From positions 30,691,501 to 30,755,500 of the forward strand of contig NC_091668.1 of NCBI RefSeq assembly GCF_042453785.1: DNA of 64,000 nucleotides, read 5' to 3'. Numbering within the stretch: position 1 is the first letter of the stretch; every line of letters begins with the position of its first letter. Below the pieces are notes generated by a model. It searched no databases. It was not told the DNA's origin and saw only the letters and a list, made by a program, of their open reading frames with translations. Shown here in pieces: positions 1 to 64,000 of this stretch. Made by a program: the position numbers and the translations under genes. The DNA is from Malus domestica (lineage: Eukaryota; Streptophyta; Magnoliopsida; Rosales; Rosaceae).

Positions 1-18
1 TGTTACACTCCTTTTCAG

Positions 19-3000
19 ATCTTTGCTCTCAAACCGGCTGTTCACCAGGCATTTCTTGAACTAGTGCCCAGTAAGGTAGTGAGGATATCCAAACAATTCC
101 TTACATAATCAGACACTTTTCCATGGTAGCTATAAGTTGAGAATTGAGAAGTTTTCTATTTGCTTTCTTACTTAGCCCAAATCATGTTTTTCTAGCTTTT
201 CCTGTTTGTAATTCCAGATGACAGCAAAAGACTTCTGGACAAAATATTTCAGAGCTGAATTCCTTCACAGTACAAAGAATGCTGCTGCAATTGCGGCAGA
301 AGCTGCTGAGGATGAGGAACTGGCAATTTTTTTAAAGGAGGATGAAATATTGGCAAGGGAAGCTCATCAGAAGGTGCTCTTAAAATTTTTTTTTTCTTCA
401 CCCTAAAAGTTTTGGTATACCCTGGATGCTTCCAGTGCATTTGTTTATATTCTTATTTTTATGCCTTTATTTTTTTGCAGATTCGACAGGTTGATCCAAC
501 TTTGGATATGGAAGCTGACCAAGGGGATGATTATACACATCTTCCTGTATGTTTTCTAAACCGATCTTCAGTCTTTTATTCTAGTAGCCTCTATCTTATA
601 CTAAAAGCAGTCTTCTAATTTTCCTGATACCCCCAAATTTAAAGGTGGTTGTCATATGATTTGCAGTTATAGATATGGCACATTGGAGAAACATTCCTCA
701 GTGGTTCCTGTATTTTATATTCTGAATACGCACTTGGTGCGATGGCAAGTGCCTTCGCCCATGAGCGGTAGGTCTCGGGTTCGAGACTTGGGAGCAGCCT
801 CTCCATAAATGGGGGTAAGGCTAGCCGACATTCACCTCTCCCAGACCCTGCGTAAAGCGGGAGCCTTGTGCACTGGGTACGACCTTAAGACCTATCATGC
901 TTAACGTCTCTAGGGATGCCATAAAGTTGATTTCATTTTAACCGTTTCTGATCTGGTTGATATGTTTTAAAAATCAGGATCATGGGATCTTTCGTGATGG
1001 TAGCAAGGACATCACTGAACTACAGAATGAGCAATACAGGAGGACTTTATCACAAGACCTTAACAGGCAAGGGGCTGTTGTTCTTCAAGGCAGAACTGTT
1101 GGTTAGAGTTTCTCCTGAATCTATTCTATTTTCTTTTCTATGATTAATAAATGTTGTAAGCTGCTTCTATCTACTTGTATATTAGTATAGTGATTTTGAT
1201 GTTTTTTGATGAACCGGCTGAGCTATATTTACATTTATAATTTAGTGATAACTTTGATTTGTGAACCTGACTGCAGATGGGGATTTAGAAGATCCAAATA
1301 ATGTTGCAGAGGCACTTATGCGGTCAAGACAGGATTAGCGTTGTCCTTTGTTTCCCCCTTTGGTTTATCCATTGGGATTTTCTGTCCATGCTTCCTCCCC
1401 TCAATATTTCCTCTTTTGTCTGATGGCAAGTCAGGATCTGTGCTTAACTTTCGCCGGATGTTTTGGCAGAGCCTGATGAGAGTGCTGTGCAGGAGAGACT
1501 TGATAGGATTACTCGGATGAATGAGATAGATGACCTTCGAGAACCTCGCGATCATCGTGTTGCTCAATTATGTATTAAGGTTCACTTTGACATAATTCTT
1601 CCAAAGGGCCAACAGTTTTAATGCAGAAGTTGCACACTCCTATTGTTTTCTTCTGACTCAGGAGATTTTTCATGTGTCCTGAATACAGGATCCTCGAGAC
1701 TACTTTGACACGCAACAAGCCAATGCACTTAAAGCTTTGGATGACTCACGAATAGGAACGGAACAAAAAAAATGCAGCATGACTACTGAGGAAGCATATG
1801 GCTCCTTGAAGGAGTCTATATCTAAAATTAAGAGCATTGGATTGAAAAATTCCACTGTTGCACCAGAAATTGCTCTTATGGTAATATAGTCTTAGTGGCA
1901 GGTCTTTTTTCTAGATATGACATGTATAGTTATAAAATTGTATACTTCAATTGCCAGAAAGTTTTACTGCCCATTTCTGCGGTATAGGTTCTTAATGGAC
2001 TGACTCAGAATATTTCTAGTACCAAGTATCAACTCGGAAAGAATCCTCGGGAGAGTATTCTGGACAGTTTGCCAAACAAAACGAAAGAGGAACTGCTGCA
2101 TGTGAGTGAATAACAACTTGTTTGTATACTTTCTAAATACTATTAGCTGCTTTGTGAGTAAAATAATATATAAAAAGTTAATTACGGCCGCTCTGTTCTC
2201 ATTGACATAGAGTTGATCAAGTTGCATTAGGTTTTGTTTACTTCACAGTTCTTTTGATTTTATGGATATGTTTTTTATTCCAGCATTCGATGTCCATTCA
2301 AGAATTACTGCGGCATTTTTGGTCTACATATCCAATTACAACAGCTTATCTTTCTACAAAGGTTAGCTCTGTTTCCTTTATGCTATATAAAAATCATTAC
2401 TCATTAACATCACTGTTTGAATCTCTTCAACATGGTTTTCTTTGTTCTAAAAAATTTATTTTTATTCTGTGATTTCACTAAATTATTCACGCAGGTAGGC
2501 AAACTGAAGGATGCCATGTCACAAATCTATCGACAGCTAGAGGTATCAGTCCTGCTACTTTATCTTTTTCTCATTTGTTTTCTGGGCTATTTAAAGACTC
2601 CTTCATAGTGTCATTATTGATGTTGAGCTGTTTTAAAATTTTCATGTGGAATGTGGAGTAATTTTATAAGAAGTGCTGAAAACAGCCCACTAGTGTTGTC
2701 TGCCTCATCAATTCGAGGTTCCTTCACCTCAAAAGTAGTTGTGCTCCTGGTGCCTTCTTTGCCTCATTGCTATCACAGTCATCTATTAAAATCTGGTTGC
2801 CATATAGCTTTATGACAATCCATTGGGGATTTTCTGTGAATGTATCTCATATCAAACTGCCTGTTTGTGGCAACCTGTGTGTGGTGGATCTTCATTGGAG
2901 TGGAGCGATGGAAAGAGGTTTGGAGACGAGAGAGACATTGGTTTCTTATTGGAGGATTTGATGCATATTTTTATCTACTGCTTTGACCGTCTAAAGATTC

Positions 3001-3655
3001 TTAGCTAGTGCTCCACCTTTGCAGTTCAACATCCACCTTAATTCTGCTTCATGAAATTCGGAAAAACAGAAAATGTCATTTGGTCATCTTCTCAAAACTC
3101 TTTTTTCTGTTTTCATATATGCAATATTGATTTCTTCATGTTCTAAACCCCACATTAATCGGGTTTAATTGTTTTGGAAGAGGATTTAGGATCTACTTTG
3201 TTCACGTATCGATTGAAATTTTCCAGGAGATAAAGGAATCAGACTTCCGGCACCAGGTTTCTCTCCTTGTTCGGCCAATGCATCAGGTCAATACCTCTCT
3301 TCAATTTTCAGTTTAATTGAAAGGATTAATACATCTTAATCTTAATGCCAAGAAACTATCTCTTATGTTTTAAGGATTTTTACAATAATGTTATGGATGA
3401 CCGATTAAGTTTGAAACTGTATAGTACTTTGTACTGATAAAACTCTTGTAACATGATTCAGTGGACTTTATGACTTATCTATAAGCTTTCATCTTAGTTA
3501 AAAGGAAACGGGAAAAGAAATTTCTTAACGATGGCTGGTACTGATGGACAAAGACCATTTTGGTGCAGGCACTTGATGCGGCTTTTCAACATTACGAATC
3601 TGACTTACAGAAAAGAGCTGCAACTGTTGCAAGGATGCCGAATGGAAATGCATAG
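19..3655 (+). CDS. TFB1: TFIIH core subunit p62/TFB1 (BSD-domain), 3' part
   Basis: Subunit of the general transcription and nucleotide-excision-repair factor TFIIH, acting in the nucleus. Twelve coding exons are visible: 19-75, 218-373, 481-546, 978-1101, 1277-1333, 1470-1579, 1689-1880, 1988-2101, 2284-2361, 2495-2542, 3227-3286 and 3569-3655. Together they give 382 residues in frame, ending in TAG. The first two exons encode a BSD domain with its FW..YF signature (KDFWTKYFRAEF). Later blocks such as IKDPRDYFDTQQANALKAL and QELLRHFWSTYPITTAYL match plant TFB1. The N-terminal PH-like region lies upstream of the window. The donor after exon 5 reads AT (1334-1335) instead of GT, although the flanking exons stay in phase; reading through meets TAG at once. 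A SINE sits in the intron before exon 4. Family assignment is from recalled homologues and is strong. Confidence 0.9.
724..889 (+). mobile_element. tRNA-derived SINE in TFB1 intron
   Basis: A roughly 165 bp unit begins GCACTTGGTGCGATGGCAAG, contains a pol III B-box-like GGGTTCGAGAC, and ends near GGGTACGACCTT. A near-identical copy in opposite orientation lies at 41223-41392, inside an acyltransferase intron. No clear target duplication was found for this copy, so the ends are approximate. Confidence 0.7.
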
Positions 3656-4718
3656 GAGAAAGTTCCCCCTTGATTGGTTCACCCTTGTCCTGCCTTTTAT
3701 CTTGTTGCGATCGTATGAAACTGTACATCCAATCAATTTTGCTATGAGCTTGTGCTTGATTGACGAGGTTTTTTTGACGTAAAATGTACATTGATGTTCG
3801 ACTATAGGCCAAAATTGGGTGGAACCATTCTTGTGTGTACTTGCGGCTTCTGCACAGCATTATGTGATGCTTGTAGACTGTATTATGCATATTAACCTCA
3901 GTAAAAAGGTTTTGGAAGTTTTAACAAAACACTTTCGGTACTGTTCATTTTTAACTAAAAATCACGTTTTAATAATGTACATTTTTCTCTCTACTCAATC
4001 GACTTCAAGTTTGCGTTTGCAGTAGCGTACTCGGTGCCACGAGTACACAAGATGGCATGAGGCCTAGAAACACCTAAAACATCATCATCCAAAAGGGACC
4101 TAATACGATGAAGGGGGTTGGGTTGTGGGGGTGGGGGTGGTCTGCCACTTCTGAGAGTAGCAAGGCGGTCTGCCACCATGTTAACACTCTCCCGGCCAGA
4201 GGGTGGAACTCTTCAATTTTATTCTTAATAAGATGCACAGCTACGTTGAACAAAACATCTTATTCCAACTGACAAAATGCGATTGAATCGCTTGACTTGA
4301 AGTGCTTGGAATGAAGAAAGCAATTCAAGGGCTTTTTTGAACTCATAAGAATTTTTTATTTTTTCTTTCCATACATGTTTAGAAGTGGTTTTGGCGTTTG
4401 AAAGCGCTTTTAATTTTTTTTTAAAACTTTTCGAAAGAGCGTTAATTTGGAAAAAGATATTATTTTGCCAAAAAATAAAATAAAAAGCATCTGGGCTTAG
4501 CGGGCGAGTTTCCAATCCAGCCCAACAAGTCTATGTCTAATGGTCTGGTCTGGCCCAAACGTGAAACAGGTTTTTTTTTTTTTTTTTTGGGTCGGAACAT
4601 AACGCAGGCAGAGCAAAGCAGATAACCACCAAAACCCTTCTTCCTTCTTCCACCTTCATTTCCCAAATTGCTAGGGTTTAAGCATTTTCACCTCTCTCTC
4701 AGTCACAGTCTCACAGCC
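3656..4718. other. intergenic: TFB1 3' region and GRP23 promoter
   Basis: Non-coding. It holds the TFB1 3' untranslated region, low-complexity AT-rich sequence, a G-rich stretch near 4110-4145, a T-run near 4570-4590 and the pyrimidine-rich leader of the next gene. No further gene or clear mobile element was recognised. Confidence 0.6.
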
Positions 4719-7292
4719 ATGTCATTCTACCGCCTGCTCCTCCGCTCTCTCCGCCGCCCTTCTACCCCAACAACCCTACCCCTAACCCAGTCCCTCACCT
4801 CCCTCCACCTCCAAAGCTCTAACCCAAACATTCCTCTCCATCTCACCACCCCCACGCGCACCTTCGCTTTCTCCTCCGCCGAAGAAGCCGCTGCTGAGCG
4901 CAGACGTCGCAAGCGCCGCCTCCGCATCGAGCCCCCGCTCAACGCCCTCCGTCGGGACTCACGCCCCCCTCCCCCACGGGACCCGAACGCTCCCCGCCTA
5001 CCTGATACCACCTCCGCCCTCGTCGGCCCCCGCCTCAACCTCCACAACCGCGTCCAGTCGCTCATCCGAGCCGGAGACTTGGACGCAGCCTCCGAGGTTG
5101 CACGCCACTCGGTTTTCTCCAACACTCGCCCCACCGTCTTCACCTGCAACGCCATTGTGGCTGCAATGTATCGCGCCAAGAGGTACAATGACGCTATTGC
5201 CCTTTTCCACTTCTTCTTCAATCAATCAAACATTGTTCCTAACATTGTATCTTATAATAATTTGATTAATACTCATTGCGATGAGGGCCGTGTCGATGTG
5301 GGACTGGAGATTTATCGGCATGTAATTGCAAATTGCCCCTACAGTCCCTCGCCAGTGACATACCGGCATTTGACTAAAGGGTTGGTTGATGCTGGGAGGA
5401 TAGGTGAGGGTGTGGACTTGTTGAGGGAGATGTTGAATAAGGGCCACGGAGCGGATTCTTTGGTTTTTAATAATTTGATTAAGGGGTTCTTACATTTGGA
5501 GAATATGGAGAAGGCTGTTGAGCTTTTTGATGAGCTTAAAGAGAGATGTTTGGTTTATGATGGGGTTGTGAATTCGACCTTTATGGATTGGTTTTTCAAC
5601 CAGGGGAAAGAGAAGGAGGCGATGGAGTCATACAAGTCCTTGCTTGATAGGCAGTTTAGGATGGTCCCGGCAACTTGTAATGTTCTCTTGGAGGTACTGC
5701 TTAAGCATGGGAAGAAGAAGGAAGCCTTGGATTTGTTCGATCAGATGTTGGATAATCACACCCCACCAAATTTCCAGGCTGTGAATTCGGAAACATTTAA
5801 CATTATGGTTAACGAGTGTTTTAAGCTTGGAAAGTGCGATGAGGTAATTGCCACCTTTAAGAAGGTGGGGACAAAGGTGAATTCAAAGCCGTTTTCTATG
5901 GACGTTGCAGGGTATAACAATATCATTGCTAGGTATTGTGAGAATGGGATGTTACCGGAGGCTGAGACACTGTTTGCAGAATTGTGCTCAAAGTCATTGA
6001 CCCCAGATGTCACGACTCATAGGACTCTGATTGATGCATATTTGAAAGTAGAGAGGATAGATGATGCTCTTAAGATATTTAGCAGGATGGTGGAGGTTGG
6101 TCTGCGAGTGGTTGCTAGTCTTGGTAATAGGGTGTTCGATGAATTGATTAAGAACGGGAAGGCAGTAGACTGTGCACAGATTTTGAAGAAAATGGGAGAA
6201 AAAGATCCAAAACCAGATGCCAGTTTTTATGATGCTGTGATCAAGGGGGTTTGCAATGAAGGTGTGCTTGATACAGGCCGTGATTTACTGGAAGAGATGG
6301 TGAGATATGGCATTGGTGTTCCTCCAGAATTGCAGCAATTTGTAAATGAGGTTTTTGGAGAAGCTGGGCGTGGCGAAGAGATTCAGAGAGTATTAAATAC
6401 AAATAGGTGGGGATATCGATCACTACCTAGAGAGGCACCACCTCAGCAATTCCAACCAAGATCGCCTCAAATGGCGGGACAATATCGTCCATCGTCGGCA
6501 CCGCCCCAAATGACTGGACAATATCAGCCGCCATCTGGACCCTATCAGCCACCATCTGGAACCTATCACTATCAGTCACCATCTGGAACCAATCAGCCAC
6601 CTTCTGGACCCTATCAGCCACCATCTGGAACCTATCAGCCGCCTTCTGGACCCTATCAGCAACCATCTGGAACCTATCAGCCACCATCTGCAACCTATCA
6701 GCCGCCATCTGGACCCTATCAGCCACCATCTGGAACCTATCAGCCACCATCTGGAGCCTATCAGCCGCCTTCTGGACCCTATCAGCCGCCTTCTGGACCC
6801 TATCAGCCACCATCTGGAACCAATCAGCCACCTTCTGGAACCTATCAGCCGCCATCCGGAACCTATCAGCCACCATCCGGAACCTGTAAGCCACCATCCG
6901 GAACCAATCAGCCGCCTTCTGGACCCTATCAGCCACCATCTGGAACCTATCAGCCACCATCTGGAACCAATCAGCCGCCTTCTGGACCCTATCAAATGAC
7001 TGGAACTTACCAATCACCACCAAGACCTCCACATATGGCTACAAGCCAGCACCCCACAGCTCAATCCCCTCAAATGGCTGGACAATATTACACTCCATCA
7101 GGAGCCCCCCAAACGGCAGTACCACACCACCCTCCGTCCAGACTCCCTCATGTGACAGCTTCGTACATGCCATCTGAAGATTTTCAGAGCTTAGGACCAC
7201 AACACCCTCTGTCAGGACCTGCTCAAGGGACAGGATCTGACCAATCACCATCAGAACCCGCTCAAATTACAGAACAGGTAGCAGCTGCTTGA
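4719..7292 (+). CDS. GRP23: GRP23-type pentatricopeptide repeat protein with YQPPSG-repeat tail
   Basis: Single-exon, 857-residue P-class PPR protein. I chose the ATG at 4719 (MSFYRLLLRSLRRPS); the frame is open further upstream only from a TTG. The Arg/Ser-rich, acid-poor N-terminus looks like a mitochondrial presequence. About ten or more PPR units run from roughly residue 105 to 545 (for example TFNIMVNECFKLGKCDEVI and VTTHRTLIDAYLKVERIDDA). From about residue 600 to 760 the protein is a tandem array of near-decamers of the form YQPPSGT/P/A, followed by a Pro/Gln/Ser-rich tail. Arabidopsis GRP23 (At1g10270) has the same PPR-plus-Gln-rich layout, is embryo-essential and is linked to mitochondrial RNA editing complexes. 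The repeat array here is species-specific in detail. N-terminal codons are C-rich, while the PPR part is AT-richer. Confidence 0.88.
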   Translation: MSFYRLLLRSLRRPSTPTTLPLTQSLTSLHLQSSNPNIPLHLTTPTRTFAFSSAEEAAAERRRRKRRLRIEPPLNALRRDSRPPPPRDPNAPRLPDTTSALVGPRLNLHNRVQSLIRAGDLDAASEVARHSVFSNTRPTVFTCNAIVAAMYRAKRYNDAIALFHFFFNQSNIVPNIVSYNNLINTHCDEGRVDVGLEIYRHVIANCPYSPSPVTYRHLTKGLVDAGRIGEGVDLLREMLNKGHGADSLVFNNLIKGFLHLENMEKAVELFDELKERCLVYDGVVNSTFMDWFFNQGKEKEAMESYKSLLDRQFRMVPATCNVLLEVLLKHGKKKEALDLFDQMLDNHTPPNFQAVNSETFNIMVNECFKLGKCDEVIATFKKVGTKVNSKPFSMDVAGYNNIIARYCENGMLPEAETLFAELCSKSLTPDVTTHRTLIDAYLKVERIDDALKIFSRMVEVGLRVVASLGNRVFDELIKNGKAVDCAQILKKMGEKDPKPDASFYDAVIKGVCNEGVLDTGRDLLEEMVRYGIGVPPELQQFVNEVFGEAGRGEEIQRVLNTNRWGYRSLPREAPPQQFQPRSPQMAGQYRPSSAPPQMTGQYQPPSGPYQPPSGTYHYQSPSGTNQPPSGPYQPPSGTYQPPSGPYQQPSGTYQPPSATYQPPSGPYQPPSGTYQPPSGAYQPPSGPYQPPSGPYQPPSGTNQPPSGTYQPPSGTYQPPSGTCKPPSGTNQPPSGPYQPPSGTYQPPSGTNQPPSGPYQMTGTYQSPPRPPHMATSQHPTAQSPQMAGQYYTPSGAPQTAVPHHPPSRLPHVTASYMPSEDFQSLGPQHPLSGPAQGTGSDQSPSEPAQITEQVAAA
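6523..7000 (+). repeat. coding minisatellite (YQPPSG units)
   Basis: Tandem in-frame units of about 21-30 bp with core CAGCCACCATCTGGAACC run through the C-terminal part of the PPR gene, about twenty in all. Variation is mostly at the last residue (T, P, A) and at Tyr/Asn. Unit lengths are multiples of three, so copy-number change would keep frame. Confidence 0.9.
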
Positions 7293-8461
7293 TCCTTATA
7301 TCAAGTGATTGAGACGCCGTCAATTTTCTGTCTTGATTTTTAAGTTGGCCAATGCGACATTGAACTTATGCTAAGTGTCTCTCCATGCCGCAAGCTTAAG
7401 GCGTTCAATTGGGTGTATAAGGGGCTCTTGTGACTGAATTCTCCTTGATATTTTCTATAGTGATTAATATGATAAGTTACTTATTCTTGTGATCGGCCAT
7501 CTGCATGGTTGATGAAGATTACCATGACTTATAATGGAATTACCAATCAATTATCAAGTATTGTGCATGTTAAATATATGAGATGAATTCGTAGGGGCCA
7601 ATAGTTTCTGACTTGCGTAAGTTGTACTATGAACTCGGTAATTTATCTTTCAGGAAAATGTCGTAAATTTGGATCCATGAATCACGGCATTAGTATTGAG
7701 ATTCACAGCCTAAAGATGCACGGTAGGTGAAAACATCCTGGTGAACGGTTCAGTTTAGTAGTTTGATTGTTCTTCTTCAAACTGGTTCCTTGTGGTGGCT
7801 AGGGGACGACGGATTCATTGTAATTTGGGGTCGATTCGGCAGATGGTGCTGTGTCGTTGGTTCGGTTGAAATCAATTTTCCTCGCATTGCTTATGTGCTT
7901 CAAATGGTATATGAATCATATACAATTTTGATTCAACGATTCACATACAATTTTTGTTTGAGTGTGTCATCAAGTGTGTTAATTTTGTGTGCGTACAAGT
8001 GAATAAAAATAAGCCAAAATACGTTTATAGTCTATGTTTCACAAATATCTCACTTAACGGCTCATTGGTTGCTGTTTGATTTCACCTCGACAACACTAGC
8101 CAAATACGAGGATTTCTCCAAAGTGCCCGTTTAAGTTATTCATTACAACAAGAGCAGTTAGATCAAATACATACGACAAAAAGATTTTGGAGCCGTCAAT
8201 AAATTGAACTTTTGTATAATATATTGGTGATATCCTTCTTCGAAGAACTTTGCTGATTAATGTGATTTTTCGTTAAAGTGAACAATACCAGAAACTTTTC
8301 GCTGAAGTTCCCTTTATTTTAAGAACCAACTCATTCTCTCAACTCAATGACACAGAGAACCAACTCAGTAACGTCTCTCTATCCAAAACTACCTCCCTGT
8401 ACATCTTCGTATTTGGGACGAAATTGATGCCAAAATTCTGTGCCGAAAAGATCGGAAATTG
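7293..8461. other. intergenic between convergent genes
   Basis: Contains the 3' untranslated regions of the GRP23-type gene and of the minus-strand glycosyltransferase. AT-rich, no convincing coding sequence, no TIR or LTR ends recognised. Confidence 0.6.
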
Positions 8462-10804
8462 TCAATATTCCATCACCGACGCGGCGAACTCGAGCAGAGG
8501 CCCCAATGCAGTTGGTGCAAACTTCCGAGCAAATAGGTAACATATGGATGTCATCTCCGCATTGTACTGACACAGCGCTCCATTGTTCCTTATAGACCGT
8601 ACGAAATCTTCCGTAATATTGTCTCCTCCGTACGTTGCAGGGTGCGGGCCTCCCAGTGACCAGTCTACCCACGTCACAGTCCTATTCGAATTCAGCCATC
8701 CATGGAACATGTTGAAGTAAGTAGGCAGGTAATGCTCATCCGGGTAGCATGCAGGCAAACAATATTTGCTGAAGATTGTGTAATACTTTGTTTCCGACAC
8801 TATATACACGGATAACGCACGGCTAAGTTCAAACCACTGAGACCCTTTCCTCCACTGATACAGTTGAATATCAGGAAACATTTCGCGGCTGTAACGCCCA
8901 CGCCCATAACGCCCAGGATTATCGTATGACTCAACATAGCTATGGTTTGAACCAATCAGATACTTGTAGACAGTAGGGAAATTATAGATCGGGATGCAGC
9001 TCTCAGAGAGAAGAACAAAGCGCTCATTTGAGAAGTCAAGCAAGGCATTCGCTAGAAGCCGCCTCTCTGCATCAACCAATGTTACTGTCCCCCATGAAAC
9101 AGGCTGCAGAGAAGAAAATTTTTAAGGGTAAGCATTAGGTAATTCATTAAGAACGTAGACCATACTATCTTCACGGTTGATAGATGCACACACCTCTCGG
9201 GTCTTTTTTTTTCATCTCAGATTACTCGATAATTCAGAACACACTCGTGATACAAGTTTAAGACAAAATCTAAGTGATCTAACAATACCGGATAGCACTA
9301 CCTAATTGATATATGGACATTACGCCCATTGCAACTCTCTTAGGCTAAGAAGAAGGAATTACAACACCATATGCAAACATCTAGCGTAAATTTCTTCAAC
9401 CTTGGTTTATTAAGAAAAAAATACAGTTTACATGGCACATGATAAAGAACAATGCCTAACAAATTAAGCAGATTTGTTGCGATGACAGACAACAAATCTA
9501 CTGTAAGGACCATGAAGAGGAAATAGCAAGACCCGAATTATGGAAAAGAAGTTTTGCACCAAAGCAATAATGATTATTTCACTTCATGTGAAGCTACTGA
9601 TCTGTATCTCTTCCAAATTAAGCAGCACTTAGCAATTGCCTTACGTCTGATTTTACAAGAAGCTACTGAAATCAGTTACCTAACTTAATGACCAAGCATA
9701 TCCGGTGAAATTTCAATATATAAGAGGATGTTACGGGTCTACAGAAACAATGGCCAATGCAAGTCCTATCTAGAAAATGCTGCAAATGATAAAGCAACCT
9801 TAAATTAGTTCATGAGTACCTAAGTTTAAGTCAGCATAATGAATGAAGAAAAAAAAAACTTTGATAACTTGGATCTAGAAAAGTAAACGATCTAGAGATT
9901 AAATTAGGTGGTGGTAGGAAACATCCCTAAAGAAATTCAGAAAACATTAATCTTGCAGGACACCAAGCCAAAGAGTCCATGATAATTACCCTACTTCCCT
10001 TGATACAAGTTTCTGATCTCTTAAGTAAAGAAAAACTAATAAACGATTACACGCCAAATAAAATTATCATAGCCACGAAATTCAGTTCACTTCCCTCCCC
10101 CACAAACTTAGATAATCTTTTTCATGCCAATCTCCCTCACAACATTGATACGAAGCTACAAGTACGCAATAACATAATCGTACAAACCAAAAGAGAAACA
10201 ATGAGAAATATTGAAGCAGTAGAGCATCAGTGACAAGAAAAAAGATTAGTATGTCATAAAACATGCCTTGTACCTGACTGGGGATTTGGCGTTGATAAAA
10301 AGGAGAGGTGGTAGATACATTGAGCTCATAACCCGGAATTACATGGACATAAATTGAGAAATACTTGTCATGGCCATGGAAGAACCTCTCCCACAATGGC
10401 AACAAGGGCAAAGGTCCTCTAGTCAAAAACATGAAAGCCACTTTAGGCCCTCTCTCGAATGGAAACTCTGGCTTCTGCGGCACCATTGAAGCTCTCCAAA
10501 AGAGCTCATCATCAGACAGACCGTGCGTCAAATTCTTCGGCTGAAGAAACGTCTCCATGCTTATACAATCAACCTTGTCACTAACTTGCACAGTAGTACA
10601 ATTCTTCTCCTTGTGCGGCTTATTGGCGGAGAAGTGATTGATAAACGAATAAATCTCAGTTTGTGAACCAAAATGCCGGTTAATATGGGCGCTCGTTGCT
10701 AATCCTATAACAATCCCCACAACAAAAACTACCAAGAACGAGAGAATCTGCAAGAGTTTGAGCAAACCCGGGTGCTTCTCATAGTCTTCTCTGCCTCTTG
10801 CCAT
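8462..10804 (-). CDS. Core-2/I-branching beta-1,6-N-acetylglucosaminyltransferase-like protein (GT14)
   Basis: Golgi type II membrane glycosyltransferase-like protein of 390 residues. Exon 1 is 10804-10274 and exon 2 is 9103-8462; the intron is GT-AG (CAG|GTACAA ... TCTGCAG|CCTG). A short cytosolic tail (MARGREDYEKHPG) is followed by one membrane anchor at about residues 16-36. The GT14 domain begins near KVAFMFLTRGPLPLLPLWER and continues through VDAERRLLANALLD, ERFVLLSESCIPIYNF, WRKGSQWFELSR and VDWSLGGPHPATYG, ending CYLFARKFAPTALGPLL. Length is normal for the plant family. Substrate is not known from sequence; plant relatives include arabinogalactan glucuronosyltransferases and uncharacterised BC10-like proteins. 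Confidence 0.9.
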
Positions 10805-11311
10805 GGCTTTCCAGATTCCAGAAATTCAAATCCAAATTCCAAGTCTAAATTCACACTACCATTTATATATGAACACACAAACACTTCAGTTCTGGAGAAT
10901 CAGCACTGATTAATTACTTAATTCTAACAAATACTCGCATCATAATTACTCAAACTGTGAACAAATATTGCCTCAAATCATAATTAGAAACTCAAATGAA
11001 TTTAACATAAATCACAGTCATTTGGGTACCTCTAACTCAGTCGATGAATGATGGATGATGAAGATATCATCCAAAAGTTATAAACTTGCCCGGAAAATTC
11101 TGGGGAGGAAGTAAATAAAGCAGAGAGTTTTGATTAGGTGATGAGAACAACATACGGAGTGGTCCAGAAGGAAGATGTGAGAGAGTTTGAAGACAAGAAC
11201 CTTACAAATCAAAGCATATACAAAGTGGGGTTGGTGATGCGTTTTGCTTGGGAGAAGAGAGGGAGAGAGAGAGAGAGAGAATGTTTGGCGGTACATCGGT
11301 TTGTGGTGAGC

Positions 11312-11353
<42 letters not shown>

Positions 11354-11657
11354 TACTTTGTGGGCTGACTCTGTCTGAATCCGAGTGCTTTGTTTGTTTG
11401 TTGTTATTTGCATATAAAGTGGAGTGCTTCTGTTTACAGTTAAAAAGAAACAAAAGCGTCATCTTTATAGTTCGAATAAAAGCGTTGCCTAAACAAGATA
11501 ATAAGACAAACAGAAAAAGAAACAAAAGAAAAGAGCATGTCTCGCCTCTTCAATCTTATACGTCAAGACATAAAGCCTTTTCTTTAGTTGTGAAAACATC
11601 AAGTTAGTGGTAGTACGCTAATTTAGTTGGCCTCGATAAATATTTCTTAAAGAAAAT
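10805..11657. other. 5' region of the GT14 gene with GA microsatellites
   Basis: Upstream of the glycosyltransferase ATG. AG/GA tracts occur at about 11259-11281 and 11317-11351. The minus-strand reading is a CT-rich leader or promoter. The frames open across the tracts are repeat artefacts. No other gene seen. Confidence 0.6.
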
Positions 11658-11670
11658 TGTGTGTGACAAA

Positions 11671-11798
11671 CACGAATTTAGATTTGATTTTCGTCAAAGG
11701 TGGATTTGAATCATATTATTGTTAGCTCATTGTGAGGCTTAGCCCACTCCCCCACCTCTTAGCATAGAGAATATCGTTTATTAAAAAAAATATTTGCT
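11671..11798 (+). mobile_element. SINE copy (family also at about 26.96 and 38.36 kb)
   Basis: The sequence starts near CACGAATTTAG, includes TTGAATCATATTATTGTTAG and ends in an A-run with trailing TATTTGCT. It is flanked by TGTGACAAA at 11662-11670 and 11799-11807. It matches the reverse complement of the SINE at 38359-38497 and the plus-strand copy near 26960-27063. Confidence 0.65.
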
Positions 11799-12436
11799 TG
11801 TGACAAAATTTTGGATAGAAAAAATAGCGTTACTAATCACTTTTGATTTGACATTATTTCATATCAACCTTCATCGTGGTATTGATGATAGAAAAATCGA
11901 ATTACATTATCTATTCTAAAATTGAGGAATTATTTGATTGTAGCTAACAAAAGTTTGTCATTCAATTTCATCTTATTTACAACAATGCCAACCAAATGGA
12001 GTTGGGTTGGGAGGGTAATTATGAAACGTTAGGAGGGTAATCTTGTCCGTTAGCTAATTCATGTTTTTAGTCTTAAATTAAATTTAGAATGCTACTAGAC
12101 TCACCCAAGTATCTTATTTTCTCACCCACATGATAATCCCACCCACCAAAGAAAATTAAAAAAGTAAAATGTTATTTTCCCACCCACCATTATTCCCAAA
12201 ATAACCATAATATTTTTTTTTAAATAACTCTAATATATCTTTAAATAATATTATAAATAAATAAATAAAAATAGAAAAAAAATGAAAGAAAATGCATGAC
12301 CTAAGACCTAGACATTTTTCATCTCCTGCACACCTAACGCCACCCTACAGAGACCCCGGATCCCCAAACCACTCATCTTCCTCCTTTTTTGTCAAAACCA
12401 CAGATCTCACACCCAATTCTCTTTTTTCTCCATTGA

Positions 12437-13211
12437 GGCCATCTCCAACCGAAGGGTCCAGAGGGCCAGAGGGCCGAAAATAGCCCTAAAACCGTCTCCA
12501 ACCGAGGGCTAGGCCAGAGGGCTCTGGAATCTGGGAGGGCCCCACGGGATCGGAGAGGGCTGGAGGACTGGCTGCTTTCGGCCAGCCAGCCAGCCCCGGG
12601 CTGGCTATTTTTTTTAATGATTTCCTATTGCTGTCGGTTATAGCCGACAGCATTAAAGATATATATTTTTTAATAGTTCTACTATTAGTGTCGGTTATAA
12701 CCGACACTAATAGTTTGAAATGTTTTTTAATATAACGGCTAGTAGCCGTTGTATTATTAGGCCTCTTTTTTTTTTTTTTTTTTTTTAATGAATTTAAACT
12801 TCTTTTTTTTTTTTAATGAATGTAAACTTCTTTTTTTCCCCTTTTTTTTCCTTTTCATATGAATCAAATTTTGTTTCATATTTTTTTTCCTATAACTTTT
12901 ATTTCACAAAATTTGTTTCATATTTTTTTTCAATTCTATTTTTTTCGTATAACTTCCTAGGCCATTTATACAACATTAAATTGTAGTTTTTAAATAATAA
13001 ATTATGTTTGGCCCTATGGCCCTTTGGCCCTCGGTTGGAGACGGTTTTTTGTGACAGGGCTAAAACGAGCCCTTTGGCCCTTTGACCTTCGGTTGGAGAC
13101 GGAGGCAAATATGGCCCTGTACTGTTCATTAAAATATTAATATCTTGGGGAATCTTGGAGGGCTGGAGGGCTCAAACGAGCCATTTGGCCAGCCTTCGGT
13201 TGGAGATGGCC
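12437..13211. mobile_element. Harbinger/Tourist-like TIR element with internal palindromes
   Basis: About 775 bp, bounded by GGCCATCTCCAACCGAAGG and its inverse CCTTCGGTTGGAGATGGCC; flanking trinucleotides are TGA and TAA. Variants of the terminal motif (CGTCTCCAACCGAGGGCTAG, CCCTCGGTTGGAGACGG) recur inside at about 12491, 13028 and 13089, so the ends look built in layers. Three consecutive palindromes lie at 12629-12652, 12681-12714 and 12729-12755. No transposase frame. Family placement rests on TIR style and a roughly TNA target, so it is tentative. Confidence 0.65.
12681..12714. repeat. 34-bp perfect palindrome
   Basis: Two 17-base halves are exact inverse complements (left half ACTATTAGTGTCGGTTA). 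Neighbouring near-palindromes at 12629-12652 (core CTGTCGGTTATAGCCGACAG) and 12729-12755 (core AACGGCTAGTAGCCGTT) share the CGGTTA/CGGCTA theme. Confidence 0.9.
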
Positions 13212-13513
13212 TAAAGTTTCTCCCCTTCATCTAGCACACGCTCATTTCTTCCTCCAACCTTTCCGTCGATTCTAACCCAAATCTTTCCCAACCTCTTTCC
13301 ACCAAATATATCACACCCCACCCACCATTATTTATTTATTATTTTAAATTATATTTTGTTTTTTTTTTCAAAATTTTAATACTGAATTAAATAGGGGTTT
13401 AAGAGTCTTCTTTTAAAATGATAAATATGTTATTAACATTTTCATTAAATGGTGGGTTGGGAAATAAGACACCGGGGTAGGAATATCACCACTCTCAATT
13501 TATTGTTTCCCTT

Positions 13514-14157
13514 TGTGACATCCCACATCACCCAGGGGAGTGATCCTTATATGTATATTCTCATCCCTACCTAGCATGAGGCCTTTTGGGAGCTCACTGG
13601 CTTCAGGTTCCATCGGAACTCCGAAGTTAAGCGAGTAGCGCGCGAGAGCAATCCCATGATGGGTGACCCACTGGGAAGTTCTCGTGTGAGTTCCTAAAAA
13701 CAAAACCGTGAGGGCGTGGTCGGGGCCCAAAGCAGACAATATCGTGCTACAGTGGTGGAGCGGGCCCGGGATGTGGTGGATCCCGGGCCGGGATGTGACA
13801 ATTTGGTATCAGAGCCTAACCCTGGTCGTGGTGTGCCGACGAGGACGTCGGGGCCTTAAGGGGGGTGGATTGTGACATCCCACATCGCCCAGGGGAGTGA
13901 TCCTTATATGTATATTCCCATCCCTACCTAGCATGAGGCCTTTTGGGAGCTCACTGGCTTCGGGTTCCATCGGAACTCCGAAGTTAAGCGAGTAGCGCGC
14001 GAGAGCAATCCCATGATGGGTGACCCACTGGGAAGTTCTCGTGTGAGTTCCTAGAAACAAAACCGTGAGGGTGTGGTCAGGGCCCAAAGCGGACAATATC
14101 ATGCTACAGTGGTGGAGCGGGCCCGGGATGTGGTGGATCCCGGGCCGGGATGTGACG
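13514..14157 (+). mobile_element. Cassandra TRIM retroelement (5S-rRNA-like LTRs)
   Basis: Two roughly 287 bp LTRs (13514-13800 and 13870-14157) bracket a short non-coding centre. They begin TGTGACATCCCACATC and end GGGCCGGGATGTGAC. A primer site TGGTATCAGAGC (13804-13815, initiator-Met type) follows the left LTR, and a purine tract precedes the right one. Each LTR holds a 5S-rRNA-like stretch with box-A-like AAGTTAAGCG and box-C-like GATGGGTGACC, the Cassandra hallmark. The element looks structurally whole. The LTRs differ at about eight sites, nearly all transitions, so it is fairly young. No target duplication is visible; its right end abuts other sequence directly. Confidence 0.92.
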
Positions 14158-14415
14158 TACTCACTTTGACCTTAAGCTATTTTGGTGTTTTCTACTTTTA
14201 CACTGATGGGGAAAGAAGGTATGAGCCTGGAGGCACGAAAAATGGAATCATTGCAGCCGATCGCGACGGTGTGGCATTTTCCCTTTTGTGCAACCACTCA
14301 TACCTGATCCCTTCGTTACGTATATATATATCAATTTCCCTATTTTCGAGTTTTTCAGTGTAATATGTTATTTTAAATTTTGAGGACGAAATTTTTTTTT
14401 ATAAGGGTGGTAGAT
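14158..14415 (+). other. remnant between Cassandra and a gypsy LTR
   Basis: The last part (near GAGGACGAAATTTTT and the purine tract AAGGGTGGTAGA) is typical of the 3' end of a Ty3/gypsy interior just before its LTR. The first part carries an open stretch reading YTDGERRYEPGGTKNGIIAA that looks exon-like but that I do not recognise. Confidence 0.45.
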
Positions 14416-16615
14416 TGAAACACCCCAACCCCTTTTTATATTTTAAAATTGGGTTAGTCCTTATTTGGTGAGCCCTTGGGGCCCACCTTGTTTTATTTTT
14501 ATGTTTCCCCGATCTCCCTCTCTTTTCTTTCTTTCTGGCCCCCGAGACTTCTCTCTCTTTCCCCCGTGAACCCCCCATTCCTTCTTCTTCTTCGTTTCTA
14601 TCTTCATGTCTCTCCCTCTCGGCTCTCACTCATCTCTCTCTTCTCTGCACCGCAACACACACACGCACACCATCGCGCACGCGTACGCGAGGAAGACCCA
14701 TCACCCTTCATCATCTCGTCCTGCTCTCTCTCTCTCCCTCTCGTTCCCGCGACCCCAGAGAACCGGAAAATGAGCTCCAGCGAGATTTTTCAATCTCCGG
14801 TTAGGTAAGCCCCTAATTCTCTCTTTTCGTCCTTGATTCTTGCGAGATTGAGGTTTAATTGGAGTTATTTCGTGATTTTTGGAAGTTTTTAGGACAAATC
14901 GAACCTGGGTGTAAACACCCCTATTTTCGGCGAGCCGTGGGTGCCGAGGGACTCTCCGGCCATCTCTAGCCGTTCCACGACGAAAGAAAGGTATAGAAAC
15001 ACTCCCCTCGTCTTGCTCTTTGTTTTGGTACCTAATTTGAGGTCTAGGGTTGTGTGTGGTAGTCGGCCGGAGCTGTGAAGCTCCGGTGGTGGTGCTCCGG
15101 CGAGGCCAGGCCTCCCAGGCTGGTTTCCTATAGCTTAAGGGCCTTAGGCCCGTGTGGTGAAGGAGCCCAATCCAACCCTTTTCCTTTTTAATTAGTTTTA
15201 GTTAATTATTTTGTAAAGACCCAAAGGCCTTCAGGCCATTATGTTTAGGGCCTGTGGCCCTTGACCCATGACCCAACCCAAAAACCTTTTAAGGTTTTTA
15301 ATTTATTTTCTGTTTTAGAATTAGGGCCCTTTGGGCCTTTTTCTGTTAAGGGGTTTTCAACCCATTCCCAAACCCATTAATCTTTTAAACCCTAAACCCA
15401 TCCAATCCCAAATCCCCTATTTTATTTAATTCAAACCCAATCTTTTAGAAAATCCTTTTATTTATTAATTATATTTTTGTGCTTAGGTAAAGTTGCTATT
15501 AAGGAAATTCGTAATCCTGATTCGCGCGATTCTTCTGCTAAGGAATATTTGTGAGTGGACCCCTTCTAAAATTACATGATTTGATAATTTAATTGCATAA
15601 ATGATTAGCATGCCTACAGATTTATGATTTGATTTATGTGAAGCTTGTTGATTTAATATATTGATTATCGTCTCGTGTTTTGGTGAGGAATTAATTGTTA
15701 GCCTATATTGAGCTATATTTTAATATATCGTATTTTCTATAAAAACCATGAACTGGTAGACTATCTGATAGACGACGATAGGATGCTAGAACATGTTTTT
15801 GAACCCCTCTTTATAGTGTAGACGATGATCGGTAACCTATGCTATGAAGTGGTATTTACGAGAGGCGTAACATTTTGTGCGTACCTAGTAGACACTATGC
15901 CGGCTGGGGCGAGGATCTGGTGTTGGCATTTAGGCCGGGAGAAATAATCCCTAGCTACGGGCTGAGGGACATGAAGAGGCATTGGGCCGGGTGGTAGTTA
16001 TCTCTGGCTACGAGCGCAGAGACTTAGGTGCAGGCATTGGGCCGAGAGTTATATTTATTCGGTGATCTTACTAGCAGCACACCGCGCTTACGAGATGATT
16101 TATGAGACGTTTATTGCTTTGATTTCCGCGATGATATTCTGCGATATGACTTTTGAGATATTTTTGGCATGCTAGGATTTTGTTAAATCTATCACTTATT
16201 ATGCTAGTAGTTTTCATTATTAAACTGTGGGGGTTATTACCTTGATAACTGTTTTATTATTATATATATGAACTTGGTCCACTCACCTTTGTTTTGCGCC
16301 CTCATTCAGGACTTAGGATCAAGGCACCTAATCCCGGCGACAAGACACTTCCGCAGCAGCATCTTCGGATCCTCTTGATGTAGGACCCACTCATTTATTC
16401 ATTAAATTTTATCTTAATTCTTTTTAGTGATTAGGTTTAGTTGTATGCTCTGAGCACGTTCCTAAAACTTTTAACTCATTGTATTTCAAATTTCTAACCC
16501 TTATTTATTTCTTATTCTTAGTTTTTGTATCAATTAATGACTTTCGTCACCCCCGGGTGTCGGCCAGCACGTGTCGGTCCTGGTATTCGGGGAATATCAG
16601 GGTCGGGGCGTGTCA
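14416..16615 (+). mobile_element. long LTR of a Ty3/gypsy-type element (3' LTR, interior lost)
   Basis: About 2.2 kb, beginning TGAAACACCCCAACCCC and ending GGGTCGGGGCGTGTCA, with a purine tract immediately upstream. Short internal repeats of the form GGCATT(T/G)GGGCCG occur at about 15920-16050. It belongs to the same broad family as the reverse-oriented LTR at 27144-28775. The matching 5' LTR and nearly all the interior are absent, so this is a fossil fragment. Confidence 0.7.
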
Positions 16616-16759
16616 CCCTTGCTTGCTTATACTGATCCTGGAAGTTTCAATAACAGCGTCGCTGGCCAGGAGTTGAATACTAAGCAAATTTTATGTGGCA
16701 TTGAACCATTTCTTGAGGTCTGATTCAGTTTTATTTAAGGAATTTGAAACCTTTACATT

Positions 16760-17588
16760 CAGGGACGAAGCTAGAGATTTGTGTGAATGGGGGCATCCTC
16801 AAACAACAAAGTTGTAGATTTTCTAGTTTAAAGTTTCAATGTATATTTCATGTATATTTGTACAAGAGTGAGTCCGGGTATATATGAGAAGAGAGAGGGA
16901 AAAGAGATGGGAAGGATGGCTGTAGCAAGCAGCCGACAAGAAAGAAGAAGGCGTGTTGCCTACCTAAACTAAATCTTACACAAAGACATTACCCCAATCA
17001 GTCTCCTCCCATAAATCAAGGGAAAGGTGATTTACATACCCTTACCTTAAAGATTACAATGAGCCTTACCCTAGAGGTTTACCCTAGGGGTCACTTTGGT
17101 AGTAGACTCCATATGCAGCATCAGTAGATGCAACATCACTGATGCAGCATCACAACAAAAGTCATAATTAAAAAGCTCAAGAATTTACTAAACACAACCG
17201 ATAACATATAAGGTTCATACATAATTTGTAGAATTTATAGAATAAAAATCTCAATAAAATTCTTAAGACTCTTAATCCTAGAGTATACTATACTAATATG
17301 CCTAATAATTAATCCAACCAACAATTCTATTAACCAATACCAATGAGCATACAAATTATTCAACAAATAAACATTTAATTCAACTAATCATATGAATAAA
17401 TGTATACCCATATTCATAGAATTTGTAATTTCATAATTTCATTCATCAATAATCAATAATCAATAACCATATTAGTGCATTACCATATGATTCTATATTT
17501 CTATACCAATTAAACAAAAATTCGTCTTAAATAATTAATTAGGGTTAGGGATTATAGATTTAGGAATTAAAATTTTTACCTAAATATA

Positions 17589-17622
<34 letters not shown>

Positions 17623-18362
17623 GGCTAGAGAGTGGCTGGCTGGAGTGGTTGCACTACACTGGCTGGGAACAACACCTTTGCTCCTGTTCCATTCCATTTC
17701 AAGTTGCTGGGAATTTGGGGGCAGAGCAGCACCACACTGCTCTCTGATTGTCAAAGGCAAATAAAAATGAAACGGAGATGGAATAGGGGTGGACCGTGGG
17801 GACAAGCGGTCCCCCACTATACATATTTTTTTTTTTAAAACATATATGAAACGACCCGTTTCATTTACTTTTTTTTTTAATTTTTTTTTCACCAAATAAG
17901 ACCCCACTCTGCTACTGCATAATCAGAAAAATCTCAGTGGGGCTCTGCTGCTGCAGAACCAGATCAGTTATAACAACAACAACAACAACAACAAAGCCTT
18001 TTCCCACTAAGTGGGGTCGGCTATATGAATCCTAGAACGCTATTGCGCTCGGTTTTGTGTCATGTCCTCCGTTAGATCCAAGTACTCAAGTCTTTTCTTA
18101 GGGTCTCTTCCAAAGTTTTCCTAGGTCTTCCTCTACCCCTTCGGCCTTGAACCTCTGTCCCGTAGTCACATTTTCAAACCGGAGCGTCAGTAGGCCTTCT
18201 TTGCACATGTCCAAACCACCGGAACCAATTTTCTCTCATATTTCCTTCAATTTTGGCTACTTCTACTTTACCTCGGATATCCTCATTCCCAATCTTATCC
18301 TTTATCGTGTGCCCATACAGTGGGGGCATTCGCCCCCTAGGCCCATGGTAGCTCCGCCCTTG
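16760..18362. mobile_element. non-autonomous hAT-superfamily transposon
   Basis: A 1.6 kb element with 8-bp target duplication TTTACATT at 16752-16759 and 18363-18370. Terminal inverted repeats are CAGGGACGAAGCTA on the left and, inverted, CAAGGGCGGAGCTA on the right. No transposase is recognised. It holds a TA microsatellite (about 17590-17618) and a nested LINE tail. It lies in what was an intron of the KEA pseudogene. Confidence 0.85.
17966..18310 (-). mobile_element. 5'-truncated RTE-clade LINE (3' end)
   Basis: Minus-strand frame 18377-18174 contains DKIGNEDIRGKVEVAKIEGN and NWFRWFGHVQRRPTDAPV, the conserved C-terminus of plant RTE LINE reverse transcriptases. It is followed by the family's 3' sequence and a (TTG)n tail, seen on the plus strand as AACAACAACAAC at about 17970-17993. 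Only the last few hundred bases survive; the 5' end is approximate. Nested in the hAT element. Confidence 0.85.
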
Positions 18363-19105
18363 TTTACATTGAACCATTTCTTATCGTAATTCATGGGTTG
18401 CTAGCGCAAATATAGTGCAATCTAATGTTTTGATGCATACTTGATTCGGTCTCAAATGCGATATGTTGTAATTCTTTCTAATTTCATTGTTTACCTATCT
18501 TTGTGTGGATTAGGCGGTACTGGAAACAGTTGCGAGAGTAAAGTCGAAGAAAAATTAGACGAAGGAAGATACACCAACATTGATAGATCACAATGTAAGA
18601 TTGCTTCATGGAAAATATAATTGCTCCGGTTATTTATCTTGACAGACCTAAATGTAACTTTGTTTTTAATATTTTTAGGACAGTGTCTTCATAATATCAA
18701 ATTTTAAATCAAAATATCCAATGCTGCAACTAGACTTGAGGCAAACTTACTGGCTCATTACAGTTTCGTTAAGTTCATTGGTCTTCTCTTAACAAAAAAT
18801 GCTGATTTGAACTCATCTACTGGTTTCGTTGTAGATTAATATCAGATTTGGTGGTCGTTATTGTATCTGCAACCTGCGGTGGCATTGCCTTTGCTTGCGC
18901 TGGACAACCGATCTGTTACATTCATAAGTACATACGTGTGTACATATATTTCCAAACTTATAGAGAAAACTTAATGCCATGATCTTACTTAATGTTCATA
19001 TTCTGCTTCCTTCATACCAAAACTTGACAGGTTATTAGTGAATATTTGCTGGCTAGATCCGTTATGGACCTTGGAGGTTTCAACTTCGTCAGTGAAATGG
19101 TTCAA

Positions 19106-20201
19106 GTACGTTTTACCCTGCAATTTTATTATCCAACAATAAATTCTTCAAATCCAAAAGTGTGCTTATATTCAGGGTATGGTTGCTTCGTCCTACAAAA
19201 CCAAAAGTGTATTTATATATTACGTATATACACTACTAATTTTGTTAGTACTAGGGACATAGTTGATTTTTCTACGTGTATGTATATGGGTTTGATTACA
19301 AAATTCTGTAGATTGAAAATGATACGTTATGTTATCATTTACTTGGTACATGAAGATGTTTTATTTTGAAAATGAAAGGTACACTATACTAGGAAGAGAT
19401 TGAAATTGGTGAAATGCTCACTGAGGCTGGTAAGGAACTGAAATTGGAAATTATGAAGCCACATCTTTTGTTTGATCTGAGTGTTAAATCATTGGATGGA
19501 GCTTTTGTTGCAGTTATCTTGACACTATATGCTGCGAATATCTTGACACACTATAATAGGTTTTCTTTTTAGCAAGTTTGAGTTTCTTATTCGCATTCAT
19601 GATTTTGAAATCATTTACATTTTTTTTTTTGCATGATATCTCATAAATTGAATTTGAATATATTTATTATATTTTAACTTTTTTTAGCCAAGCAAATGAT
19701 TTGATTGATAACTTAAAGTCGATTTCTTTTTCTTTATGTCTACATATTACAGGGGCAACGAGGATGGGGGTTAAGTCAAACGCATGTGTGGGAAAGATTC
19801 CAAGATTATTCAGTAAGTTACTGATTAAGTCAAATTAAACTACACCTTCATTTCTTTTTGTGTCCATGGTCTAATTTTACTTGGATGATTTAATTCTATG
19901 GGATGATTTCTTCTGGGGTTTTTCCATTTTTTATTTTAAATACATTTAAGGTTGAAGAAGTCAGCGATGGAATTTTGGATGCCAAAGAGAAGAAGCCTGG
20001 TATTGTTTCTTCTTTCTTTTTGAGTGAGCATCTCTTTCTTTTCTTCTTTCTTTTTGTTGTTGAATGTTTCAAAATTTCAACTCACCATGTTCATGTGCAT
20101 TGTTGAGGAGTGTACCATTATTCAATTACTTTGTGTAGAAATTATTCATGCATGTTCCGACTAATACATTCAATCCTCGCAGCGAAGCGCGGACACATTT
20201 T
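19106..20201. other. unassigned AT-rich stretch leading to a Helitron terminus
   Basis: No supported coding sequence. Short exon-like scraps (near 19753-19811 and 19950-19998) could not be matched. The stretch ends at the Helitron-type terminus at 20176-20205. Confidence 0.4.
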
Positions 20202-20205
20202 CTAG
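20176..20205 (+). mobile_element. Helitron 3' terminus
   Basis: A GC-rich hairpin (CCTCGCAGCGAAGCGCGG) is followed about a dozen bases later by CTAG then T, the standard 3' end of plant Helitrons. The 5' end was not located, so the element's extent is unknown; it may include the KEA fragment upstream. Confidence 0.65.
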
Positions 20206-20744
20206 TCAAGAACTAAAAACAATGTTTTGCAAAGAAAGATCTTCTAGATCTCTCGTAATACTATACTTAATCTAAGGATTTACACGAACACATATTTAAT
20301 TAAAGGGTAAATATCTGTTTACTATCCTCAAGTTTTGTGGTTTTCAACATTTGGTACATGAAGTTTTTTTCGTCCCAGAATCATACCTAAAGTGTTAATT
20401 TTGGAACAGTCTCATACATCCGTTAGTCAAACTGTTAACTCTGCCGTTAATTGATGATGTGGTGCTTATGTGGACAATGACTAGACACCACGTGTCATTA
20501 AAGGATCGACGTAGAAATTCAAAATTCAAAAAAATAATTATTTAAAAAAAAGTTAAAAAAAAAAAAAAAAAAATAAGCAAAACGCAGATTGCCTTCCCCA
20601 AATCCCCCCGTGCCCACCCTCCCACCCACACCCAGATCGTCTTCCTCAAATCCCCCCGTCCCCTCCCTCCTTCTCCCTCCCTTCTCTTCCCTGCAACCAT
20701 CCTCCCTGTTGATTATTGACTCGAACATGTAGTCAAAGTTCAAT

Positions 20745-21195
20745 TCTTTGGGCTACTTTGTGGTAATGGGAGACAAACTACAATTGTGCCTAACTCTTTG
20801 TGCCTAACTCTTTTGACTTGATGGTAGGCCTTTGGCCATTGATGTCTTTGAGAAGCTTTTCTTTGGGTATAAAAGGGGAGCAAGGTGCAGCCCATAAGCA
20901 TAGAAGAGGAGAACAAGGAAGAAAGAAAAATAGCAAGAAGCCATTCGGCATAGAGAAGAATTTTCTCAAATTGTCTTGCTTTGTATTTTTGGTTTTCTCT
21001 TCCTATTGTAAGTGTGAGAGCTTGGTTATTCGGGTCTTTGGGAAATTGAGTGATAAACACTATTGTATGTTCTCATTGATTATAGTGGAATACTCCGTTG
21101 TCTCCAAACTGAATGTAGGCATTGCCAAACCAGTATAAATCTTGGTGTTCTTGTTGATGTTGGTTTTATTCTGTTCTGTTTTACTTATTCACTTA
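20745..21195 (+). promoter_or_regulatory. LTR-like promoter fragment inside the Pack-MULE
   Basis: Contains TATAAAAGG at 20868-20876, then a polypurine leader, and ends in a motif run (near TGTAGGCATTGCCAAACC at 21114) resembling the 3' part of plant copia LTRs. It lies directly upstream of the captured IRX14 leader. The copia assignment is by motif style only. Confidence 0.5.
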
Positions 21196-21345
21196 CAGTG
21201 GATGCCGCTTCCGCACAACACTCCCTGCAAACCCACCCATTCCCTCCCATTCTTAGCTCCAGAGACCACACAACAAACAAGCCCACCTCTCTAATTCTTA
21301 GCTCGGCTTTCCCTCTCTAGGATTTGAGAGAGACAGAGAGAGATT

Positions 21346-21645
21346 ATGAAGCTCTCGGCTTTGCACCAGAGCTACCTCACTCGACAGAGTAACACCTTCA
21401 GGGGATCAGCGCCGTTGGACTCCACATCAGACGGCAAGTCGCCGGCGACGGTGTTCTGGCTACTACTCCACGGCCTCTGCTGCCTCATCAGCCTCTTCCT
21501 CGGCTTCCGCTTCTCTCTCCTCGTCTTCTTCTTCCTCTTCTCCACCTCCTCTTTGAATCTCTATTCGGCACCGTTTAGGAAAGTTGCTGATCTCACCGTC
21601 AGAAACCTAGAGCTCTCCGCGAACCCGATCGTGAATTGGGTTTAG
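21346..21645 (+). pseudogene. IRX14: IRX14-like GT43 xylan glycosyltransferase, captured first-exon fragment
   Basis: An open frame of 99 residues starts MKLSALHQSYLTRQSNTFRG, exactly as plant IRX14 begins, through the membrane anchor (about residues 35-58: ATVFWLLLHGLCCLISLFLG) to STSSLNLYSAPFRKV, and then stops after PIVNWV. The GT43 catalytic domain is absent, so it cannot make xylan. It could still encode a small Golgi-anchored peptide if transcribed from the upstream TATA region. It lies wholly inside the Mutator-like element, which explains its origin. Confidence 0.85.
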
Positions 21646-22624
21646 TTGCGTGCAAGCTTCTTTTGGGGATTATTGTGTAAAATTTCACTGAAAAATGTCC
21701 ACTGTGAGAAATTAGAAGGAATCATGGTTAGATCTGGTTGGTTGTCTAATACGAATATTGATTTGGGCTAATTGTTTGATTTGAATAGGAAGTCAGCTTA
21801 AAACAAACGAAAAAGCCATGCCAATCCAGGTAATTACTTCAACTAATTGGTGATGATTTGGGTTAATTCATAAAATCATTTATTAAGTCTTTCGATTTTA
21901 GTTGTGATGGGTTTGGAATAGATACTTTCTTTCTTATTTGTTTGATTGGAATGTGATTGGAAGTGGGCAGATGGGTGGAAGAGGAGCGGGCAGATGGGTG
22001 GGTGTGCGAGGTGGGTGGGTGTGCGGGGAGGGTGAGTACAGAGGAGATAAGGGAGGGAGAAGGAGTGGAATGGGTGGGTTTGTAGGGAGGATGTATGCAG
22101 GGAAGAGAAGGGAGGGAGAAGGAGGGAGGGGATGGGTCGATGGGAAGATCTGGGTGTGGGTGGGACTGTGGGCACGGGGGGATTTGAGGAAGACGATTTG
22201 GGTGTTGGGGAAGACGATCTGGGTTTTTCTTTCTTTTTTTAAAATTATTTTTTTGAATTTTGAATTTTCACATGGATCCTTTAATGACACGTGGCGTCCA
22301 GTCCTTGTCCACATAGATGTCACATCATCAGTTAACGGTAGACTTAATAGTTTGATTAACGGATGTAAGAGACTGTCTTAAAATTAACACTTTAGGTATA
22401 ACTTTGGGACGAAAAAAACTTCATGTACTAAATGTTGAAAATCACGAAACTTGAGGGTAGTAAACTGATATTTACCCTTAATTAAATATTGACTGCAACA
22501 AAGAGGATGAAATATTTATTTGTACGTAGAAGTAAATTTCGACAATGAAATATTTTGTTTGTACACATAGTTAAGTATATGGTTACATGCAAATTAAATG
22601 AACAAAAGAGGTAACTAAAAAAAA

Positions 22625-25396
22625 TCATGAACAAAGTTGAGAGGATGAAACTGGCGAAGTGGTAGTTGTTTTGTTGGCAGCTGTTTCTTGTTGTACAATA
22701 TCAATTTGAGATAACTCTGTATTCATCATGTTGTGCGTTTGTGTTCTTTGTGACAAAGATTGGTCTTTGTCTGTTTTATCTTGCTTGTTTTTGGCATCTC
22801 CCACCCACGAACCGATATATTGTTGTACATTTTGATCAAACTTGTACATGGTACCCATCTGAATCATCCAAACGGAAGAGATTATTTACTGTACAAATAA
22901 AATGAAAAAGACAAGGAAAAACAAAACAAGCAGTGAGAGAGAGACCGAGAGAGAGCTTACCTGGCTGACAAGTGCATACAAAGGTAGTGTGCTGTAACTG
23001 CAAAGCACTTGAACAATCACACTGCATACGGTGATGGAACCATGAGATGAGAGTAATTAAGTACACAAGTTGCTATATTATGTCGAATTGCTTCCTTATA
23101 GAATTCCATTACCCCATAATAAGTCTCGGCACGATGTACCCCAACTTTTCCATGATGCATGAACGAAATCCATACGTTGTCTGCAAACAAGTGAATCTTG
23201 ACTGTCAGTCATACGCAGATCCAAATCTGGAGGAATTGTAAGATATATATATATATATATATATTGCACAGTGCACACATACCCAGATCCAGAAGAAGAA
23301 TGCAATCTCAAATGAATTCTGGAACAATATGAAGTGGATCAAATTCAGAACAATGCGAGGGTTGTGAAACCAAAAGTGTTCGTCTGAAGGTTTCACTCTT
23401 GCACCTGCTCCATGATCACCCAGTGCTGTCGTCCCATGCGTAACCTCCTGAGCCAAACGGGTAATTATGTGTTCCAGCTTAGCGCCCACAAGAAGCAGAA
23501 GCTGTCATCCCATATCAAACATTAATCATTTTACATGCGATCATCTCCTCAAAGTCACTCAACAAGATTAATAGGAAATTATTGATTTCCAGTTCCACTT
23601 AAAATTAAGGGACCTTAAGGCAATACTCACAATCAGCGGCAAAAACGCTAACCAAAAATAGGTATGCCATCCTGCACATTCGAAGATATAGATTGTCAAG
23701 TACTTCACTCAGATATTTAATTCAGCTCAAATTGAGATTTTATTACAAGAGCTTACCTTCCACATTCAGCAACAAAAATAGCACAACAAAGAGCCATAGG
23801 TACCAGCTACACACACACACACATACATACGGTTGAGTGAATATGTATTACTATATTAGTCGACAATCAAATTCCATCTAATCTTCATACACGGCTCCGG
23901 CCACAAAAGGATCTTCATACTTATACGCAGCTGAGCTGCTTAACAAGAACAACAACAAAACCTCAACAGCCAGGCATTACCTTATCCCAACAATTTTTCT
24001 AAAATCAGCTTCAAGTGTCCGCATAATGTATTTGTGAAAATCAAATTGAGGATCCGAAGGGAAGTGCTCCTGAAACCAAACCGAGTCAGTCCCATACATT
24101 TTTGGTAATGACATGTCCACGGGAGAAACTTTAACCTTGATATGTGAACCACATAGAAACATGAAGGAGATATTAACCTTGGTAAACCCTTGTCGCAATG
24201 CAATGTAGTCCGGCTTAGAGACAGAACCATAAAATTGTTTGAAGAATGATATCTAGGAAAGTACATTAAACTGAGTGTTATCAGATATCTTAATCCTTCA
24301 TATTATATAGGAAATAATATAAAGCAACAAGGAATTTTGAGAACCATGCATATAGAGTCCATAATCTCCAACAACAAAACTATAGCAAACTCACCACCCA
24401 ACCTATGACAGCTGCTCTTCGCCAATATCCTACTCCTCGTTTACTCAAGAATTCACGATGTTGTCGTTGAGAAACATGCACATTTCCACCACTAGTTGCA
24501 TCTGCATAGGGTAGCGTTTATTCAATCATACAAAGCGGATACAAGCACTTGGATTGGCTAAAATATACTTGCAAATCCAATTTCATATTTACTCTTACCA
24601 GACTCCCAGCGCTTCCATTGACGTACCTACATATGGTAAACCGTATGTGTTACAACGTAGAGATACAAACCATATCCATCGCAGCACTATACAAACTGAA
24701 AGGTCCCAAACCATAAAGAGCTGGAATAGGACACCATGTTGTATCAAACATATTTAGATAATCATCCAAATAGTAAAAAAATTCTGAAACAAGCATTACC
24801 CTTGCCCCTCCAAGAACCATAGTTGTGACACAAAAGATCACATGCACAACTGCCAATACAAAGATGAAGATGTGTAGATGATGTAGTGCTTCCAATGATA
24901 ACAACGGAACCTTCCCCTAAGGAAATAGAAAAAAGCAAGCATAGTCCTGTAACTTTCTCTGCCAAAAAAGGGGAATACGCGCGCACACACACACACACCA
25001 AACTCATATTACAAGCATTGAAAGTGGTGGTAAAATGTATAAGGTACTAAAAATACAGTACCTTTTGCAGACAATTGTCTGAATTTGTATCTGTAGACAA
25101 AAGCCGCCGCCGGTTGTTTATAGATTGATCAAGAGAGTAATGTGCATTATTGTTTTCCTCAGAAGTTTCCCTCTTGCACGGAAGCATGTGATTTGCTAGA
25201 TTAGAGGGGATGCATATGCGTATTATGGAACGCTGAGATACAGTTAGTAGAAGGGAAATGAACCCTAAAAGCATCAACTCTGTTTCAACGATAGGAAACA
25301 CAATGATTAGTGTTAGTAAAGTATATAGGCATTCTTAATTTATGATCCATCCATCTAATTGGTCAAGATACAAGAATGAAATGATATGTTGGGAGG

Positions 25397-25437
<41 letters not shown>

Positions 25438-26715
25438 TCTTTTAATTTCTGTAGGGCTTCAAATAGCGCATCTTGTTTCTCATGCTTTAAGTACTGAATT
25501 TCCAGACCAAAAAAAAGAAAAAAAAAAAGTTAAACCAAACAGCAAACTAGTTGAAATTTTTTTGATGTGCCCAAATAACCCCTTGAAGAATTGTCCTATA
25601 GATAAGTTCAACTTTCCAAAAACAAAGCTAAGAGTACTCTATGACTCTATCCGTCAATAATTTGGAAGTAGGAAAAATCCTCATTTTTCAAGATTTTGGA
25701 CTTGTCTCGCAGCTTATCAATGCTACGTGCATCTTTTGTGACTGAGACATCTAAATTTCTGATAAGCTCCAAAACTTATTTCCTACAATTTTCTTACAAA
25801 ATTGTGATTTCAAGATTCGTTTCCCTCCCTTGGAACTATTTGAATCTCAACAGTATCAATTTCTGACAAATATTTATGGACTAAATAAGTTCCCGCCCTC
25901 CGTATATGCATTGCATTTATCACCTGTCAATACATTCTTGCTTATTCACATATTTCCATATTCACCAGCTGCTAAGAATTCTATAGATTGAATGAGGAGC
26001 AGTATGGTGATGACTGAAGACGATGAAGAACTAGCCTACTGTAATTACTTATTATTGTGGAACTGATGACAAAGGGTTATTTTTCTCCAAGTACCGATGA
26101 GGGAACAATGAAAGACAAACTCCATCCACCGCTACTGCTAGGGATCACTTAAGTTAAATCTAATTTATCATTGTTCTATTACTTCTTTTGACCCATTACC
26201 TATGTTCCTTACCCAGGGGCCTGATTCAAGCTGTCAACACTGGTAGAATTCTAGCAAGGTTGAGCTTTTTATGTAGGTGGTGTTAGCACTACATCTTCTG
26301 AATCATCATCATCGTCATGAACCTTGTGATCAAACTGATCCCTCCACTAAAGGATCTAGGCTAAGGCTAATTCAGTTATCAGATTTGTTAATGATTGTAT
26401 TTGCTAATATTGTTTCATGATGTTAGATTTGTTTGTGAACACTTTAGGTGAGGTGGCATGCCGGGGGAATGGGGATGGGGTGGCGCACGGTGGAAAAAAA
26501 TTTCCAGCATGGGAGGGAGAAAAAGCAAAAAGATTTCAAGTGTTATAATGATTGCAAATATGATAAGAGAGGGGGGAACAATGTTTAGATACCTTTCCGA
26601 GTTTATGAAGAGCGCGCTCGGCACAAAGAGAGAGCAGAACAATGACAAAGCAAACAAGCGCAACCACCCATGTCGGTGTATACTCTAAAGAGCTGTTGAG
26701 TTCTTCTTCTGCCAT
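22625..26715 (-). CDS. MLO: MLO-family seven-transmembrane protein (MLO1/13/15 type)
   Basis: Plasma-membrane calmodulin-binding MLO protein, 495 residues. Fourteen coding exons: 26715-26593, 25493-25436, 25279-25062, 24916-24800, 24626-24599, 24501-24395, 24252-24178, 24069-23981, 23806-23757, 23671-23631, 23501-23283, 23180-23113, 23021-22961 and 22858-22625. All junctions are GT-AG and in frame. Family blocks appear in order: SLEYTPTWVVALVCFVIVL, KEELMLLGFISLLLTVSQ, LEALHHLHIFIFVLAVVHVI, FFKQFYGSVSKPDYIALRQG, WYLWLFVVLFLLLNVEGWH, PRIVLNLIHFILFQNSFEIA, IMEKLGYIVPRLIMGV and CSYSTLPLYALVSQMG. The N-terminus is closest in memory to Arabidopsis MLO13. The C-tail is short and Thr/Ser/Gln-rich. 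A GA microsatellite lies in intron 2. Some MLO clades control powdery mildew susceptibility; this clade is not the classical one. Confidence 0.92.
25391..25434. repeat. GA microsatellite abutting an MLO splice donor
   Basis: A run of about twenty GA units on the plus strand. On the gene's minus strand it is a CT tract starting immediately after the donor of coding exon 2 (GT at 25435-25434). Confidence 0.85.
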
Positions 26716-26949
26716 ATAGCTTGATCACACCAAAATGAACAATCCACCAACAAAGATTGCCGCGGTGAGCATTTTAGGTTGGGACGGAAATGAATGTTGT
26801 TTTAATTGATTGCGAACTTTAAATATGTAAGTATAGGGAAAATTTGATTCTGGGGACAAAGAATACCCTTTTCCGAAGCAAAGGAAAAAGAAGAGAATAA
26901 AGGGAGAAGCAAATAAATTGGGGGTACTCATATTCGAGGTGGCCGTGCA

Positions 26950-27063
26950 TTTCAAGTAATGTACATAATTTGAATCATATATTATTGTTAGCTTATTATG
27001 AAGTTTAGCTCATTTCCCCACAATTTAATGTAAATAATATCGTTTGTTAAAAAAAAAAAAAAA
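26950..27063 (+). mobile_element. SINE copy upstream of the MLO gene
   Basis: TTGAATCATATATTATTG through an 18-base A-run, homologous to the SINEs at 11671-11798 and, inverted, 38359-38497. The sequence after its tail (GTGTGACAAAATTTTGG...) is also shared with the 11.8 kb locus. Confidence 0.65.
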
Positions 27064-27143
27064 AAACTTGCGTGTGACAAAATTTTGGGTAAAAAAATAG
27101 TGTTACATATCACTTTTGATTTGACGTCATTTCATATCAACCT

Positions 27144-28775
27144 TGACACGCCTCGACCCCGATGTCCTCGGGACATTGGGATGGTCATGTAATTTAATTT
27201 AGCGAAAGCGGAGAAATATACTAAACATGCATATGGGAACGAATAACACCAACTAAATTCAGCTGCTAATAATTAAACATTAAGATAGTGCACAATATGT
27301 CCAGAGCATACGTCTAATACAGAGTAAAGGCGGAATTTAAGATAAGATAGTGCTATTACAAAAGGTGTCGATACAGGAGGAAGATAGCACGATATCAATG
27401 ATAGGGGAATGCCTCGTAGCTCAAGTCCCAATCCTCGTTCTCAACTCCTGAAGGGGGCGCAAAACAAATATGAGTGGACCAATTTGATATGCATATAATA
27501 AAACAGTTATCAACGTACTAACCCCCAGGTTTTATGAAAACACATATATATGATAAAATAGGTTTTCCGGAACCTAGCATGCCGCGCAGTGTCTCAAAAA
27601 CATAACTCGTATATGCAGTCACTAGTGAATGTCCATAACCCTCCAGGCCCCTTGCCAGCTTCTCATCCCTAGGAACTTCATCCAGAGGAAATAACACTTC
27701 AGGCCCTATACCAACTCCCCGTCCCTGGGAACTTCATCCAGAGGAAAAACCACTTCGGGCCCTATGCCAGCACCAAACCGTCGCCCAGGACGGAACTTCA
27801 TCGCCCCGTAGCGGAATGTGGACAACTAGGTAAGTACAAAATCATTGAACATATGTCTATTGAAAAACAACTTCATAGTATAAAGTCATCCATCATCTAT
27901 ACTATAAAGAGGTGTTCTAAACATGTTCTAAATATTATATCGTCATCCATCAGATATTCTATAAGAACACGGGTTATAGGAAAAATACTAGTAATTCAAA
28001 CTAGCCTCAGTAAGCATGTTATCTCAAAGCGTTTCATAAAACGTAATCATTAAATCATGTTTTTCATGTATGCAATTCTACTATTAAAACATGCATTTTT
28101 AGAAGGGGTCCACTCACTGTACATCGTTGGTGCAAATCCTTACTAACAGGAGTAATAGGAATCACCGCTAAGAATCGTACCTTCCACTTGCCGTGAAACA
28201 ACCTGTGGTGGTCGGAAAACCTCTCGACACCCACGACCTCGCCGGAGAATGGGTGTGCCTAAACCCGAGCTCCAAAACCTTGAAAAACATGAGTGTAACA
28301 CTTAATACCACACACCCAAGCTTCAACTAGGATGAAAAGAGATAAACTCGAAGCTTACCTAACCGAAGAAAAGAAGAAACTCGCCGAAGCTTCCTGGGCT
28401 CTCGGCGTCCTTGCTACGACAGAAGAGAGAGAGAAGGACGAGGTTGCTGCTGATGATGATGATCTTCCTTACGCAATGGTGTGCGTATGTGTGTGTGTGT
28501 TCACGACGAGAACGAGAGAGAGATGGGAGGGTTTCGAAAGAGAAAGAGAAAAGAGAAAGATAGAGAAGAAAGAAAGAGGAGAGGGTCACGGGTAGGGGAT
28601 AGAAAGAGAGAAGAGTGAGGATTGCTGGAGCGCTGCCACGTGGCAGCTTGAGAATGATTTGGAATCTAGATCAAAGGTCTAGATTTAGTAAAAAAAATAG
28701 GGGTCAAAATAATAATTCCATAACTATTTTGGGGAACACTGAAATATACATATAATTGGGGGTTGGGGTGTTACA
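27144..28775 (-). mobile_element. solo LTR of a Ty3/gypsy-type element
   Basis: About 1.63 kb. Read on the minus strand it begins TGTAACACCCCAACCCCC and ends GGGGTCGAGGCGTGTCA, as does the LTR at 14416-16615. Shared inner landmarks include the GGTCCACTCA / TTTTGCGCCC region. No second LTR or interior is present. It interrupts a repeat whose uninterrupted paralogue is at 11808-11940, which marks the insertion point near CAACCTT. Confidence 0.75.
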
Positions 28776-29354
28776 CTTCATCTTGATATGAATGATAGAA
28801 AAATCGGATTGCATTGGAACTAAAATTGAGGCTCGAAACTAGATGCAGTAAAATTAACCATTCCTCTTTATAACAACGACTTGACATCATTTTATATGAC
28901 AAACATGATAATCATTTAATGAGTGTTTAGTCATTCATATATGTCGAACAAATTCACGGGTAGAATAACAAGTAACATCCCGGCAATGACTGTTAAATTC
29001 ATATGTTTTGACTATTCTAATACGAAACACCGGTTCCGTGGGCCAATCGATTACATGCAGTCCATAATGAAAAACGGATGAAAAAAACATAGAGAGAAGA
29101 TAGGGTTGGCAACTCCATGACAAGGACGGAATAGCGTTGCTGTCCCGTGGTTACCTCATAAAACCTTGTCCTTATCTTCATCAATGTTGGATGTCTGTTT
29201 ACGTTAACAATTTCTTATGTTTACCAAATCTAATCAAATTGTCGAGGAAATCTAGTATTTTCATTTCTCAGAGAGATTTCTTGTTCGAAGTAAGAGAGAG
29301 AGAGAGAGTGAGATATGATGAACTGCACATAACATCAAGAGAGAGAGAGAGAGG
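28776..29354. other. interrupted-repeat remainder and CLC 5' region
   Basis: The first part continues the repeat broken by the solo LTR (GATATGAATGATAGAAAAATC, as near 11880). The rest is AT-rich upstream sequence of the CLC gene. It ends in a leader with GA tracts at 29292-29308 and 29339-29353, just before the ATG. Confidence 0.6.
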
Positions 29355-31777
29355 ATGGAATCGGAGGAGGAAAAGAGTATAGAAATAGAACGAGGGGAGT
29401 TGAGGGAGCCACTGCTTGAGAGGAATAGGAGGAGAAACACGACCTCTCAGCTTGCCATTGTTGGTGCCAATCTCTCTCCCATTGAAAGCCTTGACTACGA
29501 GTGAGTTCTTTTAATCTAATTACTTTCTCCTTCTCTTTCTTTTTTCTGGAAATAAGAATTTTTGATTAGTTAAGGAGGGGAGAAAATGGACAGGAAATAA
29601 TCCCCAGAAAGGGAAGGAAGCAAACTTTGAATCTTACATTTTTTTGTGCGTTGTTTCGGGTTTCGAAACACAAACCAAATAGAGTTGGATTATATTTTTT
29701 TCAATGTTATCTTCTATTTTGGGATATATTTCCGTTTTCACTTGTACATAATATATTTATTTGTTTATTTTGGTGACATTCATTCCTCATGTTTTGTTGG
29801 TTGGCAGAAGACAGAAAATTCTGGTTTTGTGCCTTGGTGTGTTGGTTTTGAAAATATGACCAATTAATGAAAGAAATAATATTAGATTTAATATTTTTGG
29901 TTATAGATACGATGCCGACGCTGATCACCTTCAAAGAAAGGGATGTGAAAATGTAGCACATCAGTGTATGTTGGAGTGTGTATGTAAACTAGAAACTGGG
30001 AAAGTAAGAACAATTGCATGAAATTCTTAATTTCACCTGGAAGTTTTTGTTAAATTAATTAAAACATCGTGCCAACCATAAGAACCGTTTTGCATCTCAT
30101 CAAACAACACTTTCCTGTAAGCCACGGTGGTAGTTCGTTCACATTTAAAACTTTATAGACGTACGCCATACTAAATTGCGTTGGAGCTTATTTGTGGATT
30201 ATGAAGGCTTGTTGAAAACATAATTGTTGAAATTATCATATATTCTCGAGGAGCCTCACTTGTATATCTTTGCACTCTTGTAGGATTATTGAGAATGATC
30301 TTTTTAAGCAGGACTGGAGGTCTAGAACGAAGGCTGAGATATTTCAGTATGTTTGCCTCAAATGGGCACTTGTGCTGCTTATTGCTTTAGGCACTGGGTT
30401 AGTCGGCTTCTTCAATAACCTAGCTGTCGAGAATATAGCTGGTTTCAAACTTCTGCTTACCAACAGCCTCATGCTTCAGGACAAGTAAGCCTGGCTACTA
30501 CTCACCCGATTACTATTTGAGTTCACACACTCCCATCCCCCTCCTTTTTTTTCACTTTTCGTTGCAAAAGAGTCTTTATATCGTTCCAGGTGCATCTATC
30601 TATAGGGTTTTTTTTGGGATACCCTAATTGTGGTTAATCTGACCCTGACAATGTTCACATAATTTGTTACTGCTGAAATGTATCCTTCACGTTTATTTTT
30701 ATGTTTCTTTTGTTGATTACTTGCCTTTTTAATGTGTGTGATATTCCATACATGTATTATATATCTGTGTAACTACTTTTTTATGTGAACTCCAGTGCAG
30801 GTATTATCAGGCATTTGCAGCATTCGTTTGTTGTAACATAACCTTGGCTGCTGCTGCTGCAGCTCTTTGTGCATACATTGCCCCGGCAGCAGCAGGCTCT
30901 GGCATACCTGAGGTTAAAGCATATCTAAATGGAGTCGATGCTCATTCTATATTGGCTCCAAGTACCCTCTTTGTAAAGGTGAGTGGCATACTGAAAGCAG
31001 CTCTCTTTCGCTCTTTCTTTTAATCTCTCACTCACGCTACGATGCAGTTTTTACATCCAATAGATAGATAAAGGTTTGTGTGAGTGCATTTCATAGAATG
31101 TAAACGATATAACTAGTTACCAAAACGTTTCCCATGTTTTGGTCATCAAATGATGTGGTGAATGAGACACTACTACGTTATTTGGTACCAAAATCTGGGA
31201 TTTGGTTTTGGAAAATGGATTCCATCTTTAGCGTTACTCATGTGTAGAATGTTCTTGAAGGGATATAGGACTTGTAATGTTAGAAGATGAAAGAGATGTT
31301 CTACTTACTCAGAGCGATGTTCTACTTACTCAGAGCGATGTTCAACTTTCTTTTATCACTAGGACAAATATTAAGTTCTTGATGAAGTGAACCGAAACCT
31401 AGAAGGAGAGCTACTTCTAAATCCATTATTGTTTTTATGTGATGCAATGAAAGTAAAATTTTACTAATGGTTTAGGTATTATATTTTGTAATAATTACTT
31501 AGTCTCAACTTGGCAGATTTTTGGTTCTATATTTGGAGTAGCTGCTGGGTTTATTTTGGGTAAGGAAGGACCTATGGTTCACTCTGGCGCTTGCATAGCC
31601 TCTTTGCTCGGACAGGGTGGCTCTCACAAGTATCACCTTACCTGGAAATGTCTCAGGTTCTTCAAAAATGACCGTGACCGAAGGGATCTGATTACCTGCG
31701 GTGCTGCTGCTGGTGTTGCAGCTGCCTTCCGTGCCCCAGTTGGTGGGGTCCTTTTTGCGCTAGAAGAAGCAGCTTCA

Positions 31778-31836
<59 letters not shown>

Positions 31837-33845
31837 GTACATATATATATAGATAAAATATTCATATACATATATTTAGTAGAAAACTTGATGTTTTCTT
31901 CATTCTTCTGTTCTGTCGAGGAGTAAATTTTGTTTCTTATATCAAAAATTTCTAGGTGGAGGAGTGCTCTTCTGTGGAGGGCATTTTTCACAACAGCTGT
32001 TGTAGCGGTATTGTTAAGAGGCTTCATACAATTATGTAAGGGTGGAAAATGTGGACTATTCGGGGAAGGAGGTCTTATAATGTTTGATGTCAATTCAGCA
32101 AAGGTCAGTTATAGCAGCGGCGATCTACTGGCAGTCATATCCCTTGGAGTTATCGGAGGCATATTTGGAAGCCTTTACAATTTCCTTGTGGACAAAGTCC
32201 TTCAAACTTATAGCATCATAAACAAGTAGGCTCTGAAAATTCAATTTATAAGATATTTAAATTTCTTACCATACAACACTATAGCGACTCACAGACATGG
32301 AAAGTTACGCGTAAAACAATTTCATCCTGTATAACCCAAAATTCTGCACTTTGTCTTCTCCTTAGTACTACATATGTTAGCTTTCAAACTTGTTCAAATA
32401 CTTTTATAGGATGTAACTTTACATGCACCTAAAATGATGTATTTGTAGTTTCTACTGTTTCTGATTACCGAGAATGATTGCAGGAGAGGTCCTTCAAGTA
32501 AAATTCTGCTCGTCGTTGCCATTTCCTTTTTGACTTCTTGTTGCTCTTACGGCCTCCCATGGCTTTCGCACTGCATTCCTTGTCCCCGTCACCTGGAGGA
32601 CAAGTGCCCTACCATAGGTCGCTCTGGAAACTACAAGAATTTTCAGTGTCCACCTAACCACTACAATGGCCTTGCTTCACTCTTTTTCAATACCAATGAT
32701 AATGCTATCCGCAACCTTTTAAGCTCTAGCTCTGATGGGGAGTTCCGGCTTTCCACTCTTATTGTTTTCTTTGTTACGGTGTACTTCCTGGGCATTGTTA
32801 CTTATGGTATTGCTGTTCCCTCTGGGCTCTTCATCCCTGTTATACTTGCTGGGTCATCCTATGGGCGTGTAGTCGGGACCCTCCTTGGTTCTCACTCTGA
32901 TCTTGATGGGGGCTTCTTTGCACTCCTTGGAGCGGCATCCTTCCTTGGTGGCACCATGAGAATGACTGTTTCTCTCTGTGTCATACTTCTTGAGCTTACA
33001 AATAATCTTCTGATGCTTCCACTGATGATGCTAGTTCTGCTTATTTCGAAATCTGTGGCGGATTGTTTCAACAAGGGTGTCTATGACCAAATTATAAAAA
33101 TGAAGGGATTACCTTATATGGAGGCGCATGCAGAACCATACATGAGAAACTTGGTTGCAAGTGATGTTGTTTCTTGGCCCTTATTTTCATTTTCCGGGGT
33201 TGAGAAAGTGGGGAATATATTACAGGAGCTCAAAACAACAGCGCATAATGGGTTCCCCGTGATTGATGAACCACCTTTCTCAAATTCTGCAGACTTGTGT
33301 GGGCTGGTTTTGAGATCGCATTTGCTTGTATTGCTTAAACGAAAGAATTTTACAAAGCAAAGGGTGTTGATTGGGTCAGATGTTACGAGTAGGTTCAGAG
33401 CACATGATTTTGGAAAGGCGGGATTAGGCAAGGGAATCAAGCTGGAGGATTTGGACATTCAGGAGGAAGAGATGGAAATGTATCTTGACCTTCATCCCAT
33501 TACTAATACCTCCCCATACACCGTAGTTGAAACAATGTCCCTCGCTAAAGCTGCTATTTTCTTTCGGGCGCTTGGCCTCAGGCACTTGCTGGTGGTGCCT
33601 AAGACACCAGGGGTAAATCTCTCTCTCTCTCTCTGATATGTATTCTTCTGACATACCATTTCTGCTTCTAACACGAAAAGAAGGTGAAATGCCAACTTAC
33701 TCATAGCTTCCCCTATAATGTTGTAACATTGTTCTAAATCATTAACATTTTGCAGAGGCCTCCAATTGTTGGGATCTTGACAAGGCACGATTTCATGCCG
33801 GAGCACATATTGGAACTTTTTCCGCAGTTGAATCCTCACGAATAA
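29355..33845 (+). CDS. CLC-c: CLC-type anion channel/transporter (CLC-c like)
   Basis: Endomembrane (tonoplast or Golgi) voltage-gated anion carrier, 758 residues. Seven coding exons: 29355-29500, 30284-30484, 30801-30978, 31517-31779, 31956-32225, 32484-33612 and 33756-33845. All are GT-AG and in frame. It starts MESEEEKSIEIERGELREPL, followed by TTSQLAIVGANLSPIESLDY. Selectivity motif GSGIPE is at 148-153 with Ser where nitrate-type CLC-a has Pro, suggesting chloride preference. Gating glutamate E192 lies in GKEGPMVH, and the proton-glutamate motif LFALEEAAS is present, so an exchanger mode is possible. PSGLFIP and two CBS domains follow (near NGFPVIDEPP and RHLLVVPKTPG). It ends HILELFPQLNPHE. 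A long CT tract occupies the start of intron 4. Paralogy to CLC-c over CLC-g is inferred. Confidence 0.93.
31783..31831 (+). repeat. CT microsatellite next to a CLC splice donor
   Basis: About two dozen CT units start three bases after the intron 4 donor (GT at 31780-31781), followed by a short TA run near 31843-31850. Confidence 0.9.
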
Positions 33846-35278
33846 AAGTAACAATCCACGTAAGCTGAAACCTTCATAAACTCTTGTTTTTTAATGCAAT
33901 GCTGTATTAGGCAATTACAGTTTCTATTTTCTGTATACAAAGCCTTGTTTGATCAAGTTTTAACCTTTAGGAGTCAATCATATTTTCATTTATGGATTAC
34001 TGTGATACAGAAGTTTGCTATTAGGATGTAAGATCTCTTTGAGTTTCTGAAGCTGGGAAATGCAGGTAATTCTTTACTAGTTACGAAAACTCCTTCAAAC
34101 AACATCCAAGCATCACCGGCATTTTGCAATCTCAAAAATCTGTGCGTCGTTTCAGAGTTCAGACCAGGTCATCTTTCGTCAAGGTTCATTACGGAGGTCC
34201 GTAGCCATGTTACCAAGCAAACGTGGAGGAGTTTAATTTTTTCATGATTTGAGTTTTGCATCTGGCACTCTCTTCGCAGTACGTATTCAGATAGTCCTCG
34301 CAGACAAGCAAGAAGCTCGATAACTACTGTGTAATATCAACTCTGTATGGATTGTAATACGATGTTGCTTTCTGAAAGCGCACTTGGATGGCACTGAATA
34401 AATGTTCGGTCTCCGTATGCTGTTGCTGGGGACGCTTGCAAATCGCAGAGTTTGTTGGGGCTAGAAAATTTGGTTCAATCAATAACCTAATATCAGGGGA
34501 GTAGAGTTTGATTTTCGATAAAAAGAAACGATTGATGATATTTCTTTCAGGTGTTTTGGATTCCACATGCATCAACGGCTAACAGTTTTCAAAACAAAGC
34601 GATAGGATGACATTTGTTTTTCGGAATATATCTTGAGCAGCAAGCAAGCATGCGATTTTTTCACCATGTTTGGTCTACAAGATGGGAACCGTTGTTTGGC
34701 GGAAATAACCATTTCCACTTCGAAGTATTAGAATTCGAACACTTTATGCCATGATTTTTCCAACAAAACTAGAATACAAATGAAAATGGGGGTGGTTTCA
34801 GGACGGATATCATCATTTCCAAAACAGAAACCGAATCATACACCCGATTTTCATTGCAGTAGCTGTCCCATTCTGGGCAGCTACCACAGGGAACGGGTTT
34901 AACGGTTGAATTTCCATCCCTGTTGGAATGGTAGATGTCCTGCCATGATGCACTCTCGCTATTGGATGAATCTTCATCCCCAATTCAAAGAAGGAACAGA
35001 GTGGATTATGCCATTTTAGTGCTACTCTGAACATCAACAAGACCAAATGCGCGAATTGGGTGCAGTAAATCACTACAAAGGTTTTTCATTTCCAACTTCC
35101 AACGATACGAGCCTTGTTACATGAAAGGAATGGTTCATTCAACGTTTACGAAGCATTTGTCAAAAATCAAACATCCGGCAATGCCACTCCATACAATGCA
35201 CCTAAACAACAACAAAAGCAGAGATAAAATCCTGATTACTTAAATATCTGTTTTCATAACCAACCCTTACTGCACGTC
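33846..35278. other. CLC 3' region and SmF 3' region
   Basis: Non-coding between convergent genes. The first part probably belongs to the CLC 3' untranslated region, possibly spliced (AG|GTAATT near 34068). No coding sequence or clear mobile element recognised. Confidence 0.5.
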
Positions 35279-37596
35279 TCAGTCCTGTTCAGCGTCTTCA
35301 ATCTCTTCATCCTCTGGCACCCCACGAAGATAGAGAACGTTGTTGCACCTGTAGAAGAAAGAGAGCAGGTGAAGTGTTAGCTTTGTATTTTACCTTAATG
35401 AATGCATCGCATGTTTACATGGTATCATTGGTATGTGATGCTTGGATCATTTTTCTATGCAACAAAACATATAAAAAAACTTATGAAAGGAAACAGATTG
35501 TATTGACTAGAGAAAAACTGAGAACTTGAATAATCTGTTGTGTATAGATGTGTGGTGGTTCGTCGCCAAACTCACAAAAGTTCCACCCAGTAAAAAGGAA
35601 GAATTAAAAATCAGAAATCTCCAATATGACATAGAGAATATAGCATTTAAAGCATGCACCCATCGAGGAGCTGTTCCCAATTTATACTATCCATTCAGTT
35701 CATTTGCAGCTATACAACATATGCGCCAAGAAGTAAACACATTCTAGTAGCATTCAAAATTCGTAAATTCTAGGCTTTTAGCCCAAGTTGCGCTGGTTAT
35801 ATATCTATATTATCACTTTAGAAAAATAAATGACAGGGTCCAGGCTTTTGCACCTTTTCAGGGCCATGGTTTACTACAAACGGTAATATCCGGTCCTCAA
35901 CGTTGTCAGAGTTAGGGGCTCATTTACGAGTGATTATGGCGGGCCAAAGTCACTTCTAGAGAGTGTAGATAAAGTTTAAAACTAATAATGATAGGTGCTT
36001 CTCCTTAGAGGTTTTTTTTTTTTGAGATACAACAGAATCACTTAGGCCTTCAGTGAAACTTTAAAAATGCCAAAGTCAAAATGAGTAAAACCACTTCTGC
36101 AAAAACAATGCCAAATGCGACCTAACTTAAACATTTTTCCATAGCATTATATCCTATCATCATATGGTCACAACTTCCTAATTCAAGGGTGCTCACAGTT
36201 ATCCCAGTAGACTCTTTAGTACACAGAACAACATTTACCCAAAACTTTGCTCCTGACATCATATGTAGATCCTAGACATTAGTTGGGATATATCTTTTCG
36301 AGAAAATCAAAAACTTATAAATGTGTCAGAAAAAAACTAGCATAAGTAAATGAAAAGAAAAATGTAAGGCACATTCCAACAGTAGAATTCTAAAGGAAAA
36401 TTACAGTTAAGTGGTTCAAAGAATTCCTGAAAACTCACCTGATCAAAATTTCTCCCAGATTTCCAGTGGATTGTCCATCAATATATTCTTCGGTGTTGGC
36501 CAGCTATGCATATAAGATTTCATACATTAAACATTATACCAGAATTTTTCTTCGCGAAAAAAAAAGAAGGTAAAAAAGAAGCTAAGATAATTATTCACAA
36601 TTTGTATAGAAAAAGAGTTCAAATTTGAAAGTAGTACCTGCAAGTTCATATAGGCATCCGTTGAGACAAGGAAGCCTGAAAAGATGCACGATCAAAGAGG
36701 ATCAGAAATACACGGCATGTTAATAAATTTTTGAAGCAGAGGAGTCAAATTTTTTTTTCTCCTGGAAACGTAAATAAAAAAAATACCTTTGTACTCCATT
36801 CCCCATTTAAGTTTCACAATGACAGTCTTTCCAGTCAGATTGTTCAAGAAAGGTTTGGGGTTAACTGGTATTGTCTGCATTTTGCACAAAAACATAAGTA
36901 TTACAATTCAGAGAACTCCATCTAACCTATTCAACAGCTGAATTTACATCTACCATCAAATCGACGATTGAAAGCTCAGAAGTTAGTCATCAACTACTAA
37001 CTAAACTTGGGAGAAATATTATTGTGCTATTTTTATAAGTTCAGTATTGATATGCTATTTCAAGAAGCAAATCCTACTTATAAATAAACACACATTTAAA
37101 ATAAACGTAATAAAACTAATGCATATAGGGCATACATTCATACTACGAAATACTTTTAAAGTGCAGTGCACTTAGCACTAAGTTCTAATGGTATTCGTCT
37201 CGACTTGTAATTGTAATTGGAAACTGACTCCCGTGGACGGCGCATTCAATACCAAATTATTAAGGTAGGCTAAAAATATATTGTTGCATTCGAAAAAAAA
37301 AAACAAGAAAAATCCAGAATCCAGTATCCTAACAGATCTCCAAATTTTAACCAAAATTAAATCAGGGAAGGAAAATTTTGACCTTTTGGTTGCAGAAAAG
37401 GAAAAAGCAACCCCCCTGTTAAAATCTTGCACTGAAACCCCCAACAGAAGAAATTTAAAGCACGAACAAATACTCGTCGAGATCGTAATTTTAAAGAGAA
37501 ACTAGAAAATTTTAGAGTATGTGCCCTAATTAGCTAGAAGTTATAAAAAAAAAAAGACCCAGAAAAACAGATGGAAAAGAAATTACTTACCGCCAT
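35279..37596 (-). CDS. SmF: small nuclear ribonucleoprotein SmF
   Basis: Core Sm-ring protein of spliceosomal snRNPs, nuclear, 88 residues as usual for plants. Five coding exons: 37596-37591, 36874-36787, 36675-36638, 36503-36439 and 35348-35279. Exon 1 codes only for Met-Ala (ATGGCG|GTAAGT). The protein runs [20 protein letters not shown] and ends [11 protein letters not shown]. Sm1 motif lies in [20 protein letters not shown] with MNLQLANTEEY; Sm2 motif is [16 protein letters not shown]. Frame is kept through four GT-AG introns, and the acidic tail is typical. Confidence 0.95.
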
Positions 37597-38338
37597 TGGC
37601 GAGAGAGAGGAGAGCTTCAGGGAAGCTAAAGCTGAAAGATGACGCTTTTTCTCTTCACTCTACGGAGGTTTTAGGGTTTATCCCAATTCCCAGACGACTT
37701 TTTTGTTTTTAAAGATTTGGACTGCGAGTTGTCTTGGGTAAGTTTAAAATATGGTGTTATCAATGCACTTATTTGGCTTTCTAATTAAAATGGTTTTTAA
37801 GATTTGCTTAACTCTTTATATTGTTTTCTGATATTTGAAATAAACAGAAGTGATCCCTGAGATTGTTTACCATCAATTATTTAGTTATTCGGTGAAAATT
37901 TATGTTAAATATGGATCCAAATGACAAAATTACCCTCAATATAATAAACAATGGACCAAAATGAGTTGACAAAAGTTGAGGGTATTTTTGTCATTTTATC
38001 CTTATTTTATAGAGATTTTTCACGGATGACCAAAATGATTGATTGTAAACAAACTCATGGACCAATTCTATAGATTTCAAATCTTAAGGACCAAAGTGAT
38101 GAGTAATGCAAATCCATTGATCATTTTGGCTAAAAATCCCACTTATTTTTATCTCTTAGACACTCTCTTAATTTTTTACTATCGTATCGAATGAATTACA
38201 GAAGATTAATTGACAAAATTTAACAAGGTTGTGCGGGAAGTGAAAAGAGAGTGTGAATAGCACTATTTTTTTTTTTAAATTAATAGGTGCAATTAATTGG
38301 AAATTTATAGGATTTGAATAGACTTTAAAGTTCAGATG
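37597..38338. other. intergenic with a MITE-like inverted-repeat unit
   Basis: Contains the SmF promoter. At about 37850-38120 a unit has inverted motifs: GAGATTGTTTACCATCAAT on the left and ATTGATTGTAAACAAACTC on the right. It is flanked by sequence common to small Mutator-like MITEs. Ends were not resolved. Confidence 0.45.
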
Positions 38339-38358
38339 TAGTTAATTAATAAGATTTT

Positions 38359-38497
38359 TTTTTTAACAAACTATATTATCTACATTAAAGGGATGGGATG
38401 GGCTTTGCCTCAAAATGCGCTAACAATAATATGGTTCAAATTTGTCTTTGGCGAGAATCGAACATAGGACCTCTCACTTACAAGTGAAGAGGAATAC
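38359..38497 (-). mobile_element. SINE with a 20-bp target duplication
   Basis: Minus-strand element of 139 bp. Its tail appears as a T-run at the left end, and a B-box-like GTTCGATTCTC lies near its start. Direct repeats TAGTTAATTAATAAGATTTT occur at 38339-38358 and 38498-38517, identical over 20 bases, so the copy is young. Same family as the copies near 11.7 and 27.0 kb. Confidence 0.88.
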
Positions 38498-38517
38498 TAG
38501 TTAATTAATAAGATTTT

Positions 38518-39768
38518 AAAAGAGGATTTTGAAAGACTTTAAAATCATAGTGTAGTTAAATTAAGATTTAGGATTTTAAAGAATACATCCAAATTCAGGG
38601 TAGTCGATTACAATTTAAAAAAAGTCCGCACTAGGTGTAGAAAAAATGCCAAAGATGTGTTAGGATTTTAATAGATGAGAGATTTTGATAGATTTGAGGG
38701 TGAGTAGTACAAAAAACAAACGTCATCAAGAATCCAACCCTTCCCGCTGATTTCTTTTCACGGTCATCAGAAAAGAGTAACAATCTTCCTCCATCCCTCA
38801 AGGTATTACTTTTCTCTTCCGAATTTGTATGGTCATGTATCTAGTGAATCATTCTTTCTTCATTATTTCCATGGTGTTTCAACCCAGGTAAATAGTTGGG
38901 CTTGGCGAGGAGGTGCACATATATGTTTTTTTTTAATGTAAATAACACTTATTTATTAGATATGCAATAAATTTACTTGAATTTCGTTTAGGCCCACACT
39001 AGGTCCTAACCCGTCGTTTGACTAGGCAATAATAGTGGCTGTAGTTGTGACAATGGCGGTAATAGGGGGAATGGTGGTTGGTGTGACAATGGAGGAGATG
39101 CTGATGGTAGCGGTGAGCGGAAATGGTGATTGTAAAGGTGGTAGGGGTGACGGTGGCAGAGTCAGCGGAAGTGGAGGTGGTGGGAGATGGTGGCGACAAT
39201 GGTGACAGAGGAATAGTGGGGTGATGGTGGTGGTGGAGGAAATGGAGGTTGGGGTGGTAGTGGGTGGTGGAGATAATGGTGGTAGTTGCAAGGGAACGAG
39301 AAGATGTCTTAGATTAGGAGACTGATACCCTCCCTCTTTCGCCACCACTGCCCTCCTGCTTCAACATTCATGCATCAGACCTTGTCCCTTGAGCTGAGAA
39401 ATTTCTATGGGAAAGTTTAACTCAGATTCACACATCATCCATCGCCACAATATTTGAAGAGTACACACACCGATCATCAACCATCGGTTAATGGTTTAGG
39501 AACGGCCAACGAGAGGCCATATCGAATGTTTCCAGGCGTTTCGTTTCATCCTTTGATTTGTTTAAAGGATCCACGAACACGCTATTTTCACAAATTATAC
39601 ATGAAATTTTCAGCTATAAAGTTTACTATGTCACTGTAATTATGTACATACTTTTCAAGTAAAATTTCACAAAGTTTGATTTACAAAAAGGAAAAAAAAT
39701 GACATCCACAATATACAGAAAATCAATCTGCTTCTACTTGTAGTCTAGAAGGGCATTCTGCCAATAAA
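38518..39768. other. intergenic, low-complexity GGT-rich stretch
   Basis: AT-rich sequence, then at about 39035-39300 a strongly GGTGG/GATGGTGG-biased stretch. The frames open in it are products of the bias. It lies downstream of the acyltransferase stop. No gene supported. Confidence 0.5.
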
Positions 39769-42700
39769 TTATTGTATACCTTCCTTGAAAGGACCAGAAT
39801 CATGTACTAGTTTCATGACGAGCTCAACCTGCATGTAACAAGTGCATATTATGAAACGAAATGAGACGAAAAATAGAATTAAAAAGGCACATAAATACAT
39901 AAATTATAAATGCAATCACCTGAGTCGATTCACGCCCTACAAAGTTCTCTATGGCCTTCCTGAAACCTTCATCCATCAGGTAATGACAGCTATAGGTTGT
40001 CACAGGCAGATAACCTCTCTGAATCTTATGTTCGCCCTGAGCTCCTGCCTCTACTGTGTTTAGATTAAGTTCAATTGCAGCTTCTATTGCCTGCGATGTC
40101 ATAAAACCATAAGAAATGAATACTTGTTGTATATATTTCCTTTAACGGTGCTGATTTATAGTTTTATGCTCGTTTACTCTTTGGTGCAATCAATAAAAAC
40201 CGAATAAATCTAAATTTAGATGCGGTTTCCCATCAAGGAAGTCAAGGAAGGACAGAGACACTGGGCAGAAAATATGGCCCCTAATTACTTAATCATATTG
40301 GGCATATGACAGCATTTCGAATTGCTTTCACATTTACAAATATTATAGATATGTCAATTAAAATGACAGAAGAAATGAAAAATAAAAATAAATATAACTA
40401 CACCTGGTAATAGCAAGCTTCAAAATGCAAACTTGGATAGTATGCTCTTGGATGACATCCCCATAGGCGTCCAAATAACGTATCTCCTCCTATAAGATTC
40501 AGAGCTCCAGCAACTAGCTCATCCCCTTCTTCAGCAACAACAAGTAGTACCTGGTCTCCCATCTTTTTGCCCATTTGGTGAAAAAACTCCCTAGTCAGGT
40601 ATGGAGTACCCCACCTGTGGAATGAGTGAAATTTTAAACAACTTCACAACAAAAAGAAATATGACTCAAACTTCTCTGTTAAAAAGTTTTCACAATAATT
40701 TATATTATGAAAATATGATTTATGGCATATATCTCGAACTCAGAAACATCAGGAAATGGCTAAGAAAGAGATCTATGAGGAACCAACTTGTTATCAGTGG
40801 TGTTCCGGTAGAAGTTATAGAACGAATCCCAGTGCCTAGTCTGCCAACAGAATATCATTAAAGAAGAGGATGGTCAGGCTTATGTTCTAACTGTTTTGTA
40901 GCATAAAGTGTCATAAACCAACTAGAATTTCTTAACAGAAGACAGCAAGCCTTGCAAGATTCTATTGCTTGAGAAGTTTATCGTAGCATTGGATGCACTA
41001 CACATGCTGGAGTCAGTAAAGATCCACAAATAACAGATACTTGTACAAGTATCACTAGATATTTTAACCAAAGAAATCTTTCAGCAGGCCCCATTTGTTT
41101 TGAAAATGAATGAAGAAGTTCTTATAGAACATGAATCGCTGATGGATTGAGCCATATCAAATGATGATTCATCATGTAAAACAGCGCAAAAAGCAACTGA
41201 AAGGAGTGTATAATTACATATAAAAAAAAGGTCGTACCCAGTGGACAAGGCTCCCGCTTTACGCAGGGTCTGGGAGAGGTGAATGTCGGCTAGCCTTACC
41301 CCCATTTTATGGAGAGGCTGCTCCCAAGTCTCGAACCCGAGACCTACCGCTCATGGGCGAAGGCACTTGCCATCGCACCAAGTGCGACCTCTAGTGTATA
41401 ATCACATATAAGTGGAAAAAATCATTAACAATCATAGCTATCAATTATTAGAAGAAACATGGTCAAATACCTTTATTTCATTACCCCGCAGCCGTTTCAT
41501 GGTCAAATTCTGCTGCACAATCTGCAGATCAAGTGTTCAATTAGAAAACCAGTACCTCATGTCTCAAAAAAAGAAAAATAATAAACCACCTGACTTAACC
41601 CAGCAAACAGAGAGAGAAAGAGGATGATGGAACATAAACTCAATCATAAGAAAATAATCTCACAAGAGGCAAGAAGAAGATAATGGAAGTATTCATTAAT
41701 CACATAAAGAGAATCAGGTATTATACAAGTACTTTTTGCCAAACATTAGACTGCCGGCCAACTCAAAGATTATACTACAAATGGCTTGTAGCTCAATTGG
41801 TTAAGAGGCTTCGCCTTGAACGCAAGCACCCTTGTTCGAATCTCCTCACCATAATTTAATGTAGATATTTTATCATTTGTCAGAAAAAGAAAAAAAAATA
41901 ATCAAAGATTATACTGATCACTAAAGGAGGCATTATGAAAAGGTCATACACAAAACATCAAGGAATATGTTCCTCGAGGAAATTCGTCAAATGTAGACTG
42001 TTCCATGGTTTGAGTTTCCATATACATACAAGAGGGTCAATATTTACTTAGGGTTTAGGGAGTCTTGCTCCCATGAGTTGACCAATGTTTCTCTCATTCT
42101 TTAAGTCATGGCTTTCACCTTTATTCATTCATTTGTTCTTATAGAAAACAACTTCTCATTTTCCACACATTCATTTGTTCCTTAGCATTATCTTAGTTGA
42201 TTTTGTGATTTTTCTGGTATTTCTGTTATATTCGTGAACCTTTTCTTGGTTCCAAGCAACACCACATCATTGTTCTGTTTAAAAAAATTTTGTCATGAAA
42301 CAATCTAACAGGAAATCCATTTTACAGAAAATAAAATTTTCTACGACTTAGTTTCTCATTTTCTAGATAAACTGAATATCAATTGGAATATATGAAATCA
42401 TGTTTTAAAGGGCCAACCTTTTTGCGCTCTTGACGTATATTTTTCCTTTTACTTTGCTTCATGTCCATCAAGAACTCGTCAAAACTGTATCACAAATAAA
42501 GGAATTTTCTAGATTCAAGTTCAACCATTCAAATTTTCAATCACAAAATGAAAAGTCTAATAATGCTTCAAACGTATTAGTCTAATATGGTTTGGAAACT
42601 AATGATGAACCTCCTTACTGCTTAAATATGTTTCGGAGAGTAGCTTGTGTTAGCCTTCAATGATGGGTAATAAGTTCCTCAAATATAACGAACAATTTGT

Positions 42701-45199
42701 ATACAAGTGCACAAACATACATTCCCGGGCACGCACAAACAGACACACGTATACATACAAAGCTGGTATTTGAACATATTCTAGCGGTTTATTAAGGCTT
42801 AGAACTTTAAATACATATTTATTCACCATCACATATACATAAGAACTGCCATTTCAATCTATACTAAACTGTTTTCTTGACAGTAAACTATGAAATACAT
42901 ATTACTTTTCTATCGCATATACATTACAAATGTAATTGCCAATCAAAATTATATCTTCAACCGATGTGAACATACTCCACATTTGACATTAATCCAGTAA
43001 ATAAGAACAAGGTTATGCATTACTCACTTTTTGTAGTTATGGTTTTTCCAATGGTACTGCATTCCAGTTCTCTGAAGAAAACCTCTTTCACTCAGTTTGT
43101 TCCACTCCGTTTCAGATGGGAAGGTAATGTGCAGTGATGAGAGCCGGTACTGTCAAAACAGACAAGTCAGAATAAGTAGTAAGGGCACTGCCATTCAGAA
43201 ATGGACAAGTCTTATTCTTCGTAAAAAGAAAAGGTCAGAAAAGAGAACCAATGGTCAAGACAAGTGACATGAAAAATAACAACAGCCTCATAGCTAATTA
43301 AGTTTCATTATCTTTAAAACACTTTAATATTACTCTAAAATAATACCTCAATTATTAATCTGATAAGGCAAGTTCCTTCCTTCCACTAACTACTTTGGAA
43401 ATTATAAATGAACAGAATGACAAAAACTGCAATAGCATTCTAAGAGTTCATTCAACTCTTCCCTCAAGGAATCTTCTTTTGGCTTCAAGGACCAGTCATG
43501 CTTATGCCATTTTGATTTTGACACCAGAAGTTTACAGATTCCAGTCCGTCCGTGAAACTCACTTAACTCCAATCTTATACCCATAAGATGAAGGCATTAT
43601 AAGCAAAAGGCATAACAAAAAAAAAAATTCTTAAAATTATACATCTAATCATTTCTTTTGTATGAATGTTGACTTTTATACATCTCAGTTATATGAAAAA
43701 TTGCCCGGTCAAATACACAGCTCCTCTAGGACTAAGTAACAAGCATAGTAATTTCAAGAGGATCAAAAGGTTCATAAATGCTACAAGAAAGACTATTTGA
43801 TTACTTCCATACCTTGGCAGTCAGCTGCTTCAAAGCGGATACTATGATGTCAAAAACTTGATCTTTGAATGACGTATTACGAATTAAAATCCTGGGGCCA
43901 GTTACCGGAGTAAAAGGCACACAAGACTGCAACTTTGGATAATACCTCCCCCCAAAACTATAATATGCATCAGCCCAAGAATGATCAAAAACAAATTCAC
44001 CATAGGAATGACTGCACACCAAATCAAAAAGGTCAGACCACAGCAAAAAAAAAAACAGTAGAAGTCAAAGCCTTTGTACATAATTTTGGAGAAATGACAA
44101 TAGAGCTTGCATCTGAAGAGCTCAGAAGATTCTAAACCTTTTAAGATAGAGTGGAACAACACCTACAATACTTTCACTTTCATCCTTAGCAATGACATGG
44201 CGAGGAGTCCATCCGGTTTCCTGGAAAATATTGGAAGTCCAGGCTCATTGAAACTGATAGACACTCTTCATGACAGCTAAAGAACCGGAAATCTCAATTG
44301 CTTATACAATAGAAGATCTAAACAAACAATGGTATTATGTATTAGCTTATAATACAAACAGAAAGGAAGAGCTCAATTCCTAACCTTGACGGCGGAAGCA
44401 GACTCTTCCAAGCTTGAAAGAAAAGCATGAGTAAGAAATGGATTGAATTTTTCAGGGCCTGTAACATCGAGAGCGCATGCATCCCACTCAGTGGATGAGA
44501 CCTCAGAGATTGATGAAATGACCGAAACTGATATCTTTTTCGGTTTCACTCCTGAGATTCCCTGCAAATATAACCAACAAACATAGATTCATCATTGATA
44601 TAACACGATTAAATTACTAGCACACTTGAAGTTAAACGATCGAATTGAATAGAGAACACAAACAAACACCTCTTTCTGTGAACCTGGAGCTGTCAAAGTG
44701 AAATCCCCAAGTGAAAGACTTATCTCTATTTCTTGTGGCTCTGCAGACTTCTTGGCTCCCCAAAATAGTGCACTAATCCTAGATGCCTGACCAGCTTTCA
44801 GGGATTGCGATTTTCCCTAAAATTCAATTCCAACAAAGAAAAAAAAACCAAGAATTCAAAAATATCAAATAATCTTATAGCAAAATCAATCCATCAACCA
44901 ATACTTGAACTACAAAGTGAGAGACTGAAGAAAATAACAAAAACCCAGAAGCTAAAATGTAATTTTAATAAGGTTTGATCAGTAAACTAGAAACCCCAAA
45001 TTGTCACCTCACATTGATTCAGAACATTAAACCAACAAAATAATCCAATCAGACGATGATTGTATACAAAAAACCAAAAAAAAAAAAAAAAGAAGGAAAT
45101 TGGGAGACAGAAAGAAAGGTGACTTACCAAGTGAAAATGAGGTGGGTATTTGCCAAGAAATGGGGAAGGCCTGCAGTAGCTCATTGCAGCGACTGCCAT
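39769..45199 (-). CDS. GNAT/FemAB-like N-acyltransferase (DUF482 family)
   Basis: 470-residue protein of the family annotated as acyl-CoA N-acyltransferase / peptidoglycan-biosynthesis-like (DUF482). Twelve coding exons: 45199-45128, 44816-44670, 44561-44385, 44220-44138, 44011-43813, 43149-43028, 42484-42418, 41521-41471, 40840-40788, 40614-40404, 40090-39920 and 39828-39769. All are GT-AG and in frame. The Ser/Pro/Lys-rich first ~50 residues suggest a plastid transit peptide. Diagnostic blocks: NPFLTHAFLSSLEESASAV, YGEFVFDHSWADAYYSFGGR, MDMKQSKRKNIRQERKK, FYNFYRNTTDNKWGTPYLTR, GRLWGCHPRAYYPSLHFEAC and AGAQGEHKIQRGYLPVTTYS. Bacterial relatives are FemAB-like; the plant substrate is unknown. 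A SINE (41223-41392) and another (41777-41901) sit in its introns. Confidence 0.9.
41223..41392 (-). mobile_element. SINE in acyltransferase intron (same family as 724-889)
   Basis: 170 bp, reverse orientation, sharing nearly all of the unit at 724-889. Direct repeats AGTGTATAATTACATATA (41205-41222) and the same with one change (41393-41410) are a clear target duplication. The B box reads CGGGTTCGAGAC on the minus strand. Confidence 0.9.
41777..41901 (+). mobile_element. short tRNA-derived SINE
   Basis: Tract with A-box-like TAGCTCAATTGGTTAAGAG and B-box-like TTGTTCGAATCTCC, ending in an A-rich tail. Perfect 14-bp direct repeats TCAAAGATTATACT lie at 41763-41776 and 41902-41915. A third SINE family in this window. 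Confidence 0.88.
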
Positions 45200-48100
45200 G
45201 GCTGACCCCCGCCCGCGCACTTGAGTTCTCAAGCACTGTGTCCCAAGTTCTGATAACCTCAGGAGCAAACGGTCTTTTGCATGACACGTTGCAAAATTTT
45301 ATTTTCAATATTAAAGAAAAACCAAAAAAAAAAAAAAAAAATTGACATCGGAACATCTGTACATGCAAATTAAATAGTCAAAATTGTAATATATGTTATA
45401 AATAGAAAAGGTTAGAGAAATAATCTTTGCTAAGGACATGAACAAATTGGGTGCAAAATATTACAATGTAACTTTAGTAACTATAACACAAAAGGATGAT
45501 AGATAAAGAGATGGAGGGATACTGATATTATTTCTTTGATTCTTTCTTTCGCAGTGTGTTTTGATAGCACACATGGTGTTCTATTTATAGAGCAACTCCC
45601 GTAATAATAATCATCCAAATACAATTATGACACTTTTGAAAGTATCAAATACTATTCCCAAGTCTTTATTCCTTTGAGTGGGCATTCACCCACTAATTCT
45701 ACAACACTCACCCTTGAAAGCCCACATATCAATATCAGTTGTCTCGTTAAAACCTTACTTGGAAAAATCCAGTGGGAAAAAACCATAGCAAAGGAAAAAG
45801 AGTACAACTTTGCCTGGATTGTTGATATTGTGTTATATATGTTTATGTTGCCTCATTAAAACCTTGATAGGAAAAATCTTAATCGAAGGAAAAAAAGTAC
45901 AACATGCATATATCATGGATGCTCCCCCCCTGATATGTATCTCCTCCTGATTCCGCATTCTTCAAATTTAGTTGATTAGTAAGTCGACATAATCCGATAC
46001 TCTGTACTAGCTTCTGAAATGTGCACTTTGATAGAGATTTGGTGAATAAGTCTACTAGATTTTCATTAGAATGAATTTGTCTGATTTCAATAACTTCAAC
46101 ATTCTGAAGCTCATATGCACTGAAAAACTTTGGAAATATGTGTTTAGTCTTATCGCCCTTGATGAATCTTTCCTTCATTTGGGCAACATAGGTTACATTA
46201 TCTTCATAGATGACAGTTGGACAGTCTTTGAAGGTAGACCACATAAATTCCAGATATGATGGATCATTGATCTTAACCAAGAACATTCACAACTTGCTTC
46301 ATGTAAAGCAAGTATTTCCGAGTGATTAGAAGATGTAGCAACTAGTGTTTGCTTTGTTGAGTGCCATGAGATTATTGTATCTGCATCCAGTTTGTGAGCG
46401 GGCTTTATGCGGATCAGAGAGAAAATCAGCATCTGCATATCTAATAAAGATTTGGTATGTTGTCCCACGAAGGTATCGCAAAACATCTTTAACTCATTTC
46501 CAATGACGAATTGTTGAAGCAGAACTATACATTGCTAACAAGATAACTGAAAAAGCTATATCTGGTCTAGTACATTGTGCTAAATACAATAAAGCACATA
46601 TTGGATTCATACATGGTACTTCTGAACCAAGGACCATTTCATCATTTTCTTTTGGACGGGATGAATCTTTCTTAATGTCCAAAGAACGAACCATTGGCTT
46701 ACTGAGTGGATAAGTCTTGTCCATGCCAAATCGTTTCAGGATTTTTTCAATGTAAGCTGATTGGTTGACCAAAATTCCACTAGCACAATGCTCGATCTGC
46801 AAGCCAAGTCAATATTTTGTTTTCCCAAGATCTTTCATTTCAAATTTGCTTTTCAGATATTCAGCAGTTTTATTGAGCTATTCAGGGTTTCCAACTAGGT
46901 TCATATTATCGACATATACAGCCACTATAGAAAATCCATAATTGGATTTCTTAATGAACACACAAAGGCACATGGCATTGTTGGTATACCTTTTTTTTGA
47001 TCAAATACTCACTGAGACGATTATACCACATTCGTCCAGATTGTTTCAACCCATACAATGATCGCCTTAATTTAATTAAGAGCATACCTTGTGGTTTGTT
47101 AGTTGTTTTAGGCAACTTAAGTCCTTCTGGAACCTTCATGTATATGTCAATATCTAATTCTCCATATAGATACGCAGTGATGACATCCATAAATCGCATG
47201 TCAAGTTTTTTTCTGAAACCACTAAACTTATTAAGTAACGGAACGTAATTGCGTCCATTACAGGAGAGTATGTCTCCTCATAATCAATTCCAGGTCTTTG
47301 TGAAAAGCCTTGTGCAACGAGTTGTGTTTTATATCTTGCAATCTTGTTTTTCTCGTTGCGCTTTCTTGTGAATATCTATTTGTAACCCACGGGATTTACA
47401 TAAGGTGGAGTTTGGACTACTGGTCCAAAAACACTTCGCATTTCTAAAGAATTTAATTCTGCCTGGATTGCATCTTTCCACTTAAGCCAATTTTGTCTCT
47501 GTTTGCATTCATCAACAAAGCGGGCTCAATATCATCACTTAATATGATTTAAGTGGCTACTGCAAATGCGAACATGTCGTCGATGATTATTTCATTATGA
47601 TCCCACAATTTATTAATACATGCATAATTTATGGAGATTTCTTTACTTTCATGTACTTCTGTCTTTTCAGGAACATGTGTCTCATCAATGACATTTTCTT
47701 TTTTTTCTGAAAGTACAGAATCATGAATTGTGGATTTGTCATTCATTCTCTCTGCCTGAATAATTTCATTTGGATTCAGCTGTGCCATCATCTTTCTATT
47801 TTGAGGGGTTGAATCTTTTGAACCTGGGGGTCTACCACGCTTCAGGCGTGCACCAGATGATTCATTCGCTACCACTTTATTTTGTCCAACAGGGACATCA
47901 ATTCGTGCAAGTGCATTTGCAGCTGGTATACGAGATTTTTGTCACTTTCATAGCATCATTAAATGCATCTGGCATTTGATTAGCAATACTTTGACGATGA
48001 ACAATCATTTTCACCTCATTTTCACATTGAGTGCTACGTGGATCAAAATGAGACAAGGTAGGTACAACTTATGTCAACTATTGTCGTTCTTCTAAAACGG

Positions 48101-50599
48101 TCTTTTCTTCCCTTAATGACAGGAATATCCTCTCATCAAAGTGACAATCAACAAAACGAGCTGTAAACATATCATCTGTCAAGGGTTTCAAATATCTAAT
48201 GATAGATGGTGAATCAAAACCCACATAAATTCCTAGTCTGCGCTGATGTCTCATTTTAGTGCATTATAGTGGTGCAATAGGAGCATAAATAGCACAACCA
48301 AAAACTTGTAAATGTGAAATGTTTGGTTGATGCCCAAACACAAGTTGTACTGAGGAGTATTGGTGGTTGGCTATAGGTCTTAATTGAATCAATGATGCAA
48401 CATGTAAGATGGCATGTCCCCATGCAGAAACTAGCAATTTTGTTTTCATGAGCAAAATGCGAGCTATTAATTGAAGCCGCTTGATAAATGCTTCTGCTAG
48501 ACCATTTTGTGTATGGACATGAGGAATAGAGTGTTCAATATCAATGCCTAATGTCATGCAGTAATCATCAAAGGTTTGAGACTTAAATTCACTAGCGTTA
48601 TCAAGTCGGATTGACTTAATGGGGTAGTCTGGAAACTATGCTCGCAACTTAATTATCTAAGCAAGAAGTCTCACAAAAACTACATTCCGAGTAGACAAGA
48701 GACAAACATGCAACAATCGGGTAGATGCATCAACCAAAACCATAAAATATCGAAATGGTCCACAAGATGGTTAAATAGGCCCACAAATATCCCTTGAATT
48801 CTGTGCAAAATTGATGGGATTCAGCATCAACCTTTAGTTATGATGGTCTAATCACCAACTTCCATTGAGAACAAGCCTTGCAAGGGTTATCATTTGAGAT
48901 AGCAATGTGTCTGCTCAATAATGGATGTCCATTAGAGTTGGTAATGATCCTACGCATCATGGTGGATCCTGGATGACCTAGACGATCATGCCAAAGCATG
49001 TAAACCTTTGAATCAATGAACTTCTGGTTCATGACAATATGTGATTCAATTGTCTTTATGTATGTATAATACAATCCACTCGACAAACCACACAACTTCT
49101 CCAATATATGCTTCTGGGTATCATTGAAGGTAATGCATAAATACTCCATATTTTCTGCACTTTTCGTTTTGATGTGGTATCCATTTAAACGTGTATTTTT
49201 AAAACTCAACAAATTTCGAGTAGATCGAGTATCATACAACGCATTTTGGTATGGACAATATTGTTCCATTTGGTAACATGATTTGGGCTTTTCTTGAGCC
49301 TTCAATTACATCTGATTGCCCTGATATTGTTGTTACCCTTACTTTTGTAAGCATTAAGCTTGAAAAAAACTTTTGATCTCGAAGTATTGTGTGTATGGTT
49401 GCGTTGTTTGCAAGACAAATATCTCTGTTATTTCTCTTGTTTTAAGAATAACCATAGTTTTTATCCATACTTTTATCAAACATAAATGATTCAATCAGAC
49501 TGATACACTTCATTCCCTTGATGGAGGCTTGATATAGATCCACTAGATGTTTTGGGGTACGACAGGTACGCACCCAATGCCTATTACCACTACACCTATG
49601 GCATGCTATTTTAGAGTTTCTAGGAGCATTGTTCATATGAGCTTTGCCTTTGTGGCGATTTACATTTTTGAAACTCGGGCCTGAATTATGCATTGGAACC
49701 TGGTTGTGAGACTGGACACCATGATTCTTGCCTTTTCCATTTCACCAGCCTCACTTGTGGCCACGTCCTCGTTTATGATTATTGCCACTAGAGGATGTGG
49801 CGTTCACTTTAAGTGAAACAACATTCATTTTTGGGAATTGTGCATATCCAGTAGGTCGGGACTAATGATTTTTCTATTAGGAGCTCATTGTTTTGTTCAG
49901 CTACCAGGAGCACATATATCAATTGGTTGTATTCAATGAAGCATCGCTCTCTATACTGTTGCTGTAGAAGCACATTTGAGGCATGAAATGTGCTAAACGT
50001 CTTTTTCAGCATATCTTCCTCAATGATGGTTTCCCCACAGAGCTTCATCTAGGAGCTAATTATGAACATCACAGAATTGTACTCAGCCACTGACTTGAAA
50101 TCCTAGATTCTTAGGTGAGTCTACTCATAACGAGCCATTGGAAGAATCACTGTTTTCTAGTAATTGTATCTGTTTCTCAATGTCTTTCAGAGAGCAAATG
50201 AATCTTTAACCGTTAAGTACTCACTCTTTAGTCCTTTATCAAGGTGGCGACAAATAAAGATTATGACCTTCGCTCGATCTTGAGATGACGCATTGTTTTC
50301 CTCCATAATGGTTTCTCTAAGATTTCTTGCCTCCAGATGGATCTTGGTATCCACTACCGAGGTAAGGTAGTTTTTCCTAATAATGTCCAGGGCAACAAAA
50401 TCAAGTTTTGTCAAGTTTGCCATTTTCTTTTCTGAAAGAAAAATGAGATGTGTAAGAACTTACAATAATATGTATTTCTGGAGGAATATAATGTTAAAAC
50501 TTCTGGTTCTTAAAAAATTTTCATTTTGATCTTCAGGCCAAAATGATAAGCACTCGAAACTTCAGGCTCGAGATTTACATGATTAATGAGGAGGGCGAT

Positions 50600-50837
50600 T
50601 GTACTGCACCATTCTCATTGAAGTAAGCATAGGATGAGCGATTATTCCGCACCACTCAAACAGGAGGAAGATTTAAATATGCAGAGCAGTTTAAATATAC
50701 AGAGTAAGGTGAACGATTATACTACACCACCTAAAATTGCAGTAAAATTGAATCTGCAGTTCAAGATGGACGATTGTACCGCACCATCTTTGATCGCAGT
50801 GAAATTAAATTTGTAGTTCAAGATGGGTAATTGTTTT
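50600..50837. repeat. tandem repeat in the copia leader region
   Basis: Units of roughly 50-60 bp with core GATTGTACCGCACCA / GCAGTAAAATTGAAT are repeated about four times. The nested LTR element inserted within the array; the array resumes at about 54573 (GATTGCAGTAAAATTAAC). Confidence 0.7.
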
Positions 50838-51959
50838 TGTTTATACCATATTTAGGGCCTCGTATTTAGATCTCGTACAAATATTCGAGGGACTTAAATG
50901 TAATTATGTGATAAAGGAATGGGCAAATATGTAATAAGTGATGAGCCCTTATTCTATAAAAGAACTCATCACCCTCACAATTAGAGGAGGCGAATTCCTA
51001 GGCCCTCACACCCCCTCTCAAAGCTCTCACTCTCAGAGCTCTCTCTCCCTCAGATAAATATAGAATCAGTGTGGACGTAGCATAAACCTTGAGATGAACC
51101 ACGATACATCTTGTGTTATTTACTTTTATGTAGATTCACGGTCGGATTTACGTTGTTCCAAGACCTCTGGTTTTGTGCATCAACATTTGGCGCCGTCTGT
51201 GGGAAACGATACTAAAAGTTGTGTCGGTTCTCTTTCATTTTTTCACCTCCACCGTGAATCTGCAAAAACCCAAAAACCCAAAGCTTTTACAGAAAACACA
51301 ACGGTTCATCCTCTTTCTCTTTCTCTCCTTGCTTTCTCTATCATCTTTGGGTACTTGGAGAATGGTCTCCACTTGAAAAGCATGGATGGCAACACACATT
51401 TGTTGAAGAAGATTCTACTTTCTGTCGCAACGTTTTGAAAGCCCAAATCCCTGCTACTACTAACACCACTCTGGAAGTGTGGATGCATGTAGTGCAAAGA
51501 TAGCATATTCATGATTTGTGGATGCATGCATGCTGTTCTTGCAATCCATGGTAGTAACTCACGAAAACCACCACTGGCAACACCTCCATCGTCCAACTTT
51601 CTCACAGCAGGCGGCGATGCATGTGTGATGTCAGCAACACCTCCATCGTACAATATAATCAGTTCTAGGTGTAAAAACAAAGAGAGGTTTTGGTTGGAAT
51701 TTGTGAAAGGATAAGCAAGTAGAAGCAAACCCATCATTTTCTCCGGCAAGAGGAAGAGAAGATGAAGGAGGACTCATGCACTACTGCCTCTAGAACCTAG
51801 GACCCAGGAGGAGCTCGATTGAATTTGGCAGAACAGCGTTGCAGTACTGCCCCTGCACTCCAGTGGAACCCTCGGTGGACTCATGCACTCGACCGCCGGC
51901 CACCATCATTTTTTTCACAAAAATCTCAGCAAGCCACTGTCATTCCTCTCTCTCTTTCT

Positions 51960-52400
51960 TGGCGAGGGACAAAAGTGAAGTCATGGAGGAGCTCGCAAAG
52001 ACTGAATTGTTGACTCGTAACTCGTTTGCGGGGGTTGGCGCGAGAGTTTTGTTGAGACGGCAGAGCTGGCGAAGGCCACGATGGTGATGAGAGGCAGCGT
52101 TTGGAACCATAGGATGGTACAGAAGCTGTAGTAGCTGCTCGAGCTCGCCATGGCGGAGAAACTGGAGGAGTTGAACGAGGTCGCTGCCTCCAAGTCCTTG
52201 ACCTCATCTTCCCAGACAAGTTCTTCCCCGAGCTAAATTTTTGTTCTTTTTCTTCTCGGTAGGTTTGAATTGCTGAGTATGGTGAAGAAGCACTCGAACT
52301 TGTTGGGGAAAACAGTGATAGTCGCGGACGAGGACAACACTTCCGATGTCAAATTGGACCACAGATTCTGGCATGATATGTTGGGGAAAATGGAAACTCA
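51960..52400 (+). other. gene-like fragments inside the nested LTR element
   Basis: A GC-richer stretch at 51960-52235 has short open frames. At about 52263 an acceptor-like ...CGGTAG is followed by an exon-like reading starting FELLSMVKKHSNLLGKTVIV and continuing ADEDNTSDVKLDHRFWHDML. It looks like captured host exon sequence. I do not recognise the donor gene with confidence. Confidence 0.4.
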
Positions 52401-52764
52401 ACGGCATGGCATGGCAAAAAAGCAGCTGTCACTTTAGTGTCTAGCAAGAAAATCATGTGAGGCGGGACAAGCAAGAAAATCATCAACCAGCACATGGGGG
52501 ACAACGCAAAAGAAAAAGAAAAGGAAAAAAAAGAAAGAGGAAAACACTTGGATAAGTATACTGACCTTTCATCATGTATATTTTCATTTTGAAAGCCCCA
52601 TCCGGAGAACATGCAAAAATATCAAAGTATGAGAAACCATGCCTGCTGACCAAACCTGCCTTCACGTGAAGTTTTCCTTCAACAGCTGCACATGTTATCC
52701 CACTATCTAACCATATTTACAGCAGCTTTTTTGAATGATGTAATTTATTTTTCTTATCTTTCGG

Positions 52765-54010
52765 AAACATCTGTATAAACCCCATCAGAGGGTAATATGT
52801 ATAAACCCCATCAGAGGGTAAATAAAAAATAAATAAAAAAACCCAAAATAATGGGCTACAATATCATGGGCGAAGGTCCATATGCCCAAAAGACCCAGGC
52901 CCTTTATTACCACCAACCAGGTGATCAAAAGTACGCCCAGTACTCCACAATTATTCGGCAACCTGCCGCTATTACCACCAACCAGATAATCAAAAGTACG
53001 CCTAGTACTCCACAATTATTTGACAACCTGCCGCTATTACCACCAACCAGGTGATGAAATGTACAACTTGTACTCTAAAATCATTTGGCAACTAGCCATT
53101 CATGCCACCAACCAGGTGATGAAATGTACAACCCGTACTCTAATATCATTTGGCAACTAGCCATTCATGCCACTAACCAGGTGATGAAATGTACAACCCG
53201 TACTCTAATATCATTTGGCAACTAGCCATTCATGCCACCAACTAGGTGATGAAATGTACAACCCGTACTCTCCTTCATGCCACCAACCAGGTGATCAAAA
53301 GTACGCCTAGTACTTCATATTATACATGAGCATTATTTATGTCAAGCATACATAAACATTCATGAGCATCACTCATATCAATCATACATAAACATTCATG
53401 AGCATCACTCATGTCAACATTCATGATCATCACTCATGTCAATCAGCTTCAAAAGCTTCATTTACAAAAGCTCTAGCTTCAAAAGCTTCATTTACAGAGC
53501 TCCAGCTTCAAAGCTTTACTTACAAAGTTTCACCTACAAAGCTTTAGTGCAGGGTATACAAATACCGCATTCGAACAACCACCACTTCGGCCCATACATG
53601 GATTCAATTTGAAGTCTCCAGCCAGTAGACTCTATTGACCGAAGACTTGGGGGACTACATTATGTACCATATATTGGGCCTCAATTGGGCCTCATGAAAA
53701 ATACTTGGGAGACTTAACCCATCACTTATGTATTGAAGAGCAAGCCCTTATTCTATAAAAGGGACTCCCTCATCTTCATTAGAGAGCAACGCCGCCAGCT
53801 GAGCAACCGCCTCGCCGCGAGCATCACTCCTAGCCCATCACTTATGTATTGAGGAGCGAACCCTTATTCTATAAAAAGGGACTTCATCACCTTCATTAGA
53901 GAGCAACGCCGCCAGCTGAGCAACTGTCTCGCCGCGAGCATCACTCATAACCCATCATTTATGTATTGAGGATCGAACCCTTATACTATAAAAGGGACTC
54001 CCTCACCTTC
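52765..54010. repeat. clustered tandem repeats in the nested LTR element
   Basis: Several arrays in succession: TATAAACCCCATCAGAGGG twice (52775-52820); units of about 60-70 bp with CCACCAACCAGGTGAT and GTACTC (52905-53310); CATACATAAACATTCATGAG units (53325-53440); AGCTTCAAAAGCTTCATTTA units (53440-53540); and units of about 115 bp with CATCACTTATGTATTGA and GAGAGCAACGCCGCCAGCTG (53720-54010). A partial LTR-start-like sequence lies near 53655. Confidence 0.8.
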
Positions 54011-55151
54011 AAACGCCACAAGCCGAGCCAACCAAGGCAACATAAGCCACAAGCAGAGCGGCCTCACAACATGTGCTACTTCTAGTTGAGCATCATTTCA
54101 GATTTGGCACTGCCTCATATCGAGCATCAGTTCTAGACGACATCTAGTTACTTCAGCCCACACAGGGACTGAATTTCAAGTCTCCATCCAAAAGACTCTC
54201 TCGATTGAAGACTTGGGAGACTACTGTTTATACCATATTTAAGGCCTCGTATTTAGATCTCGTACAAATATCCGGGGGACTTAAATGTAATTATGTGATC
54301 AAGGAAGAGGCAAATATGTAATAAGTGAGGAGCCCTTATTCTATAAAAGAACTCCTCACCCTTATAATTAAATGAGGCGAATTCCTAGGCCTTCTCACCC
54401 CCTCTCAAAGCTCTCATTCTTAGAGCTCTCTCTCCCTCAGATAAATACATAATTAGTGTGGACATAGCCCAAACATTGGGATGAACCACGATACATCTTG
54501 TGTTATTTACTTTCATGCAGATTCACGGTCGGATTTACGTTGTTTCAAGACCTCCGGTTTTGTGCATCAACAATTTTGATTGCAGTAAAATTAACATAAA
54601 TAAACACTGAGTTAGTAATCATGAACTACACCAAACAAGAAATCAAAGATATAAGTAATTGTTAAATTGAGAACGAGAAGCAGGCATGGTGGTAGCCGTT
54701 CTTTGCGAGGGTACATCATGCAGGTGAGGCAGAGGAAGAACAAGAACAGTAAAATCCTTGGAGGAAGCATTTTTTTTTCTTTTCGGTGAAGGGAGATGAG
54801 AACTAGTTAATGTTAGAGAGTCGTGCTGATAACGTGTTATAAATAGACAAGTTAGAGAGATAACATTTGCTAAGAACAAGAGCGAAGCGGGTGCAAAATA
54901 TCACAATGTAACTTTAGTAGCTATAACACAAAAGGATGATAGATAAAGAGAAGAAGGGATACTGATATTATTTCTTTGATTCTTTCTTTCGCAGTGTGTT
55001 TTGATAGCACACAGAGTGTTCTATTTATAGAGCAACTCCCGTAATAACAACCATCCAAATACAAGGATGACACTTTTGAAAGTATAAAATACTATTCCCA
55101 AGCCTTTATTCCTTTGAGCGGGCATTCACCCACTAATTCTACAACAATATA

Positions 55152-56013
55152 CAGTTTATGGGTACGTCACGTTTGCTATTCATTTGTCGGATCCTAGATA
55201 TTTGAAGGGAGCATTCTACAAAATTTGAACCAGTTTCTACTTCAAGTTTCCTCTGTAACAAAGCCCATGTCGGTGTTGCTGCCGTACGTCATAAGTCCAT
55301 ACTACGGCATATGTACGTGAATCCACGTAACACAAGCATAGCATGAGTAATGGTTAGGCTTGATTTTCGATTGGATTCGATCCAATCGAAAATAAATTGT
55401 ACGATTTCCAATTCAACAGGTTTCGAAATTGAAGAAATAAAATTCCATGTTCTGAACTTCAAAACTCTTCCTAATTCAAAAATATTGAAAATTTTTGAAA
55501 TTAGATTACTTTTGAAGTTTTTGGTACACAATACATTTAGGATGATGTTATCTACCCATTTCTTTTTACCTCTCATACTTTTTTGAATTTACGGCCATCG
55601 GATCAAATAAATTGAAAATGATAAAAAAACATAAATTAACAAGGATTGTGTGGGAGTTAAAAACGAATGTGTGGATAACACTACCCTACATATAACTCAA
55701 ATGAACCAATTTTTATAGATTCATACATCATTCAAAATACATCAAATAGAACAGAGTCTCAAAATAGCACAATTCCTATCCCATTTTTTTTCCTCTTCAG
55801 ATTTTTTTGGATTTCGGATTCAAATCGATCATAACAAATGTGGATTGAATCCATAAGCAGAGAGATTTGAGCGAAACTGAAATAATACTGCATCATTTCA
55901 ACAACAGTCAAATATAGACTCACTTTTGTTCATTCATACACTAATACTAAAACTACTCCTCCATTCCATCCTACAGGAATGTCTAGATTCATCTATGTAG
56001 CGGAGTTGTCATG
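55152..56013. other. SDR 3' region with a hairpin
   Basis: AT-rich, non-coding. A perfect stem of 13 bp (left arm ATTTTCGATTGGA, loop TTCGA) lies at 55363-55393. Further weaker inverted repeats at 55440-55530 suggest a MITE-like unit. The remainder is the 3' region of the dehydrogenase. Confidence 0.5.
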
Positions 56014-58400
56014 TCATACGTTAAGAGAAGCACCGTTGTCAGCCGCCGTAAGATTCAAAATCATGGTAGCAGCCCTGACGGCCCACGCATCAGGTTTCGG
56101 ATAATTCTTCATACTAGACTCCCCAAAGCACGACTCAAGCATGTCCGTGTGTATCACACCCGGGCTGAGCGCAAGAACCGCCATCTCACTCGGTACTTCC
56201 CTCGCCACCGATCGAGTCAACCCCTCCACCGCCCATTTCGACGCACAGTATGGTGCCACGTGCGCTGCACCCGATCGACCCCACCCGGAGGAGATGTTTA
56301 CTATGATTCCGGATGGGTTCTTCCCCTCATTCCGCGACAGCATCAGTGGAATGAAGTGGCGCAGCACGTTAGCAACTCCTTTAACGTTGGTATCTATCAC
56401 GTTGTCGAATTCTTCCACCGGAACCTCCCAAAGCTTCTTGTTGTCGTTGATCATGCCTGCATTGTTCACTAGAATATCTGGGATTCCCCTCTTCTCCATA
56501 ACAACTCGCGCCAGATCAGCAATGCTGTTATTAGACCTCTGCCAATAATATCATTAAAAAAATCAGAACCAAATTCCCCGGATTAAAAGAAAATGCAAAG
56601 GAATTGAAATAATCTTCCATGTAAAAATTACTGTGAAACCTTCAAATGATATATTAAAATCCAACCAATAATCTCACTTGACACAAATTTTTAATATCAC
56701 AAGATGAAAGCCTTATTTGCTTGCAAGAGGCCTACGAAAACAAATTAACTTCCAAACCAACTAGTCATTTTATTTATTATGCCTTGAATTCTCCCTAAGC
56801 ACAAGCATATCTAAATGCCTTTACATGTCCTCAAAGTTCAACCACAACGCAATACCTTACGTAATAGAACCATAAGCATACAAATAAAATGAAGTAAAAC
56901 TTTTTTAGCACTTAGAGAAACCTCCACAGATACCATGGGGGTTCAGCTTAATACTTTACAGGATAGTGTCTACCGTCCACTAACACAAATTTAGTCTCCT
57001 AATAAGCAACATCATTACTCTCAAATTTGCATATATCAATGAATCAATGCATAGACTACAAAATCACTATGCAATGGAACTTAAAGAAAGTCCATCAGAA
57101 GAAAGCAATCACGAAAGAAGCAAAAGGAAAATAAAGAAGTAATTGTCAAATAAAGAGAAAACATGTGTTCGACATGTATTTTCGTCAAAGGATTTAGCGT
57201 ATCAACTAACACAAGATTATAATAATCTAGAAGCAGAATACTCAAGAGGTTAAAAACGGAGCAATAGCATTGAGGAATAAGTTGCTCATACAGATTTTTT
57301 CGTGACCCCAATTTCTAGTCTTGCTCCCATGAGTTGAGTAAGATTTCATCAATTCTTTCATTGTTTACTCTTAATTCATTTAGTTGTTCTTGTTGAGGGC
57401 ATATTTTCTGTTATTTCTCAGGTGCTTGTAGCTTCAGAACTTTGAGCAGTGGTCTTGTCATGGATGATTTTTAGGCCTTGTTTGGTCTCTAGGATTGGAT
57501 TGGAATGGATAACTTGTCAAATTCAAGGTATATTAAAGGTGCAGGAGAACAAATTTTCAATTTGCGGGAATAAGAAGGGGATTAGACATGAAGGAAATTT
57601 GTCCCTTTCAATCCTCCATTTTGGGATGGATAAGTTTCCTTAATAAATAATCCATCTTCTACCTCCAAGTTTGACACAATTTTTTCATTTCTTCTTAAAG
57701 AGCCTTGGCACAATGGAAAGGTTGCTCCTTTAACCGATAGGTCATGGGTTCAGTCGTGGAAACCGTCTCTTTGCAAAGCAAGGGTAAGGCTGCGTACAAT
57801 AGAAGTCCCCCAGCCCATCTCCCGGACCCTCACAAAGCGGGGAGCTTGTTGGCTCGACCCTTCTTAAATATACCTTCAGCATAGTTGGTTATCCATTCTA
57901 ATCCAATCCTAGAGATTAAACGATGCCTTAGTATTATCATGATTGATTTCGTGATTTTCCAGATACTTGTCTAGTATTTAGATAATAATTGTTACCATGA
58001 AACAATCTAATTTAAATATCAAATGGAAATTTCTCTAAATTAGATATAAAATGAAACAATTTTGCAAAAAGACGGAGCTACCAATTCACAATTTGCACAC
58101 AACAAATCAATGCAAATTACTGATAAATAATACTGAAACCGTAATTATTTAAAGTAAAAGAATTAAAAGAATAAAATGAAAACTCACGACATCGGCGTTG
58201 AGGAAGAGGTGTTTGTCGGAGGAGAGCTCGGATTGGAGGGCGTTGAGCTTATCTTGGGAACGGGAGCAGCCGATTACGGTGTGGCCCCTCTTCGCCATCT
58301 CCACAGCCAGTGCTCGCCCCAGCCCTTTGCTCACTCCCGTTATGACTACGATCTGCGACGCTGCCTTGCCTCCTCCGCCTCCCTTGCTCGCCACGTTCAT
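56014..58400 (-). CDS. short-chain dehydrogenase, NADPH-dependent pterin aldehyde reductase type
   Basis: Cytosolic SDR oxidoreductase, about 245 residues. Exon 1 is 58400-58188 and exon 2 is 56538-56014; the long intron holds a MITE with a SINE inside. The ATG at 58400 (MNVASKGGGGGKAASQIVVI) is chosen; the frame is open upstream but only from a GTG. Visible features: nucleotide-binding TGVSKGLGRALAVEMAKRG, NNAG, catalytic Ser in IVNISSGWGRSG, and YCASK (Tyr/Lys catalytic pair), ending AATMILNLTAADNGASLNV. Arabidopsis At1g10310, with the same layout, reduces pterin aldehydes in folate salvage. It is divergent from MTR4, with 305 bp between start codons. Confidence 0.92.
57474..57927. mobile_element. 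Tourist/Harbinger-like MITE in the SDR intron
   Basis: Terminal inverted repeats of about 40 bp: GGCCTTGTTTGGTCTCTAGG on the left and, inverted, GGCATCGTTTAATCTCTAGG on the right, each continuing ATTGGATT(G/A)GAATGGATAAC. Flanking trinucleotide TTA on both sides (57471-57473, 57928-57930). A SINE is inserted in its middle. Confidence 0.85.
57700..57859 (+). mobile_element. Au-type SINE nested in the MITE
   Basis: 160 bp starting GAGCCTTGGCACAATGGAAA, with B-box-like GGGTTCAGTCG and the Au-family motif GCAAGGGTAAGGCTGCGTAC. Direct repeats CTTCTTAAA at 57691-57699 and 57860-57868. Confidence 0.85.
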
Positions 58401-58705
58401 CCCTCTCTGCTCTTTCTTCTGTCTCTCGGTTTCGGCCACGAGTGGGCTCTTTCTTCTCTGTAAAATGATAAGTATGCGGAGTGGACGGGACTTGTAAGGT
58501 GGACATTAGAAAGTCACGTGAGGATCACGTTGGATGTGTGGGCCCACCAACCAAAACCTCGCCTAAAACGCACATTACATTTGCTATTAGGGACTCCAAT
58601 TTCATATAGCCGCCGCCGGAGACGAAGCAGAACGGTGCAAACCCTAGCGCTTCTTCAGGAATTAGCAACAGGACGCCTCTGAAACGCAGCGTTTTGGTTC
58701 CCAAC
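58401..58705. promoter_or_regulatory. shared intergenic region between SDR and MTR4
   Basis: 305 bp between two divergent start codons. Contains both leaders and no obvious TATA box on either strand, consistent with a bidirectional promoter of two broadly expressed genes. Inference from position only. Confidence 0.55.
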
Positions 58706-61700
58706 ATGGAAACGGAAGCGGCATCCCTGAAGAGGAAGTCGGAGGGAGAGGCCGAGTTGGAAGAAGCTCCACAGAAACAACAAAAGAGGGACAACGGTTG
58801 GGCAAGCGTCGACGACGAAGCGGTGGCCTGCTTGCACGACGTGTCGTATCCTGAGGGCTATGTCGTTCCTCCTCCTTCTTCTTCTTCTTCAGCTGCAGCA
58901 GAAGCTTCTGAGCCTGCCAAGAAATTCCCCTTCCCTCTCGACCCTTTTCAGTCTGAGGCCATAAACTGCCTCGAAAAAGCCGAGTCCGTCATGGTATGTA
59001 AATTTGTTACTGTTTTTTTTTCAATTGAAACTTTTAGCATTGAGTTTATTTTAATTGAAAGTTTTTGACTTGTGAATTGGTGCATTTTTGAATTCAATGT
59101 CTGCTATGATAGGTGTCTGCTCATACGTCGGCTGGGAAAACTGTGGTGGCATCGTATGCGATTGCAATGTCTCTAAGAAACAAGCAGAGAGTGATATACA
59201 CTTCACCAATCAAAGCACTGAGCAACCAAAAGTATAGAGAGTTCAAAGAGGAGTTTTCCGACGTTGGCTTGATGACGGGCGATGTAACTATCGACCCCAA
59301 TGCTTCCTGCTTGGTATGCAAGTGCAATGCACGCCTTTTCTTTTGTGTTTGATTTTCGGGTGTTTATCCTTTTGGGTTTTTGGTGATGATACTTTTGAAT
59401 TTCATTCAGGTTATGACCACAGAAATCTGGCGTAGCATGCAGTACAAAGGGTCAGAGATAACGCGTGAGGTGGCGTGGATTATCTTTGATGAGGTGCATT
59501 ATATGCGTGATAGGGAGAGAGGTGTGGTGTGGGAAGAGAGCATTGTTATGGCTCCAAAGAATGCTCGGTTTGTGTTCCTCTCAGCAACTGTGCCAAATGC
59601 TAAGGAATTTGCTGATTGGCTTGCAAAGATTCACCGTCAGCCTTGTCACATTGTCTATACTGATTATAGGCCAACTCCTCTGCAGCATTATATTTTCCCT
59701 TCTGGAGGGAATGGTTTGTACTTGGTAGTAGATGAAAAAGGGAAATTTCGCGAAGACAGCTTTCAGAAAGCTCTTAATGCTCTTGCTCCTGCTGCCGATA
59801 GTGCTAAGAAGAAGGAAAATGGCAAGTGGCAGAAGGGTTTGATCATGGGCAAGGCTGCTGAGGAAAGTGACATCTTCAAGATGGTCAAAATGATAATTCA
59901 GCGTCAGTATGATCCTGTAATACTTTTTAGCTTTAGCAAAAGGGAGTGCGAATCTCTTGCAATGCAGGTACGTACCTATCTGTTTTAAAATATACTTCTT
60001 AAATGAGGTTGGCTGCTACCAAGCTCCCGCCCAATGTATTTTCTTACTACTATTGGTTAGTCTAATGTAGTGTGAACCTTTTGCACCATATTGCCTACAT
60101 GGTTCAGACATTATGAGCTATGTTTTGAGTATCTGTTCAATACCCTTGTCAACCTTTTGGATGAAAGATTAAGTATAATATACATGTATTGGTTATTCAT
60201 TCAGAAACGATACTACTTGGTTGGGAATCCTTGTGAACTATGTTCCAATTAAATGTGGCTGTGTCTGACTGTTGATTTGAATGTTTTGATAGAAATATTT
60301 TCGTTGTAATTTTTTAGTTCCTTTATCTTTTTGTCAGCACCAGTTTTTTAGTTCCAATTTTTTGTTTTCTTTTTGGTGTCACAGATGGCAAAATTGGATC
60401 TAAATGGGGACAATGAGAAAGCAAATGTAGAAACCATCTTCTGGAGTGCTATGGATATGCTTTCTGATGATGATAAAAAGTTACCTCAGGCAAGCTCTCG
60501 TTTCTTCCTTTCTGAGCTGGCATGTCTGTTTAAGCATTGTGTTTGGTTTGCATGAAGTAGTGTTATACTCTTTCAAGTATTACGCCAGATGTAACTTTTT
60601 TCTATGTTTAAGCGTTCACGGGTTAGACTTTGTATGTGTGTGTGTCTCTTTCTTTTCCTCCATGTATTTGTGTTATCTCGTGACTACTTTGAAGTTGAGT
60701 AAGCAAGGTGGAGGTTTGATGGTTTAGTTAAAGCATAGTGGAACTAATACTCATTTAATGGTTGGGTTCTTCCAGTTAGCGTCAAATAGGATAACAAAAA
60801 AGTTGCAATGACGTTACTTAATATTACTTGCTCAGTAGATATTCAGATAACTTGATGTTTAATTTTATCTGAAATAATGTTTCTATATTTTTTATATCTG
60901 TGCCCACTGCTGCTAAGAATTTTGCTTTATTTCATAGTGATATTCATTCCTTAGTATACTGCCTAAACAGGTTTCACATATGCTACCCCTTTTGAAGCGT
61001 GGAATTGGTGTGCATCATTCTGGCTTGCTTCCAATTCTAAAGGAAGTGATTGAGATATTATTTCAGGAAGGTCTAATCAAGGTTGGGTCTAAATTCTATT
61101 TCATCTATTTTTGTTGTATGCTTAATCTTTAACTTTGATTGGCTACTATTGCTTTGGTTGTGACATATATTTGATCCCAATCAGTGTGTCCAAATCTTGA
61201 CCGGGCAATTGGCCCTTTTTTTTCATACAAAAATCTTGATTTTGTTCTGGCTAGACTACTATGACCACTTTTAGCGACCTCCAGATTGGTCTATTTCTTC
61301 TGGTGACAAACTGTTGCAGACATATTGGCCTAGAAAGCCTTTTCAATAAGTTGTATTTTCATTCATTTTCTCGCACTTCCAGCTGAATTACATACATTTT
61401 TATGTATATCTATGCTTACATTTTCTTTTAACAAAGTGGTATAAATATTGAACTGTATTTCTTTAGTGTTTATTTGCCACAGAGACCTTCAGCATAGGAT
61501 TGAACATGCCTGCAAAAACTGTTGTGTTTACCAATGTCCGGAAATTTGATGGTGATAAGTTCAGATGGCTATCCAGTGGAGAATATATACAAATGAGTGG
61601 CCGTGCTGGTCGCCGTGGTATTGATAAGCGTGGAATATGTATACTTATGGTAGATGAGAAGCTGGAACCATCTACTGCTAAAATGATGCTTAAAGGAAGT

Positions 61701-63849
61701 GCTGATTGTTTGAACAGGTGCATCCCCTATGCTTTTACTGAACTTCTATTAAAATATATATATATATATATTGAACAGTAAGAAGATTCCCTCTTTGAGT
61801 TTTGTTAGGTTTTTCTCCTACTGACCTTTGTTCTCTTGCTTTTCAGTGCTTTTCATTTGAGCTACAACATGCTTCTGAATCAATTACGCAGCGAAGATGG
61901 TAATCCAGAAAATTTGCTTCGTAACTCGTTCTATCAATTTCAAGCTGATCGTGCCATCCCCAGTCTTGAGGTTAGTTGGCTACCATAGAGGATAGTGATT
62001 TTGTAATTGCAGTTGGACTGCCTTTTATTCGTATCTTGGTTGGGATTTGTGTTTCAGAAAGTGTCTTCACAATCTAAAGAAATCTATTAAGACATTACAT
62101 ATACGATCACTTCTGTTGTGTTTCTGATTTGTGAATTATGTTATTGTTGCAGAAGCAAGCAAAGGATCTTGAGAAAGAGAGGGATTCAATTATAATTGAA
62201 GAAGAAGATAGTGTAAAGAATTATTATAATCTGTTACAGCAATACAAGAGTTTGAAACAGGAACTTCGTGATATTGTGCTTTCTCCAAAGTACTGCTTAC
62301 CATTTCTGAAACCTGGTAGGCTTGTCTCAATCCAATGTGCTAAAAGTGATGAAAGTTCCCCCTCTTTTTCCATTGAGGACCTCGTCACATGGGGAGTGAT
62401 ACTAAATTTTCAACGGGTGAAAACTGCTTCAGAAGGTGAGGATGCTGAATTGCTTAGAGTCTTTATTCTGATTTGAGTTTTCGAATTGCTAAACAATCCA
62501 TTCTGTTGTCCAGATGATGCAAGTAGAAAACCCGAAGATTCAAACTACACAGTGGATGTTCTGACAAGGTGCAGGGTGAGTACAGATGAAGTTGCTAAGA
62601 AAACCATCAAAATTATCCCTCTCAAAGAGGCAGGAGAACCTGCTGTTGTCTCCATCTCCATATCTCAGGTAAATGCCCTACCAGGAGAACCATCAAAATT
62701 ATGAACTGTAACCGATGTTCCTTAGGTTGTTGATGCAGTGATTCACTGATCCTTAGGTTGCTGATGCAGTGATTCACTGATCTAAGTGACCTTATTAATA
62801 TTCTTTGCAAATTTCCGCTTCTATTTTGATAGGGTTTAAGTTTGTGTACAAGTCATTTTGGCAATTCTTTAAGGGATCATCTTCCATTCTGTGCTATGTA
62901 AAGTATTAATTGTTTATCACTTACCCAAAAGCTTTTTATTTTGCTAACTTATGTTTTCTGAACAGATAAATAGTATGAGTGGACTTTGTATGGTCATTCC
63001 TAAGGATCTTTTGCCACTACCAGCTCGAGAAAACACACTGAAGAGAGTTCTTGAAACTCTGTCAAGATTTGATAAAGGAAAGATTCCTCTTCTTGATCCA
63101 GAAGAAGATATGAAGGTATGCTACTGCAATTTGACTTTTTAGTTTTTATTTTATTATTTTCTTTTTAAAATTCTGTGTCACTAATTTCAAGTGCACTTTG
63201 CTGTTCTTCAGATTGAAAGTAGTTCATACAAAAAGGTGTCTCGTAGGATCGAGGCTTTAGAGAACCTGTTTGACAAGCATGAAGTTGCTAGAACTCCACT
63301 TATTGAGCAAAGGCTTAAGGTTTTTCATATGAAGCAGGATTTGGCTGCCAAGATCAAGTCAATCAAGAAAACAATGCGCTCTTCCACTGCATTAGCTTTT
63401 AAAGATGAACTGAAGGCAAGAAAACGGGTCCTTCGGAGGCTAGGGTAATGAATTCTCGTTATTTTCATCTCACTGTTTCTGGCCTTCCGTCACTTTCTAT
63501 TTTAACCATAAAGTTCTTTTTTATCTTTTAGTTTTAAACTGGGAATTCCATCATTTTGATGCCTTAGAAATGATTGGAATGCAGATATGTTACAAATGAT
63601 GGTGTTGTGGAGTTGAAGGGTAAAGTTGCTTGTGAAATCAGTAGTGCAGAAGAGTTGACCCTGACTGAGCTCATGTTCAATGGGGCTTTCAAGGACATAA
63701 ACGTGGAAGAGATGGTGTCTCTTCTCTCATGTTTTGTGTGGCAGGAGAAGCTTAAGGAAGCTACAAAACCAAGGGAAGAGCTTGACCTGCTATTTTCACA
63801 ATTACAAGATACAGCTCGGAGGGTTGCTGAGGTTCAGCTTGAGTGCAAG
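58706..63849 (+). CDS. MTR4: exosome-associated DExH RNA helicase MTR4 (3' end beyond window)
   Basis: Nuclear/nucleolar Ski2-like helicase that feeds RNA to the exosome in rRNA maturation and surveillance. Twelve exons in view: 58706-58993, 59113-59313, 59410-59967, 60385-60489, 60971-61081, 61467-61717, 61847-61970, 62153-62435, 62514-62668, 62966-63115, 63212-63444 and 63585-63849. All are in frame. Motif [10 protein letters not shown] (98-106), DEVH box (190-193), FLSATVPNA and [10 protein letters not shown] are present. The insert (arch/KOW) region follows, then the helical domain start [20 protein letters not shown]. The intron after 60489 begins GC (CAG|GCAAGC), a GC-AG intron; the rest are GT-AG. 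The final C-terminal exons lie past 64000. MTR4 is preferred to its paralogue HEN2 by recalled similarity. Confidence 0.94.
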
Positions 63850-64000
63850 GTAAAAAACTTCCTTTCTGGTACAGTTGAATATTCTTTTGAAACTTCCATC
63901 AACTGTGGACAACAGAACATTATTTCTTACGTAAATGTTTCTTACTTGGAACTTGGAAGTCATAGTCAAAGGAAAGTTGAGTGCATGTTCACTTGTGTAA

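Follow-up and report, generated by a model that had tools for sequence, protein, structure and literature searches.

Pack-MULEs, reportedly described in rice by Jiang et al. in 2004, shared with the element analysed here long inverted repeats, a 9-bp target duplication (class range 9- to 11-bp), the finding of no transposase inside, joined pieces of two host genes and several copies. No essential difference was seen; a solo LTR nested in the element was a later event. Like Ty1-copia solo LTRs, this LTR had TG...CA ends, a 5-bp duplication and no internal region, and its relatives occurred as pairs whose two LTRs were separated by about 4.7 kb, one relative having a PF07727 reverse transcriptase next to it, but it lay inside another transposon and in sense with a captured frame. 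The captured frame had the same first 97 codons (cytosolic tail, membrane helix and following stretch) as IRX14, a GT43 protein of the xylan synthase complex, but was without the GT43 domain and ended in a foreign C-terminal W-V-stop. Among the titles and abstract openings that were judged, with subscription literature mostly outside the scope, no paper on this element was found.

The window, that is the whole 64,000-nucleotide stretch analysed, was C8:30691501–30755500 of a Malus domestica genome (G000; 651 Mb, 19 contigs). We read its element as an ordinary chimeric Pack-MULE with two captures and a nested solo LTR, in which a 99-codon frame would be a neutral remnant (probability about 0.88).

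Anatomy of the element and its target site

As listed in Table 1, a perfect 9-bp target duplication, TTAATTAAA, flanked a non-autonomous Mutator-like element at 20305–22477 with the ends GGGTAAATATC...GATATTTACCC. The first-pass annotation had placed a Pack-MULE at 20296–22486; the element was present, and that span took in the target repeats as well. Inverted-repeat arms (20296–20707 and 22084–22486) were 83% identical over ~400 bp, bearing out the repeats of about this length that it had noted. Arms, LTR and two gene pieces covered nearly the whole element. Nine frames across the element had a length of 75 aa or more; none of them matched Pfam at E<=0.01, and no transposase domain was found inside. 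A genome search with PF10551 (150 of 482 candidates scored) listed no match in the element and at least 151 MULE transposase matches elsewhere in the genome. The transposase may have been supplied in trans.

Table 1. Features of the element in the window, with its sister copies (positions are those of the window unless a contig is named)
Feature	Position	Strand	Remark
Left target-site duplication TTAATTAAA	20296..20304	.	single copy at the L059 empty site
Left terminal inverted repeat arm, inner part C/T-rich	20305..20706	+	solo LTR inserted at inner edge
Left CTCCC, 5-bp duplication of LTR insertion	20702..20706	.	
Solo LTR, 514 bp, Ty1-copia family	20707..21220	+	TATA-like sequence near 20868, read by eye
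Right CTCCC, 5-bp duplication of LTR insertion	21221..21225	.	
Captured IRX14 piece: 90 nt 5'UTR and first 97 codons	21256..21636	+	
Open frame, 99 codons and stop	21346..21645	+	97 IRX14 codons, then W, V, TAG from second capture
Captured SERF-like (PF04419) piece: intron 1 end, short exon 2, intron 2 start	21634..21967	+	
Right terminal inverted repeat arm, inner part G-rich	21968..22477	-	inner limit approximate: pairing to 22084 or 22026
Right target-site duplication TTAATTAAA	22478..22486	.	
C8 sister	C8:9825253-9835779		split by insert with terminal 361-bp repeats 95.6% alike
C4 sister	C4:11124898-11126441		right repeat not detected
C6 sister	C6:3013212-3015618		rearranged; ~1.2-kb insert within frame

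The right flank (22487–24600) had a 94% copy on the opposite strand at C8:31185353–31187447. In this copy, 0.47 Mb off (L059, C8:31.187 Mb), 20214–20304 adjoined 22478–26971, and the overlap was exactly the nine target bases. It was thus an empty site, holding the target 9-mer once and no element, indicating that the element was inserted after the flank had been duplicated; the 9-bp repeats reported earlier are confirmed by it as well as by their perfect match. On the left, the element abutted other repeats, pieces of 18800–20115 matching many places at 70–94%.

On the right of the element lay an MLO-family gene (22625–24916, - strand), with its stop at 22625, 148 bp from the element. Four of its five scanned frames matched PF03094, one of these below the cut-off, and the fifth gave no match. 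An AATAAA was read by eye at 22520–22515 on the - strand, near the element end. The gene was duplicated in inverted orientation at C8:31183071–31187456 (L059), ~0.47 Mb off (91% over 4.5 kb), and the Pack-MULE adjoined only one of the two MLO copies, 148 bp past its stop. Elsewhere in the window were a CLC chloride channel gene (PF00654, 31457–33633, +), a Core-2/I-Branching enzyme-like frame (PF02485, 10085–10825, -) and, at 6430–7174, strongly repetitive frames on both strands with units such as ISHHLEPISRLLDP, perhaps a minisatellite.

A 263-bp query from the terminal inverted repeat (TIR) gave at least 43 matches in the genome (40 of 2659 candidates scored), and 11 elements of the family were fetched, picked because both ends were listed close together, a choice that favours intact ones. 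With the window element included, perfect 9-bp duplications were found in 10 of 12; the other two (L064 and L065), near-identical copies, scored 8 of 9. Among 132 mispaired-flank controls, none matched at 9 positions and 10 matched at 8. The duplications of the family fit Mutator-like elements. L071 had too short an interior for comparison; among the other 10 fetched elements, L061/L068 and L064/L065 had interiors that formed related pairs, and none of the 10 was related to the window interior. L060, also retrieved, was left out of the analysis. L064 (C6:2940000–2941950) and L065 (C6:2873380–2875310), together with C6:2971671–2971934, belonged to the same TIR family and lay within 140 kb of the C6 sister in Table 1; with interiors 96% alike and identical flanks, L064 and L065 probably lie in a local duplication.

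Two captured gene pieces, their donors and sister copies

The IRX14 piece matched C2:15247384–15247778 at 90%, C15:26045815–26046195 at 88% and C13:19611481–19611843 at 83%, and GT43 (PF03360) matches lay near all three IRX14-like places. The name IRX14 rests on the first-pass call, on these nearby PF03360 matches and on a published membrane motif (PMC9874913). The C2 donor frame ran on past the captured 97 codons (280 aa open). A Pack-MULE carrying an IRX14 capture, as first proposed, is supported. The capture had been described as a first exon with its own ATG and stop: 5'UTR, ATG and 97 codons were indeed present, perhaps less than a whole first exon, and the stop was not that of IRX14, its TAG coming from a second captured piece that had been overlooked.

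This second, SERF-like piece was 78% identical to C2:15965623–15966014 and 72% to C15:26862108–26862488. Exons 1 and 2 of the C2 SERF-like gene matched PF04419 (E=6.7e-10), and exon 2 with its splice borders was contained in the window element. The two C2 donor genes were ~0.72 Mb apart, and both the IRX14 and the SERF-like donor had AAT at the junction. In trees of the IRX14 and SERF-like pieces, the C2 branches were short (0.020 and 0.018), those of C15 were long (0.082 and 0.139), and the stems of the element measured 0.014 and 0.047. These branch lengths suggest that the donors were the C2 genes, captured after C2 and C15 had parted; the trees were unrooted, with three groups meeting at one node, so that bootstrap values cannot choose between a C2 and a C15 donor. 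The branching order among the four element copies was unsettled (support 44–69).

A further IRX14 relative, at C13:19610507–19611750 (L016, L058), held GT43 in one open frame (profile 2–207), while the GT43 matches at C2 and C15 spanned profile 69–207 only. It was near C15 in 5'UTR and exon, with ACA replacing the ATG, and appears to be a processed retrocopy that derives from C15.

The search for a donor and for sister copies that the first-pass annotation had advised also found the same IRX14-SERF chimera at three further places, on C8, C4 and C6 (Table 1). All four copies had the IRX14-SERF junction and lacked the same 42 bp of the SERF donor, indicating a single capture event. On the reading favoured here, a non-autonomous Mutator-like element copied one piece each from an IRX14 and a SERF-like gene and set the two side by side inside its inverted repeats. 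The chimera then reached four or more sites, at one of which it inserted ~150 bp past the stop codon of the MLO-family gene.

The nested solo LTR and the 99-codon frame

A TATA-containing, LTR-like piece just upstream of the frame and in the same orientation had been noted before, and it proved to be the solo LTR of Table 1, starting with TG, ending with CA and flanked on both sides by CTCCC. Its sequence matched at least 36 other places at 88–97% (40 candidates scored), many of them as LTR pairs; two pairs that were compared were 98.6 and 99.0% alike. One 88-residue piece beside the LTR of a family member (L007) matched PF07727 (RVT_2, which we take to be the copia-type reverse transcriptase) with E=1.7e-30.

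All three sister copies were without the LTR and read straight through its insertion site, indicating that it reached the window copy alone, after capture and spread. A Ty1-copia retrotransposon would have inserted at the inner edge of the left repeat of this copy, and recombination between its LTRs may have left the solo LTR. The earlier statement that the element fuses an LTR-like promoter to the IRX14 exon therefore does not hold, the LTR being a later, separate copia insertion found in one of four copies. A capture that carried the LTR along was rejected, since all three sisters lack it and it has a 5-bp duplication of its own. Its sense orientation, a single case (n=1), would be chance or retention.

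In the three sisters the junction read AAT-TAG, with the stop after codon 97; in the window the junction TAG became TGG, so its frame is two codons longer. The window and C8 frames were open, all 97 codons being free of stops and frameshifts, and the other two sister frames were broken, in C4 by a 1-bp insertion and a 9-bp deletion and in C6 by the large insert of Table 1 together with a TGA stop in codon 38 (a 1-bp insertion at the alignment join of C6 was left out of the count). Private changes of the window copy in the 97 codons were 4 synonymous and 6 nonsynonymous. Under neutral spectra drawn from the element's noncoding changes (expected synonymous share 0.36–0.38), P(S>=4 of 10) was 0.50–0.57, and the chance that the window frame escaped every stop or start loss was 0.71–0.77. 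Private changes of the window and C8 copies together were synonymous in 8 of 17 cases (P 0.23–0.31), and those of the four copies pooled in 20 of 48 (P 0.23–0.36). Open copies (8/17) and broken copies (12/31) did not stand apart.

The strongest hint of constraint on the frame came from the comparison of the window with the C8 sister, in which 11 of 22 differences were synonymous (dN/dS 0.30, P 0.12–0.18), with few changes and low power. Crude pairwise dN/dS values among the window, C8, C4, C6 and C2 sequences were 0.28–0.54, and 0.30–0.54 among the element copies; they are not comparable to 1, because the C-to-T-biased spectrum gives a neutral value of ~0.53–0.59. The Ka/Ks comparison with the donor that was proposed in the first-pass annotation falls within the wider of these ranges. 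As judged from these substitutions, the 99-codon frame shows no significant selection and is indistinguishable, over few changes, from neutral sequence; it would be functionless, though it may be under weak constraint.

Window-private changes were denser at coding (11/297) than at noncoding (6/452) sites, and the direction was the same in all four copies. The coding part was CG-rich (25 CG in its 291 bases; the 450 noncoding bases had 5), and C to T or G to A accounted for 7 of 10 window-private changes, so that a likely explanation of the faster coding change is the loss of methylated C.

Possible products of the locus

The window copy looks less like a new gene than like ordinary transposon debris in decay, though its short frame is still open. 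Any transcript would likeliest be a TE-like RNA feeding small-RNA silencing, rather than the message of a working peptide. The element may lie at the end of the MLO transcript, through which any effect would arise more simply than through the peptide.

It is conceivable, if unlikely, that the locus triggers silencing. Transcripts spanning the inverted repeats, started in the LTR (+ strand) or read through from the MLO gene (- strand), would give double-stranded RNA, and the small RNAs made from it would act on the element family and possibly on the IRX14 or SERF-like donor. The 83% likeness of the ~400-bp arms, the 148-bp distance of the element end from the MLO stop, near the AATAAA on the - strand, and the 90% match with the IRX14 donor along 381 bp are consistent with this, as is the description of captured maize sequences as siRNA reservoirs in PMC13317346. 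Against it, the 10% divergence from IRX14, and the larger one from SERF, limits action on the donors, and MLO read-through is an assumed step.

With an open frame and an intact motif, a new transcription unit for a Golgi-anchored peptide is possible in principle. We consider it very improbable that the solo LTR starts a transcript for the 99-residue IRX14 anchor and that the product sits in the Golgi membrane, pairs by its helix motif with IRX9 or IRX14 and changes xylan synthesis; that the window copy is a newborn, LTR-driven, anchor-only IRX14 microprotein altering xylan synthase assembly would be slightly less probable still. The TATA-bearing LTR lies upstream in sense orientation, the frame is open, and 11 of 22 changes between the two open frames were synonymous. 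On the other side stand the lack of a significant selection signal, the faster change of coding than of noncoding sites and a predicted leader with four upstream ATGs between the assumed start at 20899 (taken from the TATA-like site) and the frame, their frames of 1 to 45 codons all ending ahead of it. LTRs also carry the poly(A) site of their retroelement, and this one would bring its own.

The IRX14 motif WxxxHxxCCxxSxxLGxRFS was complete in one of four copies, that of the window. This favours the peptide at first sight, but if 6 replacements fall at random among 97 codons, all 12 motif residues are spared with a chance of ~45%, (85/97)^6, so retention is uninformative and was dropped as a sign of function. 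PMC9874913 proposes that the IRX14 transmembrane motif could pair helices. According to PMC4132061, a truncated IRX9 with anchor and linker only was reported to keep partial function, in favour of the peptide, and altering the DDS motif of IRX14 did not make the protein dominant-negative in Arabidopsis, against it. The suggestion of the first-pass annotation that the peptide might compete with full IRX14 for partners is speculative and found no support in this analysis.

That the locus is an assembly artefact, or a genuine IRX14 gene with further exons that escaped notice, is almost certainly wrong: the open frame and nothing further speaks for it, whereas the frame ends at a junction with another gene's intron, the genome's 15 PF03360 matches all lie outside this region, none of the nine frames across the element matches Pfam, the same chimera stands at three other places, and the empty site speaks against it.

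Read as a chimeric Pack-MULE, the locus cleanly documents the capture of two genes, the spread of the chimera and a nested insertion, since one genome contains both donors, three sisters and an empty site. It illustrates how chance events in transposon debris can yield an open frame that has a motif and a promoter upstream. Should this frame be expressed, nature would have provided a test of whether the IRX14 anchor can enter the xylan synthase complex by itself.
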